The notes under the pieces were generated by a model that was not told where the DNA came from, made no database searches, and was given only the letters and a program-made list of their open reading frames with translations. From Myxococcota bacterium (GTDB lineage: Bacteria > Myxococcota_A > UBA9160 > SZUA-336): a stretch of DNA of 42,343 bases. A program made the translations under genes and the position numbers. Shown here in pieces: positions 1 through 42,343 of this stretch. Every line of letters starts with the position of its first letter. The stretch's first letter is position 1. The DNA lies in NCBI GenBank assembly GCA_035498015.1, contig DATKAO010000226.1:1-42343 (forward strand), in the 5' to 3' direction.

Positions 1-47
1 GCTGGGTCCCGGGTTACGAGCCGAAGTGGGCGGCCGCGCAGGGCTGA
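1..47 (+). CDS. C-terminal tail of an upstream gene (partial)
   Basis: An open frame enters from the left edge in frame 3 and ends at TGA 45-47. The visible residues read WVPGYEPKWAAAQG. That is too short to name a family. The next gene has a good ribosome site starting 2 nt after this stop, which fits a tightly packed operon. The frame could also be chance, because GC-rich DNA has few stops. Confidence 0.4.
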   Translation, partial: WVPGYEPKWAAAQG

Positions 48-63
48 CCCGAGAGGAGTCGCC

Positions 64-225
64 TTGCAAGAGAGAGCGGAGTCACTGACCTTCACCGGCC
101 GGCTGCGCAGCGTGCGCTTCGCGCTGCGCGGCATCGCCGTCCTGCTGCGCTCGCAGCACTCGTCCGCGGGCGCGGTGGCGATCGGGCTGCTCGTGCTCGC
201 GCCGCGGCTGCTGGCCCGGCTGTGA
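64..225 (+). pseudogene. Truncated diacylglycerol-kinase-like small membrane protein
   Basis: A 53-codon frame starts at TTG 64, 6 nt after a GAGAGGAG ribosome site (50-57). It stops at TGA 223-225, overlapping the next start as GTGA. The segment RLRSVRFALRGIAVLLRSQH resembles the N-terminus of bacterial DgkA/undecaprenol kinases, where an amphipathic helix leads into the first membrane helix. The family is normally about 110-130 residues with three membrane helices, and its catalytic Glu/Asn segment is absent here. It is therefore either a decayed remnant or a one-helix small protein kept for translational coupling. The resemblance is from memory and the fragment is short. Confidence 0.45.
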
Positions 226-896
226 CTCCCGCCGGGTTCTGGGCCGCCCGGCTCGGCTGCTCCGCCGCCGACCTCACGCGGTCCGGGCTCACCTTGCTGC
301 GCCACGCCGAGCCGCGCGGGTTCTACGCGCTGGCCGCGGGGTCGGCCGTGGTGGTGGCGGCGCCAGAGTCACTTCACGCCGCCCTGCGAGAGCATCCGGA
401 CCCGGCCGGGCTCCTGACGCGCGAGGCCGCCGCCCGCGTGCTGCCCGCCGGGGCGGCGTTCGTGGGACCGGCCTGCCTTGCGTATCTCGAGCGCGCCCCC
501 GCACCGCCGCAGCCGGTGGTCAGGGTGACTTCGGCGCACGACCCGGCATTGGCCGCGCTGCGCGCCGCGGTCCGAGCCGAGGAATGGCGGCACGCGAACC
601 TCGAGGCTGCGGAGCCGCCGCTGTTCGCCTGGGCGCACGAGGGCGCGCTCGCCTCGGCCTCGGGCTTCCAGCGCCTGCTCGACTCGGTGGCGCACGTGGG
701 GGTCGTGACCGATCCGCGCGCGCGCAGCCGGGGGCTCGGCAGGCGCGTGGTGCAGGCCGCGGCCGCGCACGCGTTCGGCCTGGGCTTGCTCGTGCAGTAC
801 CAGACGCTGGCGGCGAACGCGCCCGCGCTGCGCATCGCCGAGTCACTGGGCTTCGTCCCGTTCGCGCGCACGCTCTCCGCGCGCTGGAACGCCTAG
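222..896 (+). CDS. GNAT-family N-acetyltransferase
   Basis: This 224-residue protein starts at GTG 222, overlapping the preceding stop by the GTGA arrangement. The C-terminal third has the acetyl-CoA binding signature, VGVVTDPRARSRGLGRRVVQ near residues 163-182 with the R-x-x-G-x-G/A-type loop, followed by a LRIAESLGF segment typical of the last GNAT strand and helix. The N-terminal 100 residues are less conserved, as in FR47-like two-lobed GNATs. The substrate cannot be read from the sequence. Its stop shares the tetramer CTAG (893-896) with the convergent VOC gene. Confidence 0.8.
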   Translation: MTPAGFWAARLGCSAADLTRSGLTLLRHAEPRGFYALAAGSAVVVAAPESLHAALREHPDPAGLLTREAAARVLPAGAAFVGPACLAYLERAPAPPQPVVRVTSAHDPALAALRAAVRAEEWRHANLEAAEPPLFAWAHEGALASASGFQRLLDSVAHVGVVTDPRARSRGLGRRVVQAAAAHAFGLGLLVQYQTLAANAPALRIAESLGFVPFARTLSARWNA

Positions 897-1276
897 TCCC
901 AGACCGTCGCCTTGGCCGGGAAGTCGGCGCGGTACACCGGTACCACGCACAAGGGGTGACCCGAGGGCGCCTCCATGACCACGTGGTTGCGGATGCGCGC
1001 CTTCACGCGCGCGCCGAGCCGTTCGAGGCGCGCGACCTCGGCCTCGACGTCGTCGGTCTCGATGTCGAGATGCACCGCGCGCTCCGCGGCCGGCACGCGC
1101 TGAAGAAGCACGATCGGGCCGCCCTCGCCGCCCACGCGCCCGCGCAGCGACGCGTAGATCGGGTTCTCGAACGGGACGGCGTCGCGTCCGAGCGCGCGGC
1201 TCCAGAACTCGAAGCTCCGGTCCGAGTCCTCCTTCGGGCAATCGATCACGACGGTCGCGAGCCGGCTGCGGTGCAC
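893..1276 (-). CDS. VOC-family (glyoxalase/bleomycin-resistance fold) protein
   Basis: A 127-residue protein with the paired beta-alpha-beta-beta-beta modules of the vicinal oxygen chelate fold. The first module opens RLATVVIDCP and the second carries AVHLDIETDDVEAEVARLERLGA, followed by the GHPLCVVPV strand. The start is GTG at 1276, because a strong AGGAGGAGG (reverse strand, about 1283-1291) lies 6-7 nt upstream; the longer frame upstream would run through this site. Enzymatic chemistry is not predictable: metal ligands are incomplete and the family spans dioxygenases, isomerases and antibiotic-binding proteins. It is convergent with the GNAT gene and divergent from the methyltransferase at 1312. 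Confidence 0.8.
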   Translation of the reverse strand: MHRSRLATVVIDCPKEDSDRSFEFWSRALGRDAVPFENPIYASLRGRVGGEGGPIVLLQRVPAAERAVHLDIETDDVEAEVARLERLGARVKARIRNHVVMEAPSGHPLCVVPVYRADFPAKATVWD

Positions 1277-1299
1277 GTGAGACCCTCCTCCTGGTGCCC

Positions 1300-1305
1300 C
1301 ATACT
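1300..1305 (+). promoter_or_regulatory. Candidate -10 hexamer, leaderless start of the methyltransferase
   Basis: CATACT (one base from TATACT) ends 6 nt before ATG 1312, and there is no purine-rich ribosome site. It is one of many such boxes in this window. No clear -35 is visible. Confidence 0.3.
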
Positions 1306-1311
1306 GCCACG

Positions 1312-2100
1312 ATGACTGACCGGCCCGCCCACCTGTCCGCCGAGTTCGCGTCGCAGTTCGCCGACCCCTCGGTGGTGCGCGCCTACCGCGCGCGCCCGCC
1401 GTATCCGGCCGGCACGGTGGAGATCCTCGAGTCACTGCTCGCGCCTGGTCCGGCGCGCGTGCTCGAGCTCGGCTGCGGCACGGGTGATCTCACGCTGGCC
1501 TTGGCGCCCCGCGTGGCGGCGCTCGACGCGCTCGACCCCTCGCGGCCCATGCTCGAGGTCGCGCGCGCGCGCGCCGGCTCGGCGCATCCCCAGGTGCGCT
1601 GGCACGCGGCTCCGGCGGAGCGCTTCGAGCCCGACGAGAGCTACGCGCTCGCCGTCGCCGCGGAGAGCCTGCACTGGATGGAGTGGTCGGTCGTGCTGCC
1701 GCGCGTTGCGCGCTGGCTCCGGCCCGGGGCGGTGCTGGCGATCGTGGCGCGCGAGCTGGCCCCGCTGCCCTGGGACGGCGAGCTGCGGCGGCTCATCGCG
1801 ACTCACTCGACCAACCGCGGCTTCCGGCCGTACGACCTGATCGAGGAGCTCGCGAGCCGCGGGCTGTTCCGCGAGCTGGGCCGGCGGCGTACGCCACCCG
1901 AGCCGGTCGTGCAGAGCCTCGCCGACTACGTCGAGTCGTTCCACTCGCGCAACGGCTTCTCGCGCGAGCGCATGACGGAGCGGGCGGCGGCGGAGTTCGA
2001 TGCGTCACTGCGGACGGCCGTGCTGAGTCACACGCCGGACGGGCTGGTGCGCGGCACGGGCTCGGCGCTGGTGGTCTGGGGCGCGCCGGCTAGCGCGTGA
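1312..2100 (+). CDS. Class I SAM-dependent methyltransferase
   Basis: A 262-residue protein. Motif I (LELGCGTG, residues 51-58) binds SAM. Motif II/III follow as ALDALDPSRPMLEVARARAG, and SLHWMEW is the substrate-side post-motif typical of the type 11 group (the yeast Crg1-like or 'YcgJ/UbiE-like' branch). The N-terminal FADPSVVRAYRARPPYP is also typical of that branch, whose members act on small molecules. I chose ATG 1312 over the in-frame GTG at 1294 because a -10-like hexamer sits just ahead of 1312. The 3' end overlaps the convergent Nudix gene by 11 bp. Confidence 0.8.
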   Translation: MTDRPAHLSAEFASQFADPSVVRAYRARPPYPAGTVEILESLLAPGPARVLELGCGTGDLTLALAPRVAALDALDPSRPMLEVARARAGSAHPQVRWHAAPAERFEPDESYALAVAAESLHWMEWSVVLPRVARWLRPGAVLAIVARELAPLPWDGELRRLIATHSTNRGFRPYDLIEELASRGLFRELGRRRTPPEPVVQSLADYVESFHSRNGFSRERMTERAAAEFDASLRTAVLSHTPDGLVRGTGSALVVWGAPASA

Positions 2101-2488
2101 GCCCGGGCAGCACGCGCGCGAAGAACTCGCGATCGCCGGCGAAGCCGGGCTCGAGCAGGAGAAACTCTGCGGCCGTGACCCAGCGCGCGGCGCTCACCTC
2201 GTGGGGATCGAGCGCGAGCTCGAGCGAGGCGCCGGCCGGCCTTGCGGTCCACCAGTGCAACAGGTACGCCCCGTCGTCGGTCGGGCACTCCCAGACCTTC
2301 GCGATGGGAGTCACCGCCAGCCCCACCTCTTCGGCGACCTCGCGCGCCACCGCCGCCGCCTGGCTCTCGCCCGGCTCGATCCGGCCCGAAGGCAGCGACC
2401 AGTGACCCGCGAACGGCCCGCGCGGCCCGCGCCGTATCGCGAGCACGGCCTCGCCGCGCTGGATCACCGCCATGACCGCCTGCTTCAC
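2090..2488 (-). CDS. Nudix hydrolase
   Basis: A 132-residue protein with a complete Nudix box at residues 35-57 (G35, E41, R49-E50, E53-E54, G56). This box coordinates Mg2+ for hydrolysis of a nucleoside-diphosphate-X bond. The N-terminus (AVMAVIQRGEAVLAIRR) and HWSLPSGRIEPGE resemble MutT-like house-cleaning members, but the substrate cannot be assigned. The start is GTG 2488; a TACGAT hexamer lies 7 nt upstream and there is no Shine-Dalgarno, so the mRNA may be leaderless. It is convergent with the methyltransferase. Confidence 0.85.
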   Translation of the reverse strand: MKQAVMAVIQRGEAVLAIRRGPRGPFAGHWSLPSGRIEPGESQAAAVAREVAEEVGLAVTPIAKVWECPTDDGAYLLHWWTARPAGASLELALDPHEVSAARWVTAAEFLLLEPGFAGDREFFARVLPGLTR

Positions 2489-2495
2489 GCTCGCG

Positions 2496-2501
2496 ATCGT
2501 A
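2496..2501 (-). promoter_or_regulatory. Candidate -10 hexamer (leaderless Nudix gene)
   Basis: On the reverse strand this reads TACGAT and ends 7 nt before the GTG start at 2488, the spacing expected if transcription begins at the start codon. It is divergent from the TAGGAT box at 2508-2513. Confidence 0.4.
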
Positions 2502-2507
2502 GCGGAG

Positions 2508-2513
2508 TAGGAT
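2508..2513 (+). promoter_or_regulatory. Candidate -10 hexamer for the leader ORF and GNAT gene
   Basis: TAGGAT on the plus strand, 11 nt ahead of GTG 2525. It lies back to back with the minus-strand TACGAT box at 2496-2501, making a compact divergent promoter pair. No -35 is recognised. Confidence 0.35.
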
Positions 2514-2524
2514 CGCCCCGCGGC

Positions 2525-2605
2525 GTGGGCCGCGGCATCGCGATCGCACTCTTTCGCGACGTCGACGGCCGCCAGCCGCGGCCACTCACTCTGGAGGACG
2601 CTTGA
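2525..2605 (+). CDS. Possible 26-codon leader peptide coupled to the GNAT gene
   Basis: GTG 2525 opens a 26-codon frame (begins VGRGIAIALFRDVDG) that ends at TGA 2603-2605, overlapping the TTG start of the next gene as TTGA. The ribosome site for the downstream gene (GGAGG, 2593-2597) lies inside this frame, so translating the leader would bring a ribosome to it. No family is recognised. It may be only the chance remainder of a longer frame, but the stop/start overlap matches the coupling used throughout the window. Confidence 0.3.
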   Translation: MGRGIAIALFRDVDGRQPRPLTLEDA

Positions 2606-3057
2606 TCCAGATCCGCGAAGCCGATCTCAGCCGCGAGGACGACGCGCGAGCGCTGGTCGAGATCGTCGACTCCTACGCGCGCGGCCCGGGCGGCCAGAAC
2701 GCGCCGCTCTCGGCCGCTGCGCGGGCCCGTCTGCCGCAAGGGTTGCGCGCGCACCCGGCGGCGTTCGCTCTGCTCGCCTTCGACGGCGGGCGGCCGGTCG
2801 GCGTGGCCGTCTGCTTCGTGGGCTTCTCGACCTTCCACGGCCAGCCGCTGGTCAACATCCACGACCTGGCGGTGCTTCCGGACCACCGAGCGCGCGGCAT
2901 CGGCAGTCGGCTGCTCGAGGCGGTCGAGCAGCGCGCGCGAACGCTGGGCGCCTGCCGGGTCACGCTCGAGGTGGGCGACTCGAACCACCGCGCCCGCCGG
3001 CTCTACGAGAGACACGGCTTCGGCGGGTCGCAGCAGTTTCTCAAGAAGCCGCTCTAG
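2602..3057 (+). CDS. GNAT-family N-acetyltransferase
   Basis: A 151-residue GNAT. Strand 4 and motif A are clear: VNIHDLAVLPDHRARGIGSR (R-x-x-G-I-G binds the acetyl-CoA pyrophosphate), then LEVGDSNHRARRLYERHGF, the canonical motif B with its conserved Tyr. PLVNIHDLAVLP resembles small-molecule GNATs of the YhbS/RimI-like type, but the substrate is unknown. The start is TTG 2602, with GGAGG 4 nt upstream. The stop shares CTAG (3054-3057) with the convergent dioxygenase gene. Confidence 0.85.
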   Translation: MIQIREADLSREDDARALVEIVDSYARGPGGQNAPLSAAARARLPQGLRAHPAAFALLAFDGGRPVGVAVCFVGFSTFHGQPLVNIHDLAVLPDHRARGIGSRLLEAVEQRARTLGACRVTLEVGDSNHRARRLYERHGFGGSQQFLKKPL

Positions 3058-3788
3058 CTCTCCCCCATCCACGGCCGTGTGAGTGGCGGCACGCGCTCGG
3101 CGCGCGGGCCGTGGAAGATCGTGGTCAGCGCGCGGCGGGGGCGGGGGCTCGTGTTGGGCGCGGTGCCGTGCACGGTGCGGCAGTGGTGGAAGGTGGCGCC
3201 GCCGGGCTTTAGCGGCACGGGCACGGCGCCGGAGAGGTCGAACGGCTGGTCGAGCACGAGCGGCTCGTTCTCGGGCTTGCGGTAGCGCAGCACGTCGTTC
3301 TTCTGCGAGCCGGGCACGAACTGCATGCAGCCGCTGTCGACGGTGACTTCGTCGAGCGGCATCCAGACCGAGAGTGAGTGACAGCGCTGGTGGCGGAACT
3401 CCCAGTACACCTCGTCCTGGTGGAAGGGAGTGTCTCGCCCGGCGGCGGCGGGCTTGAAGATGAACATCAGCCCGCCGTAGGTCGCCTCGGGAATCTCGAG
3501 CAGCTCGGCCGCGAGGCGCTTGGCGTTCCGGATGTACTGCGTCTCGAGCAGCTTGGGCACCTGCATCTCGGGCAGGAAGATCTGGTTGATCGTGCCCTCG
3601 ACCCCGCTCGGGCCGGCCCCGCCGTAGCGCAGGCGCAGAGGGCGCTCGTCTTCGATCAGCTCGTCGTAGACTTCGCGCAGCCAGCGCACCTCGTCGGGCG
3701 TGGAGATCGCGGCGATCGACGTGTAGCCGCGCTCCCTGAACGAATCGACCTGCCCGGGTGCGAGACTCGGCGAGAAGTGATTCGACAT
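3054..3788 (-). CDS. Phytanoyl-CoA dioxygenase (PhyH) family Fe(II)/2-oxoglutarate enzyme
   Basis: A 244-residue PhyH-type double-stranded beta-helix oxygenase. The metal triad is visible: H123-Q-D125 (in PFHQDEVYW) and distal H207 (RTVHGTAPN), with R218/R219 placed to bind 2-oxoglutarate. VWMPLDEVTVDSGCMQFVPGS is the usual core signature before the jelly-roll turn. Members hydroxylate lipids, secondary metabolites or mitomycin-like compounds, and the substrate here is unknown. ATG 3788 is preceded by TATCCT at leaderless spacing. Confidence 0.88.
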   Translation of the reverse strand: MSNHFSPSLAPGQVDSFRERGYTSIAAISTPDEVRWLREVYDELIEDERPLRLRYGGAGPSGVEGTINQIFLPEMQVPKLLETQYIRNAKRLAAELLEIPEATYGGLMFIFKPAAAGRDTPFHQDEVYWEFRHQRCHSLSVWMPLDEVTVDSGCMQFVPGSQKNDVLRYRKPENEPLVLDQPFDLSGAVPVPLKPGGATFHHCRTVHGTAPNTSPRPRRALTTIFHGPRAERVPPLTRPWMGES

Positions 3789-3795
3789 GCGGCTC

Positions 3796-3801
3796 AGGAT
3801 A
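3796..3801 (-). promoter_or_regulatory. Candidate -10 hexamer (dioxygenase gene)
   Basis: On the reverse strand this reads TATCCT, ending 7 nt before ATG 3788. No Shine-Dalgarno lies between, so a leaderless or near-leaderless transcript is inferred. Confidence 0.4.
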
Positions 3802-3819
3802 TCCGAGCCGCCCCGCGGG

Positions 3820-4281
3820 CTACAACGCCGCGGGCGCCCAGGCGTACTTCACGTCCGGCTCGCACTCCGGCGAAGGGCTGACTCCGAAGGCCACCGGCCG
3901 GAAGCCGAGGCGTTCGTAGAAGGCGCGCGCGCGCTGGTTGCGCTGGTGCGTGTAGAGCGAGAGACCCGCGGGGAAACGCGCCATCGCGTGCGCGATCAGC
4001 TCGCGGCCCACGCCCTGGCGCCAGGCGGGCGGGTCGACGTAGAGCTGCTCGACGAAGCCGTCGTGGAGCGCCAAGAGACCGAGCACCTCGCCGCCCCGCG
4101 CGGCCAGCCACACCTCGCACTTCTCTGCGATCACGTCGCGAAAGAACGCGAGGTCCTGCGCGGGTGCATAACTCATGCGGGCCTCGAGCCACGGCTGGTT
4201 GGCGTCGCGCGAGCGGCGCCACGCGCGCACCACGGCCTCGAGCTCGTCGTGTCTCATCGGTCGGATCTCGCGGTCGGCCAC
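3820..4281 (-). CDS. GNAT-family N-acetyltransferase
   Basis: A 153-residue GNAT opening with REIRPMRHDELEAVVRAW. The middle QLYVDPPAWRQGVGRELI is motif A, with the Q-G-V-G pyrophosphate loop, and LYTHQRNQRARAFYERLGF is motif B with the Tyr general-acid position. The N-terminal half (W-x-x-SRDANQPW, then YAPAQDLAFFRDVI) matches a common family of uncharacterised soil-bacterial GNATs. The start is GTG 4281 behind a TAGCAT hexamer. It is divergent from the GNAT at 4330, leaving a 48-bp shared promoter region. Confidence 0.85.
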   Translation of the reverse strand: MADREIRPMRHDELEAVVRAWRRSRDANQPWLEARMSYAPAQDLAFFRDVIAEKCEVWLAARGGEVLGLLALHDGFVEQLYVDPPAWRQGVGRELIAHAMARFPAGLSLYTHQRNQRARAFYERLGFRPVAFGVSPSPECEPDVKYAWAPAAL

Positions 4282-4287
4282 GTGGCG

Positions 4288-4293
4288 ATGCTA
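4288..4293 (-). promoter_or_regulatory. Candidate -10 hexamer (GNAT at 3820-4281)
   Basis: On the reverse strand this reads TAGCAT, ending 6 nt before the GTG start at 4281. This is the clearest leaderless arrangement on the minus strand. Confidence 0.45.
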
Positions 4294-4329
4294 GCTTGCG
4301 GCGGCGCGCCTGCGCGAGGGGAGACGAGG

Positions 4330-4806
4330 ATGTGCGCACAGGCCAGAACGCGGCCCGCGGGCCAGACCGCGCGCGGCCGGCCCACGATCCGCGAAGCCAC
4401 GCTCGCGGACCACCCGCAGATCGCGATGCTCGTGACTGCGCTCGGCTATCCCACCAACGCCACCGACATGAAGGAACGGCTCGAGGGGCTGTTCGCCGAC
4501 GCGAGTTACACCACGTTCGCGGCCGAGCTCGGCGGCAGCGTGGTCGGCATGGCGGGCGCATGCATCGCGCGCTTCTACGAGCGGAACGGCGTGTACGCGC
4601 GGCTGTGCGCGCTGGTGGTCTCGGGCGACAAGGCCGGCCACGGCGTCGGCGCCGCGCTCGTGCGCGCGGTGGAGAAATGGGCCATGGACCACGGGGCGGC
4701 GGAGATCTTCCTCAACAGCGGCGTGCAGCGCGAGGGCTCGCACAGCTTCTACGAGAAGCTCGGCTACCGCGCCACGGGCGTGCGCTTCTCGAAGGAGCTC
4801 GGCTGA
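4330..4806 (+). CDS. GNAT-family N-acetyltransferase
   Basis: A 158-residue GNAT. After a 20-residue N-terminal extension the domain opens PTIREATLADHPQIAMLV. The acetyl-CoA loop is in LVVSGDKAGHGVGAALVRAV, and motif B reads FLNSGVQREGSHSFYEKLGY. HSFYEKLGY is typical of AAC(6')/PhnO-like aminoalkyl acetyltransferases, but assignment of a substrate would be a guess. ATG 4330 was chosen because a GAGGGGAG run ends about 6 nt upstream; the longer in-frame extension runs back through the opposite-strand GNAT. Confidence 0.85.
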   Translation: MCAQARTRPAGQTARGRPTIREATLADHPQIAMLVTALGYPTNATDMKERLEGLFADASYTTFAAELGGSVVGMAGACIARFYERNGVYARLCALVVSGDKAGHGVGAALVRAVEKWAMDHGAAEIFLNSGVQREGSHSFYEKLGYRATGVRFSKELG

Positions 4807-4841
4807 GCCCCTCGACGTCGCCGGAGGGCGCTAGAGCGTGT

Positions 4842-4847
4842 TACGGT
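4842..4847 (+). promoter_or_regulatory. Candidate -10 hexamer (VOC gene at 4856)
   Basis: TACGGT ends 8 nt before ATG 4856, with no ribosome-binding purine tract between. Inferred leaderless promoter. Confidence 0.35.
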
Positions 4848-4855
4848 CCAACCCC

Positions 4856-5227
4856 ATGCCGAGCTACGAGCTCTACGCCGTGCGCATCTTCGTGCGCGAC
4901 TGGAAGCGCGCGCTCGACTTCTACGCCAACACGCTGGGCATGCCGGTGCGCATGGCGAACGAGCAGCTCGGCTGGGCGGAGCTCGGCATCGGCGTCGCGC
5001 CGCTCGCGCTCGAGCGCGCACGGCCCGGCGACCCCGAGTCACACGGCCTGATGGGCCGGTTCGTCGGCGTGTCACTGCGGGTCGACGACGTGGCGGCGAC
5101 TTACGAGGAGCTGCGCGCGCGCGGCGTCGAGTTCGTGGCGCCCCCCGAGAAGCAGCCCTGGGGCGGCACGCTCGCGCACTTCCGCGACCCCGACGGCAAC
5201 GTGCTGACGCTGCTCGGCAGGTCGTGA
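4856..5227 (+). CDS. VOC-family (glyoxalase-fold) protein
   Basis: A 123-residue single-domain VOC protein. ELYAVRIFVRDWKRALDFYANTLGM is the first beta-alpha unit. VSLRVDDVAATYEELRARGVEF and FRDPDGNVLTLLG are the second unit with the classic F-x-D-P-D-G-N turn. That turn marks the glyoxalase/bleomycin-resistance group, but the first metal His is absent, so it is more likely a binding or atypical VOC protein than a glyoxalase I. It overlaps the methyltransferase start by GTGA. I chose ATG 4856 over GTG 4838 because of the domain start and the hexamer just upstream. Confidence 0.85.
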   Translation: MPSYELYAVRIFVRDWKRALDFYANTLGMPVRMANEQLGWAELGIGVAPLALERARPGDPESHGLMGRFVGVSLRVDDVAATYEELRARGVEFVAPPEKQPWGGTLAHFRDPDGNVLTLLGRS

Positions 5228-5913
5228 CCGGGATGGCCGTCGAGTCACGAGTCCTGCCTCCGCTGCGGCGGCGCGACCCGGACCGGCCCTGGTATTCGTT
5301 CGCGGCGCGGCTCCTGCCAGCGGCGCCGCTCGGCCGCTGGGCGGACCTGGGCTGCGGGCGCGGTGAGTTCATCGAGCAGGCCTCGGGCGGCGACAGGAGC
5401 GGAATCGGCGTGGACTATGCGGCGGCCAGCGCCAAGGCGTTGCGCGCGACCGGCCGGCCCGCGCTGGTGGCCGACCTGAACCACGGTCTGCCGTTCGCGA
5501 GCGGCTCGCTCGACGGCGCCACGCTGATCGAGGTCATCGAGCACATCGTGCAGGCCGAGGCGCTGGTGGCCGAGCTCGCGCGAGTCATCCGCCCCGGCGG
5601 CTGGCTGATCGTGACCACTCCCAACGTGGTGCACATCGCATACCGCTGGCGGGCGCTCACCGGTCACCCGCCCAAGCAAGAGGGCTACCACTACCGCTTC
5701 TTCACCCGTTCGACGCTCGAGGAGATGTTCCGTGAGGCCGGCTTTCGAGTCACCGCGCAGGCGTCGTTCGGCAAGCAGGCGCTGTTGTCGAAGCTCGCGC
5801 GCCTGGCAGGCAAGGGCGCCAAGCACAAGGTGCGCTACGTGGTGCCGCGGCCGCTCGAGCCGCTGCTCGCGCAGCACTTCGTGTGGCGCCTGGAGCGGCT
5901 GCGCAGCGCGTGA
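5224..5913 (+). CDS. Class I SAM-dependent methyltransferase
   Basis: A 229-residue methyltransferase of the MetW/type-11 type. DLGCGRGEF (residues 41-49) is the SAM loop, GVDYAAASAKALRA is motif II, LIEVIEHI is motif IV, and VIRPGGWLIVTTPNV is motif VI. The tail (YHYRFFTRSTLEEMFREAGF) resembles methyltransferases encoded near cell-envelope glycan genes, but no such genes are adjacent. GTG 5224 overlaps the VOC stop by 4 bp, so the two genes are co-translated. Confidence 0.85.
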   Translation: MTGMAVESRVLPPLRRRDPDRPWYSFAARLLPAAPLGRWADLGCGRGEFIEQASGGDRSGIGVDYAAASAKALRATGRPALVADLNHGLPFASGSLDGATLIEVIEHIVQAEALVAELARVIRPGGWLIVTTPNVVHIAYRWRALTGHPPKQEGYHYRFFTRSTLEEMFREAGFRVTAQASFGKQALLSKLARLAGKGAKHKVRYVVPRPLEPLLAQHFVWRLERLRSA

Positions 5914-5921
5914 GTCCGTGG

Positions 5922-5927
5922 TAGCGT
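5922..5927 (+). promoter_or_regulatory. Candidate -10 hexamer (histidine phosphatase)
   Basis: TAGCGT ends 9 nt before ATG 5937. The 23-bp gap after the methyltransferase has no Shine-Dalgarno. Confidence 0.35.
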
Positions 5928-5936
5928 GACGGTGCG

Positions 5937-6473
5937 ATGGCCCGGCTCCTGCTCGTCCGACACTGCCAGTCCATGGGCCAGGAGCCCGAGGCGACGCTGA
6001 GCGAGGCCGGCCACGTCGCTGCGCACGTCCTGGCCGAGAGACTGCTCGCCCACCCGATCGACCGGGTCGTGTCCAGCAGCTACACGCGCGCGCGGCAGAC
6101 GCTGGCGCCGTTCGCCGCGCGCCGCGGGCTGGAGCTCGAGCTCGACGAGAGACTCGTCGAGCGGCGGCTCTCGCCGGCGCCGGTCCCGCACTGGCGCGAG
6201 GTGGTCGAGCGCTCCTTCGTCGACCCCGACTACCGCGTGCCCGGCGGCGAGTCGGGGCGCGAGACGCTGGAGCGCGGCTGGAAGGCGCTCGAGGCCATCC
6301 TGGACTCGGGTCGCGCGCTGCCGGTGGTGGCGAGTCACGGCCAGCTGATCTCGCTCGTGCTGCAGCGCATCGACCCGCGCTTCGGGTTCGCGGGCTGGCA
6401 GGCGCTCGCGAACCCCGACGTGTTCCTGATCGAACGCGTGGGCGGGCGCCATTCGTTCCAGCGGGTGGAGTGA
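5937..6473 (+). CDS. Histidine phosphatase (phosphoglycerate-mutase-like)
   Basis: A 178-residue branch-1 histidine phosphatase. The phosphohistidine motif is LLLVRHCQS (R8-H9). A second catalytic His sits at H134 in VVASHGQLISL, and R52/E72 are placed for the phosphate pocket and proton donor. The length fits broad-specificity phosphatases of the CobC/GpmB-like group rather than full phosphoglycerate mutases (about 230-250 residues). Substrate is unknown. Confidence 0.85.
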   Translation: MARLLLVRHCQSMGQEPEATLSEAGHVAAHVLAERLLAHPIDRVVSSSYTRARQTLAPFAARRGLELELDERLVERRLSPAPVPHWREVVERSFVDPDYRVPGGESGRETLERGWKALEAILDSGRALPVVASHGQLISLVLQRIDPRFGFAGWQALANPDVFLIERVGGRHSFQRVE

Positions 6474-6476
6474 GCG

Positions 6477-6827
6477 GTGGACCAGTACCACGTCTGGTGC
6501 AACCTGAAGCCCGGCGTCTCCGACGTCGGCTTCTGCGACGACGTGAGCCGCTATCTCGGGTCGCTGCGCGAGGGCGGGCGCATCCGCGGCTTCCGGCTGA
6601 CTCGCCGCAAGCTCGGGCTGGGTCCGCGCGACCTGGGCGAGTTCCACATCGCGATCGAGGTCGACGACCTGGCGCAGCTGGAGCGCGCGTTCCAGGCCGT
6701 GTCCGAGCGCGCGGAGCCGATCGAGGAGCTGCACGCGCGCGTGAACCAGGTCGCGACCGACGTGCGCTTCGCGCTCTACCGCGACTTCCCGGATCCGCAC
6801 CGCAGGCGCGGCGCGGAGCGCTTCTGA
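6477..6827 (+). CDS. Conserved small protein, probably the DUF6614 family
   Basis: A 116-residue protein starting at GTG 6477, with GGTGGAG 6 nt upstream, 3 nt after the phosphatase stop. Conserved-looking blocks are YHVWCNLKPGVSDVGF at the start, RLTRRKLGLGPRDLGEFHI in the middle and ALYRDFPDPHRRRGAERF at the end. This pattern matches my memory of DUF6614. The ferredoxin-like alternation (strand, helix, two strands, helix) suggests a dimeric alpha-beta barrel, but no function is known. It is likely co-transcribed with the phosphatase and the VOC gene that follows. Confidence 0.65.
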   Translation: MDQYHVWCNLKPGVSDVGFCDDVSRYLGSLREGGRIRGFRLTRRKLGLGPRDLGEFHIAIEVDDLAQLERAFQAVSERAEPIEELHARVNQVATDVRFALYRDFPDPHRRRGAERF

Positions 6828-6846
6828 ACCCCCACAGGAGGACGCC

Positions 6847-7206
6847 ATGATCGACCACGTGAGTCTCCGGGTCAGTGACTTCGGGCGCAGCAAGAAGTTC
6901 TTCGCGGCGGCGCTGGCGCCGTTGGGCTACGCGGTGCTGATGGAGTTCGACGGGGCCGCCGGGCTGGGCGCGGGCCGGCCCGACTTCTGGCTCGGCCAGG
7001 GCACCGCGGGCGGCCCCACGCACGTGTGTTTCGGCGCGGCCAGCCGCCCGCAAGTCGACGCCTTCCACAAGGCCGCGCTCGCCGCCGGCGGCCGCGACAA
7101 CGGCGCTCCGGGCCTGCGGACTCACTACCATCCGACCTACTACGGCGCGTTCGTCCTCGATCCCGACGGGAACAACATCGAGGCCGTATGCCACCTGCCG
7201 GCCTGA
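6847..7206 (+). CDS. VOC-family (glyoxalase-fold) protein
   Basis: A 119-residue VOC protein with one of the best ribosome sites in the window (AGGAGG, 9 nt before ATG 6847). The N-terminal MIDHVSLRVSDFGRSKKFF supplies the first metal-type His (H4). THVCFGAASRPQVDAFHKAAL supplies the second, and GAFVLDPDGNNIEAVCH contains the D-P-D-G-N turn and terminal Glu ligand. All metal positions of the YaeR/lactoylglutathione-lyase-like subgroup are therefore present. Its last 19 bp overlap the start of the GFA-GNAT fusion. Confidence 0.88.
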   Translation: MIDHVSLRVSDFGRSKKFFAAALAPLGYAVLMEFDGAAGLGAGRPDFWLGQGTAGGPTHVCFGAASRPQVDAFHKAALAAGGRDNGAPGLRTHYHPTYYGAFVLDPDGNNIEAVCHLPA

Positions 7207-8090
7207 GCGAGCGCACGGGCGGCTGTCTGTGCGGGCGTGTGCGCTACGCGCTGCGGGGCGCACCGCGCCTGGCGGAGCATTGTCACTGCAGCATGTGCCG
7301 CAAGGCGCACGGCGCGGCATTCGCCAGCTACGGCGAGGTGCGCGCCGCCGACCTCGCCTGGCGCAGCGGCGAGCGCGAGCTGTCGGCCTACCGCTCGTCG
7401 CCCGCGCGCGAGCGGCTGTTCTGCCGGCACTGCGGCTCGAAGCTGGCCATCCGCCGGCTCGACGATCCCGGTGCGCTCGCGCTGCACCTGGCCACGCTGG
7501 ACGACGGCGAGGGCATCCACTTCGCGCGCCACGTCTTCGACGGCGACCGCGTGCCGTGGCTGGGCCCGAGTGACTCGCTGCCGCGCTTCGACCTGTATCC
7601 GGGCTGGGAGGTCGTGCTGCGCCCGACCGTGCCCGACGACCTCGACTTCGTGATGGCGCTCGAGCGTCACCCCGAGAACGCGCCGTTCGTCGGCCAGTGG
7701 AGCCGCGAGCAGCACACGCACGCGATCGAGTCGCCGGACCGCGAGCACTGGCTGATCGCGCGCCGCCGCGACGGCGCGCCGGCGGGCTTCCTGATCGCGT
7801 TCGACCTGCGCGCGGCGGGGCACGGCGTGCACTTGAAGCGCATCGTGCTCGAGAGCAAGGGCCGCGGGCTGGGGCGCGAGGCGATCGGGCAGCTCGCGGC
7901 TCGCAGCTTCGGCGTGCTCCAGGCGAGTCACCTCTGGCTCAGCGTCTACGAGACGAACGAGCGCGCGCAGCGCGCCTACCGCGCGCTCGGCTTCAACGTC
8001 GAAGAGCCCAGTGCGGCGCTGCGCGCCGAGCTTCACGGCGTGGTCGGCGGCTTCTCCGACCGAAGCCTGCTGATGGCGCTGCGGCCGTGA
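7188..8090 (+). CDS. GFA/CENP-V zinc domain fused to a GNAT acetyltransferase
   Basis: A 300-residue two-domain protein in one uninterrupted frame. Residues 10-125 are a GFA (glutathione-dependent formaldehyde-activating-like) domain with seven zinc Cys: C13, C15, C32, C34, C37, C79 and C82. Residues 138-300 are a GNAT: EVVLRPTVPDDLDFVMALER opens it, LKRIVLESKGRGLGREAIGQ is the acetyl-CoA loop and YETNERAQRAYRALGF is motif B. ATG 7188 overlaps the VOC gene by 19 bp. The pairing may act on thiol adducts or amines, but this is speculation. A frameshift joining two genes is unlikely, since a smooth linker (GPSDSLPRFDLYPGW) bridges the domains. Confidence 0.82.
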   Translation: MPPAGLSERTGGCLCGRVRYALRGAPRLAEHCHCSMCRKAHGAAFASYGEVRAADLAWRSGERELSAYRSSPARERLFCRHCGSKLAIRRLDDPGALALHLATLDDGEGIHFARHVFDGDRVPWLGPSDSLPRFDLYPGWEVVLRPTVPDDLDFVMALERHPENAPFVGQWSREQHTHAIESPDREHWLIARRRDGAPAGFLIAFDLRAAGHGVHLKRIVLESKGRGLGREAIGQLAARSFGVLQASHLWLSVYETNERAQRAYRALGFNVEEPSAALRAELHGVVGGFSDRSLLMALRP

Positions 8091-8674
8091 GCGCCGAGCG
8101 CCGGGCCGTCGGCCTGCGCGTGAAGACGGGGCGCGCGACCGCCGTGGTGGTCGCCGGCAGCGCGCAGCAGCCGCGCGTGATCGAGCGCCGGGCCCTGCAG
8201 CTCTACGACCCCGCCGTGCCGCACTCCGGTCAGCCCTACCACGTCGAGCTCGAGCTGCCGCCCGAGGCCGCCGCGCCGCTCCTGGCGCGCGCGCTCGAAG
8301 CCATCCGCGCGGTGGCTGGGCGCGAGCTCGAGGGCCTGCGCGAGTCACTCGTCGGCGACGGCGGCCGGCTGTGCGGGCTCGCGCTGGTGGCGGGCAGCCT
8401 GGGCGATCCCTCCGGCATCCGGAACCCCCACGTGCGCGCGCACGCGCTCGAGGGCCAGGTGTACTGGAAGGCGCTGCAGGCCGCGGCCCAGTCACTGGGC
8501 CTCGCTTGCGCGGTGATCGCCGAGAAGGAGCTGTGGGAGCACGCGGCCCGCGCCCTGGGACGCCGGCCCGACGCGCTGCGCGCAACGCTCGCGGACTGGG
8601 GGCGAGCGCTCGGCAAGCCCTGGGCCGCGGAGGAGAAGTGCGCGGCGCTGGCCGCCTGGTCTGCGCTCCGCTGA
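8087..8674 (+). CDS. Uncharacterised protein
   Basis: A 195-residue protein starting at GTG 8087 and coupled to the fusion gene by GTGA. It opens with a strand-loop-strand (AVGLRVKTGRATAVVVAGS), then has two long helical stretches around HVRAHALEGQVYWKALQAAA. That layout recalls an RNase H/actin-like fold, but no catalytic acidic pattern is clear and I recognise no family. It has no signal peptide or membrane helix. It is the last gene of the run starting near 6477; 45 bp separate it from the next start. Confidence 0.7.
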   Translation: MSAERRAVGLRVKTGRATAVVVAGSAQQPRVIERRALQLYDPAVPHSGQPYHVELELPPEAAAPLLARALEAIRAVAGRELEGLRESLVGDGGRLCGLALVAGSLGDPSGIRNPHVRAHALEGQVYWKALQAAAQSLGLACAVIAEKELWEHAARALGRRPDALRATLADWGRALGKPWAAEEKCAALAAWSALR

Positions 8675-8706
8675 GCAAACTCGTTGCGCCGCGCGGTGGG
8701 CCTGTC

Positions 8707-8712
8707 TACGAT
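8707..8712 (+). promoter_or_regulatory. Candidate -10 hexamer (BNR gene)
   Basis: TACGAT ends 7 nt before ATG 8720. There is no Shine-Dalgarno, and the alternative ATG at 8711 overlaps the hexamer. This supports 8720 as a leaderless start. Confidence 0.42.
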
Positions 8713-8719
8713 GGGCCGC

Positions 8720-9898
8720 ATGCCTCGCCGGCCCCTGCCGCGCAAGTCACTCCCCCGACGGCGGCGAGCCGAAGGCCCCCGCGTCGCTCTGCTCGTGGCG
8801 ACTCGCAAAGGCGCGTTCTTCTACTTCGCCAACGCGGCGCGCACGCGCTGGCGCCTCGAGGGACCGCACTTCCTGGGCCAGATCGTGAACCATGTGGCGC
8901 TCGACCCGCGCGACGGGCGGACGCTCTTGGCCGCGGTTCGCCCGGGCCAGCTCGGGCCCACCATCTACCGCTCGGCGGACCTGGGCGCGACCTGGCAGGA
9001 AGCGAAGCAGCCCCCGGCTTTCGCGCGCGCGCGCGAGGGCGAGCGCGCGCTGGCCGTGAGCCACACCTTCCACCTCACGCCGGGGCACTCGGGCGAGCCC
9101 GGCGTCTGGTACGCCGCCGTGTCTCCGCCCGCGCTCTTCCGCAGCGCGGACGGCGGAGTCACTTGGGCCGGCGTCGAGGGCTGGAACCAGCACCCCATGC
9201 GCTTCCAGTGGTGCCCGCCCGAGGACCAGACGCCCGACGGCTCGATCATGCACTCGGTGATCGTCGATCCGCGCGACCCGAGTCACCTCTACGTGGGCTG
9301 CTCGGGCGGCGGCAGCTTCGAGAGTCTCGACCGCGGTGACTCGTGGCGGCCGCTGAACGAGGGGGTCGAGGTCGACTTCGGCCCCGAGCGCTACCCCGAG
9401 TTCGGCCAGGACCCGCACTGCATGGCGCTGCATCCGCTGCGGCCCGACCGGCTGTACCAGCAGAATCACTGCGGCATCTACCGCCTCGACCGGCCGGCCA
9501 CTCGCTGGCAGCGGGTCGGCCGCAACATGCCGCCCGAGATCGGAGACATCGGCTTCGGTGTCGTGCTGCACCCGCGCGATCCGGACACCGCCTGGGTGTT
9601 TCCCATGGACGGCACGTCGGTCTGGCCGCGCACCAGCATCGGCGGCCAGCCGGCGCTCTACCGCACGCGCGACGCCGGCGCGTCGTGGCTGCGCCAGGAC
9701 CGCGGCCTGCCGCGCGAGCACGCCTGGTACACCGTGAAGCGCCAGGCCTTCTGCGCAGACAGCGGGGACCCGGTGGGGATCTACTTCGGGACCACCAGCG
9801 GCGAGCTGTGGATGAGCCCGAACGAGGGCCGCAGCTTCCGGCAGATCGCGGCGCACCTGCCGCACGTGTACGCAGTCACAGCGGTGACTCCGCGCTGA
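8720..9898 (+). CDS. BNR/Asp-box beta-propeller protein (sialidase/VPS10-like)
   Basis: A 392-residue propeller protein with repeated S-x-D-x-G-x-(T/S)-W Asp boxes: RSADLGATW, RSADGGVTW, ESLDRGDSW, TRDAGASW and SPNEGRSF. The blade strands carry VALDPRDG/VIVDPRDPSHLYVG/VLHPRDPDTAWVF. There is no signal peptide: the basic N-terminus MPRRPLPRKSLPRRRR is cytosolic or nucleic-acid-like. Such proteins are often called exo-alpha-sialidases, but the sialidase Arg triad is not evident, so a glycosidase role is doubtful. It is followed by a MoaD/ThiS-like gene through a TGATG overlap, a pairing I recall from other bacteria. Confidence 0.8.
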   Translation: MPRRPLPRKSLPRRRRAEGPRVALLVATRKGAFFYFANAARTRWRLEGPHFLGQIVNHVALDPRDGRTLLAAVRPGQLGPTIYRSADLGATWQEAKQPPAFARAREGERALAVSHTFHLTPGHSGEPGVWYAAVSPPALFRSADGGVTWAGVEGWNQHPMRFQWCPPEDQTPDGSIMHSVIVDPRDPSHLYVGCSGGGSFESLDRGDSWRPLNEGVEVDFGPERYPEFGQDPHCMALHPLRPDRLYQQNHCGIYRLDRPATRWQRVGRNMPPEIGDIGFGVVLHPRDPDTAWVFPMDGTSVWPRTSIGGQPALYRTRDAGASWLRQDRGLPREHAWYTVKRQAFCADSGDPVGIYFGTTSGELWMSPNEGRSFRQIAAHLPHVYAVTAVTPR

Positions 9899-10155
9899 TG
9901 CAGGTCACCCTGGCCAGCGCCCTGCGCGGCTACACGCAGAACCGAGAGCACGTGCCCGCCTCGGGCGCGACGGTCGACGAGCTGCTGCGCAGCCTCGACC
10001 AGTCGTTTCCCGGCATCCGCTTTCGCATCGTCGACGAGCAGGAGCGGATCCGGGTCCACATCCGCATCTTCGTGAACCGCGAGCTCGCCGGCCTGGGCAG
10101 CGCCGTGCGCGAGGGCGACGACGTGCGGATCCTGTGCGCGCTGAGCGGGGGATGA
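9898..10155 (+). CDS. MoaD/ThiS-family ubiquitin-like sulfur-carrier protein
   Basis: An 85-residue beta-grasp protein ending in LCALSGG. The C-terminal Gly-Gly is the site that is adenylated and thiocarboxylated in MoaD, ThiS and relatives. The body (VTLASALRGYT, TVDELLRSLDQSFPGI, VNRELAGLGSAVREGDDVRIL) follows the MoaD pattern. No MoaE, MoeB/ThiF or thiazole synthase gene is nearby, so its partner is unknown. ATG 9898 overlaps the propeller gene's TGA, implying matched expression. The stop overlaps the next gene as ATGA. Confidence 0.88.
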   Translation: MQVTLASALRGYTQNREHVPASGATVDELLRSLDQSFPGIRFRIVDEQERIRVHIRIFVNRELAGLGSAVREGDDVRILCALSGG

Positions 10156-11180
10156 GCCCGGTCTTCCACCTGGTGAGCGAGCCCGAGCTCGCGGCCGGGA
10201 TCGGCGCGAGTCACTACACGCCCGCGCGCTTCGCCGAGGACGGCTTCGTGCACTGCTGCGCAGACCGCGCAAGCGCGCTGGCGGTGGCGCGCGACTACTT
10301 CGCGGGCGCGACGTCGGCCGTGCTCTTGCTCGAGCTCGACCCCGCGCGGCTCGACGCGCGGCTCGTGTTCGAGGCACCCGCGCCGCTGCCCGGCGCGCCC
10401 ACCACCCACCTGGCCAGCGCGGAGAAGTTCCCGCACGTGTACGGGCCGATCGCGCTGCGCGCGATCGCCGGAGTGGGCCGCCTCGAGCGCCGGGGCGACG
10501 GCTTCGCCTGGCCCGCGGGCTTCGCGCCCCTGGGCGAGTCAGTGGCGGCGGCGCTGGCGGCACGGCTCGGCGCCGGCGAGGCCCGCGGCCTGGCGGCGCT
10601 GCGCCGGCTGCGGCGAGACACCTCGCGCGCGCTGCGCGGCGCGCCGGCCCGGCTCGTGCTCGAGATCGGCCAGTCACTCGTCGCGAGCGGGGCTCCGGGC
10701 GCGCGCGTGCTCGGCAGCGAGCTCGTGCGCCACCACCCGACCGCGCTCTCGGCGCTGCGTGCCGCCGACGCGCGCCGGCTGGCCGGGAGACTCGAGAGCT
10801 GGTCCGACGTCGACGTCTTCGGCTGCGCGATCTCGGGCCAGGCGTTCCGCGACGGGCGGCTCGCCCAGTCCGAGATCCTGCGCTGGACGCGCTCGCGCGA
10901 TCTCTTCTGGCGGCGCGCGGCGCTGGTCAGCACCGTGCCGCTCAACGTCCGCGCGCAGGGCGGAAGCGGCGACGCGCCCCGCACGCTGCGCATCTGCCGC
11001 GCGCTGGTCGACGACCGCGAGGACCTGGTGGTGAAGGCGCTCTCGTGGGCGCTGCGCGCGCTGGCCGAGCGCGATCCGGCCGCGGTGCGGCGCTTCGTCC
11101 AGGCCCACCGCGCGGCGCTGGCCCCGCGCGTGCTGCGCGAGGTCGGAAACAAGCTGCGGACCGGTCGGAAGAATCCGTGA
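10152..11180 (+). CDS. DUF952 domain fused to an AlkD-like DNA alkylation repair domain
   Basis: A 342-residue fusion starting at ATG 10152 (ATGA overlap). Residues 1-105 are DUF952: VFHLVSEPEL, YTPARFAEDGFVHCC, LLLELDPARL and EKFPHVYGPI are its hallmark segments. Residues about 130-342 are a HEAT-like helical domain matching the DNA_alkylation (AlkC/AlkD) family, with WSDVDVFGCAISG, ILRWTRSRDLFWRRAALVS and DREDLVVKALSWALRAL, then VRRFVQAHRAALAPRVLREV. AlkD-type enzymes excise cationic alkylbases. DUF952 has no established activity that I know of. The fusion suggests that it acts with or senses the alkylation substrate, which is inference. Confidence 0.8.
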   Translation: MSPVFHLVSEPELAAGIGASHYTPARFAEDGFVHCCADRASALAVARDYFAGATSAVLLLELDPARLDARLVFEAPAPLPGAPTTHLASAEKFPHVYGPIALRAIAGVGRLERRGDGFAWPAGFAPLGESVAAALAARLGAGEARGLAALRRLRRDTSRALRGAPARLVLEIGQSLVASGAPGARVLGSELVRHHPTALSALRAADARRLAGRLESWSDVDVFGCAISGQAFRDGRLAQSEILRWTRSRDLFWRRAALVSTVPLNVRAQGGSGDAPRTLRICRALVDDREDLVVKALSWALRALAERDPAAVRRFVQAHRAALAPRVLREVGNKLRTGRKNP

Positions 11181-11587
11181 GCACATACGAGGGCGGCTGT
11201 CTCTGCGGCGCGGTGCGCTACCGCGCGACCGGACCGGCGAGCAACGCCACGCTGTGTCACTGCCACAGCTGCCGCAAGGCGTCGGCTGCGCCCATGGTCG
11301 CCTGGGTCACCTTCCCCCGGGCCGGGTTCGTCCTTACCGGCGCCGAGCCGGTGCGCTATCGATCCTCTCCGCAGGTGGTGCGGAGCTTCTGCGGTCGGTG
11401 TGGCACGCCGATCGGCTACGCAAGGGACGACGAACCGGAGACACTCGACGTGACCACGCTGAGCCTCGACCGCGCCGGCGACTTTCCGCCCGCGGACCAG
11501 ACCTGGACCGCCGACGCCGTGGCCTGGGAGCGCACGATCGGCGCTCTGCCGCGCCACCGCGGCCGGCGGAGCGACCCCGATGAGTGA
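11177..11587 (+). CDS. GFA-family zinc protein
   Basis: A 136-residue stand-alone GFA/CENP-V protein, coupled to the preceding gene by GTGA at 11177. The zinc Cys sets are visible: GGCLCG near residues 6-11, LCHCHSCRK near 32-40, and SFCGRCGTP near 73-81. It is a paralogue of the GFA half of the fusion at 7188. The family was named for glutathione-dependent formaldehyde activation, but the activity is disputed and substrates are mostly unknown. Its end overlaps the Nudix start by 8 bp. Confidence 0.88.
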   Translation: MSTYEGGCLCGAVRYRATGPASNATLCHCHSCRKASAAPMVAWVTFPRAGFVLTGAEPVRYRSSPQVVRSFCGRCGTPIGYARDDEPETLDVTTLSLDRAGDFPPADQTWTADAVAWERTIGALPRHRGRRSDPDE

Positions 11588-11996
11588 CTCCGTGCCGGTC
11601 TTCGGCGCGCCGCTCGAAGGCCGCGAGCACCGGCCGCGCGCCGCCGTGTACGCGGTGATTCGCGATGCAGAAGGCCGGGTGGCGGCGGTCAAGACCAGCC
11701 TCGGCCTGATGCTGCCCGGCGGCGGGCTCGAGCGCGGCGAGACGCTGATCGAGTGTCTGCGCCGCGAGCTGCGCGAGGAATGCGCGCGCCCGGTCGCGAT
11801 CGACCGCCAGATCGGCATGGCGCTGGAGTTCTTCGAGACCCTGGAGGGCGCCTTCGAGGGCCGCCACGTGTTCTTCGAGGGCCGCTTCGTCGGCCCCGCG
11901 AGCGGCGTCGCCGAGTACGAGCTGGTGTGGCTCGAGCCCGCGGTCGCGGCGGCCGAGCTCCACCACCGCAGTCATGCGTGGGCGCTCGACCACTGA
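11580..11996 (+). CDS. Nudix hydrolase
   Basis: A 138-residue Nudix protein. The box runs from G48 through E54, R62-E63 and E66-E67, but the final Gly of the consensus is Ala (A69), a mild deviation. The three catalytic Glu residues are intact. [20 protein letters not shown] and [12 protein letters not shown] are typical of MutT/NudF-like hydrolases. ATG 11580 overlaps the GFA stop, so the two are translated together. A full GAGTGACTC motif (11582-11590) spans codons 2-4. Confidence 0.85.
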
Positions 11997-11997
11997 C

Positions 11998-12468
11998 ATG
12001 GCCGGCGTGGTGCGCGCGCGAGTCACTGCCCAGGTCGAGGGCGAGTTCTGCGTGTTCCTGATCGGCATGCGCATCAACAAGCCGTGGAAGCTGCACCGCT
12101 GGCTGCCGGTGGCGCGCGCCATGCGCGCAATGCTCGCCGAGCTCGAGCAGCTGCCCGACGCCGGGTTTCTCGGGGTCGAGCAGTGGTTCGGGAACCCGTC
12201 GATCATGGTGCAGTACTGGCGCTCCTTCGAGCAGCTCGAGGCCTACGCCACCGCGAGAGACCGCGTGCACCTGCCCGCCTGGGCGGCGTTCAACCGCGCC
12301 GTGGGCTCGAACGGCGACGTGGGCATCTGGCACGAGACGTACCGGGTGCGGCCCGGTGACTTCGAGTGCGTGTACAACAACATGCCGCCCTTCGGGCTGG
12401 CGCGCGCGACCAGGACCGTGCCGGCGACCGGCCGGCGCGAGTCCGCCCCGGGCCGGATGAGCCCGTGA
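11998..12468 (+). CDS. DUF4188 (monooxygenase-like) protein
   Basis: A 156-residue protein matching the DUF4188 pattern as I recall it: [22 protein letters not shown], then [38 protein letters not shown] and IWHETYRV, near YNNMPPFGL. The fold resembles dimeric alpha-beta barrel haem or quinol monooxygenases, and databases sometimes label it phenylacetaldoxime dehydratase- or monooxygenase-like. ATG 11998 lies 1 nt after the Nudix stop, so it belongs to the same transcript. Confidence 0.75.
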
Positions 12469-12486
12469 CTCGCTGAGGAGCCGGGC

Positions 12487-12927
12487 ATGCCCGTCGAGGT
12501 CATCGGCATCGACCACGTGTATCTCTGCGTGCGCGACCTGGCGCGCTCCAAGCGCTTCTACGACGGAGTCATGGGCGTGCTGGGCTATGCGCAGCTCGAG
12601 GCGCCGATCGGCGGCGACCCGCACGTGCACTACTACAACCGCCAGTTCGGCTTCTCGCTGCGGCCGGCGCGCAGCGCCGCGAGTCACGACCCGTACGCGC
12701 CGGGGCTGCACCACTTCTGCTTCCGCGTCGTGGACGAGCGCGCGGTCGACCGCGCCTTCGGCGAGCTGCGGGCGCTCGGCGTCGGCGCCAGCGCGCCGCG
12801 CCTGTACCCGGAGTACTCGGCCGACTACTACGCCACGTTCTTCGAGGACCCCGACGGAATCCGGCTCGAGATCACGAACTTCCGCGAGGTCCGGCGCCGG
12901 CGCATGTTCGACTGGGAGGCGCGCTGA
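12487..12927 (+). CDS. VOC-family (glyoxalase-fold) protein
   Basis: A 146-residue VOC protein. VIGIDHVYLCVRDLARSKRFYDGVM provides the first His, LHHFCFRVVDERAVDRAFGELRALG the second, and YYATFFEDPDGIRLEITNF the third metal ligand (Glu) with the D-P-D-G turn. The metal site is therefore complete, suggesting true catalysis, possibly a dioxygenase- or glyoxalase-like reaction. The start has a GAGGAG site about 9 nt upstream. It is likely the last gene of the run from 8720, with a small hairpin after it. Confidence 0.88.
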   Translation: MPVEVIGIDHVYLCVRDLARSKRFYDGVMGVLGYAQLEAPIGGDPHVHYYNRQFGFSLRPARSAASHDPYAPGLHHFCFRVVDERAVDRAFGELRALGVGASAPRLYPEYSADYYATFFEDPDGIRLEITNFREVRRRRMFDWEAR

Positions 12928-12942
12928 GCGCAGCAATGCGCT
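12927..12942 (+). terminator. Short hairpin after the VOC gene
   Basis: AGCGCA-gcaa-TGCGCT forms a perfect 6-bp stem with a GNRA loop, beginning on the last base of the stop codon. No T-tract follows, so intrinsic termination would be weak. It may simply protect the 3' end or be chance. Confidence 0.25.
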
Positions 12943-12968
12943 GCGCGGCAATTCGCCTCGCGCGCGCC

Positions 12969-12974
12969 TAACCT
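12969..12974 (+). promoter_or_regulatory. Candidate -10 hexamer (zinc-ribbon membrane protein)
   Basis: TAACCT ends 9 nt before GTG 12984, with no ribosome site. Inferred leaderless or short-leader promoter. Confidence 0.38.
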
Positions 12975-12983
12975 TCGGGCCGC

Positions 12984-13370
12984 GTGACCACGCTCGACCT
13001 CACGATCCGTGCGTCCACGTACGGGAAGACGCCGACCGCGCTCAGCGCGCGTGTGCACGAGTTCACGCGCGCAGAGCGCGTGCGGCGCGGCCTGCGCGCG
13101 TTCCTGCCCTGGTTCGGTGCGGGCTGCGGCATGCTGATCCTCCCGCCCCATGTCGTGTGGCTCGCGACCTGGACCACGGTCGGCGTGGTGTTCGGGCGCA
13201 AGCGCTACCGCCAGCTACGCGAATTTGTGTCGCTCCGGGGCGCGTGTCCGGACTGCGGCAAGACCGAGGACCTGAAGCTCCCCGACGCGCTGCCGGCCAT
13301 CCAGCGCTGCGCCTCGTGCGGGGCCTTCCTCAAGCTCGAAGACACGGAGACCGCCGCGCCGCTCGGCTAG
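12984..13370 (+). CDS. Small membrane protein with C-terminal zinc ribbon
   Basis: A 128-residue protein, family not recognised. Residues 40-70 are hydrophobic ([31 protein letters not shown]) and could form a helical hairpin. The C-terminus holds two Cys pairs, C88-x2-C91 and C109-x2-C112, typical of a zinc ribbon facing the cytoplasm. It starts at GTG 12984. Its TAG stop (13368-13370) lies inside the hexamer ahead of the copper ATPase gene, 13 bp away, so the two may be linked in expression. A metal-related role is only a guess from position. Confidence 0.65.
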
Positions 13371-13373
13371 CAT
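13368..13373 (+). promoter_or_regulatory. Candidate -10 hexamer overlapping an upstream TAG stop (copper ATPase)
   Basis: TAGCAT ends 10 nt before ATG 13384. Its first three bases are the stop codon of the zinc-ribbon protein. Confidence 0.38.
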
Positions 13374-13383
13374 CCAAGCGCGG

Positions 13384-15693
<2,310 letters not shown>

Positions 15694-15694
15694 G

Positions 15695-17620
15695 CTAGCC
15701 GAAACACTTCAGCACGTCGAGCACGCGGCCCGCGCGCACCGCCTGGTACTTCTTGAAGAAGGCGGCGTCGACCGAGCGTGCGCGCCCGTGCGCCTGCGCG
15801 TCGCGGTAGCGCGCGAGCGCGCCGGGCCCGCCGTTGTAGGCCGAGTAGGTCGCGCGCACGAGCCCCTCGATGCCGCCGCGCCGCTGCTCGCCCTTGGCGT
15901 AGGCCAGGTCGAGGTAGTAACGCACGAGGATCTCGCTGCCGGCGCGCGCGTTGTACGCCGGGTCGCCGAGCAGGAAGCGCGGGTCGTAGAAGCCGCGCCA
16001 CACGCGCGAGTTGACCTGCATGAGCCCGACCGCGCCGGCGCGCGAGCGGATCGCGCGCACCTGTCCGTTCACGCGCACGTAGTGGCGCCAGCAGGTCTCC
16101 TGCCAGGCGGTGGCGAGCTGCAGCTCGAGATAGGCGCGCCGCACCTCGGGCTCGGTCTTCTTGCCACTCACCGCGGCTTCGCCCGCTCCGTGCAGCAGCC
16201 GCTGCACCAGCGGCAGATACTCGCTCAGCTCCGGGCGCAGCGGCGCCCAGTTGCGCAGCCGCCGCTCCTCTTCGTGCGTGAGTGGCGGCAGCGAGGGCAG
16301 GGGCACGGGCTCGGCGGCACGCGCGGCGGGCAGGATCGCCTGCGCGAGCCAGCGCAGCCCGGAGTCCAGGCGCGAGGCGTTGGGGTCCGGCGGCGCTTCG
16401 GGCGGGACGGCCGGAGTGACTTCCGGCGGGGCATCCGGTGCCGGCTCGTCGAGGTCGGGCGCGGGCAGCGGCTCGCCGAAGTCGAGCGCCCGCCGCAGCT
16501 CGGGATCGACTGTGTCCGGTGCCGCCAGCGGGTCACTCGTGTCCGCCGGCGGCGCGATCACGCGCGCCAGCCGGCGCATGCCGTCGGCGGTCATCTCGAA
16601 GCCGAACTCGGGGCCGAGCGCGTCGAGCGCCGTGAGCGCGTCGGCCGCGGCCACGAAGCCCAGGTAGCGCAGCGCGCCCTTGGCGCCGAGCTGCGGCCCG
16701 AGCTCCCGCAGCGCCGCACCCAGCCGGCGCCAGGTGGCGAGGAACAGCGGCCGCACGGGGTCTTGGGAACGCACCGGCGCAGCCAGTGACTCGACCAGCT
16801 CCTCGCGCGCGTCGAGCAGCACCTCGAGCAGCTGCTCGCGCAGCGCGGGATCGGTGGTCTGCGTGCCGGCGTTCTTCACCACGTAGGTGATGAACCCGTC
16901 CCAGCGCGAGAGCGCGGCCTCGAAGCGCGCGAGCTCGTCGGGCGTGAGCTCGGGCGCCGCGCCCGCGGGTTCGGGCGGCGCCGCGCCGGGCGCGTCGAGC
17001 CGCAGGCCCAGCACCAGGTCCTGCGGCGTGGCCGAGGCCGAGTCGAGCGCGAGTGAGTCGACCAGCGCCTGCGCGCGTGGCACGTTCGCCGCCGACAGGA
17101 ACAGCGGCAGCGTGGCGCGCAGGTCGGCCATCGGCGCCGACAGGTCGATCGCGAGCTTCTCGAGCCGCGGCCGCACCCACTTCTCGACCCAGTCCCAGAC
17201 CGTGGTCGTGGTGCCGCGCACCGAGCCGTCGGCCTCGAGCAGGCGCGAGTCGCGCAGCCGGAAGCGCACGAGCGGCGCGCCGGGGTCGATCTCTGGCTCG
17301 AGCTGCGACGCGATCCGGCCCTGCCACTCGACCGCGAACAGACAGATGCCCAGGAACAGCGTGCCGAACTTGGTCGACACGTCCGCGTCCACCAGCACCG
17401 CGCCCTCGCCGCCGCGCACCGCGGGGTGCGAGAGCACCACGTGGTTGCAGTCGACGCCGTCGCTGTGCACGACCGCGGTCTGCTCCGGGTCGGTGAACGC
17501 GGTGGCGAGCAGGAGCTCGCGCAGGAAGCCGTAGTCCAGGTGGATCGGCACGCGCACGTCGCGTGCTTCCGCCGGACGGGCGAGACACAATAGCAGCGCG
17601 AGCCACGCGAACGGTCGCAT
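15695..17620 (-). CDS. Exported lytic transglycosylase with long N-terminal region
   Basis: A 641-residue protein with a Sec signal peptide (MRPFAWLALLLCLARPAEA, cleavage near 19). The C-terminal 160 residues are a lysozyme-like SLT domain: catalytic E508 in WQETCW, GAVGLMQVNSRVW, YNARAGSEILVRYYLDLAY and YSAYNGGPGALARY. This part cleaves peptidoglycan to 1,6-anhydro-muropeptides. Residues 20-340 are unrecognised and predicted periplasmic. A Pro/Asp/Glu-rich linker covers about 375-425, perhaps spanning the cell wall. It is convergent with the copper ATPase gene (stops 1 bp apart) and divergent from the cyclotransferase-like gene at 17659. Confidence 0.85.
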   Translation of the reverse strand: MRPFAWLALLLCLARPAEARDVRVPIHLDYGFLRELLLATAFTDPEQTAVVHSDGVDCNHVVLSHPAVRGGEGAVLVDADVSTKFGTLFLGICLFAVEWQGRIASQLEPEIDPGAPLVRFRLRDSRLLEADGSVRGTTTTVWDWVEKWVRPRLEKLAIDLSAPMADLRATLPLFLSAANVPRAQALVDSLALDSASATPQDLVLGLRLDAPGAAPPEPAGAAPELTPDELARFEAALSRWDGFITYVVKNAGTQTTDPALREQLLEVLLDAREELVESLAAPVRSQDPVRPLFLATWRRLGAALRELGPQLGAKGALRYLGFVAAADALTALDALGPEFGFEMTADGMRRLARVIAPPADTSDPLAAPDTVDPELRRALDFGEPLPAPDLDEPAPDAPPEVTPAVPPEAPPDPNASRLDSGLRWLAQAILPAARAAEPVPLPSLPPLTHEEERRLRNWAPLRPELSEYLPLVQRLLHGAGEAAVSGKKTEPEVRRAYLELQLATAWQETCWRHYVRVNGQVRAIRSRAGAVGLMQVNSRVWRGFYDPRFLLGDPAYNARAGSEILVRYYLDLAYAKGEQRRGGIEGLVRATYSAYNGGPGALARYRDAQAHGRARSVDAAFFKKYQAVRAGRVLDVLKCFG

Positions 17621-17658
17621 CGACCGCGCGAAGAGTACCGGGTTCGCATCGGAGCCGC

Positions 17659-18075
17659 ATGAACCTCTTCACCTACGGGTCCCTGGTCTTCGCGGAGGTG
17701 ATGCGCGCAGTCACCGGCCGCTCGTTCGCGCACGAGCCGGCGCGGCTGCCCGGCTGGACGCGCGTGTGCATCCGCGGCACGCGCTTCCCCGGCGTGCGCG
17801 CGCGCGCGTCGGCCAGCACCTCCGGCGTGCTGTGGCGCGGCCTCGACCCGCGCTCGGTCGCGCGGCTCGACCGCTTCGAGACCCACCATTACGAGCGCCG
17901 CACGCTGACCGTGCGCACCAGCGCGGGCGAGAACGTGAGTGCCGAGGTCTACGTCATCGCCGAGGCGCACCTCGGCGCGCTGTCACAGGAGCCCTGGCGC
18001 CCCGACCGCTTCGCGCGTGAGTCCTTGGCGGCACTTCTCAAGGCGCTGCAGCAGGCCGAGCGAAGGCCGCCCTGA
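17659..18075 (+). CDS. Gamma-glutamylcyclotransferase-like (AIG2/GGCT) protein
   Basis: A 138-residue GGCT-fold protein. MNLFTYGSLVF holds the YGSL pocket motif that binds the gamma-glutamyl group. GVLWRGLDPRSVARLDRFETHHYERR is the usual middle section with the E-x-x-x-Y-x-R pattern and a catalytic-type Glu, and AEVYVIAE closes the barrel. Members release 5-oxoproline from gamma-glutamyl compounds, but many bacterial ones are uncharacterised. ATG 17659 has GGAG 4 nt upstream. The last codons and stop lie inside a repeat (18054 onward), so the C-terminal QQAERRPP was probably acquired from the repeat. Confidence 0.85.
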   Translation: MNLFTYGSLVFAEVMRAVTGRSFAHEPARLPGWTRVCIRGTRFPGVRARASASTSGVLWRGLDPRSVARLDRFETHHYERRTLTVRTSAGENVSAEVYVIAEAHLGALSQEPWRPDRFARESLAALLKALQQAERRPP

Positions 18076-18130
18076 GCGAGGCCCGCAAGCGCCGGAGGCG
18101 CACGCAGTGAGCCGCAGGCGAACGAAGTCA
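18054..18130 (+). repeat. Intergenic repeat, copy 1
   Basis: This is the first of two tandem copies (81-bp period) beginning GGCCGAGCGAAGGCCG and ending GCAGGCGAACGAAGTCA. It contains the hairpin GCGCC-gga-GGCGC (18089-18101). It overlaps the last seven codons of the upstream gene and supplies its TGA stop. Related shorter copies are at 39998-40050 and 41901-41934. Confidence 0.75.
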
Positions 18131-18134
18131 ATGA

Positions 18135-18208
18135 GGCCGAGCGAAGGCCGTCCTGAGCGAGGCCGCAAGCGCCCCAGGGCGCGCGCAGTGAGCCGAAGGC
18201 GAACGAAC
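18135..18208 (+). repeat. Intergenic repeat, copy 2
   Basis: The second tandem copy. Its hairpin GCGCCC-ca-GGGCGC (18169-18182) differs from copy 1 on both arms but still pairs, so the structure is conserved by compensatory change. This suggests an RNA or cruciform role like REP elements. No gene is visible in this 148-bp gap. Confidence 0.75.
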
Positions 18209-18223
18209 GCCCAGTCGGACGCG

Positions 18224-18541
18224 TCAGTCGTTTCTGAACGTGAGATTGTCGTTGGTGAGACACTTCTCGGAGTCGATCGCGCTCTTCACCTGCAGATAGC
18301 CCGGCCAGCCGTAGACGGGGATGAACCCCAGCCAGAACTTCTTCTGCGGTGCTTTGTGCAGAGGTCCGAAGCCCTTCAGGTACCACTCTCCGACCCCGGG
18401 GTGGAAGATCGACCACCACATGGCGCCTTGTGCGGAGCGGCCGCCACACATCTTCTCGGCGTGGGCCGCGGGCGCGGCGGCAAACAGCGTGAACGTGAAC
18501 GAGAGGACGACAAAGACCCGGCAGATCGCACGGTTGTACAT
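18224..18541 (-). CDS. Small exported protein of unknown function
   Basis: A 105-residue protein with a clear signal peptide (RVFVVLSFTFTLFAAAPAAHA, cleavage near A28). The mature part is rich in aromatic and basic residues: MWWSIFHPGVGEWYLKGFGP, then KKFWLGFIPVYGWPGYLQVK, and two Cys that could form one disulphide. Possibly it is membrane-associated through the aromatic segment, and it resembles small 'WWSIFHPGVGEWYL' proteins I have seen only as hypothetical. ATG 18541 has GGGAGGTGAG about 5 nt upstream, a strong site. Codon use is noticeably less GC-biased than in its neighbours, which may indicate a different history. Confidence 0.7.
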   Translation of the reverse strand: MYNRAICRVFVVLSFTFTLFAAAPAAHAEKMCGGRSAQGAMWWSIFHPGVGEWYLKGFGPLHKAPQKKFWLGFIPVYGWPGYLQVKSAIDSEKCLTNDNLTFRND

Positions 18542-18679
18542 GAATCTCACCTCCCGCCGAGTTCGTACCAAGCTCGGTCCTGCCCGGCAACGATGCAATC
18601 GGCGGGCCGCGCTTGCGCATGAAGGGTGGGCCGTGTACCCAAGGCGGGTCTCCGCGAGACGGGGACGAGGAGGGCGAGC

Positions 18680-19822
18680 ATGCGGGGGGTGCTGCGCGCG
18701 GCGGTTCTGAGCCTGTCACTCGCCGCGGGTGTGCTCGCGTGCAGCGGCGGCCAGGGCGGTGGCGACAAGATCGTCGTGGGTCACGTCGCTTCCATGACGG
18801 GAGACACCGCGACCTTCGGCCGCAGCGCCGACCAGGGCATGCGCATGGCGATCGAAGAGCTGAACGCCAAGGGCGGCGTGCTCGGCAAGAAGCTCGAGCT
18901 CGTGACCGAGGACGACCGCTCGGTCACCGAAGAGGCGCGCACCGCGGCGCAGAAGCTCCTGCAGCGCGACCACGTGATCGCGCTGCTCGGCGAAGTCGCG
19001 TCGTCGCGCTCGCTGGCCGCGGCGCCCGAGGCCGAGCGCGCGAAGGTGCCGATGATCTCCCCGGGCTCGACCAACCCCAAAGTGACTGAGGGCAAGGACT
19101 ACGTGTTCCGCGCCTGCTTCATCGACCCGTTCCAGGGCGCGGTGATGGCGAAGTTCGCGGCCGACGAGCTGCACGCCAAGCGACTCGCGATCCTGTTCGA
19201 CTTCAAGCAGGACTACTCGGTGGGGCTCGCGGACTTCTTCCGCCAGACCGTGAAGAAGAACGGCGGCGAGATCGTCGCCGACGAGCGCTACACCTCGGGT
19301 GACATCGAGTTCCGCGCGCAGCTCACGACGATCCGCGCCGCGAACCCGGACGCGATCTTCGTGCCCGGCTACTACACCGAGCTCGGGCTGATCGCGAAGC
19401 AGGCGCGCGAGCTCGGCATCACCGTGCCGCTCCTGGGCGGCGACGGCTGGGACTCGGAGAAGACGCTCGAGATCGGCGGCGACGCGGTCGAGGGCTACTA
19501 CTTCTCCACTCACTACGCGGCGGACTCGACCGACCCGCACGTGCAGGAGTTCGTGAAGCGCTTCCACGACAAGTACGCCGCCACGCCCGATGCCATGGCG
19601 GCGCTGGGCTACGACACCGCGGGCATCCTGGCCGATGCGCTGGCGCGCGCCGGCTCGACCGACGGCGAGAAGCTGAAGGACGCGATCGCCGCCACCAAGA
19701 ACTTCGACGGAGTGACCGGGAAGATCACGATCGACGAGCACCACAATGCGCGCAAGGACGCCGTGGTGCTGAAGATCGAGGGCGGGAAGTTCCGCTTCTT
19801 CCGAACCGTCTCCGCGGAGTGA
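18680..19822 (+). CDS. livK: ABC transporter substrate-binding lipoprotein (branched-chain amino acid type)
   Basis: A 380-residue periplasmic binding protein of the LivK/leucine-isoleucine-valine family (type I fold). The N-terminus is a lipoprotein signal with lipobox VLAC (C21). Family segments are KIVVGHVASMTGDTATFG, EELNAKGGVLGKKLELV, the inter-lobe GLADFFRQTVKKNGGEI, and IFVPGYYTELGLIAKQAREL. Ligands of this family include amino acids, urea, amides and aromatic acids, so leucine is not certain. ATG 18680 follows GAGGAGG by 7 nt. It is the first gene of a five-gene transporter operon. Confidence 0.9.
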   Translation: MRGVLRAAVLSLSLAAGVLACSGGQGGGDKIVVGHVASMTGDTATFGRSADQGMRMAIEELNAKGGVLGKKLELVTEDDRSVTEEARTAAQKLLQRDHVIALLGEVASSRSLAAAPEAERAKVPMISPGSTNPKVTEGKDYVFRACFIDPFQGAVMAKFAADELHAKRLAILFDFKQDYSVGLADFFRQTVKKNGGEIVADERYTSGDIEFRAQLTTIRAANPDAIFVPGYYTELGLIAKQARELGITVPLLGGDGWDSEKTLEIGGDAVEGYYFSTHYAADSTDPHVQEFVKRFHDKYAATPDAMAALGYDTAGILADALARAGSTDGEKLKDAIAATKNFDGVTGKITIDEHHNARKDAVVLKIEGGKFRFFRTVSAE

Positions 19823-19838
19823 GCGGCGCCGCCGGAAC

Positions 19839-20741
19839 GTGGAGAATCTGCTCCAACAGCTCTTGAACGGAGTGACTTGGGGCTCGATCTACGCGCTGAT
19901 CGCGCTGGGCTACACCATGGTGTACGGCGTGCTGCGCCTGATCAACTTCGCGCACGGCGAGGTGTACATGATCGGCGCGATGAGCGGCTTCTATGTCGCG
20001 CGCGCGCTCGGCGTGGGCGCCGAGCCCAGTCTGTTGGGGCTGGTCGCGGTGTTGGCGGCCTCGATGGCCATCTGCGGCCTGCTCGGCGCCACGATCGAGC
20101 GCGTGGCGTACCGGCCGCTGCGCGGAGCGGGGCGACTCGCGCCGCTGATCACCGCGATCGGCGTGTCTCTCTTCCTGCAGAACGCCGGGCAGCTGGTGTT
20201 CGGTGCCGACCCGAAGTTCTTCCCGCCGTTGTTGCGCTCGCGCGAAGTGTTTCGCGCGGGTCAGGTCGCGATCTCGAACATCCAGGTCACGGTGCTGGTG
20301 ACCGCGCTCGTGCTGATGGGCGCGCTCGAGTTCATCGTGCAGCGCACGCGCTTCGGCCGCGCCATGCGCGCCGTGGCCTACGACGCGCCGGCCGCGGCGC
20401 TGATGGGCGTGCCCGTCGACCGCGTGATCTCGGGCACGTTCGTGTTGGGCTCGATGCTGGCCGCGGCGGCCGGGATCCTGGTCGGTCTCTCGAACCCCAA
20501 GATCGAGCCGTTGATGGGACTCATGCCCGGGCTGAAGGCGTTCGTCGCGGCGGTGCTGGGCGGCATCGGCAGCGTGCCCGGCGCCATGATCGGCGGGCTC
20601 CTGCTGGGCGTGATCGAGACACTCGTGACCGGGTATCTGTCCAGCACGTACCGCGACGCGATCGCGTTCGTGATCCTGGTGGTGATCTTGTTGTACCGGC
20701 CGACGGGTCTGTTCGGCGCGCCGCAGACCGAGAAGGTGTGA
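19839..20741 (+). CDS. livH: Branched-chain-type ABC transporter permease LivH
   Basis: A 300-residue integral membrane permease. The N-terminal GVTWGSIYALIALGYTMVYGVLRLINFAHGEVYMIGA and the cytoplasmic RFGRAMRAVAYDAPAAALMGV coupling segment are LivH hallmarks, as is PGLKAFVAAVLGGIGSVPGAMIGG. About eight to nine hydrophobic helices are visible. It starts at GTG 19839, 16 bp after livK. It pairs with LivM to form the inner-membrane channel driven by LivG and LivF. Confidence 0.92.
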   Translation: MENLLQQLLNGVTWGSIYALIALGYTMVYGVLRLINFAHGEVYMIGAMSGFYVARALGVGAEPSLLGLVAVLAASMAICGLLGATIERVAYRPLRGAGRLAPLITAIGVSLFLQNAGQLVFGADPKFFPPLLRSREVFRAGQVAISNIQVTVLVTALVLMGALEFIVQRTRFGRAMRAVAYDAPAAALMGVPVDRVISGTFVLGSMLAAAAGILVGLSNPKIEPLMGLMPGLKAFVAAVLGGIGSVPGAMIGGLLLGVIETLVTGYLSSTYRDAIAFVILVVILLYRPTGLFGAPQTEKV

Positions 20742-20742
20742 G

Positions 20743-21741
20743 TTGAGCGCGGCGCGGCTCGGGCAGGTCGGGGCGGCGCTCGCGGCGCTCGCGGCGTTGC
20801 ACTGGGGCGCGCCTGCGCTCTTGAACCCGTACTACGCGACCATCCTCGCGCGCATCGGCATCGCGGTGGTGGCGGCCGTGAGCCTGCAGCTCGTGAACGG
20901 CTTCACCGGCCAGTTCTCGATCGGTCACGCGGGCTTCATGGCGCTGGGCGCCTACGGCTCGGCGGCGTTCTCGGTGTATCTCGGTGCGGCTCTGCTCGAC
21001 GCGCTGGGGAACGGCGCGCTGGCCAGGCTCGCGTATTTCCCGCTGCCGCTGGTGTGCGGCGGGCTGTTCGCCGCGCTGGCGGGACTGGTGGTGGCCGTGC
21101 CGACCCTGCGTCTGCGCGGCGACTATCTCGCGATCGCGACCCTGGGCGCGGGCGAGATCATCCGCATCGCGATCCTGAACGTGGACGCGGTCGGCGGCGC
21201 GCGCGGCTTCTCGCTGGCCTCGTCCGATCACCCCGCGGTCGACCTGCGCTTCGACAGCCTGGCGGGCGTGTACGGGGTCGCGGCGCTCACGATCCTGGCG
21301 ATCGCGCGGCTGGTGTATTCGGGCGGCGGGCTGGCGTTCCGCGCGGTGCGCGAGGACGAGACCGCGGCCGAGTCACTCGGCATCGCCACCACGCGCGTCA
21401 AGGTCGAGGCGTTCCTGGTGGCGAGCTTCTTCGCGGGCGTCGCGGGCGCGCTGTTCGCGCACAGCGAGGGTTACATCCACACCAACAGCTTCAGCTTCGT
21501 GCGTTCGTTCGAGCTGGTGGCGTTCGTGGTGCTGGGCGGCCTGGGCTCGATCTCGGGCGCCGTGATCGCCGCGGCCACGCTCACCGCCGCGCCCGAGCTG
21601 CTGCGCGGCCTGGGCGAGTGGCGCATGGTGCTGTACGCGCTGCTCTTGATCGTGACCATGATCCTGCGGCCACAGGGCCTCTTGGGTCAGCGGGAGCTCC
21701 TGCACTTCGGGAAGAGACATGGCGCTGCTCGAAGTTCGTGA
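20743..21741 (+). CDS. livM: Branched-chain-type ABC transporter permease LivM
   Basis: A 332-residue permease. Signatures are QLVNGFTGQFSIGHAGFMALGAY near the N-terminus, PTLRLRGDYLAIATLGAGEIIRI in the middle, and RAVREDETAAESLGI as the ATPase-facing EAA-like loop. It starts at a TTG (20743) 1 nt after the livH stop, so translation is probably re-initiation. It overlaps livG by 23 bp. Confidence 0.92.
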   Translation: MSAARLGQVGAALAALAALHWGAPALLNPYYATILARIGIAVVAAVSLQLVNGFTGQFSIGHAGFMALGAYGSAAFSVYLGAALLDALGNGALARLAYFPLPLVCGGLFAALAGLVVAVPTLRLRGDYLAIATLGAGEIIRIAILNVDAVGGARGFSLASSDHPAVDLRFDSLAGVYGVAALTILAIARLVYSGGGLAFRAVREDETAAESLGIATTRVKVEAFLVASFFAGVAGALFAHSEGYIHTNSFSFVRSFELVAFVVLGGLGSISGAVIAAATLTAAPELLRGLGEWRMVLYALLLIVTMILRPQGLLGQRELLHFGKRHGAARSS

Positions 21742-22494
21742 CTTGACGGTGCGCTTCGGCGGACTCACGGCGGTGTCGCACCTCGACTTCGGCGTGGAGG
21801 AGGGCGCGCTGGTCGCGCTGATCGGCCCGAACGGCGCGGGCAAGACCACGGCCTTCAACGTGATCACGGGCGTGTACGCGCCCAGCTCGGGCAGCGTGCG
21901 CTTCGCGGGGCGCGAGATCGGCGGCGCGCAGCCGCACGTGATCTGCGCCGCTGGAGTGGCGCGCACCTTCCAGAACATCCGCCTGTTCCGCGGGCTCAGC
22001 GCGCTCGACAACGTGCGCGCCGCGCTCCAGGGGCGGAGCCGGAGCGGCGTGCGCGACGTGCTGCGCGGCCCGGCCTGGCGCCGCCGCGAGGCGCAGGCCG
22101 AGGACGAGGCGCTCGCGCTGCTCGCGACGCTCGGGCTCGAGGCGAGCGCGGACGCGCGCGCCGACTCACTTCCCTACGGCGAGCAGCGGCGACTCGAGAT
22201 CGCGCGCGCGCTCGCCACCCGGCCGCGCCTGCTCCTGCTCGACGAGCCTGCGGCGGGCATGAACCCCGCGGAGAAGCAGGCGCTGCGCGAGCTGATCGCC
22301 AAGCTGCGGCGCGTGCTGCGGCTGACGATCGTGCTGATCGACCATGACGTGTCGTTCGTGATGAACCTGTCCGAGCGCGTCGCGGTGCTCGACCATGGCG
22401 AGAAGATCGCCGACGCCACGCCCGAGACGGTGCGCGCCGATCCGCGCGTGATCGAGGCCTATCTCGGCGCGGACTCCGAGGCGGGAGCGGGCGC

Positions 22495-22498
<4 letters not shown>
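21719..22498 (+). CDS. livG: Branched-chain-type ABC transporter ATPase LivG
   Basis: A 259-residue ABC ATPase. Walker A GPNGAGKTT is at 36-44, the Q-loop at Q85 (ARTFQNIRLF), the signature is LPYGEQ (151-156, the LivG-type replacement of LSGGQ), Walker B LLLLDEP (171-177) and the H-loop is in LIDHD. The extended C-terminal region (ADPRVIEAYLG) is typical of this group. It overlaps livF by GTGA. It powers uptake with LivF on the cytoplasmic side. Confidence 0.93.
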
Positions 22499-23217
<719 letters not shown>

Positions 23218-23228
23218 AATCGGCCGGG

Positions 23229-24935
23229 ATGGACCTGCGCAGACACGCTCCGAACGCTCTCTCCGGTCTGCGCATCGCGCTGGTGCCGGTGTTGCTGTGG
23301 CTTTCATTTCGAGGACACCCGACGGCGTTTCTCGTGACCTTCGCGTTCTCGCTCTCGACCGACTTGCTCGACGGCTACCTCGCGCGCCGCTTCCGCTCGG
23401 GCACGCTGCTCGGCGCGAAGCTCGACAGCTGGGGCGACTTCGCGACCTATGCCGCCTTTCCGCTGTGCGCGTGGTGGGCGTTCCACGACAAGGTCACCGA
23501 GCAGCTTCCGTTCGTGATCGCCGCGCTGGTCGGGTTCCTGGCGCCGACGGTGATCGGGCTCGCGAAATTCCGGCGCATCACCAGCTACCATACGCGCCTG
23601 GCGAAGGCGGTCGCGATCGTGATGGGGGTGGGTTTGATCCTGTATCTCGGCTTCGGGGTCGCGGGATTCTTCCAGGCAGCGGTGTTGTTTCTCATGCTCG
23701 AGGCGATCGAAGAGGTCGCCATCACCGCCGTGCTGCCGGGGTGGCGCGCCAACGTGCCGTCGTTCGCCGCCGCGCTGCGCATCGCGCGCGCCGCGAAGCC
23801 GGCGCTCTTGCTGGCGCTGGCGCTCGTGGGTCTGGCGGGGCGGGCCGCCGCGCAGGCAGCGCTGCCCGACCTCACGCCCGACGTCTCGGACCTGCTCGTC
23901 GAGTACGACACGAGCGTCGACGAGGGCGACGTGGCCGAGGGCTGCGCGGCCGCGACCGATCACCGCGACCTGGTGCGACTCAGTCTCACCACGCGCAACG
24001 ACGGCCCGGGCGAGGAGGAGCTCGGCGACCCGATGTGCCCGAACTGCCTGACCCACCCCGACGAGGTGTGCGGCAACCCGCTGTTCATCTGCAGCCCGGC
24101 GGGCGGTCACGACCACCCGCACTACCAGGACTTCCTGCGCTACGAGATCGTCGACCCCAACGACCCCAACGGCACGGTCGCGGTGGGCGGCAAGCGCAGC
24201 TTCTGCCTCGAGGACACCGACTGCGAGCCCGGCTTCAAGGGCAGTCACACCTGCGAGGACCAGGGCCTGAACCCGCACTGCTCCGACACCTATCCGTACT
24301 GGCTCGGCTGTCAGTACGTCGACGTGACCGACCTGCCCGACGGCACTTACGATCTGCGCGTCACCGTGGACCCGCTGGGCCAGATCGCGGAGACGGACGA
24401 GACCAACAACGTGCGCATCACGACGGGCATCCTGATCTCGCGCGCCGCGCCCACCGACCACACGCTCGACGGCGGCGCGCTCCTGCTGAAGGGCGCGAGC
24501 GTGCTGCGGGTCAAGGCCAACTCACTCGACAAGCTCGACCTCTCGACGCCGGACTTCGATCCCACGGTCGCCGGCGCGACCCTGGTCGTGACCGACACGG
24601 GCGCAGGAGAGCAGATCGCGTTCGGCCTGCCGGCCTCGGGCTGGAAGCGGGTGGGGAAGGCGAGCGGCCCGCGCATGTTCCGGTACAAGGGCGACGGCTC
24701 GGACCTCGACCCGTGCCGCTCGGTCCAGCTCTCGCGCGGCGGGCTGCGCGCGCGCTGCAGCCTGGCGGGCGACCACGAGCACATTCCCCTGCCGGTGAAG
24801 GGCGACGTGGCGGTGCAGCTCATGCTCTCGGGCGGCCAGCGCCTGTGCGCCAGCTTCGGCGGCGTGAACGTGCGCAACGACAGCACGCTGGTGAAGCGGA
24901 GGAACGCCGATCCCGACGGCTGCAGCCTCGATTGA
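23229..24935 (+). CDS. CDP-alcohol phosphatidyltransferase fused to a lysyl oxidase domain
   Basis: A continuous 568-codon frame. Residues 1-185 are a membrane CDP-alcohol phosphatidyltransferase with the full motif D45-x2-D48-G-x2-A52-R53, G62, D66, D70, which transfers a phosphatidyl group from CDP-diacylglycerol. Its usual end (EEVAITAVLPGWR, 161-173) is followed by a signal-like helix (189-210, ending RAAAQA). Residues about 213-403 are lysyl-oxidase-like: copper His H294-D-H296-P-H298, the quinone-cofactor Lys K322 in GGKRSFCLED and Tyr Y355 in CSDTYPYW, and ETNNVRI at the end. Residues 410-568 are a beta-rich repeat of unknown role. Either one two-sided membrane protein is made, or an internal GTG (23754, V176) starts a separate exported oxidase. 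The fusion is the most unusual protein in the window. Confidence 0.82.
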   Translation: MDLRRHAPNALSGLRIALVPVLLWLSFRGHPTAFLVTFAFSLSTDLLDGYLARRFRSGTLLGAKLDSWGDFATYAAFPLCAWWAFHDKVTEQLPFVIAALVGFLAPTVIGLAKFRRITSYHTRLAKAVAIVMGVGLILYLGFGVAGFFQAAVLFLMLEAIEEVAITAVLPGWRANVPSFAAALRIARAAKPALLLALALVGLAGRAAAQAALPDLTPDVSDLLVEYDTSVDEGDVAEGCAAATDHRDLVRLSLTTRNDGPGEEELGDPMCPNCLTHPDEVCGNPLFICSPAGGHDHPHYQDFLRYEIVDPNDPNGTVAVGGKRSFCLEDTDCEPGFKGSHTCEDQGLNPHCSDTYPYWLGCQYVDVTDLPDGTYDLRVTVDPLGQIAETDETNNVRITTGILISRAAPTDHTLDGGALLLKGASVLRVKANSLDKLDLSTPDFDPTVAGATLVVTDTGAGEQIAFGLPASGWKRVGKASGPRMFRYKGDGSDLDPCRSVQLSRGGLRARCSLAGDHEHIPLPVKGDVAVQLMLSGGQRLCASFGGVNVRNDSTLVKRRNADPDGCSLD

Positions 24936-24938
24936 TTC

Positions 24939-25556
24939 GTGAGTCGTGACTCGCTGCGCGCGGTGCTGTGGGACCTGGACGGCGTGCTGGTCGACAGCTA
25001 CGAGGTGTGGTTCCACCTGTTGAATCACTGCGCACGCGCGTTCGCGGCACCGGCGGTGTCGCGCGAGGCGTTCGCCGCGGGCTGGGGCCAGGGCATCGAG
25101 CGCGACGTGGAGAGCTTCTACCCCGGCCGCACGATCGCCGAGGTCGAGGCCTTCTACCACGCGAACTTCATGGCGCACGCGGCGCACCTGCGGATCGACC
25201 CCGACGCGGCGCGAGTGATCGCAGGCCTGCGCGCCGCCGGCCTGCGCCAGGCGCTGATCACCAACACGCCCGGGCCGCTCGCGCAGGAGATCCTGCGCCA
25301 CGCGCGCCTCGAGCTCGACGCGGTGGTCGGCGGCACCGACGTGGCGGCGGGCAAGCCCGCGCCCGACATGGTGCTCGAGGCCTGCCGCCGGCTGGGAGTG
25401 ACTCCCGAACGGGCGGTCGTGGTCGGTGACTCGCGCTTCGATCGCGCCGCCGCCGCCGCGGCGAAGGTCGCATTCATCGGCCTGCGCCTGGACGGCGGCG
25501 TGCGAATCGAGCGGCTCAGTGAGCTACCGGGCTTGCTCGGCGGCTCGAGGCGGTAG
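24939..25556 (+). CDS. HAD-superfamily hydrolase (phosphatase)
   Basis: A 205-residue HAD phosphatase of the phosphoglycolate-phosphatase/beta-phosphoglucomutase type. Motif I is DLDGVLVDS (12-20; D12 nucleophile and D14 acid), motif II ALITNTPG, motif III GGTDVAAGKPAP (Lys) and motif IV VVVGDSRFD. A helical cap (residues 20-95) points to a small phosphorylated substrate. It starts at GTG 24939, 3 nt after the previous stop. The stop overlaps the convergent DUF2834 gene by 41 bp. Confidence 0.88.
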   Translation: MSRDSLRAVLWDLDGVLVDSYEVWFHLLNHCARAFAAPAVSREAFAAGWGQGIERDVESFYPGRTIAEVEAFYHANFMAHAAHLRIDPDAARVIAGLRAAGLRQALITNTPGPLAQEILRHARLELDAVVGGTDVAAGKPAPDMVLEACRRLGVTPERAVVVGDSRFDRAAAAAAKVAFIGLRLDGGVRIERLSELPGLLGGSRR

Positions 25557-25848
25557 CCGCGGCGCGCAGCTCGCGAGTCACGAGATAGAGCAGCGGCCCG
25601 AACGAGCCGGCGAACACGGTCACGATCAGGAACGGCCAGGGCGAGATGCCGCGCGCGCGCGCGTCCGCGAGCATCCAGATGCAGCCGAGCGCGCACATGA
25701 TCACGAGGTCGGCCAGCACCTGGCCCTGGCCCCAGCTCTGGAAGTGCGGCTCGATGATGCCGAGGTAGCCGACCTCGCGCAGCGCGAGCGCCGTAAGCAG
25801 ACCGAACAGGCCGAGCACCACGAAGAGCGCGAGAAGCCGAAGAGACAT
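25516..25848 (-). CDS. DUF2834-like membrane protein
   Basis: A 110-residue protein with three hydrophobic helices (LRLLALFVVLGLFGLLTALAL, ADLVIMCALGCIWMLA, FLIVTVFAGSFGPLLYLV). The last two with the DARARGI loop and FGPLLYL match the DUF2834 pattern as I recall it. Function is unknown. ATG 25848 follows GGGAGG by about 8 nt. It is divergent from the XRE regulator; the 127-bp space between could carry a shared operator, but I see no clear inverted repeat. Confidence 0.6.
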   Translation of the reverse strand: MSLRLLALFVVLGLFGLLTALALREVGYLGIIEPHFQSWGQGQVLADLVIMCALGCIWMLADARARGISPWPFLIVTVFAGSFGPLLYLVTRELRAAATASSRRASPVAH

Positions 25849-25975
25849 CGGGGGTTCCTCCCAAGGTTGTGAGGCCAGGATCGGTCGTGCCCTGCGGCGC
25901 TTCAATTACCTGCGAGGTCATTGAGCCGCCTCCGCGGCCGCGCGAGAATCCAGGCCGAGAACGAGGAGAAGCACC

Positions 25976-26788
25976 GTGTCACTCTCGACCCTCCGCGCGC
26001 GCCGCGTCGAGTCCTCGCCGTTCCCAGGGCTCCTGAAGGCCGGGCGCAAGCGCCGCAGGCTGTCGCAGCTCGAGCTCGCGCTGCAGTCCGGAGTCTCGCA
26101 GCGCCACCTGAGCTTCCTCGAGTCGGGCCGCGCGAAGCCCAGCCGCGCGATGATCCTGCAGCTCAGCGAGACCCTCGAGGTGCCCCTGCGCGAACGCAAC
26201 GACTGGCTCGTGGCCGCGGGCTTCGCGCCCGTGTTCCGCGCGCGACTCCTGGACGACCCGCAGATGAACCAGGTGATGAGCGCGGTGCGGCTCATGCTCG
26301 CGAATCACGAGCCGTTCCCGGCCATCGCCATCGATCGCGCCTGGAACATCCGGCTCGCCAACCGCGCGTTCGAGCGCTTCGAGTCACTTCTGGGCGCGAA
26401 CGTCTGGGCCCGGGTGGGCGGCGCGGAGCGCAACCTGATGCGCCTCACGTTCCACCCCGGCGGCATCCGCCCGCTGATCGCGAACTGGGCGGAGATCGCG
26501 CCGCTGCTCTGGCACCGCGCGAGCCGAGAGGCCGAGGCCGTCGGCGGCCAGGACATGAAGGCCGTGCTGGCCGAGCTCGCGCCCTACCAGTCGAACGAGA
26601 CTCTCTGGGGCGACGCCGACGCGGCCCTTCTGCCCGTGCTGCCGCTCGTGCTGGAGATCGGCGGCGTACGCATGTCTCTCTTCACGATGATCGCGACCTT
26701 CGGCACGCCGCAGGACGTGACCGCCGACGAGCTGCGCATCGAGAGCTTCTTCCCCGCCGACGCGGCGACGGAGCAGCTGTTCCGCTGA
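25976..26788 (+). CDS. XRE-family transcriptional regulator with MmyB-type ligand domain
   Basis: A 270-residue regulator. Residues about 18-75 are a Cro/cI-type helix-turn-helix (GLLKAGRKRRRLSQLELALQ, then GVSQRHLSFLESGRAKPSRA). Residues 105-270 resemble the MmyB-like ligand-binding domain (AIAIDRAWNIRLANRAFERF, RLTFHPGGIRPLIANW), a PAS-like fold implicated in fatty-acid or other small-ligand sensing. GTG 25976 follows GAGGAGA by 7 nt. Its position beside the acyl-CoA cluster makes control of that cluster plausible but unproven. Confidence 0.85.
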   Translation: MSLSTLRARRVESSPFPGLLKAGRKRRRLSQLELALQSGVSQRHLSFLESGRAKPSRAMILQLSETLEVPLRERNDWLVAAGFAPVFRARLLDDPQMNQVMSAVRLMLANHEPFPAIAIDRAWNIRLANRAFERFESLLGANVWARVGGAERNLMRLTFHPGGIRPLIANWAEIAPLLWHRASREAEAVGGQDMKAVLAELAPYQSNETLWGDADAALLPVLPLVLEIGGVRMSLFTMIATFGTPQDVTADELRIESFFPADAATEQLFR

Positions 26789-27898
26789 CTACTGCAGCGG
26801 CGCCAGATCGATCTTGTACAGGTCGGCGACGTTCTGCGACAGGATCGCGCGGCGCTGCTCTTCGCTGAGCTGCGCCGCGTGCTCCTTCAGCATCTCCTGC
26901 GACCACGGCCAGGTCGAGTCACTGTGCGGGAAGTCGTTGGCCCACATGAGCCGGCGCCAGTTCATCTGATCGGCGCTCTTGAACGCGACCCAGTCGTCCT
27001 GGAACGTGGTGTAGATGTGCTCGGAGAAATACTCGGACGGCAGCTTCGAGAGCTGCTGTCCGGCCGGCAGCCAGTAGCGGTGCCGCTTGTAGGCGTGGTC
27101 CATGCGGTACATGTAGTGCGGCACCCAGCCGGCGTCGGCCTCGACGCACACCACCCGGAGCTTCGGGTGACGCTCGAACACGCCGCCCAGGATCAGCGTG
27201 CCCATGATGTCCTGGCAGCCGCGGATGATCGACAGGAAGCTGTTCATCTTCGGGCCGCGCGTGGGCGCGGTCTCGCGCACGGTCAGGATGTGGAACGAGA
27301 GCGGCAGCTCGAGCTCGACCGCCGCCTCCCAGAACTCGTCGTACACGAGTGAGTCGTAGTCCTCGACCGCCGGGTTGCCCGGCATCATGACTCCGCGCAG
27401 GCCGAGTCTCTGGATCGCGCGCAGGTCCTCGATGCCTTCCGCGGGCGAGCGCATCGCGGTCTGACCCACGCCCAGCAGCCGGTCGGGGTGAGCCGAGCAG
27501 TACTGCGCGATCCAGCGGTTGTAGGCGTCGAAGCACGCCTTCTTGTAGTCGAAGTCGGCGTGATTGCAGAGCACCATGCCGACCGTGGGGTAGATGACCT
27601 CGGCAGACACTCCGTCGCGCACCTGGTCGGCCATGCGCGCCTCGGGATCCCAGCCGCCGCGGTGCAGCTCGGCGAACTTGGTGCCCTTGATGCGGATCTC
27701 TTCCGGTGGCTTGCCGGCCGCGGCCGCGAGCCCGACCAGCACCGGCCGCGCCATGCCGTCCACGATGAACACGTCACCCATCTCGCCGACCTGCTCCATG
27801 CGCGGCGCGCGCGACTTCCAGGCGTGATCGATGAAGTCGAGGTAGGTGTTGGGCGGCTCGGTGACGTGCGAGTCCGCGGAGATGATCGGGTAGGGCAT
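26789..27898 (-). CDS. Amidohydrolase-2 family metal-dependent hydrolase
   Basis: A 369-residue TIM-barrel amidohydrolase of the ACMSD/decarboxylase-like group. Metal positions: D9-S-H11 (in SADSHVTEP, the variant of the usual HxH), H203 in SFHILT and D322 in WANDFPHSDSTWP, with H325. In this family such proteins hydrolyse or decarboxylate cyclic and aromatic intermediates. ATG 27898 follows GGAGGAG by 6 nt. It is convergent with the XRE gene (stops adjacent) and divergent from the acyl-CoA dehydrogenase at 27962, across a 63-bp promoter region. Confidence 0.85.
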   Translation of the reverse strand: MPYPIISADSHVTEPPNTYLDFIDHAWKSRAPRMEQVGEMGDVFIVDGMARPVLVGLAAAAGKPPEEIRIKGTKFAELHRGGWDPEARMADQVRDGVSAEVIYPTVGMVLCNHADFDYKKACFDAYNRWIAQYCSAHPDRLLGVGQTAMRSPAEGIEDLRAIQRLGLRGVMMPGNPAVEDYDSLVYDEFWEAAVELELPLSFHILTVRETAPTRGPKMNSFLSIIRGCQDIMGTLILGGVFERHPKLRVVCVEADAGWVPHYMYRMDHAYKRHRYWLPAGQQLSKLPSEYFSEHIYTTFQDDWVAFKSADQMNWRRLMWANDFPHSDSTWPWSQEMLKEHAAQLSEEQRRAILSQNVADLYKIDLAPLQ

Positions 27899-27961
27899 CG
27901 GCGGCTCCTCCAGACCCCATGATAAGCTGCGCGGCGTCCGGTTCACCAATCGAGGGAGCCC

Positions 27962-29167
27962 ATGGACCTCAGCTACAGCGCCGAGTACGAGAAGTTCCGC
28001 GGCGAGGTGAAGGCGTTCCTCGCCGGCTCCTGGCCGCTGCGCGGCGACGAAGCGAAGCTGCCCGGCGAGAAGCGCGCTGCGCTGTTCCGCGAGCGCGCGA
28101 TCGCGGCGGGCTTCCTCGCGCGCTCGATCCCCAAGCGCTACGGCGGCTCGGAGCAGGCCGCCGACGTGTTGAAGGCGCAGATCATCCGCGACGAGTTCGC
28201 GCGCGCGCGCGCGCCCGGCGAGATGGCCGGCATCGGCCCCAGCATGCTCGTGCCCACGCTGCTCGAGAAGGGCAGTGAGTGGCAGAAGGAGCGCTTCATC
28301 GCGCCGACCATCCGGGGCGAGATCGTCTGGTGTCAGGGCTACAGCGAGCCGGGCTCGGGCAGTGACCTGGCGTCGCTGCAGACCAAGGCCGAGCTCCGCG
28401 GCGACGAGTGGGTGATCAACGGGCAGAAGATCTGGACCTCGGGCGCGCACCGCGCCGACTACATGTTCTGCCTGTGCCGCACCGAGCCCGCGGCGCAGAA
28501 GCACGGCGGCATCTCGTATCTGCTCTTGTCGATGAAGCAGCCGGGCATCGAGGTCCGGCCGCTGCGCCAGATGACCGGCGCCGCCGACTTCAACGAGGTG
28601 TTCTTCACGGACGCGCGCACGCCCAAGGACTGGATCGTGGGCAAGCGCGGCGAGGGCTGGCTGGTCTCGCGCACCACGCTCAAGCACGAGCGCAACATGA
28701 TCGGCGACGCGGCCAACGCGCTCGCCACCTTCCAGTCACTCGTCTCGCTCGCGCAGCGCACCACGCGCGCAGGCAAGCCCGCGATCCAGGACCCCGCGAT
28801 CCGCCAGAGACTCGTGCAGCTCGAAGGCTACGTGCGCTCGCACCAGTACTCGGGCTACCGGCAGCTCACCAAGGCCGCCAAGAGTCAGGACCCCGGCCGC
28901 GTCCAGCTCATGAACAAGCTCACCTCGACGAACATCGGCAACGAGATCGCGAAGCTCGCGCTCGACCTGCTCGGCGACGACGGACTCTACGAGCCGGGCG
29001 AGCGCACCCTGGGCGCCGGTCCGCGCAGCAACGCGCAGTGGGTCGGCCAGTTCATGTGGTCGCTCGGCAGCGCGGTCGCGGGCGGCACCGCGAACATCCA
29101 GCGCAACGTGATCGGCGAACGCGGGCTCGGGCTGCCGCGCGACGCCGCGGCGTCGGCGAAGGGCTGA
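27962..29167 (+). CDS. Acyl-CoA dehydrogenase, large-type subunit
   Basis: A 401-residue ACAD. The FAD/substrate loop WCQGYSEPGSGSDLASL and GQKIWTSGAHRADYMF are typical. The C-terminal block reads AVAGGTANIQRNVIGERGLGLPR, where the glutamate of the usual YEGT motif is Gly, so catalysis must use another residue or the partner subunit. This is common in two-gene, heteromeric (alpha2-beta2) ACADs of steroid or side-chain degradation, and the next gene fits as the partner. ATG 27962 has GAGGGAG upstream. Confidence 0.88.
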   Translation: MDLSYSAEYEKFRGEVKAFLAGSWPLRGDEAKLPGEKRAALFRERAIAAGFLARSIPKRYGGSEQAADVLKAQIIRDEFARARAPGEMAGIGPSMLVPTLLEKGSEWQKERFIAPTIRGEIVWCQGYSEPGSGSDLASLQTKAELRGDEWVINGQKIWTSGAHRADYMFCLCRTEPAAQKHGGISYLLLSMKQPGIEVRPLRQMTGAADFNEVFFTDARTPKDWIVGKRGEGWLVSRTTLKHERNMIGDAANALATFQSLVSLAQRTTRAGKPAIQDPAIRQRLVQLEGYVRSHQYSGYRQLTKAAKSQDPGRVQLMNKLTSTNIGNEIAKLALDLLGDDGLYEPGERTLGAGPRSNAQWVGQFMWSLGSAVAGGTANIQRNVIGERGLGLPRDAAASAKG

Positions 29168-29170
29168 AGC

Positions 29171-30247
29171 GTGAACTTCGACCTCTCGGAAGAGCAGGAG
29201 CTCTTGCAGGAGACGGTGAGACAGTTCGCGGCCAACGAGTGTCCCCCCACGCGCGTGCGCGCGATCTTCGACGGCGACGCCGGCCACGAGCCCGAGCTGT
29301 GGAAGGGGCTGGTCGAGCTGGGTCTGGGCGCGATCGCGGTGCCCGACGAGTTCGGGGGCGCGGGGCTCGAGCTGCTCGACCAGGCACTGGTCGCCGAGGC
29401 GCTCGGTGGGGCCGCGCTGCCGGGCCCGTTCCTGGCTCACTCGCTGGCCGGGCTCGCGATACTCTGGGCCGGCAGCGACCTGCAGAAGAAGACCTGGCTG
29501 CCGCGCCTGGCCGCGGGCGAGCGGCTGGGCACGGTGGCCTTCGACGACGGCGGCGAGCGCTGGCAGCCGAGTGACTGGTCGCTCCCGGCCGGACCGACAC
29601 TCTCTGGTGTCAAGAGCGCGGTGCCGTTCGCGGAGCACGCCGACCTGTTCGTGGTCGGCACGGCGGGCGGCGGGCTCGCGCTGGTCGAGCGCGGTGCCCG
29701 CGGCGCCGTGACTCGCGACCTGCACGGCGTGGACCGCACGCGCCGGCTGGGCGAGCTCGCGCTCGAGAACACGCCGTGTGAGTCGCTGCCGAACGGGGTC
29801 GCGGCCTCGGCGCGCGTGCGCGACGCGGGCCTGGTGCTGCTGGCCGCCGACGCCTTCGGCGGCGCGCAGCACCTGCTCGAGGCGTCGGTCGAGTACGCCA
29901 AGACGCGCCAGCAGTTCGGGGTCACGATCGGGAGCTTCCAGGGCTTGAAGCACCAGCTCGCGAACCTGGCGGTCGAGATCGAGCCGGCGCGCGGCCTCTA
30001 CTGGTACGCCGCGCACGCCTTCGACCACGTGCCCGAGGAGTCGGAGCGCAGCGCCGCGCTCGCCAAAGCGCACCTGACCCAGGTCTACATGCAGACGGCG
30101 CGCGACGCGGTCGAGGCCCACGGCGGCATCGGCTTCACCTGGGAGTGCGACGTCCAGATCTACTTCAAGCGGGCGATGTTCGACCGCGCCTTCCTGGGCA
30201 CGCCCGCCGTGCACCGGGAGCGCGCGGCCGCGCTCGCCGGATGGTGA
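29171..30247 (+). CDS. Acyl-CoA dehydrogenase, small-type subunit
   Basis: A 358-residue ACAD-like protein. The N-terminal FDLSEEQELLQETVRQFAANE and middle GAIAVPDEFGGAGLELLDQ are family blocks. The C-terminal EYAKTRQQFGVTIGSFQGLKHQLAN and EAHGGIGFTWECDVQIYFKRA lack the canonical catalytic signature, consistent with a subunit of a heteromeric dehydrogenase with the preceding gene. GTG 29171, 3 bp after the upstream stop, indicates joint expression. Electron acceptor genes (ETF) are not in the window. Confidence 0.86.
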   Translation: MNFDLSEEQELLQETVRQFAANECPPTRVRAIFDGDAGHEPELWKGLVELGLGAIAVPDEFGGAGLELLDQALVAEALGGAALPGPFLAHSLAGLAILWAGSDLQKKTWLPRLAAGERLGTVAFDDGGERWQPSDWSLPAGPTLSGVKSAVPFAEHADLFVVGTAGGGLALVERGARGAVTRDLHGVDRTRRLGELALENTPCESLPNGVAASARVRDAGLVLLAADAFGGAQHLLEASVEYAKTRQQFGVTIGSFQGLKHQLANLAVEIEPARGLYWYAAHAFDHVPEESERSAALAKAHLTQVYMQTARDAVEAHGGIGFTWECDVQIYFKRAMFDRAFLGTPAVHRERAAALAGW

Positions 30248-30256
30248 GGAGAAGTC

Positions 30257-31084
30257 ATGAGTGACTCGCTGCACACGCGCTTCGACCTGAAAGACGGGAT
30301 CGCGACGATCACGCTCCACCGGCCGGAGAAGATGAACGCCTGGACCGCGCAGATGGGCGCGGAGCTGAACGCCCACCTGGTGCGCTGCGACGAGGACGAC
30401 GCGGTGCGCGCGGTGGTGGTGACCGGCGCGGGACGCGCGTTCTGCGCCGGCGCAGACCTGGAGCGCGGCGGCGAGACGTTCGCCGGCGGCGCCGAGAGCG
30501 CCGGGTCGGGCGCGCGGCCGCGCCGCGTGGTGCAGCCGTGGGAGGTGCGCAAGCCGATCATCGCCGCGATCAACGGCGCGGCGGTCGGTGTCGGCATGAC
30601 GCTGCCGCTGCAGTACGACCTGCGCGTCGCCGCGAAGGACGCGAAGCTCGGCTTCCTGTTCGTGCGCCGCGGCGTGATGACCGAGCTGTCGAGCACCTGG
30701 ATCCTGCCGCGCCTGGTCGGGATCGCGCGCGCCGCCGACCTGCTCTTGTCGGGCCGCATCGTGCTCGGCGAGGAGGCCGCGTCACTCGGGCTCGTGAACG
30801 AGGCCGTCGACACGGCACAGGTGCTGCCGCGCGCGCTCGAGATCGCGCGCAGCATCGCCGAGAACTGCGCGCCGCTCTCGGTCGCACTGACCAAGCGCAT
30901 GATCTGGGAGCATCTGGGCGGCCCGCCGCCGCTCGAGGTGGCGAAGCGCGAGGCGAAGGCGCTGTGGGCGCTGGGTCGCATGGCCGACTCGCGCGAGGGC
31001 GTCACGAGCTTTCTCGAGAAGCGCAAGCCGCGCTGGACGCTCTCGCCCACCAAGGACATGCCCGAGATCCCGTCGCTCGACTGA
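30257..31084 (+). CDS. Enoyl-CoA hydratase/isomerase (crotonase) family
   Basis: A 275-residue crotonase. The oxyanion hole is FCAGAD (62-67) and NGAAVGVGMTLPL (106-118). The hydration Glu is probably E143 in MTELSST, equivalent to Glu164 of rat crotonase. The other Glu position is not obvious, so isomerase or partial activity is possible. ATG 30257 follows GAGGAGA. It adds water to the enoyl-CoA expected from the two dehydrogenase subunits upstream, completing the first steps of a beta-oxidation-like path. Confidence 0.87.
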   Translation: MSDSLHTRFDLKDGIATITLHRPEKMNAWTAQMGAELNAHLVRCDEDDAVRAVVVTGAGRAFCAGADLERGGETFAGGAESAGSGARPRRVVQPWEVRKPIIAAINGAAVGVGMTLPLQYDLRVAAKDAKLGFLFVRRGVMTELSSTWILPRLVGIARAADLLLSGRIVLGEEAASLGLVNEAVDTAQVLPRALEIARSIAENCAPLSVALTKRMIWEHLGGPPPLEVAKREAKALWALGRMADSREGVTSFLEKRKPRWTLSPTKDMPEIPSLD

Positions 31085-31095
31085 CTCGCCTTCGT

Positions 31096-31101
31096 TACGC
31101 T
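31096..31101 (+). promoter_or_regulatory. Candidate -10 hexamer (small lipoprotein)
   Basis: TACGCT ends 8 nt before GTG 31110 and 11 nt before ATG 31113. No ribosome site is visible. Confidence 0.35.
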
Positions 31102-31109
31102 CCGGCGCC

Positions 31110-31469
31110 GTGATGCCGCCACGCGTCCGCCGTGCGCTGCTCGCGCTCGCGCTGTGCGCGCTCGGCGCGGCCTGTCAGACGCCGCAGGTGCGCGCCGACC
31201 GCGGCGCCTGGCGCGACGACTGGAACGGGCGCGTCGAGCGCGCCCAGAGTGACTGGCAGCACCCGTGCGCGACCCGGCCGTTCATTGCCTGGGCCGACGC
31301 GTTCCTGGCCGGCTGCGAGGGCGAGGAGCCCGGTCCAGAGTGTGAGGCGCGCTACTCCTGGGTGGAGGAGCGCGTGTCACAGTGCCGCGCTTGGACCGCC
31401 TGGCAGCTGCGCAATTTCAACCAGCACGAGCGCACCGAGGGAACGCCCCCGTCGATGCGCATCGAGTGA
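31110..31469 (+). CDS. Small Cys-rich lipoprotein
   Basis: A 119-residue protein (start GTG 31110, or ATG 31113). The N-terminal signal has a lipobox-like LGAAC at about residue 22. The mature part contains four more Cys (ATRPF and FLAGCEGEEPGPECEARY region, VSQCRAW) and Trp-rich stretches (WRDDWNGRVERAQSDWQ). No family is recognised. It overlaps the next gene as TGATG, so the two exported proteins are probably co-produced. Confidence 0.6.
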   Translation: MMPPRVRRALLALALCALGAACQTPQVRADRGAWRDDWNGRVERAQSDWQHPCATRPFIAWADAFLAGCEGEEPGPECEARYSWVEERVSQCRAWTAWQLRNFNQHERTEGTPPSMRIE

Positions 31470-33151
31470 TGCGCCGCGCGCTCGCGCCCTGCGCAGCGCT
31501 GCTCGCGCTCGCGCTCTGCGCCTCGGCGCGCGCGGGCGAAGGCGACGAAGCCTACGCGGGGCTGATTCCGCTCGCGGGCGACAGCCACCAGCACGCGGCC
31601 ACGCTCTACATGATCGAGCGTTCGCAGAAGGATCCTCCGGTACCGGGCTTTCCGAAATACCTGCACGAGAACTCGTCGCCCTCCGACGCCTACGACGCGC
31701 TGCGCACGGGCGGCTACGACTGGGTGAGTCTCTCGCATCACGACACGAACTACCCGGGCAAGCTCGCCAACGTGTGCATCGACGCCATGAGCGAGAAGTA
31801 CCGCTGGTGGCTCGCGCACGAGCCGCTGAAGGGCTTCCCCGACGCGACCCGCCCGGGCACCACCGTCGATCCGCCCAGCAACGAGGCGCTCGCGCTCTCG
31901 CGCGTCGCAGCGGCGAAGACCGTGAACGGCTTCCTGGCGTTCACCGGCCGCGAGTTCACCAACGAGAACTTCTTCCCCTCGGGCGTGGGGCCCCGCGAAG
32001 GCGGGCACAAGATCGTGGTGCTGCCGGGAGACACTCGCGGCCTGTGCACCGTCGACGGGCTCCTGGTCGGCGACGAATACTGCCGCGACGAGGCGCACCT
32101 GTATCTGTGGGCCCTGGGCGAGCGCTCGCGCCCGGTGCTGATCCAGGCGCACCCGGGGCTGGCGGACCAGATGGACCTGCGGCCGTTCCACCCGAAGAAC
32201 GCGCCCGGCGGGTTCACGGATCAGTTCGTCGAGGGCATCGAGGTCGGCTCGGAGGCCCAGGACCCCCAGTGGGAGCAGGCGTACCAGCGCGCGCTGCATC
32301 TGGGCTACCAGCTCTTCCCGTCGTACGGCTCCGACGATCACTACGCGACCTGGCCGGGCAGCGTGCGCTCGCCGAGGCTCGGCGCCACCGTGTGCTGGGC
32401 CGCCGCGCGCACCCGGCAGGCGGTGATCGACGCCTTGCTCGCGCGCCGCTGCTACTTCTCGGGCTCGTTCGTGCCCGAGCTGCGCTTCTCGGTGCGCCCG
32501 CACGCCGGCGGCGCGTGGCAGCCGATGGGGGCCCGCGTCGACCTCGCGGACGGACTGGCCGACGTGCGCATCCACGTGCGCAACGACCCGCGCAACCGCG
32601 CCGATGATCCGGGCCTGGGGAAGCGGCTCGACTCACTCGACCTGGTGGACGACGCCGGCGCCGTGCTCGCGACCTGCGGCGCAGGCGCCAGCCCGCCCAC
32701 GGGCGCGAAGGCGTGCGCCTGCGCGCGCTCCGCGGACGGCGCGGACACCTGCACGCTCGAGGTCGACTCACTCCGTCTCCACGACGGCGCGTTCTATCCG
32801 CGCCTGCGCATGTCGAATCCGGCCCCGGCGGGCTGCCGCTCGAAGGACACGCCGGAGCTCCTGCAGTACTGCAACACGGCGGCGCTCGGGGCGCCCGTGT
32901 TCGTCAACTGGGACCGCTTCCGTGCGCGCGGCCCGTACCGGCAGTGTGTGCTCGACCCCGACCACCTGCCGTGCGGCGCGCCCGGCTGCCTGCCGCCGGC
33001 CGTCGACCACGACCAGGACGGCTGGCCCGACGACTGCGACGTGTGCCCCTCCGTCAACGACCCGACCCAGCCCGACGCCAACCTCGACGGCTACGGCGAC
33101 CGCTGCGGGCGCGACCCGGTGCTGCCACCCGCAGCGCTCGAGCTCAAGTAG
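31469..33151 (+). CDS. Exported PHP-like metallohydrolase with thrombospondin type 3 repeats
   Basis: A 560-residue exported protein. The signal peptide is MRRALAPCAALLALALCASARA. The PHP-type metal motifs are GDSHQHAATL (D38, H40, H42), SLSHHDTNY (H90-H91-D92), IQAHPGL and YGSDDHYATW, the order seen in DUF3604/CehA-McbA-like phosphoesterases. The C-terminus (513-546) holds Ca-binding thrombospondin type 3 motifs (DHDQDGWPDDCDVC, DANLDGYGDRC), usually found on secreted or outer-membrane proteins. The substrate is unknown. I chose ATG 31469 by the TGATG overlap and the signal peptide. Confidence 0.82.
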   Translation: MRRALAPCAALLALALCASARAGEGDEAYAGLIPLAGDSHQHAATLYMIERSQKDPPVPGFPKYLHENSSPSDAYDALRTGGYDWVSLSHHDTNYPGKLANVCIDAMSEKYRWWLAHEPLKGFPDATRPGTTVDPPSNEALALSRVAAAKTVNGFLAFTGREFTNENFFPSGVGPREGGHKIVVLPGDTRGLCTVDGLLVGDEYCRDEAHLYLWALGERSRPVLIQAHPGLADQMDLRPFHPKNAPGGFTDQFVEGIEVGSEAQDPQWEQAYQRALHLGYQLFPSYGSDDHYATWPGSVRSPRLGATVCWAAARTRQAVIDALLARRCYFSGSFVPELRFSVRPHAGGAWQPMGARVDLADGLADVRIHVRNDPRNRADDPGLGKRLDSLDLVDDAGAVLATCGAGASPPTGAKACACARSADGADTCTLEVDSLRLHDGAFYPRLRMSNPAPAGCRSKDTPELLQYCNTAALGAPVFVNWDRFRARGPYRQCVLDPDHLPCGAPGCLPPAVDHDQDGWPDDCDVCPSVNDPTQPDANLDGYGDRCGRDPVLPPAALELK

Positions 33152-33228
33152 GCCCTTTCGGCAGTCTGGCAGGAAGCGAGGGGTCTTTGTCGTTGCAGCC
33201 AGACGGCGGCCGGCCGATCCTGCGCACC

Positions 33229-34242
33229 ATGAAGCTCGTTCCCTCCGCCCAGGCCGGCCGCGTGCGCCGCGTCTTGATGGTCGCCTTCCCCGGCGTGCAG
33301 GTGCTCGACGTGACCGGGCCGCTCGAGGTGTTCGCGAACTCCAACCGCCGTCTCGACGCGCTCCAGGACCGGCGCGCGCCGCGCTACACGATCGAGATCG
33401 CAGCCGCCCAGGCCGGGCCGCTCGCGACCAGCTCGGGCATGCGCCTCCACGCCGACCGCGCGCTGCGCGACGTGCGCGGTCCGATCGACACGCTCCTGGT
33501 CGCGGGCGGCGACGGCACGCGCGCCGCGGTCCAGGACCGCGCGCTCGTCGACTTCCTGCGCCGCACCGCCCCGCGCGCGCGCCGCGTGGCGTCGATCTGC
33601 ACCGGCACGTTTCTCCTGGCCCAAGCCGGGCTGCTCGACGGCCGCCGCGCCACGACTCACTGGGCGAGCTGCGCGGCGCTCGGCCGGAGTCACCCCGCCA
33701 TCTCGGTGGAGGGCGACCCGATCTTCGTGCGCGACGGCAAGTTCTGGAGCTCGGCCGGGGTGTGCGCCGGCATGGACCTGGCGCTCGCCATGGCCGAGGA
33801 GGACCACGGCCGCGAGCTCGCGCTCACGGTCGCGAAGTGGATGGTGCTGTTCCTCAAGCGCCCCGGCGGCCAGTCGCAGTTCAGCGTGGGGCTCGCCGCG
33901 CAGGCGACGGAGCACGAGCGCATCCGCGACCTGCAGGCCTGGGTCCAGTCACACCTGGCCGACGACCTGGGCGTGGGTCGGCTCGCCAAGCGGGCCGCGA
34001 TGAGCCCGCGCAACTTCGCGCGCGTGTTCGCGCGCGAGGTCGGCGAGACGCCGGCGCGCTGGGTCGAGCGCGCGCGCGTCGAGGCGGCGCAGCGCCTGCT
34101 CGAGGAGAGCGAGCTGGGCGTCGACGCCGTGGCCGCGCGCTCTGGCTTCGGCACCGCCGAGACGCTGCGGCGCGCCTTCCTGCGCCAGATCCGCGTGTCG
34201 CCGAGCGCCTACCGCGCGCGCTTCCGCTCGGCGGCGGCCTGA
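33229..34242 (+). CDS. GlxA-type AraC-family regulator with DJ-1/PfpI domain
   Basis: A 337-residue regulator. Residues 12-180 are a DJ-1/PfpI-like domain (VLMVAFPGVQVLDVTGPLEVF, SICTGTFLLAQAGLLDG with C124, H144). Residues 235-337 are two AraC helix-turn-helix units (LGVGRLAKRAAMSPRNFARVF and LGVDAVAARSGFGTAETLRRAF). GlxA-type regulators respond to small molecules through the DJ-1 domain. ATG 33229 is preferred to upstream TTGs because GATCCT lies 8 nt ahead. The two PfpI genes after it are probable targets. Confidence 0.88.
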   Translation: MKLVPSAQAGRVRRVLMVAFPGVQVLDVTGPLEVFANSNRRLDALQDRRAPRYTIEIAAAQAGPLATSSGMRLHADRALRDVRGPIDTLLVAGGDGTRAAVQDRALVDFLRRTAPRARRVASICTGTFLLAQAGLLDGRRATTHWASCAALGRSHPAISVEGDPIFVRDGKFWSSAGVCAGMDLALAMAEEDHGRELALTVAKWMVLFLKRPGGQSQFSVGLAAQATEHERIRDLQAWVQSHLADDLGVGRLAKRAAMSPRNFARVFAREVGETPARWVERARVEAAQRLLEESELGVDAVAARSGFGTAETLRRAFLRQIRVSPSAYRARFRSAAA

Positions 34243-34269
34243 ACGACTGACTTTCGAAGGAGAGACGAA

Positions 34270-34863
34270 ATGGCAATCACGACCGGAATCCTCTTGTTCG
34301 AAGACTTCGAAGAGCTCGACGCCGTGGGGCCGTGGGAGGTCTTCACGGTCGCCCGGCAGCTCTTCCCGGAGAACCGCGTGGTCACGATCGCGCGCACGAA
34401 GGACCCGGTGCGCGCGGCCAAAGGCATGCGCGTGCTGCCGGATCACTCGTTCGCCGACGCGCCCGCGCTCGACGTGCTGCTCGTCCCGGGCGGCCAGGGC
34501 ACGCGCCGCGAGGTCGGCAAGCCCGAGCTCGTGGACTGGCTGCGCAAGGCTGGCGCGCAGGCCACCTGGGTCACGAGCGTGTGCACCGGCGCGCTGCTGT
34601 TGCACGAGGCGGGCTTCGCCAAGGGCAAGCGAGTCACCACGCACTGGGGCTTCGTCGACCAGCTGCGCGCGCGCGGCGACGTGGAGGTGCTCGACCACGT
34701 GCGCTGGGTGCGCGACGGGAACCTGGTGACTTCGGCCGGTATCTCGGCCGGCATCGACATGGCCCTGTGGCTGGTGGGCCAGATCCACGACCCCGAGTCC
34801 GCTCGCAAGGTGCAGCGGATCATGGAGTACGACCCGGCGCCGCCCTACGCGGCGGAGGTGTGA
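34270..34863 (+). CDS. DJ-1/PfpI-family protein
   Basis: A 197-residue DJ-1/PfpI protein. The nucleophile elbow Cys is C105 (VTSVCTGALLL), with H125 in TTHWGF beside it, and the N-terminal GILLFEDFEELDAVGPWEVF gives the conserved Glu. The elbow segment resembles the AraC-regulator and isocyanide-hydratase branch. Chemistry could be hydratase, glyoxalase or amidase. ATG 34270 has AAGGAG 7 nt upstream. It lies 27 bp after the regulator and 3 bp before its own paralogue. Confidence 0.87.
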   Translation: MAITTGILLFEDFEELDAVGPWEVFTVARQLFPENRVVTIARTKDPVRAAKGMRVLPDHSFADAPALDVLLVPGGQGTRREVGKPELVDWLRKAGAQATWVTSVCTGALLLHEAGFAKGKRVTTHWGFVDQLRARGDVEVLDHVRWVRDGNLVTSAGISAGIDMALWLVGQIHDPESARKVQRIMEYDPAPPYAAEV

Positions 34864-34866
34864 GTC

Positions 34867-35514
34867 ATGAAGATCGCTCTCGCTCTCTACGACAAGTTCA
34901 CGGCGCTCGACATCATCGGCCCCTACCAGGTGCTCTCGGCGCTGCCCGGCGCCGAGACGTTCTTCGTGGCGGCGCGGCGCGGGCCCGTGGCCGACGACAG
35001 CGGCGCGGTGCGGCTCGAGGCCACGCGCAGCTTCGGCGAGGTCGGCGAGGCCGACATCGTGGTGGTCGGCGGCTCGCCGTTCACCCACACGCTGATCCCG
35101 AACGACCCGATCATCCCCTGGCTGCGCGCGCTGCACGCGCGCTCTCAGTGGACCACGTCGGTGTGCACGGGCTCGCTGTTGCTGGCCGCGGCGGGTCTCT
35201 TGAACGGCCTCGAGGCCACGAGTCACTGGCTGATGCTCGACTATCTCGGCACGCTGGGCGCCAAGCCGACGCCCAAGCGCGTGGTGTTCGCGGGCGAGCG
35301 GATCGTGACCGCGGCGGGCGTGAGCTCGGGCATCGACATGGCGCTGGCGCTGGTCGAGCGCATGGGCGGCCGCGACCTGGCCGAGACCGTCCAGCTCGCG
35401 ATCGAGTACGACCCGCAGCCGCCCACCGACGCGGGCTCGCCCGCCAAGGCGCGGCCCGAGATCGTGAGCGGCGTGCAGAAGCTGTTCGCGGGCATCCTCG
35501 GGGCGCAGACCTAG
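34867..35514 (+). CDS. DJ-1/PfpI-family protein (isocyanide-hydratase-like)
   Basis: A 215-residue paralogue of the preceding gene. C100 (TSVCTGSLLLAAAG) and H120 (TSHW) align with C105 and H125. The N-terminal KIALALYDKFTALDIIGPYQVL matches the isocyanide-hydratase/ThiJ group with the conserved Asp. The stop is TAG 35512-35514. The three adjacent DJ-1 domains probably arose by duplication. Confidence 0.87.
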   Translation: MKIALALYDKFTALDIIGPYQVLSALPGAETFFVAARRGPVADDSGAVRLEATRSFGEVGEADIVVVGGSPFTHTLIPNDPIIPWLRALHARSQWTTSVCTGSLLLAAAGLLNGLEATSHWLMLDYLGTLGAKPTPKRVVFAGERIVTAAGVSSGIDMALALVERMGGRDLAETVQLAIEYDPQPPTDAGSPAKARPEIVSGVQKLFAGILGAQT

Positions 35515-35574
35515 CCGCATCGGCTACGATGCGCGCCGTGGCGGAGTCACGACGCGGCCGGAGGCGTGGGTAGG

Positions 35575-36159
35575 GTGCCCACGCCGTCCACCGGGATTGC
35601 CGAAGCCGTGCGCGCGCACCTCGCGCGGGTGTTTCCCAAGCGCGAGCTGACGCGCGCGGCGCTGCCGCGGGCGGGCCTGGTGGTGAACCTGCCGGAGCTC
35701 GCGGTGTTCGAGGTCGCGCCGCCGCCGGGCGAGCCGCACGCGCCCTGGCTGTACGTGTCCGGCGGCGCTTCGGCCGAGCCCATGGACGACGGCTACGGGC
35801 TCGAGTTCCTGCTGTGCGCACCGGCGCGCGGCCTCGAGGCGGCGAAGCTCGTGGCCATGGTCGCGAACCTGCACGCGGACCCGCGCTATCCGCTGTCGCT
35901 CGGGCAGGTGCTCGAGATCGGCCATTCCTGGCTGCCGGGCGCGAGCGCCGACCACCTGGTCGTGGCGCTGCCCGCGGTCTTCGATCCCGAGCTCGAGTGG
36001 CTGTCCGACCGCACGGCCACCGCGCGCTTCATCTGGCTCTTGCCGATCACGAGCAGCGAGGCGGCCTTCGCCAAGCAGCGCGGCCTCGAGGCGCTCCAGT
36101 CGCGCCTGGGCGCGGCGCAGGCCGACGTCGCGGCCCTGGTGCGCGAGTCGGTGGTCTGA
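35575..36159 (+). CDS. Suppressor-of-fused (SUFU) domain protein
   Basis: A 194-residue protein matching the bacterial SUFU-domain pattern: VSGGASAEPMDDGYGLEFLLCAP, then LHADPRYPLSLGQVLEIGHSW, VALPAVFDPELEW and TATARFIWLLPITSSEAAF. Bacterial SUFU proteins are often immunity or regulatory proteins near toxins, but no toxin gene is visible here. I prefer GTG 35575 (10 nt after GGAGG at 35560-35564) to GTG 35566, which is too close to that site. It is convergent with the RecA-like gene, 4 bp apart. Confidence 0.8.
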   Translation: MPTPSTGIAEAVRAHLARVFPKRELTRAALPRAGLVVNLPELAVFEVAPPPGEPHAPWLYVSGGASAEPMDDGYGLEFLLCAPARGLEAAKLVAMVANLHADPRYPLSLGQVLEIGHSWLPGASADHLVVALPAVFDPELEWLSDRTATARFIWLLPITSSEAAFAKQRGLEALQSRLGAAQADVAALVRESVV

Positions 36160-36163
36160 GCGC

Positions 36164-36910
36164 TCAGGCCCGCTGCAACACCGAGAAGTGTAGGCTCTCG
36201 CCGGGCGGCCCCGCGCGGCGCCGCAGCACCTCGAGCTGGCCAGCGAGGCCCTCGAAGAGACCGGCGTCGAACAGCGCGCGCTCGCGCCGGGTGCGCGCGC
36301 CCAGCGTGGCGAACGTGCCCGCGAGGCCGTGTGACCCGAGCACGAACGCGCTGGCGCGCGACTCGCGCAGCGCGCGTGTGAGTCGCGTCCAGACCGCGGC
36401 GCCCAGGCGCGCGAGCTCGGGCGCGGGCGCGCCCTCGAGGTCGAGCACCACCAGCGCGAAGCCGGTCTTGATCAGGAGCTCCGCCGAGCGCAGCGCGGCC
36501 TGGAGCCCGGGCGGGCGCACCCAGAGCACGTCGTCGAGCCGCACGCCGGCGCGCTGCAGGTAACGCGGGTCGAGCGCGTTGGGCAGGTCGACCCAGCCCA
36601 CCAGCTCGCTGCGCGCCGAGGTGAGCGCGGCCATGCGGTAGGCGAGCGCCGTCCGGCCCGAGGACGGCTCGCCCCCGAGCTCGATCAGGCACCCGCCCAT
36701 GGAGAGGGAGGTGGGGCGGAGGAGCTCGTCCGGGGAAAACGTCTCCTCCGCCCCGGGGGTTTGCCTCGTCCTTTCGCTCGTGCGGTGGGTTTTCGAAGCC
36801 GGCGCTGCCTCGGGTGGGGGACTCGAGGCACCGACTCGAACGCGATCCGCGAGGCCTGCCTGGAGCAGCATCTCGCGCAGGGCGTCGACTCGGACCGGGC
36901 TCTGTCGCAC
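36164..36910 (-). CDS. RecA/ImuA-like P-loop protein
   Basis: A 248-residue RecA-fold protein. The P-loop is GGEPSSGRTAL near residue 80 (Walker A), and Walker B is VVLDLEG. The VGWVDLPNALDPRYLQRAGV and VLWVRPPGLQAALRSAELLIKTG segments match the ImuA/RecA-like branch that partners translesion polymerases in other bacteria. The first 70 residues are variable. GTG 36910 is the chosen start. No imuB or dnaE2 is nearby. A weak TTGACT box lies upstream. It is divergent from the methyltransferase at 36974. Confidence 0.72.
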   Translation of the reverse strand: MRQSPVRVDALREMLLQAGLADRVRVGASSPPPEAAPASKTHRTSERTRQTPGAEETFSPDELLRPTSLSMGGCLIELGGEPSSGRTALAYRMAALTSARSELVGWVDLPNALDPRYLQRAGVRLDDVLWVRPPGLQAALRSAELLIKTGFALVVLDLEGAPAPELARLGAAVWTRLTRALRESRASAFVLGSHGLAGTFATLGARTRRERALFDAGLFEGLAGQLEVLRRRAGPPGESLHFSVLQRA

Positions 36911-36960
36911 GGAGGGAGTTTCGCTCTATTTTCGCCTCGGAGTCAAGCCCGAAGTTTCCA

Positions 36961-36966
36961 TAGAAT
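36961..36966 (+). promoter_or_regulatory. Strong candidate -10 hexamer (methyltransferase)
   Basis: TAGAAT ends 7 nt before ATG 36974, with no ribosome site, in an unusually AT-rich stretch (about 36920-36966) between divergent genes. It is the best example of the leaderless pattern. Confidence 0.5.
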
Positions 36967-36973
36967 CCCGGGC

Positions 36974-37825
36974 ATGGAAGCCAACGGACCCAACGCGGAG
37001 CAGATCGAGTACTGGAACAAGCAGGGGGGACCGCAGTGGGTCGCCCAAGTGACTCGCATGGACTCACTGATCGAGCCGCTGGGCGCCGCCGCCCAGGAGC
37101 GCGCGCAGCCGCGCCCGGGCGAGCGCGTGCTCGACGTCGGCTGCGGCACGGGACAGACCTCGCTCCAGCTCGCCGCGCGCGTGGGCGCGTCGGGCGCGGT
37201 GCTCGGCGTCGACATCTCGACGCCCATGCTCGAGCTGGCGCGCGAGCGCGTGCGCCAGCAGGGACTCACGAACGTGCGCTTCGAGAACGCCGACGCGCAG
37301 ACTCACTCGCTGCCCGCGGGCGCGTTCGACCTGTGTTTCTCGCGCTTCGGCGTGATGTTCTTCGTCGACCCGGTCGCGGCTTTCGCGAACCTGGCGCGCG
37401 CGCTGCGCCCGGGCGGGCGCCTGGCCTTCGTGTGCTGGCAGCCCGTGCTGCAGAACGCCTGGGTGCGCGAGCCGATGCTGGCGGTCGCCAAGAGCCTGCC
37501 GCTGCCGCCGCCACCGCCGCCCGACGCGCCGGGCCCGTTCGCCTTCGGCGACGCGGCGCGCACCCGGGGCATCCTCGAGCGCGCGGGCTTCTCCGACGTG
37601 GCGCTCGAGCCGAAGACCGGCGAGCTGTGGCTGGGCGCGAACGCCGCGGAGGCGTCGCGCTTCGTGACCGAGATCGGCCCCGTCTCGCGCGTGCTGCGCG
37701 ATGCGCCCGAGGCCGCGCGCCAGGCGGCGACCGGGGCGATCGCGGAGCTCGTCGCCTCGCGCATGACACCGAACGGTGTCCACCTGGGCTACGCGGTCTG
37801 GATCGCGACGGCCACGCGGCGGTGA
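36974..37825 (+). CDS. UbiE/type-11 SAM methyltransferase
   Basis: A 283-residue methyltransferase. VLDVGCGTG (52-60) is motif I, GVDISTPMLELARERV is motif II, and LCFSRFGVMFFVDPVAAFANL is the substrate-side segment, followed by LRPGGRLAFVCW. A six-Pro run (PPPPPP, about residues 178-183) would be expected to need EF-P for smooth translation. Acceptor is unknown. It is coupled by GTGA to a lipoprotein gene. Confidence 0.85.
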   Translation: MEANGPNAEQIEYWNKQGGPQWVAQVTRMDSLIEPLGAAAQERAQPRPGERVLDVGCGTGQTSLQLAARVGASGAVLGVDISTPMLELARERVRQQGLTNVRFENADAQTHSLPAGAFDLCFSRFGVMFFVDPVAAFANLARALRPGGRLAFVCWQPVLQNAWVREPMLAVAKSLPLPPPPPPDAPGPFAFGDAARTRGILERAGFSDVALEPKTGELWLGANAAEASRFVTEIGPVSRVLRDAPEAARQAATGAIAELVASRMTPNGVHLGYAVWIATATRR

Positions 37826-38514
37826 GTCGCCGCGCGCTCTTCGCGCTGGTCGCAGCCCTGGCCGCGCCGGGCTGCCTGACCATCGACACCCAGATGGACG
37901 CGAGCTACCCGGGCCCGTACGTCTACAGCGGCGTGCGCAAGGACCTGAAGATGTGGCCCGAAGCGCTCATCACCTTCAACATCGGCGCGTTCGTGTTCTC
38001 GTCGGTCGACTTCCCGTTCTCGCTGATCGGCGACACCGTGCTCCTGCCCTACACGATCCCGAAGGACAGCGCGCTCGCCGCGCAGCAGGAGGAGGAGCAG
38101 CGCGTCGACGTGGAGCGCGTGGCGGCGGTCCAGTCGCGCGAAGGTGAGTCGAAGGCCGAGACCGCCCATCGGCTGTTCGAGGAGTGCGCGCACCGCCTCA
38201 AGGCGGCCGACCCGCACTTCACCGACTGCTACAGCATCGACGCCAAGATCCAGATCATCGACGCCGCGCCCACGACCGGCGCCGAGTACAAGCCGGAGCT
38301 GCGCAAGCAGCTCGCGCACTGGAAGTCCTCGGGCGAGACCGTCGAGTGGCGCGACCCGTCGTTCTTCGAGGACGGCGGGCAGGTGCGCATCAGCGCCAAG
38401 CGCGCGGTCTCGACCAACGGCCGGCGCCTGCCCGTGTCACTCCTGGTGGGGCCGAGCGAGGAGGGCGCCTGGCGCATCCTGGAAGAGATCAGCCCGGGGC
38501 TGGGCGAGCCATGA
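37822..38514 (+). CDS. YceK-like lipoprotein with extra C-terminal domain
   Basis: A 230-residue lipoprotein (GTG 37822, GTGA overlap). The lipobox is AAPGC near residue 18. Residues 18-85 resemble the YceK/YidQ family (LTIDTQMDASYPGPYVYSGVRKDL, then FPFSLIGDTVLLPYTIP). The remaining 140 residues, with ECAHRLKAADPHFTDC and VEWRDPSFFEDGGQVRIS, are unrecognised. Probably attached to the outer membrane. It overlaps the next gene as ATGA. Confidence 0.72.
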   Translation: MSRRALFALVAALAAPGCLTIDTQMDASYPGPYVYSGVRKDLKMWPEALITFNIGAFVFSSVDFPFSLIGDTVLLPYTIPKDSALAAQQEEEQRVDVERVAAVQSREGESKAETAHRLFEECAHRLKAADPHFTDCYSIDAKIQIIDAAPTTGAEYKPELRKQLAHWKSSGETVEWRDPSFFEDGGQVRISAKRAVSTNGRRLPVSLLVGPSEEGAWRILEEISPGLGEP

Positions 38515-38852
38515 CTCCGCTCGAGGAGGCGGCGCGGCTCCTGCGCAAGTACGGCCACGGCGCGCACGCGGTCGCGATGGCGTCGCTCGCCGCGCGCGAG
38601 GAGGCGCGCGTCGAGGGCGAGCGCTTCTGGGCGGACCTGGCCGGCCCCGACGTGTTCGGCGGCGACGACTCGATCGCGGCAGTGACTCTGGGGGGCGCGG
38701 CCGCCTCCGAGAGCGAGGAGCTGGCCTGGGACCGCGCGGCCTTCCAGCGCGCGCTCTACCGGGTGGCGCAGGACCTGCGGCTGCGCGCCTTCGAGAGCGA
38801 GGGCTCGGAGCGCTGGCGTTTGCGCCTCCGCGAGGCGGCCGCCTCGCGCTAG
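38511..38852 (+). CDS. Hypothetical small helical protein
   Basis: A 113-residue, mostly helical protein (LEEAARLLRKYGHGAHAVAMASLAAREEARVEGERFW), then WDRAAFQRALYRVAQDLRLRAF. No family is recognised; no signal peptide or membrane segment. ATG 38511 overlaps the lipoprotein stop. Its TAG stop (38850-38852) forms the start of TAGATT ahead of the next gene. Confidence 0.65.
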   Translation: MTPLEEAARLLRKYGHGAHAVAMASLAAREEARVEGERFWADLAGPDVFGGDDSIAAVTLGGAAASESEELAWDRAAFQRALYRVAQDLRLRAFESEGSERWRLRLREAAASR

Positions 38853-38855
38853 ATT
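38850..38855 (+). promoter_or_regulatory. Candidate -10 hexamer overlapping an upstream TAG stop (aldo/keto reductase)
   Basis: TAGATT ends 6 nt before ATG 38862, with no ribosome site. This is leaderless spacing, and the first three bases are the preceding gene's stop. Confidence 0.45.
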
Positions 38856-38861
38856 GCGCGC

Positions 38862-39995
38862 ATGGCCGAGGCCGAGCTGCTTCCCGGACGCGCGACCGCC
38901 GACGGCACCCGCCGCTTCGCCGGGCGCTTCTCCGGGCTGCCGGGTCACTTCCGCCGGCCCGACCGACTCACTCTCTCGTCGCTGGGTCTGGGCACCAAGT
39001 CGGGCATGCCCGGCGGCGTCGACGACCTGTGCTATCGCTCGGTGGTGCCGCGCGCGCTCGAGGGGGGCGTGAACGTCTTCGACACCTCGATCTCGTACCG
39101 GCAGCAGACCAGCGAGCGTGCGCTCGGCCGCGCGCTGGCGCGCGCGTTCCGCGAGAAGCTGGCCCGGCGCGACGAAGTGTTCGTGATCAGCAAGTGCGGG
39201 TATCTCGCGCCCGACGCCGAGAGCGTGATGGACGGCCGCCGCTACCTGGTGCGCACGTATCTCGACAGCGGGCTGGTGGCGCTCGACGAGGTCGTGAACG
39301 GCGTGCACGTGCTCTCGCCGCGCTTCATCACCGACCAGATCGAGCGCAGCCGCGCGAACCTGGGCCTCGAGACCATCGACCTGTATCTGCTCGAGGACCC
39401 GGAGCTGCAGCTCGCCGCGCGCGGACCCAGCGGCTTCCGCGAGTCACTCGCGGCCTGGTTCGAGGCGCTCGAGCGCGCGGTGCAGCGCGGCGCGATCGCC
39501 GCCTACGGCCTGTCCACCTGGCACGGGCTGCTCTTGCCGTACGGCGAGCGCGGGCACCTCTCGATGTTCGAGCTGCTCGAGACCGCGATCGCGGTCGGCG
39601 GGCCCGACCACCACCTGCGCGGCATGGCGCTCCCTTACAGCGTGGGGCAGGGCGAGGCCCGCGGCCTCGACTCACAGTTCGGCCCGGAAGCCCGGCCGGC
39701 CAACCTGTTCGACACGCTGCGCGACACCGGCACGTCGGTGTTCACCGCCGCGTCGCTGGTGCAGGGCCGCGCGGCGCGCGGGCTTCCGGCGTTCTTCCGC
39801 CAGGCGTTCCCCGACCTGGCGACCGATGCGCAGCGCTGTCTCCAGTTCGCACGCAGCACGCCCGGAGTCACCACGGCCCTGGTCGGCATGCGCAGCCCCG
39901 AGCACGTGGACGAGAACCTCGCCCTGGCCGAGCACGAGCCGTGCAAGCCGGAGCTGATCGACGCCCTGTTCGAGCGAGCGCGGCGGACGCGCTGA
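38862..39995 (+). CDS. Aldo/keto reductase-like protein
   Basis: A 377-residue AKR-fold protein. The catalytic tetrad positions are D74 (VFDTS), Y79 (SISY) and K111 (VISKCGY), but the His normally in the LLHNPE segment is Glu (E178 in YLLEDPE). The His-to-Glu change resembles that in 5-beta-reductase-type AKRs. It contains LGLGTKSGMPGG near the N-terminus, and a cofactor-side region (FARSTPGVTTALVGMRSPEHVDENLALAE) typical of NAD(P)H-binding AKRs. ATG 38862 is leaderless by position. Confidence 0.82.
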   Translation: MAEAELLPGRATADGTRRFAGRFSGLPGHFRRPDRLTLSSLGLGTKSGMPGGVDDLCYRSVVPRALEGGVNVFDTSISYRQQTSERALGRALARAFREKLARRDEVFVISKCGYLAPDAESVMDGRRYLVRTYLDSGLVALDEVVNGVHVLSPRFITDQIERSRANLGLETIDLYLLEDPELQLAARGPSGFRESLAAWFEALERAVQRGAIAAYGLSTWHGLLLPYGERGHLSMFELLETAIAVGGPDHHLRGMALPYSVGQGEARGLDSQFGPEARPANLFDTLRDTGTSVFTAASLVQGRAARGLPAFFRQAFPDLATDAQRCLQFARSTPGVTTALVGMRSPEHVDENLALAEHEPCKPELIDALFERARRTR

Positions 39996-39997
39996 GA

Positions 39998-40050
39998 GCC
40001 GAGCGCCGGCCGCCCGAGCGAGGCCTGTGAGCCGCAGGCGAACGAAGTCG
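39998..40050 (+). repeat. Intergenic repeat, copy 3 (internally deleted)
   Basis: Matches the repeats at 18054-18208 at both ends (GCCGAGCGccGGCCGCCC and GTGAGCCGCAGGCGAACGAAGTC) but lacks about 22 nt in the middle, including the hairpin. It fills most of the 75-bp gap before the phosphatase gene. Confidence 0.7.
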
Positions 40051-40051
40051 C

Positions 40052-40057
40052 TAAGGT
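40052..40057 (+). promoter_or_regulatory. Candidate -10 hexamer (inositol-monophosphatase-like gene)
   Basis: TAAGGT ends 13 nt before ATG 40071, directly after the repeat copy. Spacing is longer than for the other boxes, so this is less sure. Confidence 0.25.
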
Positions 40058-40070
40058 TCGCCGGCTCCAT

Positions 40071-40871
40071 ATGGATCCGAGGGAATTCATCGAGCGCATG
40101 ACCCTGCCCGTCTGGCAGGCGTGTGCCGCCGTGCGCTGGCTCGAGGGCCGGGTGCGCAATCGGCCCAAGGCCGACGAGCTCACGCCCGAGAAGGCGGCGC
40201 TCACCGACGGCGACTGCGTGTCGCAGGAGATCCTGCTGGTCGCGCTGCGCGCGCACTTTCCCGCGGTCTCGGTGTTCGTCGAGGAGGACACGCCGACCGC
40301 GGAGGCATTCGCCGGCAACCGCTCCGTCGAGACCGTCGTGATCGACCCGATCGACGGCACCGCGCGTTATCTGCGCGGCGACGGCCCGTACGCGCTGCTC
40401 GTGGGCCTCGAACGCGAGGGGCGGGTCGAGGCGGCGCTGGTCGCGGTGCCGCAATTCGGCGTGCTGGTGCGCGCCACCCGCGGTGGCGGCGCCGAGCTCG
40501 CGCGCAACGGCGGTGAGTTCGCGCGCGTGCGCGCCGAGCGCCGCGGCCCGCAGCTCCTGGTCTCGCACGGCTTGCCGCAAGAGGTGCGCGCGCGCGCCAA
40601 CGCCTCGGGCTGGAAGCCGATCGTCGCCGCCGGCGCCGCGATCGGGATCGCGCCGTTGCTCGACGGCGTGGGCGGCGGCGTGCGCATCGCGGCGGAGTCG
40701 CAGGGCCTGTCGCGGCGCGCGTGGATCGCGGGGCTCCTGCTGCAGGAAGCGGGCGGCGCGATCGAGTCACTCGACGGCGCGCTGCCGGCGCGCTTCGAGC
40801 CCGGGGTGCGCGGCGCTCTGGTCGCAGCCACGCCGCGCGAGGTCGAGAAGCTGCGCGAGCTCGTGGCCTGA
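40071..40871 (+). CDS. Inositol-monophosphatase/CysQ-family protein, possibly altered
   Basis: A 266-residue protein of the FIG superfamily (Mg2+-dependent sugar or nucleotide phosphatases). It has the E71-E72 pair (VEEDTPT) and DPIDGTARYL (D92, D95). The usual third metal Asp in the W-D-x-A-A-G motif is Ala (A217 in SRRAWIAGLLLQEAGG), so catalysis may be weak or use another ligand. ATG 40071 gives the family length. It overlaps the SIS gene as TGATG, which suggests joint sugar-phosphate metabolism. Confidence 0.82.
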   Translation: MDPREFIERMTLPVWQACAAVRWLEGRVRNRPKADELTPEKAALTDGDCVSQEILLVALRAHFPAVSVFVEEDTPTAEAFAGNRSVETVVIDPIDGTARYLRGDGPYALLVGLEREGRVEAALVAVPQFGVLVRATRGGGAELARNGGEFARVRAERRGPQLLVSHGLPQEVRARANASGWKPIVAAGAAIGIAPLLDGVGGGVRIAAESQGLSRRAWIAGLLLQEAGGAIESLDGALPARFEPGVRGALVAATPREVEKLRELVA

Positions 40872-41896
40872 TGACCGGCCCGGAAGACTCGCTGCTCGCC
40901 CGCGAGATCTTCGCGCAGCCCGAGCTCCTGGCGCAGTTCTGCGCGCAGCAAGGCGAGCGCACGATCGAGCTGGGCGCGCAGCTGGGCGCGCGCCGCCCCG
41001 CGGGCGTGCTGATCGCGGCGCGCGGCAGCTCGGACCACGCCGCGGTGTTCGCGAAGTATCTGTTCGGCGCGCGGCTCGGCGTGCCGGTCGCGCTGGCCGC
41101 GCCGTCGCTGATCACGCTCTACGAGCGCGAGCTGCGGCTCGACCGCTGGATCGCGATCGGCATCTCCCAATCGGGTGCCTCGCCCGACGTGGTGCGCGTG
41201 ATCGCCGACGCGCGCGCGCAGGGCTGCGTGACGCTCGCGATCACCGACCGGCTCGAGTCACCGCTGGCCGCCGCGTCGGAGCACGTGGTCGGGCTCGGGC
41301 TCGGCGGCGAGCGCGCCGTGGCGGCCACGGCCTCGTTCACCACCAGCCTGCTCGCGCTCGCGCACCTGGCCTCCGGCTGGCGCGGCGAGGAGGACCGCGA
41401 GCTCGAGCGCGCCGCCGGCCTGGCCGAGCGCGCGCTCGCGCTGAACGCCGCCGCGCGCAAGCTCGCCGAGGCGCTCGCGCCGCACCCCGCCTGCGCCGTG
41501 GTGGGGCGCGGCTTCGGCTATCCCGTGGCGCTCGAGTGGGCGCTCAAGCTGAAGGAGCTCGCGGGCGTGTTCGCCGAGCCGTTCTCGGCCGCCGACTACC
41601 GGCACGGCCCGATCGCGCTGGCGCAGAGCGGCGCCCCGGTGTTCGCCATCGAGCTGCACGGCCCGGCCGCGCCCGACGTGCGCCGCCTCGCCGCGGAGCT
41701 GCTCGAGCGCGGCGCGCGCATCGTGCGCGTGGCCAGCGAGAGCGACGCAGATCTGTGTACCCCCGCCGCGCCCGAGTGGCTCGCGCCCATTCCCGCGGCG
41801 ATCGCCGGTCAGCTGCTCGCCTTCTGGCTCGCGCGCGCGCGCGGCCGAGACCCCGACAAGCCGGCAGGCCTGAAGAAGGTCACTCGAACGCTTTGA
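40871..41896 (+). CDS. Double-SIS sugar isomerase/deaminase-like protein
   Basis: A 341-residue protein with two SIS domains. The first is about 35-160 (AGVLIAARGSSDHAAVFAKYL, GISQSGASPDVVRVI, ATASFTTSLLAL). The second is 190-330 (CAVVGRGFGYPVALEWALKL, FAEPFSAADYRHGP). Such proteins are isomerase halves of GlmS or NagB-II-like glucosamine-6-phosphate deaminases. The ADYRHGP loop with an adjacent Glu favours the deaminase/isomerase branch. No GATase domain is present, so it is not a full GlmS. ATG 40871 is coupled to the phosphatase-like gene. Confidence 0.87.
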   Translation: MTGPEDSLLAREIFAQPELLAQFCAQQGERTIELGAQLGARRPAGVLIAARGSSDHAAVFAKYLFGARLGVPVALAAPSLITLYERELRLDRWIAIGISQSGASPDVVRVIADARAQGCVTLAITDRLESPLAAASEHVVGLGLGGERAVAATASFTTSLLALAHLASGWRGEEDRELERAAGLAERALALNAAARKLAEALAPHPACAVVGRGFGYPVALEWALKLKELAGVFAEPFSAADYRHGPIALAQSGAPVFAIELHGPAAPDVRRLAAELLERGARIVRVASESDADLCTPAAPEWLAPIPAAIAGQLLAFWLARARGRDPDKPAGLKKVTRTL

Positions 41897-41900
41897 CTGA

Positions 41901-41934
41901 TTGACTACGTTCGCCTGCGGGCCCTTGCTCGGCC
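41901..41934 (-). repeat. Intergenic repeat, copy 4 (short, inverted)
   Basis: The reverse strand reads GGCCGAGCAAGGGCCCGCAG then GCGAACGTAGTCAA, an even shorter relative of the repeat at 18054-18208. It occupies the 38-bp gap between the convergent SIS and SMP-30-like genes. Confidence 0.6.
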
Positions 41935-42343
41935 CTAGCCGAAGGCCAGCTTCAGCCCCGGCCGGGGCCAGGGTGTCGAGACGAGCTTGCCCGTGGCCGA
42001 GAGCGTCACGTAGGCGGTGCGCAGGTCGTTGCCGCCGAAGCAGACGTTCGTGGTCAGCGGGTCGGGCATGGGCACGTGCTCGATCTTGCCGCCGTCGGGC
42101 GAGATCACCGTGATGCCGCCGTTCACGATCGTGGCCACGCACACGTTGCCGCCGGCATCGACGGCGAGTGAGTCGAGGAGCTGCAGGCCCGGCAGCCCGG
42201 CCAGCAGGTGGCCCTGGTTGGGCGAGCTGTGCGGGCGGATCTGGCCCGGCGCCGAGAGATCCCACCAGAACACGCGGCCGGTGTGGGTCTCGGCCACGTA
42301 CACGCGGCTGCCGTCGGGTGAGAGCCCGACGCCGTTGGGCGCG
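41935..42343 (-). CDS. SMP-30/gluconolactonase-like protein (truncated by the window edge)
   Basis: The last 136 residues of a minus-strand gene; the start lies beyond 42343. The visible part has beta-propeller repeats of the SMP-30/gluconolaconase/LRE family: GVGLSPDGSRVYVAETHTGR, LLDSLAVDAGGNVCVATIVNGGI, and NVCFGGNDLRTAYVTLSATG. The last motif (TNVCFGG) carries the conserved Asn/Cys turn. Members hydrolyse lactones with a divalent metal. The frame before the first Met at 42303 is clearly coding, so it is not a small separate gene. Confidence 0.85.
   Translation of the reverse strand, partial: APNGVGLSPDGSRVYVAETHTGRVFWWDLSAPGQIRPHSSPNQGHLLAGLPGLQLLDSLAVDAGGNVCVATIVNGGITVISPDGGKIEHVPMPDPLTTNVCFGGNDLRTAYVTLSATGKLVSTPWPRPGLKLAFG

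Follow-up and report, generated by a model that had tools for sequence, protein, structure and literature searches.

A single open frame in the window, by which we mean the whole 42,343-nucleotide stretch of the Myxococcota bacterium contig DATKAO010000226.1 that was analyzed, joins a CDP-alcohol phosphatidyltransferase (CDP-AT) to a lysyl oxidase (LOX) through a segment that resembles a Sec signal. We consider it probable, at roughly 0.6, that this frame arose by a recent, lineage-restricted fusion of two complete neighboring genes and that the LOX part of its product is exported and probably cut free, leaving two separately acting enzymes. The fused frame was seen in one genome only and is thus a lineage-restricted event or, less likely, an artifact; we regard it as probably real, a one-genome curiosity with two ordinary enzymes. 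The features on which this reading draws are as follows.

22495..23217, plus strand: livF-type ABC ATPase, last gene of the livK-H-M-G-F set, immediately upstream of the fused gene; syntenic in the same-genus genome G001 (82% identity)
23229..24935, plus strand: CDP-AT, signal-like segment, LOX, and C-terminal domain in one open frame of 568 aa
23229..23783, plus strand: CDP-AT part (aa 1-185), from Pfam, six predicted membrane helices, and the motif
23754..23756, plus strand: in-frame GTG (V176); a start scan in all three frames gave no other plausible place from which a separate LOX with a signal peptide could begin
23784..23858, plus strand: joint, a Sec-signal-like segment (aa 186-210), from hydropathy, an AlphaFold2 (AF2) helix, and counterparts in L033 and L067
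23859..24479, plus strand: LOX part (aa 211-417; H294/H296/H298, K322, Y355), from Pfam, alignment, and fold match
24111-24416, plus strand: Pfam Lysyl_oxidase (PF01186) core (aa 295-396)
24528..24896, plus strand: unnamed C-terminal domain (aa 434-556), which recurs at the ends of other proteins in the class
24939..25556, plus strand: HAD-family hydrolase, immediately downstream; its copy in G001 overlaps the livF stop

The frame begins with an ATG 12 nt downstream of the livF stop. A preliminary description had read this stretch as one frame joining a CDP-AT to a LOX, and so it is: all 568 aa are open, the Pfam matches of both domains score far above chance, and every residue named in the two halves, from D45 to Y355, lies at its assigned position. 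GC3 is 0.90-1.0 from aa 151 on, joint included, and since it is unbroken across the joint, there is no sign of a frameshift. With the GC3 phase continuous, we ruled out a frameshift inside 23229-24935. Frame 2 is likewise open over the whole gene.

The upstream half is a membrane enzyme of the CDP-AT family. The Pfam model CDP-OH_P_transf (PF01066) matches aa 6-152 (E 9.3e-18; 65.5 bits against a cut-off of 22), and the motif D45xxDGxxAR...G62xxxD66xxxD70 is complete, with D45, D48, G49, A52, R53, G62, D66, and D70 all present. In the AF2 model of the full protein, helices span residues 3-27, 31-55, 60-84, 93-114, 123-142, and 145-168 at a pLDDT of 90-98, and together with Foldseek this model gives the six-helix membrane fold of PF01066. 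Foldseek aligned the half with phosphatidylglycerol phosphate synthase (7drk/7drj; target TM about 0.65) and also with the PIP synthases 6h5a/6wmv, and no substrate-specific or equivalog model of NCBIfam matched it at its cut-off. Five other PF01066 genes are present elsewhere in the genome, and thus the fused CDP-AT is not its only one.

The downstream half is a LOX by both sequence and fold. PF01186 matches aa 295-396 with an E value of 4e-25 (89.1 bits against a cut-off of 20.4), and when nine bacterial LOX domains drawn from related genomes are aligned, H294, H296, H298, K322, and Y355 are invariant. By sequence, the best PDB match is human LOXL2 (E 8.5e-18), in which LTQ is formed by Lys653 and Tyr689 (PMC9694262), the counterparts of K322 and Y355. 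The extra N-terminal histidine of animal LOX, H289, is missing here, as it is from other bacterial LOX (PMC4448552). Modeled separately, the LOX part had a pLDDT of about 74-93 over aa 206-405 and was confident to about aa 405; the best PDB matches of this model were both chains of LOXL2 5ze3 (E 1e-11), which identifies the LOX fold. LOX is already known from bacteria and archaea (PMC4448552), and its homologs proved to be widespread in the phylum, not scattered as had been supposed. An archaeal LOX is active only once its hydrophobic N-terminal segment is removed and is a promiscuous amine oxidase (PMC6452851); given this promiscuity, we say no more of the substrate of the window LOX than that it would be a primary amine present outside the inner membrane. 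One genome, G100 (L062, G100:C18, 157000-168000; L070), has three LOX copies, one of them broken by a TGA, and these come closest to the window LOX (45-49%). Elsewhere in the window, 8 kb upstream of the LOX, 13384-15693 encodes a P-type metal ATPase, probably for copper, that carries YHS and heavy-metal-binding domains; there is no sign of a link between it and the LOX.

Behind the LOX, aa 434-556 form a third domain, with matches in five genomes (G048, G035, G016, G024, and G054); like the signal-like joint, it had not been noted in the preliminary description. It is a unit of ~110 aa that many proteins of this class carry at their ends (also L021, L022, and L081-L090), and its alignment has invariant L, P, W, and F and three Cys positions in the pattern DPT..GA.L.......LPA.GW...G...G...YRY......C...........C......L......C..FGG.V..D. 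A Pfam search with aa 434-556 gave no match, a PDB search gave no solved relative, and this tail (aa ~434-556) was poorly modeled in the predicted structure.

The joint, aa 186-210, reads ARAAKPALLLALALVGLAGRAAAQA. By inspection and hydropathy, it has charges at R187 and K190, a hydrophobic stretch of ~13 residues (191-203), G204-R205, and then AAAQA (206-210). It adjoins ALPDLT, and LPDL is the start of LOX in relatives. LOX homologs start at positions matching aa ~208-212, in several cases directly behind a signal peptide; in L033 and L067, the signal peptide sits at the equivalent place, just before LPDL/QPDL. Of 27 stand-alone CDP-AT relatives (37-52% identity over most pairs), 24 stop at positions matching aa 186-201; the remaining three (L038, L056, and L058) run on for 25-40 aa, with neither a hydrophobic stretch nor a LOX in the tail. 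Because CDP-AT relatives end and LOX homologs begin here, the joint is where the stop of one gene and the start of the next would be expected. AF2 predicts a helix over 179-211 after the six membrane helices, with falling confidence, and the joint is the end of this seventh helix. Since the number of helices ahead of it is even, the joint would lie on the cytoplasmic face, which is correct for an N-in signal. Judged from these sequence features, the joint is probably a cleavable signal peptide that would free LOX from CDP-AT. The earlier proposal that the amine oxidase is extracytoplasmic therefore agrees with the location predicted from a signal-like joint behind a six-helix CDP-AT.

We looked for the domain pair in about 830 genomes, among them every one of the 91 listed for the class of the window, by whole-protein searches of 60 relatives, 379 genomes of the phylum, and 290 genomes of a sister class and by a PF01186 search of all 91 class genomes. 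No second protein covering both CDP-AT and LOX was found in these about 830 genomes; the pair occurs only in the window's own genome and does not constitute a conserved fusion family. LOX is present in 3 of the 91 class genomes and in many genomes elsewhere in the phylum, never fused, and about 27 class genomes have CDP-AT relatives, the close ones standing alone. The preliminary description had held that orthologs always split into two genes would count against it, and this is what the about 830 genomes contain: CDP-AT on its own and LOX as separate secreted proteins. One fusion candidate, a match in G508 starting at aa 170, was rejected because, when read through, it proved to be a LOX on its own that starts like a lipoprotein. 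Screening GTDB contigs for close relatives turned up nothing but distant LOX pieces, LOX was not found as a conserved neighbor in the gene neighborhoods of stand-alone CDP-AT relatives, and a literature search for the pair found no paper. In a tree built from the CDP-AT relatives, support for the placement of the window protein was weak, and no donor could be named from it. Several stand-alone CDP-AT relatives (L057, L066, and L071) have, upstream of the CDP-AT gene, one for a small, membrane-like protein (~125 aa; M(S/T)A.AVFC..TV.FLV.RDLF...), which may be their real conserved partner.

The livK-H-M-G-F genes upstream form a branched-chain amino acid ABC set. In G001, the liv and HAD genes are 66-83% identical to those of the window and keep their order, and the corresponding site is empty: livF ends in an ATGA that overlaps the HAD start, with nothing between. 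Because these two genes abut there without the fused gene, the latter is a unit of ~1.7 kb that was either gained here or lost in G001. A second difference from G001 lies at 25560-27900, where an XRE/MmyB-type regulator (25976-26788) and an amidohydrolase (26789-27898) sit between the HAD gene and acyl-CoA dehydrogenase genes in the window and do not do so in G001.

The alternative that survives best is an assembly or consensus artifact, with two adjacent genes in reality and their boundary lost in the MAG, and we consider it unlikely. The fused frame comes from a single MAG of 257 contigs, all relatives have CDP-AT and LOX separate, and the joint contains a GC-repeat stretch (cgcgcgcgccgcg); because stops are rare at 72% GC (hence the open frame 2), a small error easily leaves a frame open. 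However, two complete genes cannot be obtained by any single substitution. Near the joint, only S178, K190, and L194 could be turned into a stop by one base change, and the other two frames have no ATG, GTG, or TTG from 23742 to 23862. With a stop at any of these three codons, a LOX with a charged n-region would have no start, so the frame cannot be put down to one wrong base. Loss of a stop by a single base change was therefore ruled out as its source, with no start left for a complete signal peptide. Additionally, the unbroken GC3 phase argues against an artifact, as does the precision required of a chance mis-join, which must hit both gene ends and do so in frame. The assembly error that the preliminary description had named as its other weak point is thus an unlikely source of the frame.

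Ranked next, and given low odds by us, is a gene within a gene, in which CDP-AT has a long tail or readthrough and LOX is made mainly from the in-frame GTG at 23754, its signal peptide then being some 33-35 aa long. The stretch ggggtgg lies 9 nt ahead of this codon, and R184, R187, and K190 precede the hydrophobic stretch, but at 72% GC neither a GTG codon nor a G-rich stretch is unusual. Moreover, without a stop ending CDP-AT, the long product would be made anyway.

A stable bifunctional enzyme, which we think distinctly improbable, would keep aa 186-210 as an uncut seventh helix and tether LOX outside beside a phospholipid synthase, coupling lipid synthesis to amine oxidation, with aminophospholipid head groups or envelope proteins as examples of targets. 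One frame does carry both complete catalytic sites, and the single AF2 helix over 179-211 is of membrane-spanning length if A186-A211 are buried. However, the short h-region ending in G204-R205 and AAAQA is typical of cleaved signals, the two active sites would face opposite sides of the membrane, and the pair is fused in no relative and was not seen as conserved neighbors. We are, if anything, more doubtful that in a membrane-tethered CDP-AT/LOX, an envelope lipid is made on the inner face in physical coupling with copper amine oxidation at the outer one. Because relatives keep the genes separate and the joint is probably a secretion signal, a local fusion cut into two ordinary enzymes is likelier than a lipid-oxidase machine. 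Of the reading offered by the preliminary description, the single frame, the complete catalytic residues, and the predicted location of LOX outside the cytoplasm stand, whereas the functional link from lipid to oxidase does not; a new connection between envelope lipids and amine oxidation is not borne out by domains that are separate in relatives and a joint that is probably cleavable. Finally, it is very improbable that the gene is a decaying acquisition in which one half or both have lost activity: although the gene is absent from the same-genus genome, both parts are patchily distributed, and five other CDP-AT genes perhaps make the fused one dispensable, the catalytic residues are all kept, there are no stops, and the GC by codon position is normal.

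For the preferred reading, a local fusion with a cleavable joint, we infer fusion as the direction of change and infer likewise the topology, cleavage, and activity of the protein. A stand-alone six-helix CDP-AT gene would have lost its stop, and a downstream secreted LOX gene, with its own signal peptide, LOX domain, and class-specific C-terminal domain, would have lost its start, leaving one frame. The CDP-AT part would insert into the membrane with its active site and C terminus cytoplasmic, and the old LOX signal peptide, aa 186-210, would serve as a seventh segment, N-in/C-out, that exports LOX. Signal peptidase I would probably cut after A208 or A210, leaving a CDP-AT of about 208-210 aa in the membrane and setting a copper/LTQ amine oxidase free beyond the inner membrane. 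As in relatives, the cut enzymes would then act separately.

If the frame is real, both the CDP-AT and the LOX family gain a new domain architecture, and nature offers a case of two unrelated enzymes merged through the signal peptide of the second, a merger that would be harmless if the protein is cut there. It would show how, in GC-rich genomes, fusions across a signal peptide can arise without functional partnership, which calls for caution with "Rosetta stone" logic, in which function is inferred from single-genome domain fusions. The fused frame says little that is new about LOX or lipid chemistry.

A cut internal signal behind a polytopic domain is found in the cytochrome b/c1 precursor FbcH of Bradyrhizobium. 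There, as we propose here, a polytopic membrane protein is fused in frame to an exported protein via the latter's signal peptide. The FbcH halves, however, are partners in one complex and their signal is cut, whereas the window pair has no known partnership and its cleavage is predicted. Known fusions within the CDP-AT family carry a cytosolic nucleotidyltransferase at the N terminus (IPCT-DIPPS, AF2299; 4mnd and 4o6m, both among the Foldseek matches). Compared with the PF01066 enzymes 7drk/7drj and 6h5a/6wmv, the window protein has the same six-helix fold and the same complete D-xx-DG-xx-AR...G-xxx-D-xxx-D motif, but here a predicted exported enzyme follows at the C terminus. Prokaryotic LOX (PF01186), such as HTU-LOX of Haloterrigena turkmenica and myxobacterial LOX, share with the window LOX the LOX core with three copper histidines and the LTQ Lys/Tyr pair and, probably, an N-terminal hydrophobic export segment. 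Sorangium LOX has an accessory C-terminal domain (PMC6452851), and the window LOX also carries one. In the window, a complete CDP-AT enzyme stands in frame ahead of the putative export segment, an architecture found nowhere else in the about 830 genomes searched.
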